Shown here in pieces: positions 1 to 64,000 of a stretch of 64,000 bases of DNA; within the stretch, counting starts at the first letter, position 1, and the number at the start of each line of letters is the position of its first letter. This stretch comes from Taiwanofungus camphoratus. Its lineage: Eukaryota > Basidiomycota > Agaricomycetes > Polyporales > Taiwanofungaceae. The stretch spans positions 558,001-622,000 of the forward strand of contig CP021229.1 of the NCBI GenBank assembly GCA_003999685.1. The letters are read 5' to 3'. A program made the translations under genes and the position numbers. The notes beneath the pieces were generated by a model. It searched no databases and was not told the DNA's origin. It saw nothing but the letters and a program-made list of their open reading frames with translations.

Positions 1-1644
1 TACAGAACGTCAAAGATAACTGTAGTCCGAGCATATAGTTCTGTCAGATCAGGTTCTCATCCCTCCCTAGGATTACCTCCGGCGGTAAGAACAAGGTTCA
101 TTAGTAAATTTCAGTAAAGGATCATGATGTACTAGGTTAGCGTTGGATAGAGTGCCATCCAGTCAATGGCGGTGGGATGAACGCAGATTGAGGCGAACAA
201 GGCTAAAATGCTGCAGGATAAGGTACATTTGAGGATGAGATTATCAACCATGGGCTGCCTTTCTCGGCCATAAACCGATGTGCTACCGAACCGAAATACT
301 CATCGTTAACGCCGGGATTACATGGTGACAGGTCTACTACGATATGTCGGACTCTGGCGTAATACAGAACGGCAGTGAAACCCAATGGACAAACGCTTCT
401 GTGCACGCACAGTGCGCATCGTCCAACAGAACAGCACTGGTGGCACATGGCCTCATAATGAGCTAAGTTTGTGCTCTATAGTCCGAAGCTTCCTCTCGGC
501 GGGCGAATTCTTGTCAGAATTCCCTTCAATCCCTTACGAAAGGATATAGGATATGAGCCCGTAATGAAAGGACATTTGACAATATGGTCTGGCGTTGACC
601 AGCTGCACGTTAGAGCCAACTTGAAGCGGTCACATTTCACGTTCGTCACTCACCTGTATCAAAGTGAGATAGTACTGATCTGTTATAGTAACAGAGTCAC
701 TCCTAATGTGAATCTATCAGGGTGTCCAATGCCTGAGAATAGGGGGAAAGGAACGCTCCAAGGATATCGAGACCAACGCTACACATGCAGTTAGTCGAGC
801 GGTAGTGAGCGATCACCGGACGCTGAATGAGTCAGGGTGTATGGCTGGGAACAACGAAATCAGAGGGTATCAATTTAAGTAACTCCTGCAAGTATCATGA
901 GGAGAACCGATGACGCAATTGCAAGGCCTTGCAAGTGCTTTCTGGTCACAAGAGGAAGACCGACGGCACAAAGTGCTGCCTGAGAGCTCTTCGAGGGTGT
1001 GTTACCAAGAGGCACAACTATCATCCACAACTCTCAACTTCAATGAAACACTTGATCGAATATTACTGGCATTTGTAATTCGCATGCAAAAGGTAGAATC
1101 GCACGGGAGTCCCCTCGGAAGTAACATCGCGTATTTCAGGGTGCGGTCGTATTGTGAAACCAGTGAGCTGAACATGTCCAGTGGTCCGGCCTCTGGCTGA
1201 ACTATGAATGAAAATATGCATCTCTTCTTTGGATGCTGGTGAGAATTTACAGAAGTGTTGTATGCGCAATCATGAGCTCATTCAGACGATAGCATGCATA
1301 AGAGCAGAATCACCGCAGCGATGAATAAACACAGATTCTTGGATATCCAACATAGCTTTGCGATGAATGTCGTACAACGTTTTCGTGAGCCAGAACCAGT
1401 GGCAAAAGCAACGCAGACACAGCAATGTGTTGGGGCGATGCGGGTCGAGCAGTGCAGCGAACGCAGGAGGATGGGAAGACTTTGCCACAGATTGTGACCG
1501 ATTGTCACAAGCGGTTAGATTATCGAATCAGGTTGATCTTGTAGCTGATGAGCTCTGATCGGCAATTGCCGTCCCACCTCTTAAGAGTCCTTGCTCTCCA
1601 AATAATCCCCAACCCTCCTCTTTTCATTCTACATCCTGGTCGCC
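1..1644. other. Region without a supported gene, upstream of cyclophilin
   Basis: Only short overlapping open frames occur on both strands here, and none shows a recognisable motif or a convincing intron pattern. The last ~80 bases before position 1645 are pyrimidine-rich, as is common in fungal 5' leaders, and are the likely promoter and 5' UTR of the cyclophilin gene. No clear TATA box is seen. Confidence 0.5.
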
Positions 1645-2378
1645 ATGTCGAACGTTTTCGTAAGTGTCGTGTTTATTTTTCAGCGAACATTTACCGCCCC
1701 GTGTAATTGTGACCACTAATTCCTGTAATCACGTTCAATCAGTTTGACATTACCGTCGACGGCAAGCCTGTCGGCCGCGTCGTCTTCAAGCTCTACGACG
1801 ATGTCGTCCCAAAGACGGCCAAGAACTTCCGTGAACTCGCTACTGGTCAGCACGGATTTGGCTACAAGGATTCCGCCTTCCATCGCATTATTCCCAACTT
1901 CATGCTCCAGGGCGGTGACTTCACCCGCGTAAGTGGATCGAGATCTTATCAACGGACCTAAACCCGACCCCCTTCGCAGGGAAACGGTACTGGTGGAAAG
2001 TCGATTTACGGCGAGAAGTTCGAAGGTAAGTGCGTTTGATACTATTGAGACGGCACTCGTTGATACCTGTATTTAGATGAGAACTTCCAGTTGAAGCACA
2101 CCAAGCCTGGCATGCTCTCAATGGCTAACGCTGGAAAGAACACCAATGGCTCGCAATTCTTCATTACGACGGTTGTGACGTCGTGGCTCGACGGTGCTCA
2201 CGTCGTCTTCGGTGCGGCATCTATAAGCTGTGATCAGCTTCTTTCTGTACTGAAGGCGCTTCTTGATTTAGGTGAGGTCGTCGAAGGCTACGACATCGTG
2301 AAGAAGGTCGAGTCCCTCGGCTCGGCGTCGGGTACGCCGAAGGCCAAGATCGTCATCGCGAATAGTGGCATTGTCTAA
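1645..2378 (+). CDS. Cyclophilin-type peptidyl-prolyl cis-trans isomerase
   Basis: This encodes a small cytosolic cyclophilin, which catalyses cis-trans isomerisation of X-Pro bonds and is the usual cyclosporin-binding protein. Exons are read as 1645-1659, 1743-1928, 1980-2025, 2077-2211 and 2272-2378. They sum to 489 nt, or 162 residues plus stop, the usual size of a single-domain cyclophilin A. The protein starts [20 protein letters not shown]. It keeps the active-site pattern FHRIIP (Arg, Phe), LQGGDFT (Gln), [13 protein letters not shown] and [10 protein letters not shown] (Trp, His). The last motif has Ala where most cyclophilins have Lys after WLDG. The first exon is only 15 nt. No targeting signal is visible, so a cytosolic or nuclear location is inferred. 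Family assignment is very secure. Paralogue identity within the cyclophilins is not resolved. Confidence 0.96.
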
Positions 2379-3246
2379 AACGTCCTTACGAGTCTTATGA
2401 GGCATGCCGGTCCAGGCTAGCCCTTTATTGGAGGCGAAGATTGAGGAAGAAGATAAACTATTGTGTATTTTCATTGAAAACGATCATTTGTACGAGCCTG
2501 TTCTTGAGACAATAGATCCTCTGAGTGTAGGGGAGGTCGACGACGTCGTAGCCCAGCTGTGTGACAGTCGTCTTGCCATTACTTCGACCAATGTCCTCCC
2601 GTCAGCGAATGCTTGTGCTACATGCGTAGGTGTTTGGCGTAGATATGAATCGTCGGAAGAGATAATTGTTATGTGAGATTCGCCTTCCAGAGTGGAATTT
2701 AAAGTGATATGCTATGCATTCACCAGCTTTGCACAATTTTCAGTAAATCGTGAATACAACCGCATTATTTTATGACCTCGGAATTTCAACAATGCATAGA
2801 CAAATGTCTTAGCTACAGGACTGTCTACTGGCATTTGTACAAAATGACAAAGAAAATGCACCGGAGCAGTACCGAGACAACAGTGCATTGTGGAAGTGTA
2901 CTATGGATTCATTAGCTTTGCAAAACAAACAGGCTTTGCAAAATAGTCTCCTGAGCACTACAAACCTCACCAGACCTAAAGAAACTTGTTGGACATGTGC
3001 ATCTAGCAATACTCTATTGTACTATCAACTTGAAATATGAAATCATTCACTGTAACCATCTTGTGAGGTGCACCATTGTCAGTCCAAGATAAGGCCATGT
3101 ATGAACCATGGTGAGCAGATCTAGTCTGACCCTGCGTGTAGTTTTTTCTAGAAATTTCAGTACACCAGGGCTTTGTTCCTTTCATTCAGATTCTCCATTT
3201 AGTGAAACAATAACTGGCTCTTTTTTGTGTAGAAAGCAGAACATTG

Positions 3247-3345
3247 TGATCATTGGTGAATTGAATCTTACTAAGTAATAACTGGTTATTAGCACTAATT
3301 AGTATCAATGGTACTGAATAAATGCCAATTCTCAGGAAGGCCAGA
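3247..3345. repeat. Degenerate dispersed repeat, copy A
   Basis: This stretch contains in order GTGAATTGAATCTTACTAAG, TTATTAGCACTAATTAGTAT, CAATGGTACTGAAT and GAAGGCCAG. The same blocks recur in the same order at about 3608-3702 with scattered substitutions, roughly 360 bp downstream in direct orientation. No coding potential is seen. The unit has palindromic AT-rich cores and could be a decayed MITE or satellite-like fragment. Confidence 0.55.
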
Positions 3346-3607
3346 TTGTCATGAGCAATGACATGGCAGACATGGGGCAATTGATGAGGGTCTGATAGTC
3401 TTAATGTACTTATTTAAATATGGTTAATATGTAGATTAATTTGGAAGGCTCACAATCCATTTGAAAGTTGGCTTCTAGGCCAATAAGATTGGAATATGTA
3501 AGGCCAATTCAGTAACCCTCACAAATTCTTTGACATACTGACCATATTTCAATCAATATTTTATAGCCCTTTTACCCTCACTGATTGGGTCATGTCTGCT
3601 GTGTGAA

Positions 3608-3702
3608 TGATCACTGGGTGAATTGAATCTTGTCAAGTACTAATAATCAATTATTAGTACTAATCAGTACTAATGGTACTAAATATGTTCTGAGGGGGCC
3701 AG
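3608..3702. repeat. Degenerate dispersed repeat, copy B
   Basis: This is the second copy of the unit at 3247-3345. It contains GTGAATTGAATCTTGTCAAG, then TTATTAGTACTAATCAGTAC, CTAATGGTACTAAAT and GGGGCCAG. A further related palindromic block, AATTAGTGCTAATTAGT, lies at about 3836-3852. The two units are clearly related by eye, but I could not compute identity. Confidence 0.55.
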
Positions 3703-3954
3703 GTAATTAGTACTAATGATTGTACCATCAGCAAAACTCAAATTTAACTTAGATTGTCTTAATTAAGTAAAATTTTTTGATCTTATTTCTTAGATGTCTT
3801 ATTTAATACAGATAAGATAAATTTGATGACCAATTAATTAGTGCTAATTAGTAAGAGTGATTTTTCCTGATGAAGATTGAAACTAGTTGAAATCCTGTTG
3901 TATGTATGGATTTGGCTAAACTCCACCATAAGCTTGAAGGAGAATAATTGAATT

Positions 3955-3981
3955 CATCATCATCATCATCATCATCATCAT
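3955..3981. repeat. (CAT)n microsatellite
   Basis: About nine uninterrupted CAT units lie in the spacer. They are not part of any supported gene. The short minus-strand frame across them reads as a poly-Asp run, with nothing else to support it. Confidence 0.9.
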
Positions 3982-4352
3982 ATCCCGGGTCACAAAATGT
4001 TTTACAATGAGCATGGTACGGTTCTACGGCCTTTAGCATCGGTTCCACAATGCCTTCCCAGTTTGGATTAAAATTTTCTCGATACGGTATTTCTCAAGGA
4101 AGAGTAAGTTGTATCGAGTAACCTGCATACAATACTTAGATACAGGGACATATGTAGACCTAGTCTGCTGTCATTTACCTCCTTGACGCAGCGCCTGAGC
4201 ACGAACAGGGTTCCTAAGAAAGGTTGATGAAGGCTTACTCTTGTGCTCGATCCCGATACCACTCATATTAGCCTGAGTTTGTCCACGATTCCGTTATCTT
4301 CCCATGAAACGAGTTCTCACGCCATGATCTTAGGCCTGCTTTCTGAACAAGG

Positions 4353-6868
4353 ATGGCGAGTAATGCAAGCCGTGGTAATGCGTTACAGGAATGCGAAGAT
4401 GAGCCCCTTTTGGACCATAGGCTCAGCTATGATGATAATGAGATGGGAGTCACTGAGAGGGAAAGCGGGCCCACAGAGGAACATCTTGCGTTCGATGAGC
4501 GAACTCGTGAGCATTCCTGAATGCTGCTGCCGCTTGTCATTTCAACAAGTGTATCATGATAGTGAACGGAGAATCATTTGATGACGTTCCGCCCGAGAAG
4601 CGGCAGCTTGGTGAGCAGACGAGTGTTGTGAGCAACATCTGAATCGGCCATCGCTGATACGAATATATAGGCCTTGTAAGTACTGCGTTCCTCATATTCA
4701 ATCGCGTCATTGGCACAAGGTAAATTCCCTCTCTCCTTCGCATGGTGAACACTGGGGCTGTGCTCCTTGCACCTCTAATCGTGCTGATATGCCAATGATC
4801 TCTCTTCACAGTATATTCGCCACTCCTAGTGTTATATTGCGCTCTTCAGGAAGCATCGGACTATTGTTTATCATGTGGCTTATTGGTGCAACAGTCGCAA
4901 TATGTGGAACTGCGGTTTATATAGAGCTTGGAACAGTATGTCAAGTTCCAAACCCTCCACAGATCGATGTATCGGAGGTGAATCTGATGCATATAGGGTC
5001 TTCCGCGAAATGGAGGAGAAAAGAACTATTTGGAGTTTATTTATCGCAAGCCGAGGTTCCTTGTCACCTGTGCCTACGCCGCATATGCCATTTTTATAGT
5101 ACGTCATGGGCTCGAGTGCTGTCTTTCTGTCTAAACGAAATGCTTCTTATGCAAAGTTCAAAATTATAGGGTTGGGAAGCAGCATCATGTAGTGTCTTCG
5201 GAGAATGTGAGTCTCAACCTGAATCCTTCCATTATGACTGCAAAGTTAACCTGCCACAGACACTCTACACGCCATCAACCCCTCGCACGAACCATCCCCG
5301 ACAATGACTCGTTTCGCGGGCGTCCTCTGCATTACCGTTGCGCTCATTCTCCACGGTACTCGCCCCAGGTGGGGCATCAGCCTGCAAAATATCCTCGGTG
5401 TACTCAAGATCCTCGCGCTCCTCTGTATCGCGTTCAGCGGACTAGCGGCCCTGGCTGGCCTGCCAGGCTTCTCAGTGGAGGACGTAAGCAGTTTCGGAAT
5501 GATCGCATCTCAGTCCTGCGGGATACACTGAGGACTGTGATATAGCCGCGGAACTTTGAGTGGGATCGGATGTGGGAGGGCACTGGAAAAGGAGGACTCA
5601 GCGCCTTCGTCACCGGACTCTTCACTGTCGTCTGGTGCGTGTCTACTTTGACATATTATAGCGCCTTCGAGTACTCACTCCCTCTCACCTTGTAGGTCCT
5701 TCATTGGCTACTCCAACGCAAACTATGCGCTCTCCGAAGTGCGCGATCCCGTTCGCACGATCAAGCGTGCGGCACCGCTTGCCATGTGCCTGATCACCCT
5801 GGCATACCTGCTTGTGAACGTCGCGTACTTCGCGGTGGTGCCAAAAGAGGAAGTCTTGAGCAGCGGCCGCATCGTTGCGGCGCTGTTCTTTGGTAAGCTT
5901 TGGGGCGTCGGGGCGGAAAGGGTCAGTGCCTTTTCTCGTGGTGGTTATAGGAATACTGAATTCTAGTGCCCATGCAGTTTCTTAGCGCAGTGGTGGCGAC
6001 ATCCACGTTCGCAAACGTGCTTGCTGTGCTCTTCACTCAAGGACGTGGTAAGTATCACTCGCAGGAAGTTATCTATCCAACCCATGCATACCTATTTCTT
6101 TTGTGACGACAGTCATACAAGAGCTGGGTCGAGAAGGCATCCTTCCCTTCTCTGCCCTCTTTGCAAGCAACAAACCGTTCGACGCGCCTCTCTCGGGACT
6201 CTCCGCCCAATGGCTTGTGACATGCACCCTCGTGCTCGCTGTCCCGGCCGGGGACGCCTATCTCTTCATGCTGAACAGTCGGTCATCCGTTCCAGATCTT
6301 CTGAGGATCCTTACTAACTCGCTGCTCTTGCCCCGCTTGCAGTGATCACCTACCCGCTCTCTCTCATCAACGCCTTCGTCTCTGCAGGGCTTCTCTTCTT
6401 GCATGCACCGTTCAGCCGGACTAGCCGCCTGCGCGAGCAGTACGATTGGCACCCTCCGTTCCGCGCGTGGACCCTCGTCGTGGCGTTCTTCCTCCTCTCA
6501 AACGTGTTCCTTGTCTTCGCACCGCTCGTGCCTCCTGCTCCGGGATTCAAGGTGTATGAGCATTTGCCGTATTGGGTACGTGCCCAACCTCCATGTTACC
6601 GTTCCCTTACGGTGCACTTTTTGCCGTGCAAGCTGACGTTTTCACTCTTGTGTTGTTATCCCTATGGATTACTTGAATGTAGTCACACGTTGTGGCAGCA
6701 TCGTCGATCTCACTCGTTGGCGTCATTTACTGGTATGTGTGCTGGGTATGGCTTCCGCGGCGGGGCGGGTATGTGCTTGTGAGGGAGTGGGTACGCCAGG
6801 AGGACGGCGTGGCGCGGCGGGTAGTGAGGCGAGTGAAAGCATCGGCCACGCAGGATCTAGAAGATTGA
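4353..6868 (+). CDS. MUP1-like high-affinity methionine/amino-acid permease (APC superfamily)
   Basis: This encodes an APC-superfamily plasma-membrane transporter of the fungal MUP1/LAT-like group, which imports methionine or related amino acids by proton symport. Thirteen exons are read: 4353-4506, 4572-4610, 4671-4719, 4812-4935, 4997-5098, 5170-5206, 5260-5483, 5546-5634, 5696-5921, 5978-6047, 6113-6277, 6343-6575 and 6683-6868. They sum to 1698 nt, or 565 residues. After an acidic hydrophilic N-terminus comes the TM1 signature FNRVIGTSIFATPSVIL. GLPRNGGEKNYLEFIY and SFIGYSNANYALSEVRDP follow, both typical of this group, with about twelve hydrophobic segments in all. The C-terminal tail is basic and cytosolic. 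The usual TM1 motif is GTGIF. Here the second Gly is Ser, and its codon is assembled across a splice junction. The family is secure; methionine as substrate is inferred from the family. Confidence 0.9.
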
Positions 6869-7220
6869 TTTCATTGTGTGATATATTTCGATTCGAATTA
6901 CAGTTACTCGGTGGTATTCGTACTAGACCAAAATGTGCCAATAATCACGAGTATGCTTGACACGTACCGCCTCGTTTTCGAATTCAGAAGGATCTCGCCC
7001 TGATCCCTCCTCGTCGAAATGGCAACTTCCTTTACCGATCCGGAGGAATCTGAAAGCAATGAGTTTTGACTGCAAAAGTTCAGTGGTGTGGCATCCACTT
7101 ACGGTTGAAGAGGGCTTCAATGACGTAGCACGTGTTATCCCCACATCTTACACCCATGATGTAAGTTTCGCCACTCGCCGCTCATCTACTCCATAGTCAG
7201 CCACATCACGAGAAAGGTCT

Positions 7221-7226
7221 TATATA
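7221..7226 (+). promoter_or_regulatory. Possible TATA box
   Basis: The sequence TATATA lies 96 bases before the ATG at 7322. The position is plausible for the core promoter of the gene that follows. There is no transcript evidence. Confidence 0.35.
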
Positions 7227-7321
7227 CTGTGTCATGGCTCAGCCATTTTTTTCACCAACCATTTCTCGCACATAGACTTCACACTTGACATTCCCATTCC
7301 ACGAAGTACTCGGAAGTTATC

Positions 7322-7995
7322 ATGAGCGCAGATTCCATTACCTCCCAGCGACACAACGACTATGTTGGCAGCAACGCGAGTGCGGGCAGAATCCCCGGCG
7401 CGAACGACGCTGCCACTGGCAATGACTACGTAGCAGTCTTCCCGAAGGGTGGGCAACCAAGCTTGACCTATAGCGGACCACAACACATGGGCTTACACCT
7501 TGTACAGAGGACGGCGCAAGGAGAGCACAAGAACAGCTGCCGCCGCCGACAGGCCGGGACAGGCCGCCCGCCGCAGACGTGCCTCCAGTAGGAGGGAACA
7601 TCCGGCAGGTCATCCCAGGAGGTGAGCATACACCTTTCACTACCGCGCCGTCCTCTGCTCATGGCGCTTCTGAAGACCAACAAACAGCCGCAAACACCGA
7701 GCGGTACACCACGCAAGTCTCGCGCACGATCGGCGAGCCCATGCCCCAAGCACCCGCGCCCGACTCGCGCACGGTCATCGACCGGTCGCCGTTCGCGACA
7801 CCCGCGTCCGCGGGCGACACGCTCACGGGCGCGACGTCGCAGGACGTGTACGGCGGGCTTGGACACCCCGGATCGGGGATGACTAGTGCGGAGGTACATC
7901 ATGATGGGCGCGGGCACCGGAAGCGCCAGGGGCAGGGTGTGAGCACGTACGGATCCGGAGAGATTCCGAGGGACATTGGTACAGAGGCCAAGTAA
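7322..7995 (+). CDS. Hypothetical low-complexity protein
   Basis: I do not recognise this gene. The first exon (7322-7429) starts MSADSITSQRHNDYVGSNAS and contains PGANDAATGNDY. A 44-bp intron (7430-7473, ending TTGACCTATAG) moves the reading into the frame that stays open to the stop at 7995. That frame has QLPPPTGRDRPPAADVPPVG, GNIRQVIPGG, a Ser/Thr/Pro/Gly-rich middle and a C-terminus of GSGEIPRDIGTEAK. A second optional intron (7622-7687, 66 nt, GTGAGC..ACAG) is in frame with no stop, so splicing it would only remove 22 residues. No signal peptide, membrane segment or known domain is visible, and the protein looks disordered. The gene lies 453 bp downstream of the permease on the same strand. 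Its existence is likely and its function is unknown. Confidence 0.55.
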
Positions 7996-10901
7996 CGTGG
8001 AGAGTCGTATAAGAGCGGGATAATCGTGGGTAGGGGAGAATGCGGTGAATCGTGTACTGGCAGTGAAGGATGTCACAGACCATTTGTATTTTTAGGGCAA
8101 GAGGTATTGAGCGGTAGAACCTCATTTGACGAAGCATGTAGGGGATACAATCCGAGAACAGTAGTGCCATGGTCCATGAAGCTTGCGCCCTGCAGTTTGT
8201 GGTCTTGTTTTGAAAGTCGAGGAGTGGAAGGCTAAGCAGGAAGGAAAAGAGAGCGCTTACGTTCTATTCTATTCCCACACGTGACCGAAACGCGGTTCAC
8301 GAGGCCAATCGTCTCGAGTCTCAGCTGACCGGGATCCGTTCTCAGGCCCATGGGCGCCGGCGAGTGACTGGATGGTCAGGTGCATCTTCGCCAGCAAAGC
8401 ATCAACTTCGTGACTTCGCTCTGAACTTTTCCTAGTATTAGACCACCATCAGCATTGCCCTGCAGATTTGCAATCCTCTTTCCCCATTTCAAGGTACTAA
8501 TCGGTGCTACTGATGAAGCAGAGAGTAAGTACTTGCCACCCGCGAGCAGCATGATACCTATATGTTGTCCAAGCCGTTCTTTCCCTAGCAATATTTCGAG
8601 CTTTTTTTGATACTCTTCACGTTCTGTCCATGACGCTCAAGTTGCACTGTGGAAATGCTTTCCTCAATGGATGGTCATGGAAATTGTTTAGACGGCGACT
8701 CTCGGTCCCTCGCTTCGCAAAGAGTTTGAAAAATATTTGCCAGCTGGCATGGTATGCAATTGCATCTCTTCCGACAGCCGATCGTTCTGTGGTCGTGCTT
8801 GTCAACCGATAGGTGCTAGAACGGCGGTCTGTCCATACAGATCCAGGGGACCATCACCGGGCGTGCGTTGTCCCTTCTACGGGCGTGGCGTGCGCTCTGG
8901 AGCAGTGTTTCCGACATTCCTCCAGGACATCACATAGTGCAATTGCGGGGAGGTGGGACGGAGGATCTAAGTATGCAGTTGGAAGCTTCAAGTTGCGATG
9001 CGAGATAGCTCAGGTTAACCACTTGGGTCCTTTTGTAAAGGAGAAGGTCGAGTTTTCTCCACAGCGGGGTTGCACATGTTGATGTTTGTTGAAATTTGCT
9101 ACCAGGATCAGTACTCAACGATGCAATTTCCACCTTATATCTGACGTTTCTAGTCCTTGAAGTGTTTCATTGCTACGATCTTACAACCAGACAGATCACC
9201 TCCCGACCCGCAGCGCCCGCCATCTGTTGAACCCTGCTCAATGGTGCCATATCCATCAGTGCAGCTTTTTGACAGTCCAAATAGCTATATGCCACTTACT
9301 AGGCCGAAGTGGTCGCCTTAAATTTGCATCCATTTGACCTGGCCGACCTGCCACAGGCATCCCCGTGGTCGGGCTTGTCGAAAGAAATGCTAGAGCGAAT
9401 GGCCAAGCAGCCGTGGGGACAAAGGGGGGTGCTCGAGATCGTGGCGAGTGCCCTGGACGAACGTTCCTAACATTTCCTTCACCGCGATGAGCTGTGTGCA
9501 TACTATCTTGCGGCCATTGGTAATCATTGTCTCTGACCAAGAGTTGGCTTGTACATGTGCGCCAGACAATCCCATCCTTCGTTTCATGCCTAGAAGGTAT
9601 TTCAGCAGTTCCAGACCCCGAATGGTGCTCCTACCTTATCCAACCCCATCACGGCGGTAAAGTCTCACGCCTCTACTGAACGGCCTAGCAGCCCGGGGCC
9701 TGACCTGGGAGCACGATAACAATAAGTAAAAAGCGTTCATTCGAACCTCTGATACAAGAACATAGTGCAAGGTCAATATGCCCCTTTGCGAGTAAGCGAT
9801 TGACGCTGGGGATTTATATGATGTGATTATGCAGGTCTCTCAGCAGACTGTCTCGATGGACTAGCCTTATCCACACTTCGTAACGACTGAAAAATACACC
9901 AGAGATGGACGCAAGCAATAGCCCAGGATCACGAAGAGTTTTGTCAAGGTAGCGCAAAGGGTTTGGGGAGTCGTGCACGGTGCCGGGCTTTCGGGGAAGA
10001 TGGAGACAGGCCAAGATGGGAGAAGAGAGCGAATGCGTGTGCCCCTGGGCGTTGATGGCGGCACGAAAACGCTCCAGAAGCTCAGGATATTAGAGCAGAA
10101 TGCTGAGGCACTTGGATCAATACGCTAGAGGTCAACGGAAGTGGAGTTGAAGTTCTTTCACCGATGCTGAATAGTTCTTTTGAAGTAATTTGCCTAGACC
10201 ATTTTCTGCAGGTGAAGGTTGTCGTAAGGTCAATCGGTGATTTTGGAAGATATCATCAGGAAAAATCAGGGTAGCTCCTGATGCTACGGCAACTACAACC
10301 AAATCTGTAGCATGTAGTGCTATAGATTGGGGATGTAGCAAATCCAGCTACATAGTTACCTGCATCATTTTTCCTGATGATAGGTCACATGAAATCGGCG
10401 AAGTAGATTGGCAGACCATGAAAACGAGTCGCAGTTCAAGGTGTTTGCCCTATATTATCTGCGTGTTTGAAAGAACTGATGTGGAAATATTGACCTGACT
10501 CGTGCCGCTAGTGAGCGAAAACGAGCACAGACACGGACAGTATGCTATTGAAAGATCTGAGTTCACTTGAAGCTGACTTGCTTTCGAAGATGAGCGAATT
10601 CGATGTCAATTGAGTCTCGATATTGCCTGCATATTTCGACATCGCTGGCATCTGAGGCCAACGTGAAACCGACGCCTAGAAAAATTTAGGGTAAATAGGA
10701 AGTGAGGTCTACATGATTATGATTCGGTGCTCCCCCATTCAAAGTGTTACTCCATGTGATATTTCAACATTTCTCTGTCCGAAAGTAGTGTATCTATCGC
10801 CTCGAGCCGTCAAGAAAGACGAGTCGAGTTATTCGTAGAAGAGACCATCGAAGTGATAGTGTACGTAGATTATCGAGAAACGTTACAAGCGTGAAAAAGA
10901 G
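7996..10901. other. Gene-poor region
   Basis: I see no supported coding gene here on either strand. Open frames are short and lack motifs or splice-consistent continuation. The only clear structure is the MITE-like palindromic element at 10251-10382. Confidence 0.5.
10251..10382. mobile_element. MITE-like element with 16-bp perfect terminal inverted repeats
   Basis: The left end TATCATCAGGAAAAAT (10251-10266) is the exact reverse complement of the right end ATTTTTCCTGATGATA (10367-10382), giving a 132-bp non-coding unit. If the outermost TA on each side is the target duplication, the inverted repeats are 14 bp (TCATCAGGAAAAAT) and the layout fits a Tc1/mariner-type MITE. Inside the ends the two halves share weaker inverted similarity around GTAGC. 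There is no ORF, so any transposition would need a transposase in trans. Confidence 0.6.
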
Positions 10902-12530
10902 CTATGTATCCGGTCCGTAGCTCCAGTGAAGAAACCCCCAGCTTGACTGATGTCGAAGTCCTAGAATCGGTTCAGGTCGATCAGGGTCTACGGGACGAAT
11001 TGTGAGCAAGTGTCGCTCATTAAACCAGGCTAGCTCTCTTTCCAGGACAGCCTGCGCCCTCTCCCAAGTCTCTTGCGTTTTCTCAAAGTCGGTCTGTATC
11101 CAGTCTGATTCGGGCTCCTGCCGCATTAGATCAGTTTTCCTGAGCTCTAGCACCCCAGGCAATGCTTTCTGGGATGCTGCCTCCACCCTCTCCGCGGAGG
11201 CGGTGTTAGAGACGTTGCGTACCTTAAATAAGCGGTGCGGTTTTTCTTCCAGTCCAGATCGTACCCATCTAGAGGCTGTACCGAGCTTAGCAAGTTTGCT
11301 CCACTGCGAGGAGCGAATTTCTATCACGACTTCTTTGAGCGCTGAAAATGCGGGGAGGCTGTGGAGCTTGCAGCCCGTCTGTTCAAGTTTGATGCGCGAG
11401 ACTTTGTCGACGTTGTCATCGAGGGTTATGTAGTTGTCTTCCAGAGCGAATCTGAACCGAATGGCAGACACCTCCACGGAGTTGACGTGGTGAAGGAGGG
11501 CAGGTATCGATGGAGAACCATACAGGGACCCATATAGAGTGGCATGATCAAAGGTGAGAGAGCGGATAGAAGTGAAATATGGGAGGAGTGGATCTCCTGC
11601 ACAGTCGAAGAGTGGTTAAAAATATTGTGCGCAAGAAGAATACAGTGGAATACCTCTGAGCAAGTAGTGGGGTGACTCGTACGCGAACACCAGCGTCAGA
11701 TGCTGAACAGACGATCCAATAGCCTGAAGAGATTGAATGGGAGCATTTACCCTCCACTTATCGATAGAATAGGCAAGACTACGGAGGGCCAACCCTTGCG
11801 CAGGTTGGTTCAAGTACCAGTTTAGGAGAAATTCTTGGCATGATCCCGAAAGTATCTCCAACGTATGGAGACGAGGGCGCGGACCAGCTACAGAGGGATT
11901 CCCACCTCTGTGGACGAACGTCAGATCCTTCACGACCAAAGTCGAGAGCTGGGGAAAATGAGAGAGGAATAATGTAAAGTCTTTAGCTGTGTCAAATTCA
12001 ACCCTTTTGAGGGTTAGCGTGGTCACCGTTGGAAGCATGCATGCGCCTGGCGTAGGCTGGATGGTTGCCCATTGCATATTCTGGATATTCTGAATGAGAA
12101 GACTCTCCAAAGAAGTTTGGCTCAACTTCTGTATCACCCTCGAAGCATGATTACCAACCCAAGAGAGATCGCGGCCCTCTGTATCCCTGTGTTCACAGTC
12201 GATTATTCGAAGTTCCCGAACGTGTTGAGCCAGTGCGGGACTGTCATAAACCCAAGCTGCGTGTCGGCAACGTGCTTCAGAGGATAATTTGACAATGCGG
12301 TGTAGATGAGACCGGCTACGAGGAAGCCAGGAGAAGCAGGTCATAGCACAGGCACGAAGGCTGCGGATATCGTCTCCGAGAAGGTCGATGATGAGATCAA
12401 TGAGTTCTTGAAGCAATCGGGGTCGTGAGGACTTTTTTGCACTTGTTTCTGCATTAGAAAAGTCCGAAGTAGAAGAAGCCTTGACTGCTGGGACAGCGGT
12501 CACATTCCCAGAGTCCATGTGTACTGGCAA
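10902..12530 (-). CDS. F-box domain protein
   Basis: This encodes a probable substrate-recognition subunit of an SCF ubiquitin ligase. There are two exons, 12530-11654 and 11596-10902, with a 57-bp intron at 11597-11653. They total 1572 nt, or 523 residues. After a Ser-rich N-terminus the F-box begins near residue 38 with PRLLQELIDLIIDLLGDD, followed by SLRACAMTCFSWLPRSRSHL, the form common in large mushroom F-box families. The rest has irregular leucine-rich stretches such as LPTVTTLTLKRVEFDTA and FPQLSTLVVKDLTFV, suggesting an LRR-like recognition region. The last ~90 residues are charged and likely helical. A second Met at codon 5 is an alternative start. The F-box call is secure; the target is unknown. 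Confidence 0.85.
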
Positions 12531-14532
12531 GATCTGGTTTTGTGTGAGTTAGTGCTGTTCGCTTAGAGTGTCGGTGAAACCTACGTATTTGAGCAACTGA
12601 GGAGAAGTTGAGGGAACCCAAAAGCGAAGTCTAGATAGGGATAGAGACGACAAGCCACTCAGTTATAAGGTTCCAACTCGTACACAGCAGTGCTCGGTCT
12701 CGAGCGCCGTCACATGCTTTTCACGTGATCTAGCGTGTGTCGATCGGGATCTCAGAGAAGATAGGGACCCCGAACGGCGAAAAACCACTGGGTAAGAACG
12801 ATTTTCTGCCATTATCTCTGGCACCGCTACTGCCCAACATCTAGGACAATTTATACCCAGTACCGCATATGCCTCATGAGCATTACTGCACAATCCGGTG
12901 CGCCTATCCCAGAGTGGCGGCTTCGAACTTTGAGCTCAAATTTCCGGAAACTGATTTCGACGATTACAATTATGAGATATACATATCTAGAACAGACAAG
13001 CAAGAAGATCGAAAAGCCGATGCATGAGAATGACTTGCACAGGTAACGACCTCGCGTCAGTATAGTTATTGTTTCTCAGCGTTAAACACCTCCCAGACTT
13101 CGACTGCACTAAAAAAAGTTGGAAGAAAAGGCGGATGTCGGATCAAAGGGTGGCTGTAAATCTGTGAGACGCTCTCCGTATGTTACACCGTCTTTCAGCG
13201 TGGTAGGTCGCAATGGGACTGAGGCTAACGAGCACCGCCTTTGTGTAAGCGTGTCGTTCAAAGTACAGTCTAGACGCAAATTAAGGCAGGTCGCTGTGAA
13301 GGTATGAATGGGCTGATAGATGCTATGAGACCATTGCCAAGGACGACACCGCCTTCCGGACTACCCTCTGGACTACCTTCGCAGACCCTGTGATTCCTGG
13401 ATAATGCCATGAGGCGAGGGTCAATTGTGATGGTGATGGTGAAGTGCAAGAACTCAACGAACTGTATGCTTACTTGAAGTTTGCATTTTAGCCAGGCCTG
13501 GATGCTATGTTTGAGAAAAGCGCCGACGCTTATCGCGAAATGAGCAGCACGACCACTCTGAAAGCGGAGGCGTCCGGCCCGATACAAGATGTGGCGATGC
13601 TATACCAGAGGCTCGTTTCCACGTGAAGCAGTGCACCCTCATACAGTACGTGCGGCAGCTGCAAAAGTCGCACAGCATCAGCCATTCTGGTGGCATCGAG
13701 GAAACAAAGCATACTTAGTGAAGAAGTTTTTCTGGGAGGCAACGCCAAAGGAAGCTTGTAGGCCTGACTGTCCAACCCTGCGAGTGCAAGTACGAACTTG
13801 GCCCAATGTCAGTCATTTAAAATTTTATGTGTCAATGAGATATTCTCATGAAGATAGAAGTGTCATAGCGTAGCTGTGCTGACGACTGGACAAGCAGAGC
13901 AATATACAAGTACCGAGAGCATGTAAGACTCCAATGCTGTAAGTCAATAATGCCTTCAATAATGCCAGTGACGCATGAATGGAAGAGCCTGAGAAAGCAG
14001 AAAGGCCTCGTTTGCATCGCCGGGCGTCTATTAAGCACACGAGCTAAGCGTCGGTGCATTGCTCTATGAACAGTCCTTGCAAACACTCAAACAGGCCTTC
14101 TCCCTGTTAATAGATGTGTCGACGTTTGATGAGTCTCCTGGATCACAACTCCATTCATACGGCAGTCTTCCATTCCGCTTTCAGCTTGCGTCTTGTATTC
14201 GCTCAGGCTGCTGCGCTCAGCCTTCGTTTCGCGCGATCCTCTGATCTGTTATACGCATGTTTCGTTCTCGCCTCGGCCGTGCTTCTTGCTCCATCTTCTG
14301 GCCTTGGGCCAATAATGGTAACTTACTGGTGTGCCGTACCGGTGCATCTGGTGCATCCCCCAATACGTGCTTGCCCCTAGTAGACTCTGACAGACTCTCT
14401 GGGAAGCGCTCTTTCCAACGCGTCCGTTGATGCACTGACTGTTTCCCGTCTCGCTGGGATGTAAGTCGGGTCCGCTGGCGCCGGCGCGCATCCGGCCCTT
14501 CGGCGGTCTCGCTCCCCCCTTAGAGCGGAGAC

Positions 14533-14580
14533 GAAAAAACAAAAACAAAAACAAAAAAAGAAACACAATACAAAAAAAAA
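14533..14580. repeat. A-rich simple repeat (A4-7 C)n
   Basis: This is a run of AAAAAC-type units with interruptions. It is low complexity and not coding. It lies in the intergenic space downstream of the minus-strand RNA-binding protein gene. Confidence 0.8.
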
Positions 14581-15552
14581 CAGGACCGAACCTCTGGCAC
14601 GCATCACGACAGACTCCCACCCTCCACCACGATCGGGTACGCCCCGCTTGTACCACGATGCAGCCAGCTCCACCGACGTCCCTGGGGGAAGCAGCAGCAG
14701 TGGCACCCCTCGGGATAGCAGCCTGCCCAAGACCGCGCGGTCCTAAGCTAGCACGTCCTGCTCGTTACAAGACCCTCGCCTCGCGCGCGGCGCGGCCCAA
14801 TGGGCTCTGGAAGCGTTCTGGATCTCGGAGGCGGCTGGAGAGCACCACGCCCGCACGCACGCACATGTTAAATGCACCGACTGTACAGTAATGCCAACGT
14901 CAATGTCATGATCATGATCATGGCACGACAACGTCATCGTTGTCGAGAACCGAGTCCGCACCTGCCACCAGTGCGAAACAGCGCAGTGGGGCTTGAACTG
15001 TGAACTGTGAAATGTGAAAACTCTGCGTGTGTCGTGCCTGAGGCCTGATCAAGTACACTCCTTGGCATGAGGACATCCGTAGTGGCGGCCCCCGTTGTCA
15101 TCGCGGTGCTCTAGGTTCACCGAGTTGATATTTAACTCGTCTCTATCCTTGTATTTGCTTTTCGATCGTTCTACTTCCCCCCCCAGCAGCGGCCTCGCCG
15201 TCCATCCATTCCGAGCCCACGCCTTCTACGTGCCCAAGTCCTCACTTGACCACGCGCACGCTTTGAAGACTCAGTACTCAGTACTCAAGAGCGCTACTGC
15301 CACCAGCACGTTCCCACCGTGTCTTATTTGCAGCTCGGTAACCTCGACCCGTTGCGGCCACCAAAAGTCCTCGCTCTCAGGGCATCATCATCCAACCAGG
15401 ACCAGGACCATCCATCGCGACTAAGTACATCGTGTATTATGTCTGTCTGCATCTGCATCGTACAAAAGACCACGTGTGACGGACACCGGCTGCGCCGCGT
15501 ACCATGTCATGTATGCCTGTATGCCGTTCGCGTAACTTCTCTCCGTCCCGCG

Positions 15553-15571
15553 CCCCCCCCCCCCCCCCCCC
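15553..15571. repeat. Homopolymer C19 tract (G19 on the minus strand)
   Basis: Nineteen consecutive C residues lie about 60 bp beyond the minus-strand stop codon of the RRM gene, so the run would be a G-tract in its 3' UTR. Run length in an assembly is prone to error. Confidence 0.85.
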
Positions 15572-15633
15572 GCAGCCCTCTCGCGGCCCATCCTCGCATG
15601 GGGATCGACCGCCGGGCATGGGCACCGCGGCGC

Positions 15634-18600
15634 TCAGCGGCTGCCCGCGCCCGCCTTGAGCTTCTCGCCCATCTCCAGGTGCGCCTCGCCCACCCCCGCG
15701 CCCATCGCGGGCCCGTCGAACGCCTCGCTGGGGTGCGGGAAGAAGCCCGAGAACGGCGTCGACGGGCTCAGCGACGCGGGCGTGCGCGCCGAGTATGTGA
15801 GCGCGGGCGAGACCAGCGGCGAGCGGTCCTCCTCGTCCGCATCGTGCGCGCCCCGGTGCTGCTTGCCGTGCACGCCGGTGCGGTCCATGTTCGTGCCGTG
15901 ATTATTGCTGAAAATGCTGCCGGTCGTGTTGCTGGGTATGATGTTGCTGCTGTCGCGGGTACTGCCAAAGGCACCGGGGCGCAGGGTCTTTTGCGTGCTG
16001 TACGGACTGTGCTTGGGGTTACTGATGCTGTTGAGACTGTTGATGCTGTTAAGACTGTTAAGACTGTTGATGCTGCTAAGACCGCCGAGGCCGCCGAGGC
16101 CAAAGTGGGCGCCGCCGTTCGTGCCGCCAACGCGATTACTGTTCGTGCTGTTGTTCAGAATGCTAGGGTCGATGCCGCCGCCGTGGTACGCGCTGCCGCC
16201 CGCGAGCGTCTGCGCGCCGAGATACTGCGACGGCAGCGTCGTCGCGCGCGCGTGCAGAGCCTGCGCATGCGCATGCGCCTCCGCCTCCGCCTCTCCGCGC
16301 GTGTGCGCGACGTGCGTCTGGTTCCTCTGGCGCTGTTGGTAGGCCAGCGAGAACGTGCGGTCGAGATCGAGGTCGAGCGCGAGAGAGGACGCCTGGCCGA
16401 GCGCGCGCCTGTTCGCCCTCTCGTGCACCGCCGCAAAGTCCGCAAAGTCCGAAAAGTCCGCGTACGGCTGGCGTTGCTTGGGCCGGCCGCCTCCCCCGCT
16501 GGCGTGGAAGTCGTCCTCGGACATGGGCGCGAGCGCGTCGAGAAGGCGGCGGTTCGCGTCGCGCCCGCTCGCATCGGGGAGGGCTTTGCCAGTGGACAGC
16601 GCTGGGGGCGCGTGAATCGAGCCCGCCAGGCCGCGCGATGGGCCTTGCATCGTCAACGCCGAGGCCGAGGCGGAAGACCGCACCGGGAGCTCGTTTTGCG
16701 CGCTCGCGGGCTGCACCTGCTGCCGCTGCGCGTGCGCCTGGAGGATCATCCGCTCCATCGGCGTGAACCCGTTCTCCGCGCGGGCCGCGGACGACTGCGC
16801 GCCAACGCCGACACCGATGCCCGCGCTCACATTCATACCCATACCCACGCCCGCGCCGAGCGGGAGCTGGCTCTGGGCATTATACAGCGCCGCGTCGTCC
16901 TGGAGCATGTACGCCGGCGCCCTCAGCGCCTCTCCGAGATACTGTGCTTCGCCGACACCGAAATCGTCGTACGCGCTCCCATACGCGTCCACAGACGCCA
17001 GCGCGTCTTGCATGCCGATTGGCATCTGCGGCCGCGCGAGGGCCTGTTGCTGTTGCTGGAGCACGCGTGCGGGCGGGAGGGGCGACACCGGCACGCCGAC
17101 GTTCGCCGCGTACGCGCCGCCAAACAGCGCCGAGTTCGCGGTCACGCCCACGCTGTCCGGGAGCCGAGCATTCGCCAGCAGCGCGGTCTGGTCCGGGGAC
17201 TGCGAGTGCAGCTGGTTGCCCTGGAGGTTGAGCAGCGCCGCCTGCGCCATCGTCAGCCGCGACGGCGAGTCGCCGCCTTCGCGCGCGAGCCGTTCCATGC
17301 GCTGAAATCACCGCGGGAGCATCAATCAGTCAGCTAGAGCCCCAACTCGCTCGAACCGAGGACTGCCACTCACCCGCAACTCCCGCTGCTCGCTGGTATC
17401 CGCAAACCGGACCGAGATCCTGCAGCCCGCGTCCTGCCACCCACGCACGAGGCGCCCGTGCAGCCGCTCGATGATCTCCTCCGCTGCAGTGCGCGTCTCG
17501 AGCCTGCAGTGCAAAACCGCCCATCAGCAAGCGTCCACTCGTGTTTCTGCACCGCTCGCCCGGGGCACAAAAACGAGTCGCCGAAAAAGTGCGAATCCCA
17601 CCCCTGATTCCACACACGCACACGCACACGTACACTCACCTCACAAACGCAATAATCCTCGGCGGGCTGCTCAGCCGCGTCTGGAAAAACCGGCTGCTCA
17701 TGATCCGGTACGGGCTCACCAGGGCCGCCAATGTCGGCTCGTCGATGCTCAGCGGTAGCCCCTCCATGTACAGGTTCGTCGACGCCGTGTCCTGCAGCTG
17801 TTCCATCCGCGCCTTGAACGAGTCCGCCGGCGCACGCGCCCCCGCAGACTCCTCCGCACCCGTACCCGCACCCGCACTCGCACCCGCCGTGGCGGCTGTG
17901 GCGGTGGAATACACTGTCCCCGGGATCTTGTGGATTTGCTGTGCAGACGCGAGAGCCAGCTCAGCGCGCGTTCGCCGTGGACAAGCGAAAGTAGGAAGGC
18001 GCACCTTGGAGAACGAGGGGTGTAGATTGCGGTACTTTCGCAGCGTCTCGATGCACCGCTCCGCGGCATCGACCGTGTCGAACCTGCGCAATGACGCATG
18101 CAACAGTCAGCCAGACGGCTTCACGGGGCGGGATGATGCGGCCACTCACAGGACGAAGCCATACCCACTGCACGATGCAACAGAAGAAGAAGAAAAAAAC
18201 TCGTCAGCATTCCCATTCACAGATGACAGGCCGCAAATCAATAACGAGCCAAACCAGCACCTCACGCGAACAAAAACGCGCTCCCCCCTCAAAAAAACAA
18301 GTAAAAAATGATAAAAGAACGCAAGCCCAAACGCACCTCGGCCGCTCGCTGACATGCCGCGTAAACGTCCGCACGCTCACGACGGTCCCGAACCCGCGTG
18401 CCAGCGCGAACAGCTGCTCCTCCGGAAACTGCGGCGGCAGCCCGTTGATGTACACGTTCGGCGTCCGCAGATCCCCCGCCCCCGCGCCGGACGTGTCCGG
18501 TGCGGCGGTCGTGCTTGCCGTGCTTATCGTGCTGGGCGTGCTGGGGCACACAAGGGCGGGCGGTCGCGTACCGGGAGCTTGGGCCTGAGCTTGAGCCTGA

Positions 18601-19022
18601 GCCTGCGCGAAAGCGAGAGGGGGCGGCTGTAGGTGGGCATCCTGCAGGGACAGCTCTGCCGCTGACTGGGGCTGGGTATATGTACACGCCCGACCGAGGC
18701 TGCCCGCCGCAGCGCCGCCCGAGAGACCGGGCGACGGCGGGGCGCGCGCAGGCGCAGGTGCGAGCTTGCAGATGTCGATCGGCGCGTCGATGGTGGCGCT
18801 GGGCCGCGGAGACGATGCAGCGGACCCCGCGCTCGCGGGCGGCGTGAGCGGCGGCTGCGGCGCGGGGGTGTCGATGACGGGGGTACCGGGGGCATCGGGG
18901 GTGTCACGGGCGATGTCGTGCGTCGCGTGTTGGGCAAGGGTGTGGGTATAGGTGTAGGCAGGGGGACTGGAGCCGAGCGCGGGGGCGGGGCCGGCGGGGG
19001 GCGATACGCGTGGGGTCTGCAT
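15634..19022 (-). CDS. Tandem-RRM RNA-binding protein (MSSP/RBMS-like)
   Basis: This encodes a single-strand nucleic-acid-binding protein with two RRMs. Six exons on the minus strand are 19022-18337, 18167-18150, 18083-18005, 17938-17640, 17503-17374 and 17301-15634. They total 2880 nt, or 959 residues. The N-terminal ~205 residues are Pro/Ala-rich and include an (AQ)n run. RRM1 has RNP2 NVYINGLP and RNP1 SGYGFVLF. RRM2 has RNP2 NLYMEGLP and RNP1-like PRIIAFVRL, followed by ISVRFADTSEQRELR. A long disordered tail is rich in Ala/Gln/Ser/Gly. It contains LNSLNSINSLNS repeats and a charged block GVHGKQHRGAHDADEEDRSP. The RNP1 core of RRM1 is encoded by an 18-nt microexon. The nearest family by architecture is MSSP/RBMS, with a role in mRNA or ssDNA binding inferred. 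An upstream in-frame Met at 19109 is less likely. Confidence 0.85.
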
Positions 19023-19059
19023 GGCTGGAGTCAAATGGTGCGGCCAAGTGGGTATGTGG

Positions 19060-19110
19060 GCAAGTAGGCAAGTAGGCAAGTAGTCAAGTAGGCAAGTAGT
19101 CGTAGTCAAG
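19060..19110. repeat. 8-bp tandem repeat (GCAAGTAG)n
   Basis: About five tandem copies of GCAAGTAG, with some TCAAGTAG variants, lie just upstream of the likely start codon of the minus-strand RRM gene. They probably fall in its 5' UTR. Confidence 0.8.
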
Positions 19111-19975
19111 TGAGCCAGCGGTGCGATGGGATATGGGCGCTGGGCTGGTATCAGAGAGTATCAAGCGGGGTTTTCGTTTTCGTGTGCGCCGGTTCGCGGT
19201 GTGCGGGGGAGATGGGGTATCGGTCTGGTGTGCTCGGGGATATATAGAGCTTTGAATCTGGAATCTGGAAACGAGATAGGGCCTGGTGGGCAAGTGGAAG
19301 TAGAGCTGGAGTCGAAGTTGGAAGTGAAGTAGAGCTAGGGTCGGACTTGCGAGAAAAGTAGAGCTGGAGTTGGAGCGGCAGGAGAGCTGGGTATGTAGCT
19401 GGCAGATTCGAGCTGGGGCGGAGACTAGGACGCGAAAGGCAAGGCAGCGAGGAAAGCAGAGACTGGAGGCTGAAGGCTGTCAAAGTAGAGTGGGCTGCAG
19501 GAAGTAGGATGCAGGGTATAGGTGTACTCGGGCCCGTTTTGGATGTGGATCTGATATGGGTATGGGGTACTCGTTCTTGGTATCTGTATGGGTGGTGCTC
19601 GAGGGAGAGCAAGCAGGGGCGTGTTGCGCGGGGGCGAGGGCGGGGAATAGGGACAGGTGCAATAAGGATAGCAGGGCGGGGGATGCGAAGGGTGCGGGGG
19701 TGGACTGGGAGCGGACACGGGTTCTTATAGCGCGACGGAGGGCGAGAGGCATGTGGGGATGCTGTCAGCGATCGCCCGATCTAGCGCAGGAGCTGCCACG
19801 GCGGGCGTGTGCGAGAGCGAGGGCGAGACAGGCGGGGCGAGCAGCGGAGAGCCGCATTGGGGGTGACAGGGCGATACATTGCAGGCCACGGCGGCTTCGA
19901 GGATGGGATCTGCGCCGGACGGGCCATGCGTGCGCGATCGAACAGGGCCTGCGCTTGCCAGAAGAGCGTCGACGC

Positions 19976-20134
19976 CCGTGACGTCTTTGCTCTCGGGAGC
20001 ACCCGGTGCGAGTCGTGTCGCCGTCCACCGAGCCTTCCATCATTGCATTACACCCCGTGACGTCTTTGCTCTCGGGAGCACCCGGTGCGAGTCGTGTCGC
20101 CGTCCACCGAGCCTTCCATCATTGCATTACACCC
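19976..20134. repeat. Perfect 79-bp tandem duplication
   Basis: Two identical 79-bp units follow one another, at about 19976-20055 and 20055-20134. Each contains GTGACGTCTTTGCTCTCGGG and ends CATCATTGCATTACACCC. The TGACGTCT in each copy resembles a CRE/ATF site. The duplication lies about 1 kb upstream of the RRM gene. Identity across both units suggests a recent event or an assembly artefact. Confidence 0.9.
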
Positions 20135-20204
20135 ACTAGCCTGCCATCACCGCGCACGCAGCCCTCGCTTGCCCAGGCTTCCCCTCCATCGCCATCAGCC
20201 GCGC

Positions 20205-20345
20205 GCTAGTGTGTTCCTTCCATCTCCATCTCGGTCCCATCTCTACTCTATCTCGGTCTCATCTCCATCGCATCTCCATCGCATCTTCATCTCCGCCCCA
20301 TCTCCGGCGCCGTCTCCATCTCTCGCCGTCTAGACTCTAGACTCT
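20205..20345. repeat. Pyrimidine-rich CATCTC-type simple repeat
   Basis: This is an irregular array of CATCTCCAT, CATCTCGGT and CATCGCATC units, ending with a duplicated TCTAGAC. It is low complexity, with no coding support. Confidence 0.75.
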
Positions 20346-21715
20346 AAAATCAGCATGGCGCAGTCTCGGCGCCCGCCCACCAAGCCGCTGTCCCCTCGCC
20401 CTGCGCCTCGCGCTCCCCGCCCACAGCCCACAGCCCGGCACCAACTCCGATCCTGCGCGTTCAACAAAGAGGCCGTGCTGCATGAGCAAACACCACCCGC
20501 CTTCAGGTTACCCCAACACCGTGGCAAAGATGCGCCCTCGCGCCCTTCCGATCCGTGCAAGCGGCTCAGTCGTGGCTGATCGTCGTTTCTCCCGACGCAG
20601 CCACTGCGTGCCGGTGATGCGCCAGATGGCTCACGCGCGGAGTACCGCTGGAAACGAGCACAGGCGACATTTAGACATATGCTGTGATCCTCACGCGTAC
20701 ACATAGCTACACGACGCGGGCGTGTACAGCTCAACTCAGTACACGACACGCACCGCGGTCAGCGAGCAGGCTGTAGACAGAGCCCGCACATACGGGGCCA
20801 AATGAGGCTGTGCGAGTGCCATCATACGTTATCACGATCCTCAAGTCTTCTGTCCAGTGCTAATTGGCCGGCATCCAGCTTCCCTATGGCCAATGGACGA
20901 CTCGGCCTTCCTAGTGTGTGCGGTCCTGCACTCACGCGCCCATCAGGCGGTTGAAGGCTACATCCACAGCAGCCCTTTCATCTTACCAAGCCACGATCTG
21001 CTATTCAACATACTAATATACACCTCGAATGGCCTACCATCCCTGGCATCCTGGCCGGGTGCACTTTCCCCATTCCCCACGTCCCCAGTCTGCGTTGTCG
21101 AGATCCCATCAACCAGCGCCGCTCCCCACACCTTCCACACCACCAACGACGTCAAGCAAACCCACCAAGGACCCTCCCCGCACGTCAACCCGCTCTCCTC
21201 GTCCGATTCCGACCGCGAAGGATCTGCACGCGTCCACCCTCGCCCCGCGCGCAAAGCTGCTCGTCCCGCTTTCATAGCCCCGATCTCGCCCGTTGGGGCG
21301 CTCAGACGCACGGTGTGTGTGCTGGGGCTGTATGGCCCTTGCGGCATGGCCACGGTGGGATCGGACGGACGGAAGACGTGCCGCGGGAGTGGGAGTCCCG
21401 CGGGCGGACGGGCTGTGGGGCCGTTAGCGCTTTACGTTGGCTTTACCTGTGAACCTCGTGGGCGTTCCTTGGCCTCTTGTCATGTAAATTACTCGACGCC
21501 GCTATATGATTATCGCACAGAGTATTTGCTATCGCAGCAGCAGCAGCAGCGTGCAGGGTGACCACACTCGAGGTTATCGATCTGTGCAAAAGACACTCAA
21601 CCCAACGATAGCGGTCACCTGGAATCTACACACCCAAAGTCGTCAGATGCTGCCCATGCCTATGCCAGTGCAGTCTTTGCGCGCAGGACGTCACTAGCAC
21701 GAGTCTGAAACCGAG

Positions 21716-22642
21716 TCATGCGGTAAGGGCCCGCCGGATATCCTGAAAAGGATCGGGATGGACGTGGGACTCGGGCAGGATCTGCAGGCTAGGGCTTGGC
21801 AAGTGGCAACTTGCAACTTGCCCAAGCCCGGGTCCTGAAGCTGAAGCTCGAAGACGTTCTGTAGTGACCGACGGTCGTTGCGTACCGGTACGCCTCGCCG
21901 GAGGCCCGGTCGCCAGTGTAACGGCTTCTGCGCTTCCTCCCGGCGCCCGACCCCCATCCGCCGACTCCCATCCGCCCACGCTCGATCGTCTTTTCGATAA
22001 GCAAGTACTGTATTGTCTGCGCGGTAGAGTATATGCCGCTCCGGACTGGACTGCGGCCCTCTGCCAGTGCACGGTTCTCGGGAGCAGGACTCGGCGCGGC
22101 CTCCGAGGAGCACCGGGCGGCGGGGAGGGACCGCGGCTCGAGAGCCGGGTGGCGCGCTGTGCTGGAGTTCGGCTTGCCAGTGAGCGAACGCTCTGCGCCT
22201 GGTAATCATACAGTACGTCCGTTTCTAATTTCTGGGTCACCGGTGCTGTCGCCTGGTCCGCCCGGCTGTTCGGCCAGATCCCGGTTCGCCTTCCTATAAG
22301 TACGTCCTCTTGGTAAGCATTAATTGAGGTCACATAGTTCCAGCGTTGGACGATGATCGATGCGATGAGATGAGAGTCGAAGTTCCAGGAACCCTGGCCT
22401 GTTTGTAAGCAACTCGACGTGGGTTGTCTTCGAAGCACGTGTCGTCGCTTGAAGGACGTCGAGGATGGATGCTGCATCTTGCTAGGTCGTGATCCTTGAA
22501 GCTTGAAGCTTGCGCTTGAATACTCCAACGCTCGCCGTTCTGGCAAGTGAATTCTTCTTGTTGTAAGCCACAAGATAGAGCTTGATCGAAACAGAATACG
22601 CAGCAGCCTGGCTGTTGCAAAAAAAGAGTATGACGCTGGCAT
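21716..22642 (-). CDS. Uncertain single-exon ORF of unknown function
   Basis: This is an uninterrupted minus-strand frame of 308 codons with a real ATG, starting MPASYSFFATARLLRILFRS and ending IRRALTA. The N-terminal ~30 residues are basic and hydrophobic, resembling a mitochondrial presequence. The rest is Arg/Ser/Pro-rich with no known motif. Most genes in this window carry many introns, so a lone intronless frame in moderately GC-rich DNA may be chance. I cannot assign a function and would not rely on it. Confidence 0.25.
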   Translation of the reverse strand: MPASYSFFATARLLRILFRSSSILWLTTRRIHLPERRALEYSSASFKLQGSRPSKMQHPSSTSFKRRHVLRRQPTSSCLQTGQGSWNFDSHLIASIIVQRWNYVTSINAYQEDVLIGRRTGIWPNSRADQATAPVTQKLETDVLYDYQAQSVRSLASRTPAQRATRLSSRGPSPPPGAPRRPRRVLLPRTVHWQRAAVQSGAAYTLPRRQYSTCLSKRRSSVGGWESADGGRAPGGSAEAVTLATGPPARRTGTQRPSVTTERLRASASGPGLGQVASCHLPSPSLQILPESHVHPDPFQDIRRALTA

Positions 22643-23656
22643 TTAATTACAAGTGCCAGCCCTGCGGACCGCGGTACATTTAAAGCTCACCTGACATGTG
22701 ATGTGATACTGATTGATGTCACCGACATAAAGCAGAGCTCATCGTTGGCATCGCTTTGCCTTCATGCCTCAGAGGAGAAATTGAACAGGCATATTTGGAA
22801 AAACGGTGAACATGGCGACTTGAATCTCTTTATGTGGCTAATGCATTCTCCAAACTCGGCTTTCTAAAGCGTCAATCTCTTGCACGAGGCACAACGGGAC
22901 GACTGAATACTTTGTTTTACCCATTCATTTTTTCCCAATGGCAGCTAATGCGCAACATCAGGCTCTCCCTTGAGACATTATCAGCACAGCGTGAGTGCTT
23001 GCTACATGTCAGGGGCGCTGTTGGTATCACCGGAGGCTTCGGCGTGACATGCGTGTTCAGGATGCGTGTCAACTGTGTGTATTTCTGACCAACAATACGA
23101 CTTCCTCATTACACGCCTTCCGTAGTTCTTTCAAACGCTGGGCTCAGCATCATTGCAAATTTGCGTGCTTTTGAGCCTTCTATTAGCATAAACATGGATC
23201 CATGGTGCCGGGGGTAGGCAGACAACGTTGACTACATGGTCAATGTGTATCTCACATTCTCGTGACACGAGCGTAAAGAGGGACTTGAAGGATTTGGGCT
23301 CCATGATCACTGATCATCTTTTTGTCAAAACAAAATGATACACAGGCTCTGCGCTCGCACACAATAGCAAATTCCAGAGCAGGCTTGTCATAACCAATCA
23401 CTGATCGGTGTCTTGGTGCTCGATAGCGAGCCTTTTCCTCTCACGCTGAACGGTGATGCGGAACGATGAACGAGGTACATAATCTGCCTTGCAATCCTCT
23501 CAGACTCCGAAACACCCTCCGTTGCCCACGCCAGGAAACGAAAGGTGGACTCTTGCATTGCGAGTGTGACACCTAGAGTTCGGAACTGCCTGAGACCTTC
23601 CGCATCCCATTCTCCCCCGGCTCTCGAACTGAGAATCGCAGCATTCGACGTTGAAT

Positions 23657-25909
23657 ATGGGACAGCTCGATAGCACGTATGGCGCTATGCTAATAGGCAT
23701 CTTCCTCTCCGCGATGTGTGTATCCCCCTGTCTTCAGAGTTCCGCCGGCCATACTGATGAAAGCCGCTTTGCAGCCTCTTTGGCGTGACCAATCTCCAGA
23801 TGTTCATTTATTTTCAACGGTGCTCTCGTGACATCATATGGAACAAACTTGCCGTCTGTTGGTTGTGGTATGGATCTTCAACACGATCACGGAAGGTGAT
23901 CATCAGTGGTGTTCGGTCTTATTCAGGTTGCTGGATGCACTTCATCTGGCATTTTGTCTGCACATGGTATACTGGTACTTCATCATAAACTACGACAATC
24001 CGGAGGAGCTCTTGTACATTGTCTGGAGCTTCAAGGTATGCACGATCGCATTCCACAAAGCCCGTCCGTCATGCTGACTAGCACAAAATAAAGGGACAGA
24101 TTATACTGGATGTATGTGTTGTTCATGAGCACATTCCATCAGGGCTATTGATGAGTTTGTGCTCCTAAACCACCGTTAGTCAATAGTGGTTATATCTGTT
24201 CATACGTGAGTGAGCACGCATAAATGATCGCTCCTCGCGTCGCACCATTTACTGTGTGTGGAACCAATTACCTTCCTGCAGACTATATGTTATCCGCATC
24301 TGGAAACGTACGTCAGTTTCCCCGCTGCATCAATTCGTCCTAGCGCAACCTCCTAGGAAAGAATGCTGATGACACTCTTGGAATGGCACTGTACTTCGAT
24401 ACGATCTGCTTACTGAATACACGCACAGTAAACGCTATTGTGAGCCGACGACGGCCAGGGCTTCGGCACAAGATTTTGCCTTGTTCTCTCGTACGTATTG
24501 ACCCTTGCCAAGTCGCCTTTTTGATATTACTTCATCTGACGTATGTGCAATGGGTGAAGAGCGTTGTCATGCTTGCTGGCTTCGGTGAGTTAGTTCAGGA
24601 ACAAAGATTGCATGATACAAGTGTCAGGATCGATCTATGTAATCGCTAACCTGAAGACTAGGTGCTGCCTTAGGTTTGCGATTTGTCCTCCTTTTAAACA
24701 CCTGATGCTAACAGTGTCGCAGTGCTCTGCTATGAAATGTATGCTATGAGTTGATTTTGCTGCTCTTGCACGAAGCCTCACCCCATAACAAGCAATCAGT
24801 TCAATCAATATACTGACCTGCTCAGGGCGAAGGCAAGTCGCTCATAGCTATGCAACTGCTCGTCACATTCCTGGCCCCTCAGCCCCACTAGGATTATTAT
24901 TTTTCTTTTCGTTCCCTGTCTTGGTTCAACCACTACCTTGACTCACACCCGCTTGACAGTGGGTAACTTATCTTCCACTAGCAGTCATGACAAGCGTCGA
25001 CGCTCTTATTGCCACTTCAATGTGCTACCTTTTGGCACGGTGTCGCACTGGTTTCAAACGGTTGGTTACGTTTGGTCACATAAGCCTCTGCTCTTCTCAA
25101 TCTGGATTAATGCCTGTGACATGTGGATGTAGCACGGATTCCCTCATTACGATATTGATGATATTCACACTGAACACCGGCGTGATAACAAGGTGTGTCT
25201 ATCCGCGTTCTTCCCTTCAGTAAATCTGCAGATCTTACATAACGTCTCGTAGTCTCTGTTCCCTTACGGCGATCGTGACTGTGAGTCAAGAAACGCACTT
25301 ATCTTCTAATGGCTCTCGAACATCTGCGATGCAATTCCATCTAGTTTGGTGCTATTCCGCATTCATTCGTAGTTCTCAGCGTTGAGTTCTTAGTGACAAA
25401 ATGTAAGTGGCATTAGTCTTCTCACGCCACTTTATTCTGACACCTATCGTGTATCCATCAGTATATATCAATTCGTTTATGGCGATGTAAGCTCCACTTG
25501 GTCCAGAAGAACATGAAGGATTATAAGCTCATCAATCGCACTTTTCTCGTTTACAGGTTCAACGCAACACGCTCCGTCTTCCTGGGCCCCGCACCAATGA
25601 GAATATTGTTCTCGCTCCCGTCAACCCAGTGTCATCTGGCTCAGCACATGACCGCAAAGGCCATCAGCTCGTGGAAAACTCGACTCATAGCCTAAGAAGA
25701 TCAGATTTGCAGACCAGCGTGCACTCGTCGCACGTGCCAGTCATAGATGTGAATATAAGACCCGAGGGACTGATCTACGACTCAAAGTCAGATGCAGACG
25801 GGAAAGACTTCGAAAATGTTCGAGAGCCGAAAAGACTCCAGTCTGTCCCTTCGACGTTCAGCTGGACGTCTCACCCGCGCGAGTCTTTAACAGGAGGACT
25901 TGGAAATTG
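23657..25909 (+). CDS. DUF6534-family multipass membrane protein
   Basis: This is a member of the seven-helix-like membrane family DUF6534, expanded in mushroom-forming fungi and of unknown function. It starts MGQLDSTYGAMLIGIFLSA. Splicing yields LFGVTNLQMFIYFQR, then NKLAVCWLW joined to LLDALHLAFCLHMVYWYFI (intron about 23870-23926). NYDNPEELLYIVWSFK, QIILDSIVVISVHTLYVIRIWK, SVDALIATSMCYLLARCRTG, TDSLITILMIFTLNTGV, SLCSLTAIVT, FGAIPHSFVVLSVEF and LYINSFMAM follow. This order matches the family from end to end. The part between RIWK and SVDALIA (about 24.31-24.98 kb) is read with less certainty. After LYINSFMAM the predicted splice continues as FNATRS and stops early. A different frame, LRLPGPRTNENIVLAPVNPV, stays open to 25909 and looks more like a hydrophilic tail, so one frame change is unexplained. 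The gene may be damaged there. Confidence 0.65.
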
Positions 25910-26723
25910 ATTGTATGAAGCTATGACTCCAAGGAAATTTGTCCTGGGATGGCAGTTAATTACAAACCGAAGCAGCACGCGCGTACATGTTGTTTTATCT
26001 CACCTTCGATTGTTATCAAAGCAGTGCTGTGAAGGTCAGGGGTTGGATCCGGTTGGAGGTGATGTCCTCGAGACTTCGTGCCATGTGTTGCATGTACTCT
26101 TATTCGAATTTCACCCTTTAAGCATCATTTGGGGCTTACAAATTTTGCTGATGTCTATTGTTTTTCTTACTGGTTTTCAGATTCCAAAAGCCCACAATTT
26201 GACTATCAATTGATTCAAACGACTTTCCACCAGTCATTTGGTCCCTCATCACAAATCTGGTTGGGATGCTAACCATAGGCACATGCCTGAGATCAGCTCT
26301 CCAAGGCTTGTCGACAAGAGACTAGATCAGCAAAGGAGCGAGACGATACCATCAGTATTCAGTATTTAGTATACAATCGCAAACAAATTGACGTCACATG
26401 CTTAGAACAAAGTACGTTCCGGAACGTCATGAACGATTCTCGCTCCCAATGATATCCAAGTCATCGAAAGTATATCAGATTCAGACATGAGGACGTCGAT
26501 GTATTTATTGGCAGTGGTGGTGATAGCTCATGCTCTCTTCACTTAAAAGAAAAGGAAATTCAATTGCAAAAATGTATCCGACACAATGAGTATTGCGGGC
26601 TGCAGAATGTCAGGAACTTCATCAGCCTGGCCAAGCCGGGACAAGCGAATCGCAAACATTGTCTATCCCTTGGTTTACGAACTGCTATCATACGTCGACC
26701 AAAAATCTGCATCAGATGGCATT
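25910..26723. other. Intergenic region between convergent genes
   Basis: I see no gene. This is the 3' flank of the DUF6534 gene and of MSH2, which converge here. Confidence 0.5.
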
Positions 26724-29700
26724 CTATAACGAATTGAGTACGCTCTGAACCCATTGATTACCCTCTATCCGCGGTTGGAATTGATTAATACAGGTCTTGA
26801 GTTGTTCCAACTGATCTGCGGGTGACAGGGCCTCATCAGACATGACGATATCTTCGCCGTCTTGCCCAGATATATGCGACGCCCAGTCACGCAAGAGTTC
26901 TTCAATGATTTTGGTACCTTCCTCAATGACCTCCGCAGAAAGGTCTGCTTCACCAGGTTGGTCGTCTTAACATTGAGACGCACTATCAGCTCAAAGTCAT
27001 TGCGATTTATGTTAGACCATACCAGCATTGAAGTCTTCGAGCTCATCTGCCTTGCGTTTCGCCAACTGAATTTTCGTCATTCGGTTAGGGCAGGTAGAAT
27101 GCATAGCGTCCTGTAAGAACCTACCTTCACCACATTTTCAGGGAAATTTGCCAATTTAGCAACGTGAATACCAAAGCTCTGATCACTGACGCCTGCGACT
27201 AGTCAAAATTCTGGGCCATTTCTTGGTGTACGAGCACGTACCTGGCTCTACTTTGTACAGCAAAGTGATGTCTCGATCTCGATTTGATTCAACATCGGAA
27301 TTAGAAACGTGCGCAACGACATGCAAGTTCTTCACATGAGGAATTTCTTGGTCTAGTCCCGTCAGCTCATGAAAGTGAGTGGCAAATAGGCAAAACGCGT
27401 GGATTTGAGAAGCAATATTCCTGTCATATTGTACGGTCATCAGGTTCGACACTTGCATCAGTCTTTCGCCTGACTCACTCCGAGATAGCCCACGCAAGAC
27501 CGAAACCGTCATATGTCGAAGTTCCTGGGTGTACAACGTCAGTTTTGATTTAGCTGCAGAGCTGATCGGCCATGTTTACCTCGTCCCAGTTCGTCTATGA
27601 TGATGAGCGAGTCCTTTGAGGCCGACTAGTGGACCTTTCAGGTCAAAGGACGGGTTGCGATGAGAGTCAATACTTACTCTGAGGATGGTAGCAGTCTCCA
27701 ACATCTCTGCCATGAAGGTTGAAATGCCCTTGAGTTGACTATCACCGGCCCCAACTCGACAGAGAATGGAGTCAAAGATCGGAATATGAGCTTCTGAGCA
27801 TGGTACGAAGGTACCCGTTTGCGCCATAAGTGCGATGACTCCCACCTGAAATATGTTCAGACAAACGTTCGACAAGTAAGAGGAATCAAACCTGGCGAAT
27901 GTATGTACTCTTTCCTCCCATGTTAGGCCCAGCTAAGGAGTTCTCAGTAAAGAATTATAAGAGCAGAGGGTCGAGAACTTACTGATGATTTGAAATTCGC
28001 TCTCGTCTAGGTAATAGATAGTATCACACTGTTACCAAGTGAAAAATACCACGACTGCGAACCTTTGATCATTTCGACATCATTAGGAATAAAGCTAATG
28101 TCGTCTTGTACCTCAAGGCAAGGATGACGTGCTTCTCGAAGAACCAAGCTACCGGAGCCTGTGTGGATGTTTAGTCACCCTTTCAACAAGTTATCCGGAA
28201 GTATATACCCTTTTCCGAGACTTTAGGCTTCACATAAGCCTCTGGAGCATTCACCGCCACGTGAGCAAAGCTAAACGTTGGCTTTAGTTGTAGTCAATCG
28301 TGATATACAATGAAACGAACCTTATGATAACATCTAGATGTGCTATTACGTTGTTCCATGACTCTAATACAGGGGTATATGTTGCTGAATGACAAAATGT
28401 CCTTGAAACATGTAAATATCTATGCGTGATTGTAGATACTCACATGCAATATTGACGACCTCCTTGACCAGCCCACTTTGCGTTTTTGAGTAAGATTCTG
28501 TGGCCTCCTGGTAGTCGTTGGCGAGCTCCTTCAGGGTTCTTGTCGTAAAGAAGAGACCGCTTTTGATGGTACCCAGCTCTATGTATTTCTTTTTGTTTTG
28601 GATTCCCTTGGCGTCCTGTTCCGACAGCAGAGTTAAGTTCCGTACTCAAGCCCACAAAGAAACGGAAAAAGAATAATGCGAGGGGAGTCGACTACTCACG
28701 TTCTTTGTCAAGCGGAAACAATATCCATACGTAGGCGAGTTCTCTAAATGCAGCTTCTTATCTAATTCCATTCCGAGGTCACGGCCCACTTCCTGGTGCT
28801 CCTCGTCTAAGCCGTCGCGGATATCCTTCAGCTTGTCCGCCAGCGCTTGAAGACGTGAGTCGTAATCCGGCTTGATGACAAAGTTATGGTTCTCCAGCTC
28901 ATCGAGATCTAGTGTCTGCTGTACCATTTCTTCATACTTTGAGAGGCTGCTGTCGAAATCCTGAATAGGAAAATGAGTATCCGGTGTCAGTATCTGGTGG
29001 TATGGAAAGGCGAGTGACCGACTCGGAGTTTGCTTAGATACATTTCTTCGACGAGCGCTTTGTACTCATCTTGTGTAGTTTCAGCGGTTTCAATGGTGGC
29101 GATGAGGCCCTCAAGCTATAGTAAGTGTTAGGCTCAGAAGATCAATTCAGTCTCGGATGGAGTGAAAGTCACACTCGCCTTCAGAACAGCTTGGTATACT
29201 CGCACCACATCCTCAAGAGATGCTACAGACTTTTGGAATCGTTTGCAAATTCGATGCATATCTGGCATGAACTTCAGGTACTCATCCTGGATGCGATTTC
29301 GATGGTAGTAATATGAAAATTGCAGATAAGCAACGTCTTCATCAATGAGGCGAAACCACATTCATAGAAGAGGATATCACCTGCAGAGTCCTCCGTGCAT
29401 TCGAGTCGTCAACGAAGATCTCGACAAGATTCTGCCTCTTCACTGTCACAAAAGAGCGTCAGGATATCTGATTATGATGATGGGAAACGAAGAATTTCAG
29501 GGCCAAGGCGAGAATGACTTACAGATCTCGTGAAGGTTGACTAGAGGCTGCTTGAGCCAGCTCCCCAGCAGCCTCGAGCCTTGTGCCGTCTTGCACTTGT
29601 TCAACAGTCCGAAAAGGGTGGTGTTCTTGTTCGAACCCTGTGAATCATAACATAAGATCGCCTCGAAATACCATAATTATCACGACCCCGAGACTCACGA

Positions 29701-31062
29701 TATTCCCAGGAGCCTCAGTCAAGTTAAGAGCGCGAAGGGCACTCGCATCGAGCCTCATGAATTGAGAGAGGTCGTGCGTGCGGATGGTATACGTGCCGTG
29801 ACTGGACGGGTCGGATAGAAGGGATAGGTAGGAGACGAGCGCGGAGAGCGCGGAGGGTGCAACCGGAAGAGAAAGCTCAGCTATTATACAACACCATGAA
29901 AGGTGCAATGTACAAGTAATGTTCCCGAGAGTCAGTAGATTCGCAAGATATAGTTACGAACGCGTACGTATCGTTAATGCCGCATCGACATTGGAGGACG
30001 ACGGCATAGAACTGGAGTCCAGCAAGCGTACGAGGTCGTCTTTGATATTTTTTGCTGTGAATTCGCCTTCATACGTACAGTGGTCAGTCAGCATCCTCGT
30101 CGGAATACAATAAAGAGATAGGCAACAAACTGGGCTTTCTCTCGGTGATCACAACTCCGCAACGGTCAAGGACATCTCTGAGCTTCTTGAGCTCGAAGTC
30201 GCGCTCAGTTGTGCCAGAGGTGGTGCCAGTAGGGATAAGAGCCTCCTTGACAGAGAGCTGTATGATGAGGGTCTTTTGTAGGAACAAGGGCGCAAGGAGG
30301 TTGAAGCGACGAAAATTTGAATAAACCCTGAAAATGACCTTCACTGCATGTCACGTACCTCTGTATTCGAAAAGAGGTCATTGTCTACGAAATCGGCTAC
30401 TCCTAGTTCGCGAACACTAGTGTCTGCAAAAGCTATCCCTACTGTTTTGGTCTTCACCTTCGAGGACCCGGCAACAGCAGCAGGAGTAGACGTGACCTTG
30501 ATTGCCATGACAATGGGAGCGGAAAGGATATCTGTATTGACGAATAGCATGTCCTCCACGGCTTGTAAGTTTCCAGGAGACGCCTGTCATTGTGAAGTAT
30601 GAGCGTTCGAGTCGCGATAACAGACAAGCCAGTGTGAACCTCTTTGTCAAGTCGAAACTTAGTCGCCTTCTTCCCCTGCCCAGGTTCTGGTACCCAAATC
30701 TCCACCTTCAGCTGCTTTGACGTCAATGCATCTCTCAGGAAACTTTTTGCAGTGCTTTCGGTCAGCGTCACACTCGGAAGACCAGACTTGCCACCCGGCC
30801 CAAGGTATTTGATGACCGAATTCGTGCGGAAGACGTGGGTTGCCACGTAGAGCGCATCCGGACCATGCACAGAGTAATACTCATTGCGAAAGAATAGGCG
30901 AACTGTGCCATTTTCTGGCGACTTTGCAGGGAGCTTCGCAAAAAAGCTAATGAAACCCGGGTGCGAAGCGTTGTCTGGCGTGGTTGTCAATACTCGCGAT
31001 ATAACAGTGGAATGCACCCGCGCACCAATCTCGTAGTCCACATCTTTTTCTTTCCCGTACAT
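26724..31062 (-). CDS. MSH2: DNA mismatch repair protein MSH2 (MutS homologue)
   Basis: This is the common subunit of the MutS-alpha and MutS-beta heterodimers (with MSH6 or MSH3), which recognise mismatches and insertion loops in the nucleus. It is read on the minus strand from [12 protein letters not shown] (31062-31026). A 51-bp intron (30975-31025) joins that to [16 protein letters not shown]. MutS I follows ([35 protein letters not shown]), then the connector (VITERKP) and the lever/clamp ([50 protein letters not shown]). The ATPase has Walker [14 protein letters not shown] near 27.9 kb, [20 protein letters not shown], Walker [21 protein letters not shown] and ATHFHELT. The C-terminal dimerisation helix includes [10 protein letters not shown] and [12 protein letters not shown], and the protein ends WVQSVLNSL. 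It is near full length with many short introns. In MutS I the usual LFDRGEYY reads LFFRNEYY. The assignment is very secure. Confidence 0.95.
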
Positions 31063-32120
31063 TAAAGCCATTTCCGTGTGTGATATTTGGTGATCAAGGT
31101 TAGACAAGACTTGCGTCTTGAACAAGCCGATCGCGTCTGAAGAGCGCGTTCGCGCGTCAAGACGCGTCCATACATCGCACCTTGGGTCGGCGCGCGAAAT
31201 TTCCCACTGGCAGGTTGTGATCCCAATACTTATGCAACCTGTTATATGTAATGCAACATCTCTTTCATTCGACCAATCCATGCAGATTTCAATGACACTT
31301 ATTCCAGTCTAACATTTTTTTTGCATTTTCTGGAGAAAGTACATATGCCGTGCATGAGCTTCCCTTTTTTTCTGTCAATATGCTCAGGGGCACATCCGAG
31401 TCTCATGCAGACTACTCAATATTCAGAGATCCCTCATGCAACCCATATCTAGAGAATCTCCAGCTCTTGTAATCTTCTTCAGCATGTCACACTCCGTACA
31501 TTGGCACCTCTCGCCTATTGGCACGTTGTGTGTTTACCTGCAGAAGCTCCAGGAGTAATAGGGCCATCCGTGTAATGACACACATGTATTTTTGCTCCTG
31601 TTAATTGGAGAGAGGGGCCCAGAGACCAGTCGGACTCAGCAGTGGAATGTGATTTGCTACAGAGCAAGTCCAGCTTATGTTTTTAGTGCATCGAAACTTC
31701 CCACTGGGACTAATGCCCAAAGGACTTCGAAGGAGGTGTCTTTGACAACTCCGGGAACATTGAAGTACAATGCAAATTGAGAACTAAATAAATCGTGCGT
31801 GCGCGACGCTACCGACTTGAAGTTGTTGTCACATAATCAAATGCATTTTCGTTGGTAGTCAGGTGAAAATTCGAGTGTGCCGATCGTGTCTCAGGCGCGT
31901 CGCCGACGCGTCGCACCAGATCGCGGCTTCTGTCGCCGCTCGAATTGCTTGCTGCATTTTGCTTCCGTTATATTTTCCGAGTCCAGCAACTTTTGTCTGC
32001 AATCCAAAGCTGTTCTCCCAGGTGTCGCAAGCCTGTCGTATCCGAGGGCAGTTCATCTATCACCAATAGTCATCAATAATCTTCGCTTTCAAAACTGTCA
32101 TTACTAGATTCCCAGACTGC
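31063..32120. other. Intergenic region
   Basis: I see no supported gene. This is the upstream region of MSH2 and the downstream flank of the small minus-strand gene at 32121-32615. Confidence 0.5.
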
Positions 32121-32615
32121 TTAGGTCTTTCTGAGCGTGTTTGAACCATATTCCTTGAATCCGCACCCCTTGTGTACAGACGCAGCGGCTTTTCCACCGC
32201 AGCATCTGAAGTGGCTTTGGGGTGCAACATTGACACCCTTGTCTTCCTTTATTACTTCGATGCCTATCTTCTGCATGGTGTAGAGGTTTGTCACGGAAGG
32301 TACATTCTTGATACAGTTATGTAATTTTTGGCAAATGTACACCTCCAGTTTATCGCAGTATCGCATAACTATACTATTTGTGACTACCTCCATTCTGGCA
32401 AAAAGCCCAATATTGTGCATGATACTTGTCCTGAAAGTTTCTGGGAACTGCAACATGTCAATCAATGACTGGTTTGTGCAAAGTTGCGTCGTAGAATGTT
32501 GGTCATCACAGCGTTGTATGGAAAGTTTCCTTTTTGAGAATAGACATGGGTCGCCTATCCTCTGCTTACTGGGACTTACATAGCAACCCTCAACGATCCT
32601 TGTCAAGCTTGCCAA
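32121..32615 (-). CDS. Small hypothetical protein
   Basis: I do not recognise this gene. The minus strand starts MASLTRIVEGCY and then meets a strong donor (GTAAGTCC) with an acceptor GACATGTTGCAG. A second exon reads FPETFRTSIMHNIGLFARME. A weaker intron (GTAGTCAC..CACCATGCAG) joins it to KIGIEVIKEDKGVNVAPQSH and then FRCCGGKAAASVHKGCGFKE, ending YGSNTLRKT. Spliced, it would be about 80 residues. The frame is also open without splicing (164 residues), so the gene model is uncertain. The C-terminal part, with CC and one further Cys in a Gly/Lys-rich setting, looks the most conserved in style. The start lies 48 bp from the ATG of the divergent gene at 32664, so the two may share a promoter. 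Confidence 0.4.
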   Translation of the reverse strand: MASLTRIVEGCYVSPSKQRIGDPCLFSKRKLSIQRCDDQHSTTQLCTNQSLIDMLQFPETFRTSIMHNIGLFARMEVVTNSIVMRYCDKLEVYICQKLHNCIKNVPSVTNLYTMQKIGIEVIKEDKGVNVAPQSHFRCCGGKAAASVHKGCGFKEYGSNTLRKT

Positions 32616-32663
32616 CGTACTTGTTCGAATGTTCCCTGTAATCTCCCTCTCATTATAATTGTA

Positions 32664-34371
32664 ATGACCTCAGCAACAGCAAGACCACTCTCGTTTTCCG
32701 GTCCTCGGCCACTTAAACTTGTCGATGGCAACGTTCAGTCAGTGACCTCACCTTCAACTTCCTCATGCCCATCCCCAACGGTTTCTGGGCTATCCACCCC
32801 TCCCCCGTCCGCATCCACCTTCAAGCCGCACCGCCAGTCCTCAATATCATATTATTCCAGCGATAACGCTCCATACTGGGACTTACGTTCACCAACATCC
32901 GCTTCTAGCCCTTCATTGAAGCGCTGTAGCTCTCTAGGACAGAATACTAGAGGTGCTCCTGTAAAGGGAGACAGGCGTAGTATTGGCTCAGTAGGAGTAC
33001 AGTCACCTGTGGTGGATCGAGGACCTCTCACCCTCACCGAAAGGTAAGTGTATGTCCGCCTCTTGCACGTTTCATTTACTCATCGAGGTAAAGACACGCG
33101 GATCTTCTGCATTTCATAGCCCAGAAGGAGTCGAAATGCCTCGAGCTTCGCTCACAGCTTGCCACTCACGAAGCTGAGCTTGCACAGCTCAAGCGTAAGT
33201 GGGAGCGTATCGTCAGTAGGGGCATGGATCGCGCCTCCTCGGTCTCGCCTAGCTCGCCTGACATAGGCTCCGTTGGTTCGCCAGCTACCAATGGTGCAGT
33301 GCTCGAAGGGATCAAGGAAAGCGTACAGGGCGTCGGCAGACTCCTTGCGACGGGCCTAGCTGACCTGTCTTCTCCGTCATCTTCTGCACCGACACAAGTC
33401 CTCCCTGGGTTCGCACCCGTGTCTCGTGCATCTGCCACCGCGACAATCAGGAGAAGCAGAGGACACGCGAGTACCCAGAGTACATCATCGGTGTCGACGT
33501 ACGGCACAAGTACGAGTTCTAGCGTGAGACTCTCGCAGTCTTCCGCTTCATCTCTTGCGCTTGACGAATCCTTACCTGGATTGGACGAAAAGGATGAAAG
33601 AGCAGAGGAACGTGAGGGAAGAGAGCGGCATAGCATGGATAATGCGGTGGAGATTTCGCCTGCAACTGCGCTCAGAGCGGCTAAGCTCTATCGGCGCAAG
33701 TCGCGCGATTACCCCGCTTCGTTGGCCTTGTCGTCGTCGCCGACCACACCAGGCTCACCGTCTCCACTCAACTCAGAACCCCCGATTCCCTCAGCGCTGA
33801 ATGCTCGTACATCCAAACGCTCGAGTATGAATTTGTCTTCCGGGCTTCCGCCAGCTGCATCGATACCTGGTCTCAGCCCGCTGGCCGTTCAGCCTGTGTC
33901 GTCTTGGATGGAAAGCGTTGGGCAGAGCGTCGGGCGGAAATGGGAGGAAATACAGAAAGGCGAGACGTACGTCGGTTTGTCTCTGAGAACCTTCCCCTTG
34001 CGCCTTTGATGCATTCAAACGGCTCCCACAGGTTCACAAAGAGCCAGAAACGCGCATCGCTTCTGCTCTCAGACGTGTCGCAGTCCTTTTTTTCAGCTCT
34101 CGCGTCGCCCACTGCGTCAGGCACCTCCGTGTCCATCTCCTCCAATCCCTTCGCCGCGACTCTCTCGCCGCTTTCATCTTCGCCTTCCGGGCTGTCGCCA
34201 ATGGGGCAGGCCTCATCAAGCCCCGCGTCGTTGCTGGAAGACGACGATGTAACTGACTGCCTGGGGAGCGTCATGATCCCTGACTCGAAGGTGCCTGCTG
34301 TAGAGCCGACCGGCTCAAATCCGGCTGTGAGGAAGAAGCAGACGCAGAGTGATGATGAGTGGAACTGGTAA
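32664..34371 (+). CDS. DUF4048-like fungal protein
   Basis: Three exons (32664-33043, 33094-33966 and 34032-34371) total 1593 nt, or 530 residues. The N-terminus is Ser/Pro-rich (STSSCPSPTVSGLSTPPPSA). A likely coiled-coil helix follows (FIAQKESKCLELRSQLATHE, ELAQLKRKWERIV), then long Ser-rich disorder. A conserved block near the C-terminus reads SSWMESVGQSVGRKWEEIQK, GETFTKSQKRASLLLSDVSQ and SFFSALASP. The very end, DDEWNW, is short and aromatic. This pattern (one helix, a WxxxVGxKWEEI block, KRASLLLSDV) matches fungal proteins carrying DUF4048. Their role is not established, and no signal or membrane segment is present. Family assignment is from memory of the pattern and is moderately sure. 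Confidence 0.7.
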
Positions 34372-34770
34372 ACCCAGTTCTTTGATTTGTATCCTTCCTG
34401 TATATAGTTATACGTATCCTAAGTATATGGCATAGATAGTCTGCAGTTAGCTATGATAAACTGCCAGATGGCATTGGCTCATTGTGGAGGAAACGAATCA
34501 CAATGCACAGACGAAGACCCGTAGACTAGACTTGCCTTCGGACGATGATGCTACGCGCTGGAACCCGAATATGCACTTGAGCCGAACAATTGAAATTGTT
34601 GACTGGTCTCATGCAAGGTAGTCGCACCGTGAAAACTTCAATAGGTAGAGAACGTTCTTGTGAACGCGGATAAATCGCACTAGTCATAGCAAGGGGCAGT
34701 AAATGAACTTCAGAGCATCCGATTTCTATTACAAGCCATAATAGATGCCAAATGCTACGATGCCACAGTG
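34372..34770. other. Intergenic region between convergent genes
   Basis: This is the shared 3' flank of the DUF4048-like gene (+) and the ATP synthase subunit K gene (-). Nothing else is seen. Confidence 0.5.
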
Positions 34771-35204
34771 CTAGTGTTTTGACTCCTTCTCCGCGTCCTC
34801 GACAAATTTCTTGATGCTATTCACCCTGATCAGTTGTCGACAGTCCGTTCCTTATGACTGAAAAGATTGTATACACGTACAATTCCTCTTCCTCGCTGTT
34901 CACACAGAGATCAGCAACGTGATTGTCAGAGGGGGAATTCAATACATCTGCGGACGTAGAAGACATACCTCGAGCTGGCATTAAACTTGGGAGTGTCCTT
35001 CACCTGCTCTGTCGTCTGCTTCCCTGAGCCTGCAGGAGCCTCCTTCTTACCACCCGTTGAAAGCAGACCGAGGCCTACCGCACCAAGAATGGTACCGAGC
35101 GCGAGGTATTCGTTTTTGATGGCACGGCCGAAAATGACGCTAGAGAGAGTGAAGATTAGCTGTTTCAATCAACGACTGCCTTATCGAACGACATACTAAG
35201 ACAT
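34771..35204 (-). CDS. ATP19: Mitochondrial ATP synthase subunit K
   Basis: This encodes a small inner-membrane protein of the F1Fo ATP synthase that helps hold the dimer together in fungi. Four exons on the minus strand are 35204-35197 (8 nt), 35139-34969, 34895-34881 (15 nt) and 34825-34771. They total 249 nt, or 82 residues. The protein starts MSYVIFGRAIKNEYLALGTI, giving the family pattern of IFGR and EYLALGT. One transmembrane helix follows (LGAVGLGLLS), then a Lys/Gly-rich linker. The soluble tail KFNASSSEEEELVNSIKKFV, ending EDAEKESKH, matches the usual NASSxEEExFI tail. No cleavable presequence is expected. The two tiny exons would be missed by many gene finders. The assignment is good given length and motifs. 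Confidence 0.82.
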
Positions 35205-37162
35205 GGCGGGAGGAATTTATGGTGGATTCGGTCTGCTGGCCGCGAAAGCGTAACTCGGGGATTACCGGTAGCTGGACTTCACCTGACTTCGACTCTGAAT
35301 CGTTCAACATTCAACACTCCTGTCATATATCCACCTGGTACAGGAGATGGCCCCTGTTCTTCATTGCTACGTTTCGATACATTTCCTAAGACCGTGTCCT
35401 AAATTTCCTCGCCAGCATCAGTCTTTTGTCAAACTTAGGGAGAAAGTACTCCTAACACCCGACTTATTAGGGACATGTTCAGCTTCGTAATGATCCGTTG
35501 GCGCCACTGGTCTATGTAAATGCAATTCTCCTTCGAGTCATCCAGGCTATGAAACCTTGTCTTGCGTCGTTCCCAACGGATGACTACTGATGCAACAATA
35601 TTTTATCGGTGCTACCTATCTGCTGCGATCAACCATGTACGTGATTATATTTGCAACACGCGTGTTGTGTACGCCGCCAGTCCATCTCCTGCAGGTCGTT
35701 GTGCTTAGCCGCTCTGATGAGGATGTCCTTATCGACTTTGAGTATCAAAATGTGCCGTAGAGATAACTTCGCCGAATTTTGCTCAAGATTTGACGGTGTT
35801 CAAAATTGGTTTCCTACTGTTTATCTTAGACTGTGCCGCCTGATCATTTTCACTCTTCTAACTTGTCGTTTCTTGGATGAAAGCTAGGAGATGATGTCCA
35901 ATGGGTGAGTCTCAGCCATACAACCTGTTGTCCTTAGATGCGAGGTCATTACGCAGACTAGGTTACCTTTATATATGCAAGCCTCGCAAGGGAAGAGGCT
36001 TGGCCAGTGTCACTTGAACTGCGCCTAGCACAGCTATTATCATGCAGCGTGTCAAGTCTTGGCGCCTCGGTTTCCTAATCGTCCTGCACATGTTTTCAAC
36101 CAAACCCGCACTACGCATGTTTGTTCCCTTGCAGCTCTCAGTAAGCGAGCGTCCTAGCGCACCTGTGCCTCCCATTGCGTCTGTTCATCGGCATGGAAAC
36201 CAAACGTACCAACTTTCTCAGGAAGCATTTGTCCTGTTACTCTTTCGAGCGTGTACTCAACCACACCCAACACATATGCTACCGGTCACACGCGCAACGT
36301 CGACTTATGCGGAAGAGTTACAGCCTGGGACCTTTTCGCCGGGTATGTAATCGCGGCGCTTGTTTATGGAAATGGCTCCAATGTCCTGATTTGGCGTTGT
36401 CGACGAGTATATGAGCATGGGAACGACGAAAGAGTAATTATATCTTATCTGATCTTTGCTTGACCTTGCTAGGACTTCTGAACTGGTCGGGTAACCTCAA
36501 TTTTGACTCTGAAGCTAAATGCAATCTTCCACAGGATATGGGTTGTTTTGAAAGATGGGATGGTCAGAGCAAGAAAACAGGGAACAATACTCCCTAGTCC
36601 TTGTTAGAACTGTCAAATACTGGTCGGCAACTACAATGGTAACGTCTATCAGCTGTCAAAGTCAGGCCCCGAGCCGGAAGGCGGACAGAATATGCCGCCC
36701 GATTAGTGTCTCGATCAAGCCTGCGACTTCTACGAGCAGAGCCTGAGGCCCCTTCTCAAGCGGACTCCTATCGCCAGAGCCAAGCCAATGCGAAATGTAA
36801 CCCGATGGTCCCAACCGTTCCCTCTGATTACACGCTGGTCCTCTCAGAACAGGGGGCTGTCTGTTTGGATAAGGACAGCACGTGATCGTACATGAGGCGC
36901 GTCTCCCCCTCAATGAGATGGGGCCTTATGGCTGGAGATTCGGATCCGATCTTGGCACCTACAGTGGCAGGCGCTATATGGTCAACGGTCAGTTTCCTCC
37001 GTCATGGCAGGATGAGGTATCCGGTGGCACGGAGCGCGAACTTTAAGCTTTGACACTTTAGGACACGAGCTTTTGATTTTGCCTCCACCCACTTTTGTCA
37101 CACCACCATTCCCTCCCCCTGAGCATCTGGCTTGAACATCCTGAGGTCGTCCCTCCGAAGCA
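35205..37162. other. Region without a secure gene
   Basis: A TATA-like sequence at about 35970 precedes a plus-strand frame from 36042 that starts MQRVKSWRLGFLIVLHMFST, a possible signal peptide. Downstream a frame reads YGNGSNVLIWRC, which loosely recalls a ricin-B-type repeat. I could not join these into a gene. Either a degraded secreted protein or chance fits. The last ~300 bp are the promoter region of the GH16 gene. Confidence 0.35.
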
Positions 37163-38684
37163 ATGCTCGTGTATCAATATGTCCTTTGTCTATTGATGCT
37201 TTCTTTGACCGGGACGGCTGTGGGGTTTGAACTCTTGCACGACTATTCCGGAGAGACATTCTTTAGTGGATGGGACTTTTACGGCTATTGGGACAACCTC
37301 ACCTTGGGTGAGTGTTCTCCTTTAACCATATAAATTAGGCTAATGTGAGGGGGCGCAGGTAATGTAACATGGCTCGCTGCTGAGGAAGCCACCCAAATGA
37401 AGCTAGCCTATGTTAACAACGCGGGAAATGCAATAATGAGAGTAGATAATACGACCACAGTTCCAATGGGTGGCAAGCGGAACTCAGTCAGACGGCTCTG
37501 TTCACTCTTGGTCTACTGTTTGTCTCACATGCGTTCAGGTCCGGATCACCTCCCACGAACTGTATGATTTTGGTAGTCTCTGGATCATTGACGCATTGCA
37601 TCTTCCGTATGGTTGCTCTGTCTGGCCTGCTTTCTGGAGCTTTGGCCCGGACTGGCCCAACGGTGGTGAGATTGGTCAGTAAACATGCTGTTCAGCACGT
37701 TATGCTGCTCTTACATATAATTATGTGCTGTATTGCAGATATCATTGAAGCGATAAACGTAATGCCCAATAACCAGATGGCATTACATACTACGGAGGGT
37801 TGTACTCACAACACGCCTCCAGACCAGCTTGGTTACAGTGGGGAGTTAGACTGCGGAACAGGTTCTGGTTGCACGGTGGGGGAAAGCAAACAGAACAGCT
37901 ACGAAAGCGGTTTTGCAGCTGCGGGCGGAGGCGTATTCGCTACACAATTTGATGTTGCTGGAATTAAGTAAGTCAAGCCCCATTCTCAGGAGACTTAACC
38001 GTGCTCATCGCCGCCGCTCCAGCATGTGGTTCTGGAGCGTGAGTCCGAATAGTGACCATATATATTACTCGGTACTCAAAATCTCCCAAAGAGGCCAAAC
38101 GTACCAGCATCTATAGCGAATGCTTCCGCAAATTCATCTATGGACCTCTCCGATTGGGGGCAACCCTCTGCAAGCTATCCGAACACGTCTGCATGCAACC
38201 TCTCGAACAAGTTCTCGGCACAGCAGTTAGTATTTGATATCACTCTATGTGGAGATTGGTGAGAGTGCTTTCTCTGCTCACAGTTGCGCTTCTCGGATTC
38301 GCTGACATATCGATGTCTTGATTTGTTAAGGGCGGGTGTTCCAGGGATTTATGACTCCGAGTGCTACAATGCAGGACCAGCACACGATTGCGTTCGTATT
38401 TAGGTTTCTCACCCCAATGCTATCACTCATCCATTTTGCAGTACCAGGACATGGTCGTAGGGCCAGGAAGTCCTAAATTCGACGAAGCGTACTTTGAAGT
38501 ATCGTATGTCCGCACATACACCACCGGCGTTGTGGTACCTTCTAGTACCTCTGCAGCGCCTACTTCAGCGGCAACGAGCCAGAGAACACAGAGTTCAGGT
38601 GGCCAAAGTTTGCATGTGGTGCTGACATGGGGAACGCTTCTCGCCTTGGGCCTGGTGCTCGGGTCATTGCTCCCTTGGGTATGA
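37163..38684 (+). CDS. GH16 beta-glucanase, probably GPI-anchored
   Basis: This encodes a secreted glycoside hydrolase family 16 enzyme that acts on beta-1,3(4)-glucans of the cell wall. Eight exons are 37163-37307, 37359-37486, 37539-37674, 37739-37967, 38023-38038, 38092-38258, 38331-38391 and 38442-38684. They total 1125 nt, or 374 residues. A signal peptide ([20 protein letters not shown]) leads into [20 protein letters not shown]. The fold markers [20 protein letters not shown] and [20 protein letters not shown] follow. The catalytic motif GEIDIIEA places Glu135 and Glu140 as nucleophile and acid/base, with Asp137 between. MWFWS and [20 protein letters not shown] are also typical. The C-terminus has a Ser/Thr linker and the hydrophobic tail [20 protein letters not shown], suggesting a GPI anchor. 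Exon 5 is only 16 nt. A role in wall remodelling or degradation is inferred. Confidence 0.9.
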
Positions 38685-39675
38685 GGTGGTATGCCATCAT
38701 TTATCTTACGGACCCCTTCGGACAGGTTTATTTCGGACTTCGATTTGTTGGTGCTGAATTTCTTGCATACTAGATTAATAGCTTGTCGGTCTCAGAGTTA
38801 ATGGGAAGCTACGGATTAGGCATACGGGACCATAGTACTCATTCCTTTACGACGTTCTGATTTTGTATACCTTACTTTATGCCCAAGGGGCTTCGTCATT
38901 CGGACTAGCTATTCGGCTCGGAGCGTTGAGGTCTCCACCGGACACATATTCTTCTTCTGATTTTCTTTCAGAAGGGACGTATGTCTAACAAAGACGCAGT
39001 CTTTCACCTTGGAGGTCAATCTACTACGTACGGAGCCGACCTGTATCCCAGGCGCTCTGCTACGTACGGTATAGCGAAGTCATGTTTCTCTGCTCGGCGT
39101 CCAATCATGCCCATTATGCGGCTTTATGGCATATGCCTGGCAAATTCCGGGAATTTCAAGTCAAACACGTGAGTGTCCGTTGATCCTGCCGCACAGTCGA
39201 CTTTTGCACAGGTTTTATGATTGCTATCACCTGGTGTATCCGACATGCCACTGATAGCCATCAGGTATCAGCCAGCCCAGGTGCGCATTGTCCAAGCGAT
39301 GCACTGCTGGCTGGTACTCCCACGTGTCTTTAGAGATGCTAATCTGCCGACGCCAGGTAGGGCCCCTAAAATGTGTCGAGGAATATGTGCACCGAGATGG
39401 TCAGGACCGATTGCCTTCCGTTGACCGGAGGATGAACTCTGAGCCTGCATCGACATCAATCCTCAAGCTAGGGACCTTGTCGGCCATTCAGTTACCGTAA
39501 ATTAGGAAAGGCCAGGGATAATTGGCCTGCCTGGCGAGCTTTCGGAGCAGAGGAGTATGTAGATACCCATACGCATTAGTTCAGCGCATACGATTGTATG
39601 TTATACGTTGTACGGACCAACTGTTTCCTTGTGGGACCGCGCCGTGTAATGGTACATGCTAGACTCTAGGCTAAT

Positions 39676-39694
39676 ACCTACCTACCTACCTACC
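39676..39694. repeat. (CCTA)n microsatellite
   Basis: About five CCTA units in tandem lie in non-coding sequence. Confidence 0.8.
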
Positions 39695-42600
39695 TGTGAG
39701 AACAAGCGAAAAATCGACGACGGGCGCGGTTTGTCCACGGGCGCAAACGAAGCCCGAAGGGCAATTGCATGAGGTAAGTACATGAAAATTGATCGTTTAT
39801 ATGCCCGGTAACCCCCTGCTCTCGGCCAGGCACTATCGCGGTGGGGCGTGCGAGCTCGCCACGATCGCGTGCTCCAACACTACCGTCACTGAGAGCCACG
39901 TGCTAAAAGCGATTTCGCTACGAATCAATGCTGCACAACAAAGTACAGGAGGTACTTATTTCGAGACACTGGTACGTCAAATTCAGTATGAAGCAGCCAC
40001 GTAATCAACAAGGAGAGGGGGAGATTTGATCTCCTAACATTTACCGGTGGGGTCAGTACCGATGATATACATACATACGTCTTGAAGTACTTACCATTAT
40101 CACCCATGTTCACGGCTGCTCGCATCCTGTTGCTGTACAATCGAAGTTCGAGCTCCTTTATATATAGATATGCCTTAATATCGTTTCTACCGTTTCCGAT
40201 CACTTATTTGACGCAGAAAGAACAACATGCGATTCGAGCTATACTTAGACAAGGTATTTTATCGCATGTAAATCATCCTGAGATTGCGCAGATCTCGACC
40301 AGGTCGTCGACGATGATGACGGTTCCTAAGTCCTCCTTGTGCCAATTATGGCGATCCAGCTTTGTATGGTGGTTGCTGGACAGCCTACACCGCGTCCCCA
40401 TCAATTGAAGGAGAAAGCTGTTGGCATCGTACTATTCACAGTGAATGTTTACATTTCACTCGGCTCTACTGATCCTGTTGCCTGAAGTATGGCGAAGACA
40501 TGAGCAGGAAACGTGCTCATTATAGTCATTACAGGAGATGAAGCTACACGAACAGACGGTCGAGTGATAATAGCGCCTTCGTACACTGTATGTAGGTTGG
40601 TGTCTCCGACTCTCCGCAGCATCTCTCTCACTTACACGCCATGAGTTATACCAGCTTGGATGACAGAGAAGCTTAAATCATCATGTCTCTCAGCTGCTCT
40701 ATGCGCACTCAAGGTATCGCGATCTGAGACCTCCCGACCTTCCCTCGCTAACCATGCACTAATGCTACGTCAGCTCTCGGAGTGTTTCAATTACACATAC
40801 GGGGCCCGGGCTGGATCTTACACCAGGCCCGGGTCAAATATACGACATGCATGAGAAGAGTTGTTCTTTCCTAAACGAGAACGAGTCTCGTTTTAACAGG
40901 TACTAGTATGGCCGCAGATGAGCAGGGTGCGGTGAGTTGGATTCATCGTGATATTTGCACCGAACGACCCGAATGATTGGTCTCTCCCACAAAAAGAGAC
41001 AGGCTATTATGCATGTGAATGTGCTTGTATTTGTCGTAGTTCTCTCATCTGTCTATGTAAGTTTCGCTGACCCTTCCATGAGTAATGCAGCCTTTCGAAT
41101 TTTTCAATCCAAAGGCACCAGGAGAACTGCGAAACGAGCGTAAGTGCGGGGTGAATGCTGATGCTGTTAGCATAGGGTTGATAACTTGCGTTCTCAGGTT
41201 TCGTCTGCACCCTGATAACTTAAATAAGTTATTCTGTACTTGATTCTTCTTCGATTGCATGAGCATGCTCAGCCGTGTTTTTGGAGTTAGGTGGCCTTGC
41301 CCCCACTATGTGTTCAAAGGAACAGATCCTTCAAGTGAGGTGTATGGCAGTAGAAGAGTAGCATGTCTGGTATCGCGGCATCGTGGGCAGAGTAATTTTC
41401 TCTCTCAGAAGGATTACAGCTGAAACCTTGACCTAGTGGCTGTTGCGTCTTCGGCAATTGCACTAGATCTAGTGAGTAAAACAAGTTCGACGTCACAAAT
41501 AGCAGATCCTCCATACGGCACATACCAATCTATTGGTCCTATTTCTTAGTGATTGTACAGCTGTATACCGTCTTGTAGGTGCGTCGTGATATCGATGTTG
41601 GACGCTGAACCGACCTCATCCTTTTGTCCTTGATGTATTGCCAGGTGCTCCCGTAGAGTGAGTTGGTTTCAATACCGCTCGACGACTCTATTAAACCATT
41701 AGCATACGCATATTTTATCGTCTTCGTCGATCCGATATTCTGGTCGGACCTCTTCATCCGCAATGATCTGTGTGATCTTCATGCAAAATACCCGATTCCT
41801 TTACGCTTGCGCGTCCGCTGAGAAGTGATGTGTCAAGTTTTCAAAAGTCATTCACAAGAATCCAGCGGCCTCAAGGTGGCGCTACGCTTCCAAAACAGTG
41901 AATTTTAGCAAGGTTTCTCTGCGCCCAAATTATTGCATGACGACAGTCAAACGGCAAGTCGCAGCATTCACCTGTGTTCCTTTAATGATACCAGCGTCAT
42001 CGTGATCTCGTTCTTCGTCCTTGTGCTCACCCTCTTTCTTCCCTGCAAGACTATTTGCCGACTGCTGTTGGTCTTGTCATACCTATACGAAGTAAACCAC
42101 AAGCCTGTAGCGTCCCACATCCATCGTATCGGCTGCCAACGTATTCTTTCGCTCGGACATCACCTTCCCGCCGTTGCGCAGTACATTGTCGCGAACTCCG
42201 GGACGGATTGATGAAGCGTGAAAATGCTGTCCTTATTCACAGTCATATGCTTGAGTCTCATTCCTATGATCTTCGTGTTTATACACCGTGGCCGTCCTGC
42301 GGGAGCGTTCGCTCTTTGCCAAAGGCGAGGGATCATAACGAGTGGTCCAGTCTGGTCCACAGGACAGGTCGCACGAGTAACAATACGGGCCCGTTCAACT
42401 TGAAAGTAAACAAAGTGTAACGCCGCGATTGCTGGCGGGCACAGGCTTTATTTTTATCTAATATCACCACAGGATGCCCCAATCGCGCTTTCGTTCATTA
42501 CGAACACCATAAAGAAGCGTAAGTTAATTTGACTGCCTGTATAATAGTATTAGTAATAGATCTTCCTCTCCGGGCCATTCCCAGGCCGCTCTTCGGTGCT

Positions 42601-45304
42601 GGATCCGACACTCCATCTTCTCGTCCGGACCCTTTTACGATATCCCGATGCTAACAACGTAAACACGTTTCCCCGGGAGGACAGAAGCTCTGGACGTCTG
42701 ACTAAATAAAGACGGGTGTGATCCGCCACAGCTCGAGGTCAAAGCCGAGCAGCAGCAGCGAGGAAAGTACCCACGTGCGGCCGAACAAGGCTCCTTCATT
42801 GATCGATGATATTAGAAGCGATAGGAGCATGCCACGAGACTTTGAGGAAGCAGAGCAATGATAGCAATGCCGGTGCCCAATTCGCGCAGTTCCTTCGCCA
42901 GCAGCACCGTCAGACGAACTGGCTGACACGGAACCAAGTCCCGGGATCCTCAGCTGTGCTATCTGTCACTTGAGCGACGGGAATTACAATGCATCAGGAG
43001 CAGTGTTGGCAGTTGGCATGCCCCATATGCCAAGCCGGGGTAGACATCGACCCCCCTAAAAATGTTCGTATTCACGATCACCGGGAGCATCAAGGGGGGG
43101 GGAGGGGTAACATAGCCGCCTTTGAGTCAGGCTGCTGACATACGGGCCCGAATGTGAGCTGGGTCTACGCACCTCCCTTTCGCATGGGCAGGTCGATACT
43201 GTAAAGCAGGCAGAGTTCCGCCAACGACAGCCAGGCTTGTCTGAAGGTTACAACACAAAGTCACGTTTGAGAAATGCAAAGCCAGAGTAAATAAGGTCCC
43301 AATAGACCATGGTCAGTAGAGACGGCATATGCTTCCGTCGGACCACTGATTCGCAGCTTTGAACAAAAGTGCATGAAACCGTCGGCGCATTTATCTATCC
43401 AAGTCAATGACCTGACACGGGTATGAGGCATGGTTCAAAATGTGATTACCTCGAGGTATATCGTTCGATGGGACCAGCAGTAAATAAGGTGCCAGAATTG
43501 AAAGCAGCGAGTGGTCTGAGCCTTTCGCATCCCCCGTCCCCCTCGCGCCTATTTCGATTTGTAGAGAAGAACAATTGAATAGCAGAGTGAGGATTAACAA
43601 GAAGCTCAAGTCCCTTGACACTAGACTGGATTTAGATGACCGGCGTTCTCAAGTGACATCCTCTGCTAATGAGGATTGGTGTCCAGTCGCGGAGCAATCG
43701 ACGGAGATCAGACTCTAAACATGCCTAGGACCAGTAGGAAGCTTTGTTATCCGAAGAACTTAGCCGTATGCAACAAGTTCGGGAAGAGATGTGGTCATGG
43801 GTCTCCAAACGTACCAGATAGTGGGGGATTTAGAGAGGTGCTGAACCTGGCCAAGGGGTCTAGGACAAAATGCGGCATGTGCCGAGGCGGGTTCCAAGCC
43901 GGGCGATAAACACAGCGGCCCCGCCTGTCATCGCGGTGCCGTTTTTTTTAACTCAGCGCTCCTCCAATCGATCGCGGAGTGAAGTTATCTTGTTGGGGCG
44001 TCCAAAAAGATTGCAACGATTAGGCTGGAAACAAATACTGACGTAAGTTCTGCCGTGATGGGGTCCTGCCTTCCACCGCGTGACACTGGCACGTATGAGG
44101 TGCTTCATTGCCAACTTTGACTTTGACCTAAGATGTAGTTCAGGAAGAGGAATCTCTATGATTGCATCTGACAATACCCTTGTTATATGAGCCACCTCTT
44201 TTTACTCGGAGGTATGTCCTGTCGCTTATCCAAGCTGTGAACTTTGAACCGTGGAGTGCTACAGATTACAAGGTAGGTTCGGACAAGGGGAGTGACCGTT
44301 TCCAGCTTCAAAGTAACGGCTCCAGTAGACTGAGGCTAGGCCCGGTTCTGAGGGCCCTAATCGTATACGCTCTGCTTGTGTTTACCAGGAATGATTTCTT
44401 TAATTTTGTGCACGCCGATCTTCTGCACGACTGTTCATTCCTTCAATTTTATTCTGTTGAGCCATTGTCCCCCCGTGTGCACGCGCTGAACATCATCCGC
44501 CTCAAGTAACTTGCTGCCCGACGGAGGTGATCCCCGGTGATTGTGAAATTATATGTCTTAGTCACATTTGGCGCATGCAGGACAAACTCGGCCGAGAGAC
44601 TGTTTATCAGGCAGTAACACTACGCAAGTATCATACGCGTGGAACGTGTGGCCTCCGGTGCGCAGCACCCTTGACTAAGGTCAACGTATCGAAGATTACT
44701 GCGGGGAAGCTTGTGAGTGGCTCTGTAGACTTGTCTGCCACAGGGTGCAGGGCCATTGCATGGATAATACAAACAAAACTGACACTTATGTCATTGCGTG
44801 CACAGCGGCGTTCCAGTCCAGTAAGATGTGTGTCACAGCGTGACAATGCCGCTAGGGACCCCGTGAACAGGTAAGATCCTACCTGCGCGCCAACCCATCA
44901 ATTCGAGAACGTTCTGCTCCCGTTTCCTCGGTTTGAATGCAACACCCATCTCAAGCTCCTCACACTGAGTCACAGGCAACTTTGACTAAGTTCAACCCTG
45001 AATGGATTGAACCTTGGGGAACGAGGATCGTAAGTTTCTGCTTGAAGGATTTCCCTTCTCTAGTGACCTCCGTGGATGTTACACCGTAGAAGGACTCTGA
45101 CAAAAATGGAATTATGAGGGTCGACTGGATCCCCATTCTTTTTTTATTTGTCTGAAGATTTCGTGACGGAGATACATTACAGACATGATGTCAACGGGCC
45201 AATCATCTTGCGCATGCATAAGTCAGATCGACTGTTTCCCGAGTCCTCGGGCTTTCGATTATCGTGCAAGAGATCTTTGCAGGTTTGTAATGCCTCCTCG
45301 AGGC

Positions 45305-45311
45305 TATAAAA
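45305..45311 (+). promoter_or_regulatory. TATA box of the ABC transporter gene
   Basis: The sequence TATAAAA lies about 60 bases before the ATG at 45367. That is a normal distance for a fungal core promoter. Confidence 0.55.
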
Positions 45312-45366
45312 GTCGCCCAATGCATGTACTTACTCCGTGTCAACGTTCCCTCCTACTGAGCCCTCT

Positions 45367-48300
45367 ATGACTGAGACTCCCGGAGACGAGCGAACCCTCT
45401 TCGGCGATGGCGCGCTCGACGCCCGTCAAGTCGATGTCGCCAGAGCCGAGGCAGAGTTCAATGAACTGTCCCGAGCATTGACGATACGTTCCCGTGCCAC
45501 TGAAGACCGGTCTTTCGATGAGAAGGATATTGAGAAGGCCGCAGCACATGATGAAGAGCGCTTTGACTTGCGCGAGTATCTCAGCTCGTCCAATGATGCG
45601 ATGCAAAGTGCGGGTATCAAGCATAAACATGTCGGCGTTACATGGGAAAACCTCCGAGTGGACGTCGAAGGTGGAACAGACCATAAGGTTTGCTAGACCT
45701 TGTGCTTGCCTCTCAACAGGTACTCATCATTTGTTGTCGTCATCGAAAGCTATACGTCAGGACGTTCGGAAGTGCGTACAATTTTGTTTGGAATTATCTT
45801 GGGTCTGATACTGATGAAATGTCACAGAGGCGGCTATTGAATTCTGGTTCACTCCTTTCGTGGTAGCCTCGTCAATCACGAATCGTTTATTCCCTGCAAC
45901 CAGACGAAGCTCCGAGATCACAACAATCCTTCAAGAGTAAGTTCTCCTCTTTCTTTTCCGTCTGGTTGACAAAATTCAGGGCTCTTGCAGGTCCTCCGGG
46001 GTATTGAAACCTGGCGAGATGTGTCTCGTTTTAGGTTGCCCGGGAGCTGGATGTACCACCTTTTTAAAGACGATCGCCAATGAAAGGGGGGAATACGCCA
46101 ATGTGGCCGGCGATGTTCGCTATGCGGGTATTGACGCGAAACAGATGGCTAAGTACTACAAGGGTGAGGTTTGCTATAATCAAGAAGGTAAGGCTACTCT
46201 TAGCGAACTAGGGATGCGGTTTTGAGTGACGTTTGTATAGACGATCTCCACATCGCCACTCTTACCGTTGCTCAGACCTTGAACTTTGCCTTGTCGCTCA
46301 AGACACCCGGTCCCAAGGGCCGTCTTCCCGGCATGTCTCGCGAGAAATTCAACGAAACCGTTATAACCACTCTTCTCCGAATGCTCAACATTTCCCACAC
46401 CGCAAATACCTACGTCGGCGACGAATTTGTGCGCGGTGTCTCTGGAGGAGAGCGGAAGCGTGTTTCTATCGCGGAAATGATGGCCACGCGTGCACACGTC
46501 CTGTCTTACGATAACTCGACTCGCGGGCTCGATGCAAGTACTGCCCTTGACTTTGTCAAGTCATTGAGGGTCATGACCGATGTCCTTGGGCAGACAACCT
46601 TCGTCACTTTGTATGCCATTCTTGATTCAGCGAAATCCTTCTGGCTGATTTTTACATTTAGGTACCAAGCTGGCGAATCCATCTACGAATTGTTTGACAA
46701 GGTCATGGTCTTAGACAAAGGTCGCCAGGTATACTTTGGTCCTCCTTCTGCTGCACGGGCATACTTCGAGGGCCTGGGCTATAAGTCCCTCCCCCGCCAG
46801 AGCACTCCAGATTATCTGACGGGCTGCACTGACCCCAACGAGCGACAATTCGCGCCCGATCGCTCTGAACACGACGTTCCCACGACGCCCGAGCAGCTCG
46901 AGGAAGCCTTCCGCAAGTCGGACTTTGCACGCGAGATGTACGATTCGCTCGAGAAGTACAAGGTCAAAATGGAGCACGACAAGGAAGACCAGGAGGCGTT
47001 CCGTGCGGCCGTCGAGGCGGACAAGAAGCGCGGCGTGTCGAAGAAGAGTCCGTACACGCAGGGCTTCATGAACCAGGTCCGCGTGCTGGTCGTCCGCCAG
47101 TTCCAGATGCGGTTGCAGGATAGGTTCCAATTGATCACGAGTTACACACTGTTTACGGTAAGCGCGTGTGTCCGGTGGCGTACGTCGCACTGAATGCTGA
47201 CCAACTACCACTCTTGGTTAGGTTCTGGCCCTCGTCTTAGGTGGAGCTTACTTCAACCTCCAGCCAGATGCTGCAGGCTCTTTTACCCGAGGTTCGGTCA
47301 TTTTTTCTGCCATGTTGACGGCATGTTTAGATACATTTGGAGAGGTTTGAACCGTTCATTCTATACTCTTGTACTTGCTCTAATGGATGTCTCCAGATGC
47401 CCACCCAGATGCTCGGACGGCCGATCATCAAGACCCAGGTATGTTCAGGTTTGATGTGTGCATTAGTGTCGTAGGATGACACGTCTTTTGCTAGACAAGC
47501 TATAGTTTCTACCGTCCTGCCGCTATGCCGATCGCAAACACTTTGGCAGACATACCATTCTCTGCGTCAAAAATATTCATTTTCAACGTGATAGTATACT
47601 TCATGGCGAATCTTTCGCGCACGGCAGGAGGGTTTTTTACATATGCATTGTTTGTATGTGTCGCCATATCCTTGTCGTCGCATGGGGACCGTTTACTCAT
47701 GTGTGAATCGTCTAGAATTACATAGCGTTTCTCACGATGCAGGGTTTCTTCCGGACGTTCGGCTACATGTGCTCGAACTTCGATTCAGCGAACCGGTTGG
47801 CTACATTCTTCCTCCCTAACATGATGCAGTATGCCGGCTACATGATACCTGTCTTCGACATGAAGCGGTGGCTGTTTTGGATCGTAAGTGCAGAAACATG
47901 TGTTCTTTGTGCGCACGTTGACGTATACTATTCTTCTAGTATTACATCAACCCGATCTCGTACGGTGAGCTTTGATGTCTTTCAATGATAGCGTACAGGG
48001 GCTGATTGCACGCCATTAGCATGGGCTGGGTGTATGGAGAATGAGTTCATGCGTGTTACTGTATGTTGCTGATTCTCGTCGGCCAATTGACCGCTTACTT
48101 TAGTGCCATAGTTGGCCTGCAACGGGAATTACATCGTACCTCGCAATCCCCCCGGAGCAAACATCTATCCGTATGTCATGTCCATTCACTATCCGGTACA
48201 TTTCTAAGATATCTGAAAAGGGATTATCTCGGTCCAAATCAAGCTTGCACGCTCTACGGAGCAAGCGGAGGCAACAGTGAGATTTCAGGTCGAACGTACA

Positions 48301-51287
48301 TTGACGTCGGTTATGGTCTTGTGGTCTCTGATATCTGGCGACGCAACTTCCTTGTGCTACTGGGTTTCTTCGTTGTATTCCAAATCACCCAGGTCTTACT
48401 CGTCGAATACTTCCCGGTCAGTCTTCTGAATATGTTTTCAAAATAAAGTCTGACATAATTTATAGCAATACAACGGTAGTTCAGGTGCCACGGTTTTCGC
48501 CAAGGAGAATGCAGATTCTAAAGCGCGCAATGCGGCTCTTCGCGAACGGAAGGCACGGCGGGACCAGGGTTCGAAAGTCACTGTGGAGGTGGAAGATTCA
48601 AATCTGAAGTCCGAGAAAAGGTATGGTAGTTTGAAACAGTGTTTCACACATAGTATTGACGTTAAGCAATGTAGTGGTGAGGTCGCGAAGTTCCAGAGCA
48701 AGACATTCACATGGGAACATATCAACTATCATGTTCCCGTTGCTGGCGGGTCTCGCCGACTCCTTCACGATGTTTTCGGTTATGTCAAACCTGGAACATT
48801 GACAGCTTTAATGGGATCATCTGGAGCGGGTACGTACTCGACTGCATGTTTGTAACATTACTAACTTATCCCTTGTGCTAAAGGCAAGACAACTTGCTTG
48901 GATGTACTCGCCCAACGCAAAAACATTGGAGTTGTTTCGGGTGAACTCCTTCTTGACGGTCGCCCTCTGGGCAGTGACTTTGCACGAAAGACCGCTTACG
49001 GTATGTTTAGGGTATACGCACCATGGCATTCCAGACCGCTGACAGGTGCTTCAGCTGAACAGATGGATGTACACGAAGGCACTGCAACTATCAGAGAAGC
49101 TATGAGATTCTCTGCGTATCTCAGACAGCCTTTCGAGATTCCGAAAGCGGAAAAGGATGCGTATGTCGAGGAGATGATTGAAGTGCTGGAGCTGCAAAGC
49201 CTTGCCGATGCCATGGTGTCTAGTCTCGGTGTCGAAGCCCGGAAGCGACTCACTATTGGTGTAGAGCTCGCCAGCAAGCCTTCCTTGCTTTTCCTGGACG
49301 AGCCGACGTCCGGTCTGGATGGACAAAGCGCTTGGAATCTCGTCCGCTTCCTGCGGAAGTTGGCGGATCAGGGACAGGCTATCCTGTGCACTATCCACCA
49401 GCCATCGTCTATGCTCATCCAAACGTTTGACAAGCTACTCCTACTCGAGCGAGGTGGAGAAACCGTATATTTTGGTGACATTGGAGAGGATTCCAGAATT
49501 CTTCGGGATTATTTCGCGCGCAATGGTGCTGTTTGCCCTTCCAACGTAAACCCAGCGGAGGTAAGTATTTGAATACCAGCTACCGGACGTTACTAAGCCA
49601 TGACATTGTAGTTCATGTTGGATGCTATTGGAGCCGGTTTGTCGCCTCGCATTGGTGATCGGGACTGGAAAGACATATGGTTGGATTCTCCCGATTACGA
49701 GGAGGTCAGGACCGAAATAGATCGCATTAAGCGCGACTCGACAGCACATCCTGTATCGGAAGATGAGAAACCCAGAACTTGTGAGTGAAACGATAAAGTG
49801 CATCGTATGGATGCTCAATGGGCTCGTGTAGATGCGACTCCTTTCTTTTATCAGCTGCAAGAGGTGGTGAAGCGCAACAACCATATGCTATGGCGGTCAC
49901 CGGATTACGTCTTCAGTCGCCTCTTCGTACATGGTTTCTTTTCTTTGTTCATCTCTTTACCGTTCCTGCGACTCGGGAACAGCGCGCGCGATCTTCAGTA
50001 CCGAGTGTTTGGAATGTGAGCGATTTGGCATTCCCTGTCTTTTTTTATCTAGCTTAATAATTGCAACCAGTTACTGGGTGTCGATTTTGCCCGCGATAGT
50101 GATGGGTCAATTGGAGCCCTTGTGGATCGTGAATAGAAGTGAGTGTCTCATCTTGCTGTTGAGTGATAAGTGTTCATGAATCTGTTCTCATCAACAGGGA
50201 TCTTCATACGAGGTTTGTACAATTATCTTTCTCACTAATACCAATCTGACAGCTAGTGATACAGAATCATCGAGTCGTATATATTCGCCGTATGTCTTCG
50301 CGATTGGACAGCTACTTGGAGAGATTCCATATTCAACCCTGTGTGCTATCTTATACTGGGTTCTGATGGTTGGTGATTTTTCTCTCTTCAACTTACGACT
50401 CTTTCAAATGTTGTGTCAGGTCTATCCAATGGGCTTTGGTCAGGGCTCAGCAGGAGTTGGTGGTACTTTCTTCCAGTTGCTGGTCATCTTTTTCATGGAG
50501 TTGTTCGGTGTGAGTCTGGGTCAGTTGATTGGCGCGCTCTCCCCCAGCATGCAGGTAAGAAAACGTGTCCGTTTCCTATCCAAAAGTTAATGTCTCGTTT
50601 TCTGGACTAGATTGCGCCTCTCTTCAACCCATTTATAGGTTTAATCTTGTCCACTTTCTGTGGTGTTACGATTCCCTATTCTACCATGGAAGGTTTCTGG
50701 AGATCGTGGTTGTACCAGTTGGACCCTTACACTCGCACCCTGAGTGCCATGCTGTCAACGGAATTACAGTATGTTCATACTTTACCTACTTTCCGATTGA
50801 GGCCTGACGTTTGGCTTGCAGTGGTCTTGAGATCCAATGTCGTAGTGATGAATTTACTGTCTTCAGTCCTCCATCCGGGCAGACTTGTCAGAACTGGGCG
50901 GGCGCATTCGTGTCTGCTTTCGGAGGTTATCTCGACAATCCTAACGACACATCAGCTTGCCGTTACTGCCAGTATAAAGTGAGCACTTCTTCTGCCGCAA
51001 TCACGTTAGCTCTGATGACATTGGTATCCACCTTGGATAGGTTGGAGACGAATTCTTTTTGCCACTGAACATTCAGTATGACCACCGTTGGCGAGATGCT
51101 TGGATATTGTTTTGTTACTTTGGTATGCGGTGCTTCCAAGTCAAGCTGTCGACATTGCTGATATGGTCTATAGTCTTCAATGTTATTGCCACTATCAGTG
51201 AGTAGTCCTTTGACGTGTGCGTCGTGACGGCCTGCTGATTCTGTTACTGTAGTCGCGTCTCGTTTCTTGCGCTACGCCAAGCGATAA
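45367..51287 (+). CDS. PDR-type (ABCG) multidrug ABC transporter
   Basis: This encodes a full-size pleiotropic drug resistance transporter with the (NBD-TMD)x2 layout, an ATP-driven exporter in the plasma membrane. It starts [15 protein letters not shown] at 45367 and ends RFLRYAKR at 51287, with many short introns. NBD1 has [12 protein letters not shown] (Walker A with Cys for Lys, usual in fungal PDRs), the signature [10 protein letters not shown] and the Walker-B-region motif NSTRGLDAS. It is followed by TMD1 (from [14 protein letters not shown], then [20 protein letters not shown]). NBD2 has a normal Walker [16 protein letters not shown], the degenerate signature [15 protein letters not shown], Walker [17 protein letters not shown] and the H-loop [11 protein letters not shown]2 runs from about 49.9 to 51.3 kb. 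No break was found, though not every splice was checked. The expected size is about 1,400-1,500 residues. The substrate is unknown; azoles or other hydrophobic compounds are typical for the family. Confidence 0.92.
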
Positions 51288-51829
51288 AGCAATCGTCGTA
51301 CAACCTTTATCTTATCTTTTTCGCATGCACGTTTCTATTAGATCGTGACAACTATCGGTAGCAACATTTCAAGCACGAACGACATCGTCAAGAACGACTA
51401 TATATCATATGACATGTTTGTCAAACGAATACATGCACGCTTTAGAAGACTGATGAATTATAGGTTTTTGCATACCTTATGAAGCATTTTATTCAAAGTC
51501 GTAGAAATAGACATGATCCTTTCGATTAGAAGTCATTGTATATATACTGGCATCTCTAATAGACTCAATTCTGCTCCGTCCTCACTTGATCACCATGCCG
51601 TCGATGAATTTTCTGTAAGCGACAACCGCAATGCTTGCTCACGTCAAGGCGATCACCGTCTGACTCGAACGTATGCAGTGGCCCCAGCCCTCTTGAAAAC
51701 TACGTACAGAACGCCAATAGAACCAGCGCTACGACGTATACAATTCGCCCTAAATTCTAGTCGATCAGCATGTGCTAGCGTCTTCTAAGCTCCTTGTAGT
51801 CCTCTAGTCTCTCACCAGGCATCGTAGAC

Positions 51830-53055
51830 ATGGAGCCATCCCCAGACGCTCTGGTAGCCACTGAGAGCAGCGATTCCATGAGTGTGCGAGCACTCAAGGA
51901 CATCAGTTTCGGCAGTGTATGTTTGTCCATCACTGTGACATGTATAAGATGGTTACTGATTTGGCCAAAAGATCGCTGGAATGACTTCGAAAGTCTTCGA
52001 GCATCCCTTCGACCTCACCAAAGTCCGCCTTCAGTCGCAGGTATTGGACAAGACCGCCCGATTTAGTGGGCCTCTGGACTGCTTAGCGCAAACATGGAGG
52101 AAGGAGGGGATCCGAGGTCTCTACAGGGTGCGTCTCGCTCTCGCGTTGGTGATTGTTCGCATGCACGGACATTTACTCCTTACGGCTCTCACAGGGTCTC
52201 CCTGCTCCTATTGTAGGAGCTATGGCGGAGAATGCATCGTTATTCTGGTCATACACTGAGCTGCAGAACGTGATTCGATGGATAAATGCACTGCCTTCGT
52301 CGCAAGAGCTCTCATTAGGACAGCTTGCCCTCGCAGGAGCAGGAGCAGGTACCATCACGAGCTTTTTCCTGTGAGCCCGGTCTCCGGATTGACTCCACCT
52401 TTTAACTCACAGCCAGGGCAGGACACCTATTGAACTCGTAAAATGCAAGATGCAAGTGCAGATGCTCATGCCTCGCACTGTCTCTGCAGCGGAAGCAGAG
52501 GCCGTGCGCTCTGTTTCTCCCTCATTAAAAGCAGCGACAGCCACTCTGCCGCATCCTCCACCATCTTCTGCCTTCCAAAAGCTCCCCGGACCCGTCGCCG
52601 TGCTCACGTCCATCGTCCGCACTACCGGGATCCGCGGCCTCTGGCTCGGCCAGACCGCCACACTCATCCGCGAGACCGGCGGCGGCGCAGCGTGGTTCGC
52701 GTCCAAAGAGGCCGTCGCGACGCTGCTGCTCGCACGGCGCAACGCGCCGTCGAAGGACAAGAGGGAGTTGCGGGCGTGGGAGTCGGCGGTCTCGGGCGCG
52801 TGTGCGGGCGTGGCGTACAACGTCGCGCTGTTCCCCGCGGATACGGTGAAGAGCGTCATGCAGACAGAGGCTGAGTTAAGGCCCCGCGCACAGGGGCTGC
52901 CGGGCCCGACGTTCTTTGGCGTCCTGCGGGAAATGTATGTGGCGCAGGGCGTGAAGGGGCTGTACGCGGGCTGTGGGATCACGGTAGCGAGAGCTATCCC
53001 GAGTAGCGCGCTCATTTTCTTGATCTACGATGGTCTTTGCAGGAGGTTTAGCTAA
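51830..53055 (+). CDS. Mitochondrial carrier, ornithine transporter-like (ORT1/ARG11 group)
   Basis: This encodes an inner-membrane solute carrier of the SLC25 family. Four exons are 51830-51916, 51972-52127, 52195-52370 and 52413-53055. They total 354 codons, or 353 residues. All three carrier signatures are present: PFDLTKVRLQSQ in repeat 1, PIELVKCKMQVQ in repeat 2 and PADTVKSVMQTE in repeat 3. Each is followed by a Gly-rich second helix motif (GIRGLYRGLPAP, GIRGLWLGQTATLIRETGGG, GVKGLYAGCGITVARAIPSS). Repeat 2 carries RETGGGAAWF, which is the pattern of the ornithine/basic-amino-acid carriers needed for arginine synthesis in fungi. A ~45-residue Ala/Pro-rich insertion follows signature 2. 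The family is certain. The ornithine substrate is an inference from these motifs. Confidence 0.85.
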
Positions 53056-53322
53056 TGCGGTGACGACATGCATTGATCCGCCACAGAATTCCTAGAGCTT
53101 ATATCCAGCACGCTATCTCGATAGTCGGCATCGCAGACGACAGACTAATCAATCCCTCAACAATTCATGACACAGTGCAAATGCAATTATTACTGTAATA
53201 TAGGAATGTGTGTCTCCTCGAACGTGCGAGAACAATAGATTGCATCGTCTTGCACTAAACCCCAATATTTAGCGATTGAAACAGAAGTAGACGAGGTAAA
53301 CTGCCATAAATGTGTCGTTGCG
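53056..53322. other. Short intergenic region between convergent genes
   Basis: This is the 3' flanks of the carrier and the ribosome recycling factor genes. Nothing else is seen. Confidence 0.5.
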
Positions 53323-54313
53323 TTACTTTGCCCCTGTGGTTTTCTTGATATCCGCCAAGACCTTGTCTATCTCACTGAGGTACTTGTCGGTCAGAGACTG
53401 AAACTACACCAAATTGTTGGATGTCTTGTCAGTAGCATCAGACAGTTCGCACATAGCCGAACGGACGGACCTCTTCAATCTCAGGTGAATGTTTTTGATA
53501 TTTGCCCTTCTTCAGACTCGCCTGGTGCTGTCTGCGTATCTGCACACGCGCATCTTCCGCCTGTCGTTGAGCGGTGGTATACATTGCATGGCGCGCGTCT
53601 ACTGTTGGCCTGCCAAACAAATAATTTAGGCGCAAGTCCGAACGAGAAGGGGAGTGACCACCTACTTCGGCATGGGAATTTTGATTGTCCGAGTATCCAG
53701 CTTCTGCGGGATGACACCGGGCAGTTTTGCATCAAATATTGACGACTCGACATGTTTCAACGTCTACTAGACCAGAGATGAGTCCCGAGGGTCTTCTACA
53801 AAAGAACGGAAATGACAGGATGGAGGCAGGCACACTCACATGTTCTTCGAACACTGTCACGATCAACGTTGTGCCCTCGCGCACTCCGACGGTGGCGATG
53901 TCGTCCAGCCTCACGCCTTTCCCATCCGCACCCTTATTGTCGGGCAACATAACACGTACAGGCGACAGCACGGCGGGCGTAACGCGTCCGCTGGCACGCA
54001 TCTCCATGCCAGCAACGTCTTTCCGATACTTCTCCAGGATGGCCTTCATCTTGCCCTCCGCCTTCGTGTATTCCTCGCCCGCAGCTATCCGCTGGGAGCC
54101 CGGAACCAGGTCCTGTGTCGACAAGATGGGGCTATGTTTGCCCTCCTTCGACTTATCCTTGGCCTTCTTCGAGGCATACGTCCGAGTGTAAGCGAGGGGA
54201 AGACATGTTATCTTAGATAGCCGTAGACATGGTCGCGTTGGAGTACGCAGACGCGCAACTATGGAGGACGATCGTGCGACGAAGTAACTGGAAGACATAT
54301 AAGTTGGTGACAT
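53323..54313 (-). CDS. RRF1: Mitochondrial ribosome recycling factor
   Basis: This encodes the factor that splits mitochondrial ribosomes after translation termination. It is read on the minus strand from MSPTYMSSSYFVARSSSIVA, with an Arg-rich presequence up to LAYTRTYASKKAK, a good matrix-targeting signal. The RRF core follows: EGKMKAILEKYRKDVAGMEM, RASGRVTPAVLSPVRVMLPD, VRLDDIATVGVREGTTLIVT and VFEEHTLKHVESSIFDAKLP. Then come RTIKIPMPKPTVDARHAMY, AQRQAEDARVQIRRQHQASL and KKGKYQKHSPEIEE. The last exon encodes FQSLTDKYLSEIDKVLADIK to the stop at 53323-53325. Three introns are inferred, at the joins EEH/TLK, PMPK/PTVD and IEE/FQS. A second Met at codon 6 is an alternative start. Domain I/II layout and length fit the family, and the assignment is secure. 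Confidence 0.9.
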
Positions 54314-55000
54314 TGCGACTAGGATTTCCGTTTTGGCAAACTTCGTCGCGGATCACGTGCAGACGCGTCGTGACGCGCACATCTGACGGGCTCTTGCTCG
54401 ACGACTGGTAAGCAATCCCCATACATTGTGTATAATATCCACACAATGATCCTTTTGCCCCCAGATTTGGGATTTTGTATGTGTGATTTTACTGCCGGGT
54501 CGGATATCTATCCGTGGGTAGATAGGGTCGTGTTCTCAAGGAATTCTTTTGCATACTTAATTCACGCAATAATCCAGCATACGACAATGTACATAGACTC
54601 TCACAGGTATAATGCTATACTATATCCATATACTTATTGGGAGTCCTTACCTGAGAGCACTCCGCGATAAGCTTGATAAGTTTACTAGCAGCCTTGATGA
54701 TTTTGAAATACACGTGTAAGGGGCGTGCCGTATAACACCTTAGGCATGCCCGTTCGCGAACTCGGATCGTCAGAGGTCCGACTGCTAGCCTGCGAGCAAT
54801 GGTTATCTCGAGATATCCAGAGATTCGTTGCACCGTGTAAAATTTGAATCGTACCAATCCGAACAGTCGCTGCCTTTAGTTGTTAATGTTCGTTTTGTGA
54901 CAGTCAAAATGTGCTTTGGTCAATTCACGGAGCAGTCTTCCGGGGCCTACAACCGCCACTGGAGGCAAATACTAGTATACACATACAAGAGGACTACCTC
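54314..55000. other. Intergenic region
   Basis: I see no gene. The region lies between the recycling-factor promoter and the poly(A) end of the LINE fragment. Confidence 0.5.
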
Positions 55001-56105
55001 TTTTTTTTTTTAAATTCCTCTGGTTTATACTCCATACGACGTAGGTACATGTAGAGTAATAATGATAATAAGTGGGCATCCGTGCCCTCATGAGTGGCAC
55101 ACCTACAGTTTTCAGTGGCCTTGTTATGTGGTGTGGGCCTGTAATCCAGTAAGGCCTGCAAAAGGAAGGGTACAGTCATCCATAGGAAGCCGTACCTGAC
55201 CCCCGCCCGACCTACTTTTCACGCTCTTTGTGTTTATCCGGCCCGGTAATCCTGTTCCGTCAGTAATTCACCCTAAGAACTGAGTGTAGCCCTACATGTT
55301 TCAGGCCTCAGTTATCATTCGGGTAGACAGGGGGGTCATCGCAGATACTGGGTTCCGCTATCCCCTCATCTACCCAATTATGGTATAGTTCAAACGCCTT
55401 TGCTTCGGCATCATACCATTCACAGAAATCACGGAATTTTCCACCCAGGGCGGTGGTCATTCCAGGATCTAAATGTCGGTCTGCATGGAACTGCTGCCAT
55501 GCCGCTTGTCTTCCGACAGTGTGGCACATAAGACGTGCACGAGTGAAAGTTCTCGTGCACGCAGCTTCAGCTTCAAGCAGAGATTTGGCCAGAATCTCAG
55601 CCCAATCAAATGTGGAGACCATCGGGTTAAGCCAAAGGAACTCCATAATGTCATCTGGGGTCCAACCCCTCTGTTCAGGGGGCCCCATCAGAAGCGGATC
55701 ACGAGGACCCTGTTGGCGCTTCGTCCTGACCCAGAATGGGCAGTCGAAGAGCACATGTTCCCTGGTTTCCTCCGCTCCGCACAAGCAGAGGTGAGGGCCT
55801 GGAATGTTGAACCTAGAGCAGTATTCACCACCTGGAAAATGGTTGGTGAGCACACGACACACGCGTGCCACCTCCTTGTTGGACTTGCCAGCTGCCTTCA
55901 AGACCCACGTACCCTTGGCCGTGGTTCTGTGCAGCGGTAGGGCGTCCTCGGTTACTTTGTATAACCGGCGACCGCGATAACTGGGATTGTCGACTAATGT
56001 CCCCCAGCACTTTTTGACCCTTGCCTTGACGCGATGATGAGTCCTGTAGCCTCCTGGGCCTCGAATCGCGATTTTAGGAGCTTTCTGATCCCCCAACCGA
56101 CCACT
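55001..56105 (-). mobile_element. 5'-truncated non-LTR retrotransposon (LINE) fragment
   Basis: On the minus strand, coding sequence for the C-terminal part of a LINE ORF2 is followed by about 290 bp of 3' UTR and an A11 run (T11 on the plus strand, 55001-55011), as expected for a LINE 3' end. The 5' boundary is near 56100, where the frame meets a stop and the composition changes to that of the gypsy LTR region. RT and endonuclease domains are missing, so this copy cannot move by itself. Confidence 0.75.
55308..56096 (-). pseudogene. LINE ORF2 C-terminal fragment (Cys/His zinc motif)
   Basis: This is an open frame of about 262 codons without a proper ATG (it begins at TTG next to an upstream stop at 56106-56108). 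It represents the region after the RT domain of a Tad/I-like LINE. The diagnostic piece is CLCGAEETREHVLFDCPFWV, the C-x-C...H...C motif found near the C-terminus of such ORF2 proteins. It is preceded by SNKEVARVCRVLTNHFPGGE. The tail (DFCEWYDAEAKAFELYHNWV) has no known domain. Internally the frame is undamaged, so the insertion may not be very old. Confidence 0.75.
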
Positions 56106-56809
56106 CTAAGACTCTCCTACTCCCTACGACAGGAGGGATAGGTTCCTATAATATTCCTAACGCCCCCTCTCTTTCCTAAACCCTCCTAACACCCTACGAA
56201 GTCTTGCGAAGCCACACGAGGTGCTACGAGATTTCGAATGCTAGACGCGAAGTCCCTAACTCCTGCTAAGTCCACTATCGGACACTGCCGGCCCTCCCAT
56301 ACTGTTCCATTGGATCTAGATCCTATCTACTACGTCACTCATCCCGGGCTTAGCTAAGAAGTCTTAGCTAAGTCTCTCCTAGCTCTTGTGATTGCAGTTA
56401 CCTCCGATAGGCTCCGAAACGGTCCGAAGTTCCGGAAGCTGGACTTAGGAAGCCTTGTGCACCCCCATGGGTCTCGATCCTATGCCATAAGGTCATCCTA
56501 GGGCGTACCCACATGACCCTCCACCCAGTTAGGACACCTCCTGCCCTGATTAGGCCAAGTCCCGCTGCTAAGAACTTCGTGCGCTTTTAGCCCGCTAAGA
56601 TAGGTGATCACGGCGCATGGCTGCTCTCGGATAGTCATCCCGCCCTCGTGAATGAAGTTGGTCACCTTTCTACCGTTCGTAGTTCCCCTGTTTCAGTTCC
56701 TAATTAGTTCCTATCCTCCTCGTGTTCACTTCGGAGTCCATGCGTTTTAGTACACATTTCGGACTCGTAAGGATCACTTCGCGCAAGATTAGTTCACCTC
56801 ACGCTCCCC

Positions 56810-56815
56810 TATTTA
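56810..56815 (+). promoter_or_regulatory. TATA-like element of the LTR
   Basis: TATTTA lies about 25-30 bases before the point where ATG triplets vanish from the plus strand. It is a candidate TATA box for the retrotransposon transcript, weak by itself. Confidence 0.3.
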
Positions 56816-56981
56816 GTCAGAGGTAGTTTACTATGTAAGAGGGAGACCCCTCAGTGCACGCTTCTCTCTTTGGAATACCAGTTCCCCTGTAGCTCCGATC
56901 TCAGGAAAGCGCCGCGAGTACAACCTTAGGAACGGTCCTAAGGTCCCTAAGTCTCCACCCCAGCTTCGTTTCAGTACCTTT

Positions 56982-57027
56982 GAACTACGTCTACGCTCGC
57001 GATATAGCTACGAACTACGTCTACGCT
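56982..57027 (+). repeat. Direct repeat in the retroelement leader
   Basis: GAACTACGTCTACGCT occurs at 56982-56997 and again at 57012-57027, a 30-bp period. A shorter partial copy (GAACTACGCACTAC) follows. The repeat is non-coding. Confidence 0.75.
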
Positions 57028-58213
57028 TCTCGAACTACGCACTACCATCTACGAAAGTCGCCGTGACTTCGCACCCTTCAGCACCTTTCATAGCACCTAT
57101 CTGGTGGGCCTCCGCCTTAGTTATACCCTTAGGCTCACGTTGCGTTATCCCTACGTCCTACGAATAGCCCTACGACCCTCCCATAGCCTTAGTTACAGGC
57201 TATAGTACATCTCTCTACGCCCTCGAACTCTCCGACCTCTCCTACAGGTCTCCTACGCTAGCCAAACCTCGCCCACTTCACTCTAACAAACTCCAAAAAC
57301 CTTACGCCCTTTAGCTAACTCTAACCAGAAGGGCTTCGCAGCATCTACGAAGTCAGCTCGCGCGATTTAGCTAAAACTTCGAAGGGCTTCGCAAAACCTC
57401 GAAGAACTTCGCATACTTCGGAGGGCCTCGCAAGGCCTTAGGGATAGTATAGCACTTAGGAACAAGATCCTGTTGTGCAGGACCCTTGACCCCTTACTCC
57501 CCTACTTACAAAAACAAGACATACAGGTTTCCCGGTATCATACAGGTTGTAGCTCCTACCCTCACACCCTCACAGTTATCACACTACCCCCAGCCACGTT
57601 GCGGAGCACTCCCTAGGTACCAGGGTCCCCTAGGTCGTATCAATTCTGGAGCCCACCGCGAGGGGGAGCAGTCAAGATTTCATTGCCTTCAGATCATCCT
57701 ACGTCTAACCAGTCCTCTCCGAGAAACAGCGATCAGTTACTATCTGAGTTCTTTCAGGTCGGCTATCGTTACTATACTCAAGCAGGCCTTCCACGAAGCA
57801 CCTCTTCGCGAACACCTACGACTATCCCCTCCGATATCATTTCTACACTCGGATCTTCCGAATCGACCCCCGACTTCGAGGCTCTTTTCGAAGGGTCTCT
57901 AGACACGCTTACCACGTCCGAAGACTCACCAATTGAGGACTTCGAACCTCAGTCCACGTCCCCTGAGCTTCCTAACACCTCCGAAGGAAGCGGTCCTTCT
58001 TCAGCGTCTGACCCTATCTTAGTCCATTTACCGGAATCCCCTCAGTTATCCTCTACGCTCCCATCAACTTCGCATTCCCCTCCGATTCCTTCTATTACAC
58101 TTTCCGACACTTCTACGACCCCATCCTCTTCAGCTAGCATCAACTCAGCTTCGAACCCATCTTTGACCGCACCCACTTTAGCTAATCCCCTAAATCCTAT
58201 TTCTGTGTCAACC

Positions 58214-60616
58214 ATGAACGTACCTCCACTCATGCCGCCCCGAGGAGATCGTACATCCCCCACCTTCGATCCTGACCAGCCTAGGACCATCCGAAGGTAT
58301 TTCCAGGACTTAGAGTCACTTTTTGTCCGCTGCCAGATAGCGGATGAGGCGACGAAGAAACACTGGACTACTCGCTACCCTCCTATCGATGTTTCGGACC
58401 TATGGGAGTCCCTCCCTGAGTGTTCCGATGTCACGAAGACCTACGAAGACTTCAAGAAGGAGATTAGAAGCCTCTACCCAGGCACAGAGGACGATAGAAT
58501 GTGGTCTATGTCTGACTTGGATCAGTTGATAGGAGAACGTGCTAGAATTGGAATCAACAATGCGGCAGACTTAGGAAGCTTCTATCGTGAGTTTTATGCC
58601 ATCACGAAGTACCTAATTTCGAAAAATAGGTTGTCTACTATCGAGCAAAGCCGTGCTTTCGCGAGGGCCTTCCAGCCTTCGCTATGGGCTCGCGTGTCTA
58701 CTAGGTTACAGCTAAAGTTCCCTGATCACTTACCCGATGATCCCTACACCTTGGACCAGCTACATAGCGCAGCGAAGTTCGTACTCCTTGGTACTTCTAC
58801 GACTCTTACCTCTGCTACGACTGTAACTACTTCGCCCACTGCCGTGCCCGTGGGGGGCTCATCGCTAAAGATAGAGGATCTACAGACGTTCGCGGAGATC
58901 CTCACGAAGTCCGTAACCAGTGCGCTAGCTCCTGTTCTTGCGAACCAGCGACCTCCTCGATTGGACAGCTCGCGCGGCGAGCACACTCATGTAGAAGGCC
59001 AGTACTGTCACTATTGCGGGGACTTGGACTGCTGCACTAGGTGTTGCAAGCACATTGAGCAAGACATCAAGGATGGCAAGTGCAAGCGCAACCCAGATGG
59101 AAAGATAGTGCTGCCAAATGGAAATTTCGTACCCAGAACGATCCCAGGACGTACGATTCGCGATAGGCTTTACGAATATCATCGACGAAATGGCACGAAT
59201 TCCTCCCCACAGCTCCTATTCGAAATCGACAACCGCCTAAATGTGCCTGCATTCTCACTATCTGCTGAGGATCGTATAGCCGCTTTAGAACACGAGATTT
59301 ACCAACTTCGGAGACGTCGCGAAGTCTTCGATGGTGTGGAAGTACCCCAGCGCAGAAGGCAGGGTGCTCCTAACACGCAGTCTGATCCTAGAAACCCGCC
59401 CGTAGCCAATGCACCTCCGATAGGACGCGCTCAGCATCCAGTAGTGGATCCCCCTGCTAACCAAGATGCCCCAGCGGCGGAGGTGCAGAACCAGACCCCT
59501 CCTACCATTCTAAAGCGATCCAATTATCCTTCTAATTCAGCGCCTTCGCCTCCGAAGCCTGCGAATGTGTCCGATCCACCCCCGAACTCATCGGAGCATG
59601 CCGCGTCTACATCTAACGTACCAGCCCAACCAGCATCACAGGCAGCCATTCCACCGCCCACTCCACCAGTACATCCTTTCGCTAACGCTCGAGATGCTAC
59701 TTACGCACCTCCGAATCTTCGAAATTTCGCAGCAGCTCCGAAGCCTACAGCAGACAAGGGCAAGGACGTGGCCTATAAGACGATCACACCGGTTCATCAG
59801 GAGAAGCTTACAGAGGAAATATTCGCGCGATCTATGAGGACACCAGTGGTTACACTAATGCCTGAGGAGTTACTATCTATATCCCCGGATGTTCGTGCGC
59901 GATATCGCGAAGCCATCACCCCTAAACGTGTGCCTATGGATCCTAAGGCTACTCATATGGCTCAAATTACGGAACTCTCAGACGATCTCGCTTCTAAAAC
60001 GACGCTAGCAACCTCCGAACTATCGTGCCATGGTGAACCTCTTGTCCCTGGTTCGACCATCATTCCAGACCCCTACGAAACGTACTTACGACACGTACCC
60101 GGAAAGGAAGAACCCTCCGAAATCATAGTAGCCCGCGACTCGAATTCTATCCGTTCTATCGAAGCCCTAATTGACAACAAAGAGCGAATCGAATGCATCG
60201 TGGACCCTGGGTCACAAGTGGTTGCGATGTCAGAGCAAGTCTGTCATGCCTTAGGGCTAATTTACGACCCTTCCGTGCAGCTAAATATGCAGTCTGCTAA
60301 TGGCAGTATTGACCGTTCTTTAGGACTGGTTCGAAATGTCTCGTTCCAAGTAGGCGACATCGTGTTGTACCTACAGATACACGTCATACGCAATCCCTCC
60401 TACGATATCCTTCTAGGCCGACCCTTCGATGTGGTAACTGAGAGTGTGGTTAAGAACTTCGGAAACGAGGAGCAGACCATCACGATCGTATGCCCGAACA
60501 CGAGCGAAGTCACGACCATCCCTACGATGCCTCGAGGACGTCAAAAGTTCTTACCAGCCCATCATCATAGTTGCCCCCACGCGAACTCTTCGAATCATTT
60601 GCGATCGGGTTTTTAG
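58214..60616 (+). CDS. Ty3/gypsy Gag-protease polyprotein
   Basis: This encodes the structural Gag and aspartic protease of an LTR retrotransposon, in one frame from the first available ATG (58214) to TAG at 60614-60616, about 800 residues. Gag has RRYFQDLESLFVRCQIADEA, TKTYEDFKKEIRSLYPGTED and RAFARAFQPSLWARVSTRLQ. A Cys cluster YCHYCGDLDCCTRCCKHIEQ is followed by GKCKRNPDGKIVLPNGNFVP. The cluster sits where gypsy Gags carry a CCHC zinc knuckle, but Cys replaces His. The protease core is IECIVDPGSQVVAMSEQVCH, with Asp-Pro-Gly at the active-site position, and SYDILLGRPFDV as the second hairpin. The frame is open upstream to 57617 without an ATG. Pol follows in the -1 frame with a 46-nt overlap (60571-60616). 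No stop or frameshift damage is visible. Confidence 0.88.
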   Translation: MNVPPLMPPRGDRTSPTFDPDQPRTIRRYFQDLESLFVRCQIADEATKKHWTTRYPPIDVSDLWESLPECSDVTKTYEDFKKEIRSLYPGTEDDRMWSMSDLDQLIGERARIGINNAADLGSFYREFYAITKYLISKNRLSTIEQSRAFARAFQPSLWARVSTRLQLKFPDHLPDDPYTLDQLHSAAKFVLLGTSTTLTSATTVTTSPTAVPVGGSSLKIEDLQTFAEILTKSVTSALAPVLANQRPPRLDSSRGEHTHVEGQYCHYCGDLDCCTRCCKHIEQDIKDGKCKRNPDGKIVLPNGNFVPRTIPGRTIRDRLYEYHRRNGTNSSPQLLFEIDNRLNVPAFSLSAEDRIAALEHEIYQLRRRREVFDGVEVPQRRRQGAPNTQSDPRNPPVANAPPIGRAQHPVVDPPANQDAPAAEVQNQTPPTILKRSNYPSNSAPSPPKPANVSDPPPNSSEHAASTSNVPAQPASQAAIPPPTPPVHPFANARDATYAPPNLRNFAAAPKPTADKGKDVAYKTITPVHQEKLTEEIFARSMRTPVVTLMPEELLSISPDVRARYREAITPKRVPMDPKATHMAQITELSDDLASKTTLATSELSCHGEPLVPGSTIIPDPYETYLRHVPGKEEPSEIIVARDSNSIRSIEALIDNKERIECIVDPGSQVVAMSEQVCHALGLIYDPSVQLNMQSANGSIDRSLGLVRNVSFQVGDIVLYLQIHVIRNPSYDILLGRPFDVVTESVVKNFGNEEQTITIVCPNTSEVTTIPTMPRGRQKFLPAHHHSCPHANSSNHLRSGF

Positions 60617-63600
60617 ATTTCGAGGATTTGAGAAATCAAGGAGAGGTCGCCCTGGTCGTTGAGTATGAATCCGATACCCCTAAAATCGTGTCTTTCGCTG
60701 CTGTAAATGCAGCAGATAACAATTCTGTTCCTGCGCTCTATCTATCAGTCTCTAACTCTGTGTCTAGCTATCTGCAGTCTCTCTATTTTAGCGAAACTTC
60801 GAAAGTCTCGGAAGGTCCTGCTGATAATACTAGGTGGCTATCTGGCTTTCTAGCAGCAGCAACACCGCCCGAGGCTCCCTCCCTTTCACACGATGATCCG
60901 AATTCTCTCCCTATGCTTTCGCTTTCCACCTCTAGGAACATTTCCTCTATCCCCATTCCAGGTCCCAGGAACGCTACGAAGGTCACGAAGTTAGCCCGAA
61001 GACCTGCCCTTGCTCCTAATCCGAGGGTATCCCTTCCTAAGTTGTCAGATTCTTCCCCTATTCCTACTTTTGCAGCATCGAAAAAGAAGTACAAGCCCGT
61101 AGCACTGAAGACTCGCCCTATTCTGGGAGCTTTGGACGAACGATTCCGAATCATTCGCGAAATTAAAGGCGACCCTTTAGCAACGATGCCTACCCTATCA
61201 CCGACTCCACCACCTTTCGAACCTACTTTGCGATATACGCGAGAACGGCACGATCTCACGGACAAGCTACACAGCGGAGACTTCCTACAACCAGCAGAGA
61301 GGGACCTCCTACATCACTTTATGACCCTGCATGCTGATGCGTTCGCTTGGAATGATTCCGAAAGAGGATGCTTCAAGCCGGAGTACTTCCCTCCCATCGA
61401 CTTTCCGGTAGTACCGCACACGCCATGGGTACAAAAGAACATTCCTATCCCACCCGGAATCTACAACGAAGTGTGCGCAATAATCAAAAAGAAGATCGCA
61501 GCGGGGGTCTACGAACCTTCGAATTCTTCCTATCGTTCACGATGGTTTTGTGTGGTGAAGAAAGACGGAAAGTCCCTACGTCTCGTACATAGTCTGGAAC
61601 CCCTAAACGCTGTCACGATTCAACACTCAGGTGTTCCCCCGACTCCCGAACACCTCGCAGAACAGTTCGGAGGACGACCTTGTGGTGCTATGTTGGATCT
61701 ATATGTAGGCTACGATGAACGCTTGATAGCGGAGACTTCGCGCGATCTTACGACATTTCAAACACCTTTCGGAGCTATGAGATTGGTCACTCTACCTATG
61801 GGATGGACCAACTCGGTCCCTATCTTCCACGATGATGTTACGCACATCCTACAGCCCGAAATTCCTCACCTAACGGTTCCCTATATCGACGATGTTCCGG
61901 TCAAAGGCCCTGAAAGTTCGTACGATCTCGTACCTATTTCGGAGAACCCAGGCATTCGAAAGTTTGTTTGGGAACATTTTACGAACCTCAATAGGATAGT
62001 CACACGCATGCGCTACGCAGGAGGTACCTTTTCTGGAGTTAAAAGCATTCTAATTGCCCGCGAAATCACCGTTGTGGGGCATCGGTGTACTCCAGAAGGT
62101 CGCCTACCGGACGAGTCTCGTGTTGCAGCCATACGCAACTGGGGACCTTGTGCGACCCTATCTGACGTTCGAGCCTTTTTAGGAACCATTGGAGTGGTCC
62201 GTATCTTCATCCGAAACTTCGCGCATCGTGCAGATGCCTTAGTACGCCTAACGCGAAAGGCGGTACCCTTCGAATTTGGTCCAGCGCAAATCGCAGCGCA
62301 GGAGGACCTTAAGGATGCTTTGCTGTCCTCTCCAGCTCTCCGATCCATTAACTATTCGTCAGGTGCGCCCGTCATCTTAGCGGTTGACACCTCCTATATT
62401 GCAGTTGGCTATCACCTTTGCCAATGCGATGAGGACAACCCTAAAGTCCGATTCTACAATCGTTTCGGATCCATCACCCTAAATGATCGCGAGCGGAGGT
62501 TCTCGCAACCGAAGTTAGAGATCTACGGATTGTTTCGAGCACTTCGCGTACTACGAATCTACCTAATCGGAGTTAGGAACCTTATAGTGGAAGTGGACGC
62601 ACGCTATATCAAAGGGATGTTGCAAAATCCGGACATCGCACCCAGCGCGAGTATAAATCGCTGGATCGTATCGATTCTAACATTCCATTTCACCCTAGTA
62701 CATGTACCAGGTACGATGCATGGACCAGATGGACTATCAAGACGAACCCCCCAGCCAGGAGATCAAGAAGAGAGCAGCGAAGAAGACTTCGAAGACTGGA
62801 TAGACAAAATGCACTCGTTTCTACATCACATCCAAGCCCCCCCTTCCCATCCTATACCATCGATTTCTACCCTATTCCCTTACGAATTCGCCTCTAACAT
62901 TCCTATCACAACACCCACACCTCCAATAGCTCCAACCTTCGCCTCCGAGTTGGCTGAGGACAGCCAAGGTCTCAATAGGGAGGAGGAGAGCTACGATACC
63001 GTCCCAAGATCCGAAATGGCCAAGGAAGCTGACGCAAGACTTGACTTAGTAGCAAAATTCCTACGAAGCCTCGCGAGACCTGCCAACCTATTGGATGCAG
63101 AATACGAAGGTTTCGTAAAATACTGTCTTCTATTCTTCCTCGATGAGGACATACTATGGCGCAAAGATCCACAAGGAGCTCACAAACTAGTTGTTAAGCA
63201 GGCAGATCGTCTACGAATCCTCCGAGAATGTCACGATGCAGTCGCGCATGGAGGAATACACGCTACGAAGGTGCTGATTTCGGAGCGGTTTTGGTGGCCC
63301 TACCATCATATCAACATTGCCTGGTATGTTCGAAGCTGCCACCTATGCCAGATTCGCCAAGTGCGGCAGATCCTAATTCCTCCTACGGTCGCTACGCCCG
63401 CTCCGATCTTCGCAAAGGTTCACATAGATACCATGCATATGCCCCCTTCTAACGGATTTAGGTACTTGGTGCAAGGCCGGTGTTCTCTAACCCAGTACCC
63501 CGAATTTCGGATGCTTCGCAAGGAAACGGCTAAAGCTTTGGCAGAATGGCTCTTCGAAGACTTTGTTTGTAGGTGGGGCGCGCTATCGGAGATAGTCACG

Positions 63601-64000
63601 GACAACGGTGCTCCCTTCGTAAAAGCTACGAACTACATAGCGAAGAAGTACCAGCTACGACATATCCGAATTAGCAGATACAATTCGCGTGCCAACGGAC
63701 TGGTGGAGAGGCCTCACTTCGATGTTAGGCAGGCTCTATTCAAGGCCGTGGATGGCGAAGAGTCTAAATGGTCTCAGGCAACGTACTCGGTCTTCTGGTC
63801 CGAAAGGATCACGACTCGAAAGCGCATGGGATGTTCGCCCTATTTCGCGGTCACTGGCACCCACCCTGTTATCCCTTTGGACGTCGTAGAGGCCACCTAT
63901 ATCCTTCCTCCTCCGTCCTCCATGCTATCCACGACCGATCTTATCGCACGACGAGCTATCGCATTGCAAAAGCGGGTGACTCAGGTAGCGGAACTACATT
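60571..64000 (+). CDS. Ty3/gypsy Pol: reverse transcriptase, RNase H, integrase (incomplete at window end)
   Basis: This frame, -1 relative to Gag-protease, is open from 60571 to the window edge, over 1,140 codons with no stop. It has no start of its own and begins LPPRELFESFAIGFLDFEDL, so expression by frameshifting is inferred. RT runs from about 61.37 kb with FKPEYFPPIDFPVVPHTPWV, SRWFCVVKKDGKSLRLVHSL, MLDLYVGYDERLI, LPMGWTNSVPIFHDDVTHIL and the catalytic YIDDVPVKG. RNase H has AVDTSYIAVGYH, LEIYGLF, VEVDARYIKGML and PDGLSRR. Integrase has an HHCC finger (HDAVAHGGIH ... CHLCQIRQ) and the DDE residues in VHIDTMHMP, IVTDNGAPF and ANGLVERPH, with 34 residues between the last two. The order RT-RNaseH-IN defines Ty3/gypsy. 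The 3' end of pol and the 3' LTR lie beyond 64000. Confidence 0.93.
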   Translation, partial: MPPRELFESFAIGFLDFEDLRNQGEVALVVEYESDTPKIVSFAAVNAADNNSVPALYLSVSNSVSSYLQSLYFSETSKVSEGPADNTRWLSGFLAAATPPEAPSLSHDDPNSLPMLSLSTSRNISSIPIPGPRNATKVTKLARRPALAPNPRVSLPKLSDSSPIPTFAASKKKYKPVALKTRPILGALDERFRIIREIKGDPLATMPTLSPTPPPFEPTLRYTRERHDLTDKLHSGDFLQPAERDLLHHFMTLHADAFAWNDSERGCFKPEYFPPIDFPVVPHTPWVQKNIPIPPGIYNEVCAIIKKKIAAGVYEPSNSSYRSRWFCVVKKDGKSLRLVHSLEPLNAVTIQHSGVPPTPEHLAEQFGGRPCGAMLDLYVGYDERLIAETSRDLTTFQTPFGAMRLVTLPMGWTNSVPIFHDDVTHILQPEIPHLTVPYIDDVPVKGPESSYDLVPISENPGIRKFVWEHFTNLNRIVTRMRYAGGTFSGVKSILIAREITVVGHRCTPEGRLPDESRVAAIRNWGPCATLSDVRAFLGTIGVVRIFIRNFAHRADALVRLTRKAVPFEFGPAQIAAQEDLKDALLSSPALRSINYSSGAPVILAVDTSYIAVGYHLCQCDEDNPKVRFYNRFGSITLNDRERRFSQPKLEIYGLFRALRVLRIYLIGVRNLIVEVDARYIKGMLQNPDIAPSASINRWIVSILTFHFTLVHVPGTMHGPDGLSRRTPQPGDQEESSEEDFEDWIDKMHSFLHHIQAPPSHPIPSISTLFPYEFASNIPITTPTPPIAPTFASELAEDSQGLNREEESYDTVPRSEMAKEADARLDLVAKFLRSLARPANLLDAEYEGFVKYCLLFFLDEDILWRKDPQGAHKLVVKQADRLRILRECHDAVAHGGIHATKVLISERFWWPYHHINIAWYVRSCHLCQIRQVRQILIPPTVATPAPIFAKVHIDTMHMPPSNGFRYLVQGRCSLTQYPEFRMLRKETAKALAEWLFEDFVCRWGALSEIVTDNGAPFVKATNYIAKKYQLRHIRISRYNSRANGLVERPHFDVRQALFKAVDGEESKWSQATYSVFWSERITTRKRMGCSPYFAVTGTHPVIPLDVVEATYILPPPSSMLSTTDLIARRAIALQKRVTQVAELH
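60607..60616 (+). promoter_or_regulatory. Candidate -1 ribosomal frameshift site
   Basis: In the Gag-protease frame the end reads TCG GGT TTT TAG. G_GGT_TTT fits the X_XXY_YYZ slippery pattern, and a one-base slip gives GGG TTT TTA GAT TTC, entering pol. The stop codon directly follows the heptamer. A weak stem, GATTTC (60616-60621) with GAAATC (60632-60637), lies just downstream. Confidence 0.6.

Follow-up and report, generated by a model that had tools for sequence, protein, structure and literature searches.

Why does the coding strand of this locus hold no ATG for almost 1.4 kb directly before the start of a Gag gene? The window (the whole stretch of DNA analysed, 64 kb) comes from Taiwanofungus camphoratus, a polypore of the Polyporales, whose 33.2-Mb assembly comprises 15 contigs. 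The initial annotation had claimed that the plus strand lacks ATG at 56836..58213, and a direct count indeed gave zero between the flanking ATGs at 56833 and 58214. At 1381, the resulting gap exceeds every other ATG-free stretch on both strands of the window, where the next longest reach 429 (plus) and 730 (minus).

The element that carries this desert is an LTR retrotransposon of the Ty3/Gypsy type, here called family A. Its 5' LTR (56035..57642, plus strand, 1608 bp, TG...CA) was delimited by Blast edges against other copies and against an LTR on the opposite strand. A TATTTA had been placed at 56810; it is there (56810..56815, plus strand), is the only TATTTA in the LTR and occurs in all 30 family A copies aligned, which makes it a putative TATA element. 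The LTR scan found further TATA-like words at 56147 and 57002. The last ATG before the desert (56833..56835, plus strand) lies 23 nt past the start of TATTTA, in 30/30 copies and in 4/4 long-LTR variants, and probably precedes or coincides with the transcript start. The desert begins 26 nt past the start of TATTTA; its first 807 nt are the downstream half of the LTR, and the other 571 nt form the internal leader. Beside the LTR lies the primer binding site (57647..57664, plus strand), whose 18 nt can base-pair with the 3' terminus, CCA included, of a tRNA that has an intron and was called as tRNA-Lys(CTT). The primer-site pattern gave five exact matches and one with a mismatch in the genome itself, and the reversed control pattern gave one. 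All four primer-tRNA loci that were fetched were recognised as tRNA by Rfam, while ARAGORN called Lys(CTT) in one, an unresolved anticodon in two and nothing in one. The introns of these tRNA genes (L085-L088) differ in length and sequence between loci.

The Gag-protease ORF (58214..60616, plus strand) starts at its first AUG and contains an aspartyl protease domain. The Pol ORF (60571..64000, plus strand, in the -1 frame) runs past the window end to about 64425. RNase H at residues 570-703 is followed by integrase H2C2 at 876-931, the domain order of the Ty3/Gypsy type. The reverse transcriptase domain had no Pfam match in Pol, and no chromodomain was reported. The Gag Pfam family PF03732 was found at five places in this genome, none of them a family A place. 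Gag-protease and Pol overlap by 46 nt at 60571-60616, where a run of five T reaches into the Gag stop. In the deposited protein P0001, a single model reads from Gag on into the Pol frame, for which a frameshift and an intron are both possible. No direct or inverted repeats of at least 60 nt were found within 50000-64000, because the 3' LTR lies outside the window. The Rfam search of the 64-kb window at gathering thresholds gave no match. The 5' LTR at 56035-56899 is 99.65% identical over 865 bp to the remaining 3' LTR (L032:2503-3367); therefore, the insertion of the element looks recent. Upstream of the element are two ORFs, at 52450-53055 (plus strand) and 53732-54313 (minus strand), which we take to resemble a mitochondrial carrier protein and a ribosome recycling factor, respectively.

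The rate of ATG in the window predicts 24.6 in 1378 nt, and the base composition of the interval itself predicts 14.0. Dinucleotide-preserving shuffles of the interval showed an expectation of 3.6 ATG, and 1.5% of the shuffles had none. This test is conservative, because the local shortage of AT and TG is taken as given; its result alone is modest, more so because the interval was chosen for being ATG-free. For the part of the element at 56035-64000, the longest ATG gap was 1381, compared with a maximum of 1178 among 1000 dinucleotide-preserving shuffles. The desert might be explained by composition only, with ATG rare by chance on a C-rich, G-poor and TG-short strand. The shuffle figures favour this explanation, as does the TG dinucleotide, which occurs 23 times in the interval against about 59 expected from base composition; GTG is also scarce in family B, a second family described below (2–4 against 9–10 expected). 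However, the triplet count called for by the initial annotation gave 0 for ATG, compared with 8 CTG, 5 GTG and 10 TTG (20, 10 and 15 expected), so that these near relatives of ATG stand at about half of expectation. CAT, the reverse complement, occurs 17 times in the interval. The same desert in family B, whose LTR does not align to that of family A, also argues against composition, since CTG reaches 0.65–0.87 of expectation there and TTG comes near it (four copies checked). The onset is sharp, lies inside the LTR and stands beside the TATA-like boxes: there are 8 ATG at 56035-56832, none at 56836-57642, none at 57643-58213 and 39 in Gag, and the count of 8 in U3 is near expectation. We regard composition alone as a very improbable explanation.

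The conservation of the desert was followed in other copies. The family A search scored 40 of 536 candidates, of which 33 were nearly full-length matches; 30 were fetched and aligned and three were left out. No ATG was present in the interval in 22/30 copies, whereas the other eight carry one or two each (11 ATGs in total); the 30 include four tandem copies that do not differ from one another in the interval. Seven long-LTR variants were seen, of which four were fetched (L041-L044) and three left out. The distance from TATTTA to Gag is 1543–1561 nt in all four, and no variant adds more than one ATG to the conserved one at offset 23; the desert is thus nearly kept in the four variants, at a length of about 1.5 kb. 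They have about 140–160 nt more between TATTTA and Gag, and the middle part of their LTR is only about 86–87% like the LTR of the window. The four tandem copies (G000:C10:635264-668047, L018-L021) lie 10468–10469 bp apart, and the tandem sits reversed inside the 3' LTR of the window element, outside the window (L032:2503-3367). LTR positions 56895-56899 are found on both sides of it, which suggests a 5-bp target duplication; an assembly effect is also possible.

A search of the genome with the Pol protein scored 81 of 405 candidates, and several divergent matches led to family B, which has the same primer site and an LTR that cannot be aligned to that of family A. For family B, 35 of the 36 loci given were mapped onto one real copy, and L060 was given and left unmapped. 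L035, L037, L039, L045, L046, L063 and L064, also fetched for divergent Pol matches, were kept out of the mapping because they had no match to the Gag start, contained a family A LTR insertion or, in the case of L046, held a family A-like copy that begins at 58155. A TATAAA box was present in 9/10 family B copies checked. Up to three ATGs lie 5–14 nt after the start of the box, and the desert extends from about 17 nt after that same point. The stretch of about 1 kb from the TATA box to Gag is free of ATG in 4/30 spanning copies, where about 11–12 are expected from base composition. The remaining 26 carry 1–8 ATG each, and the 30 copies together hold 75 ATG against 588 CAT. These extra ATGs recur at few positions, and many of them may have arisen by CpG decay of ACG. 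Older copies (L036, L038, L040, L072 and L077-L081) look hit by CpG-type transitions, by which ACG has become ATG or ACA, among other places at the candidate start described below. The divergent Pol matches carry several TGA, and the transitions and TGA together suggest methylation decay or RIP-like mutation.

The initial annotation had attributed the desert to selection on a long transcribed leader. The desert is conserved in family A, nearly kept in the long-LTR variants and recurs in family B, and a selected transcribed leader that begins close to 56.84 kb would fit its onset in both families. We consider the same desert, with the same placement relative to a TATA-like box in an LTR that does not align, the most convincing reason to infer that a scanned leader is under selection. 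Two parts of the attribution need revision. The 3' half of the 1608-bp LTR makes up most of the interval, more than half of it, and the last 0.54 kb or so looks coding, so that it is not simply a leader. The clearing is also less distinctive than supposed, since two other families, sampled at three control loci, also have ATG-free stretches, though shorter ones, before an ORF. These run for 401 nt (L082), 252 nt (L083) and 610 nt (L084) up to the first ATG of a long ORF, and in 2/3 controls no other gap in the locus is longer. L082 and L083 were picked by a Gag domain and L084 by an integrase match, and the last is a long ORF, not necessarily Gag. In the controls, a stop closes the frame within a few codons before the first ATG. 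As these families are cleared although no open frame lies upstream, a long Gag is not a prerequisite for clearing. Clearing before an ORF may be common in this genome, with the length and the open frame as the special part here.

The Gag frame in family A is open at 57617-58213, and none of the 199 codons that thus precede the Gag AUG is itself AUG. The stretch at 57677..58213 (plus strand, 179 codons, about 0.54 kb) would encode a Ser/Thr/Pro-rich, acidic sequence without Met, Cys, Trp or Lys. Shuffles of 57677-58213 were open in the Gag frame in 0.4% and in any frame in 1.4%; the corresponding value for the family B extension was 1.3%. The 3-base periodicity of this stretch was reached by 0/3000 shuffles, compared with P = 0.031 for the first 537 nt of Gag and P = 0.0007 for the family B extension. 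The putative R-U5 (56836..57642, plus strand, about 0.8 kb, ATG-free) has a non-coding character, and neither it nor U3 showed periodicity. The distribution of indels is similar in meaning. Over the 30 family A copies, there are none in the extension and 34 in R-U5, all single-base. In family B, the extension holds 20 in-frame indels and one frame-shifting indel, and R-U5 holds 9 in-frame and 108 frame-shifting ones; these counts are per copy and not independent events, and 13 of the 20 in-frame indels are 6-nt insertions at nearly one place. Only one of the 33 family B copies that cover the extension has an in-frame stop in it.

The test for an excess of synonymous variants was less uniform. 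Among variants common to at least four copies, the family B extension had 33 synonymous ones against 24.3 expected (P = 0.0115), and P was 0.09 and 0.13 at the two lower cut-offs. The excess in the family A extension was not significant at any of three cut-offs (P = 0.132, 0.066 and 0.45). Gag as a positive control gave P ≤ 0.0025 in family A and 0.0075, 0.115 and 0.009 in family B. The first 40 or so codons of the family A extension showed no clear codon bias. A comparison of the family A extension with that of family B was equalled in score by 15/150 shuffles, and with that of Postia by 94/150.

The extension was also sought in Gag homologs. It was present upstream of the homologous Met in 22 of 53, all named Postia or Rhodonia placenta, so that, T. 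camphoratus apart, a single species showed it; the motif is missing from the remaining 31, most of which are annotated from the Gag Met and cannot decide the matter. Over the extension, one family B copy and one Postia model share 43.6% identity (119 bits). All 12 Postia extensions with both ends placed lack an internal Met, whereas the model P0028, whose start could not be placed, has one. The extension measures 181 residues in 9/12 of the Postia models, 179 in family A (counted from 57677) and 136 in the family B copy. The conserved part starts with a K-x-S motif, in which x is T in 9/14 and M in 5/14 readable models, three of the five M being the first residue of the model. Judging from these sequences, a conserved Ser/Thr/Pro-rich acidic extension is encoded in family B and Postia placenta and begins near AAG-ACG-TCT. 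The sequences thus supply a desert in two families and an extension that has coding character in family B and Postia and in which Met is scarce.

These results bear on whether the desert is a plain cleared leader, in which the Gag AUG alone is used and the open frame of family A is low-complexity chance or the leftover of an ancestral longer Gag. The control loci resemble such a leader, being ATG-free for 252–610 nt and having a stop close before the first ATG, a few codons away at most. The family A extension itself is without detectable homology to that of family B and without a significant synonymous excess, and the Gag AUG stands in good context and is kept in 29/30 family A copies. The periodicity of the family A extension and the absence of indels in it speak against a plain leader, as do the protein-level conservation in family B and Postia and the single stop among the family B copies. 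We consider a plain leader unlikely, and the stretch from 57677 to 58213 is most likely an AUG-less N-terminal extension of Gag.

The extension would need a start codon. In family A, the candidate is the AUU in AAG-ATT-TCA at 57674..57682 (plus strand), with ATT at 57677 and A at -3, in the Gag frame and 179 codons before the AUG. This motif is invariant in 30/30 family A copies and in 4/4 long-LTR variants, and the AUU would probably be the start of a long Gag. Other in-frame near-cognate codons are present, including ACG at 57701 and 57818, which leaves the start in family A uncertain. At the like position, the 33 readable family B copies have ACG (24), ATG (4) or ACA (5). ACG is probably ancestral in family B, as ATG and ACA are each one CpG transition away from it. 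Twelve family B copies match Postia both at the primer site and further downstream; in all 12 the two matches lie in different frames, and the downstream one begins at F/L-P-K in most copies. The protein-level constraint therefore seems to begin near the candidate codon; the frame difference counts as one inherited difference, not as 12 events, and presumes that the Postia models have no intron there. The Gag AUG has the context ACCATGA in family A and ACAATGA in family B, both judged good. Starts of this kind are known in fungi: the basidiomycete Cryptococcus is reported to use ACG for LeuRS and AUU for ArgRS (PMC7049704), and a conserved, mostly AUU start codon is proposed for cpc-1 of Agaricomycetes (PMC5487733).

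The extension might instead be translated from an AUG before 56836, which splicing or a transcript start further upstream would provide. The copy in the window has ATGTAAG, a possible splice donor, at 56833-56839, the ATG at 56833 is kept in every family A copy aligned, and the Postia gene models reach for assorted upstream Mets. The donor at 56835 was rejected, since donor-like GTAAG is present in only 4/30 copies and GTAC in 24/30. The Postia models begin at differing, unrelated Mets, and their upstream residues vary by model; this pattern is expected when a gene predictor reaches for a Met in a frame with no native AUG. The family B ATGs that follow the TATA box so closely are probably upstream of the transcript start. 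An upstream AUG thus seems rather improbable, less plausible than a plain leader though more so than composition alone.

We speculate that leaky scanning past a near-cognate start yields both a long and a short Gag, and we hold this to be somewhat more probable than the contrary. The predicted 5' end of the genomic RNA would consist of R-U5, the tRNA-Lys primer site, the AUG-less Gag extension and then the Gag AUG. Ribosomes would scan from a cap near 56.84 kb, where we infer the transcript start. A minority would initiate at the near-cognate codon just after the primer site and produce the long Gag, the codon being ACG in family B and the Postia relatives and probably AUU at 57677 in family A. 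The remaining ribosomes would leak past to the Gag AUG and produce the usual Gag. An AUG in the leader, or one out of frame in the extension, would capture the leaking ribosomes, which would account for the clearing of the stretch. The use of the near-cognate codon, the ratio of long to short Gag and the role of the extension are, like the transcript start, read into the sequence in this proposal. The 8/30 family A and 26/30 family B copies that do carry ATGs count against it.

Long retroelement leaders can also work by an IRES or by shunting. Cap-independent entry of this kind near the primer site would leave the long leader unscanned, and shunting is described for plant pararetroviruses (PMC5902531). 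RNA folding of the leader and of R-U5 showed nothing unusual (z = -0.06 and -0.55, respectively), and such entry would make the clearing of ATG over the whole R-U5 needless. We give cap-independent entry as little weight as composition alone and return to leaky scanning.

Several known systems resemble this arrangement. In murine leukaemia virus and other gammaretroviruses, glyco-Gag is an N-extended Gag translated from a non-AUG codon of the leader (CUG, also GUG), in frame upstream of the Gag AUG, and gammaretroviruses generally lack AUG in the glyco-Gag extension, according to PMC5778647. Likewise, the Gag frame here stays open on the 5' side of its AUG and has no further AUG there in family A, in family B copies and in the 12 placed Postia extensions. 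The fungal element is not a member of the gammaretroviral system: families A and B are fungal and of the Ty3/Gypsy type, their candidate codon is ACG or AUU, the extension is acidic and Ser/Thr/Pro-rich, and the AUG-free stretch extends back through R-U5. In rice tungro bacilliform virus (RTBV), an AUU start is used by about 10% of ribosomes while the rest leak on, and leaky scanning over about 900 nt is aided by missing internal AUGs, as PMC5902531 describes. The AUG-free distance from the near-cognate codon to the AUG is 537 nt in family A and about 0.4 kb in the least decayed family B copies. The AUG-free ORFs of RTBV differ in that they encode separate proteins before ORF III and the leader is passed by shunting (PMC5902531), whereas the frame here is fused to Gag. 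PEG10, a mammalian gene derived from a retrotransposon, has an upstream in-frame CUG start besides its AUG start and no in-frame AUG upstream, but its extension comprises only 34 residues (PMC2800197). Fungal cpc-1 has a near-cognate (ACG, AUU or CUG) extension of about 120–180 residues in a conserved frame without stops; it encodes a cellular transcription factor and has AUG uORFs in its leader (PMC5487733). Among the matches listed in the literature, there was no fungal or Ty3 precedent for a non-AUG Gag start or for such leaders, which is weak evidence of absence.

The full proposal is that a polypore lineage of Ty3/Gypsy type makes two Gags through leaky scanning, with ACG or AUU as the near-cognate codon just behind the primer site and 1.0–1.5 kb of leader and extension free of AUG, as a separately arisen fungal counterpart of glyco-Gag, and that this design was kept despite a changed LTR and a changed start codon. 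For this wider proposal, we judge the arguments on the two sides to be evenly balanced. If it is true, non-AUG Gag isoforms occur not only in gammaretroviruses and domesticated genes but also in fungal Ty3/Gypsy-type elements, and a natural AUG-free leader of about 1.4 kb becomes a test object for long-distance scanning. Annotated Gags such as AcW1_008990, whose record starts from the AUG, may then miss some 140–180 N-terminal residues, and the unrelated upstream Mets of the Postia gene models would result from stretching the models to take in the extension frame. Relatives of a Trametes homolog were sought in viral contigs and none was confirmed. In P0053, a homolog from an environmental record, residues 1-90 include the primer-site residues WSPPRGG in frame with Gag and about 80 residues upstream of it; therefore, an open frame before the AUG may exist in further relatives.
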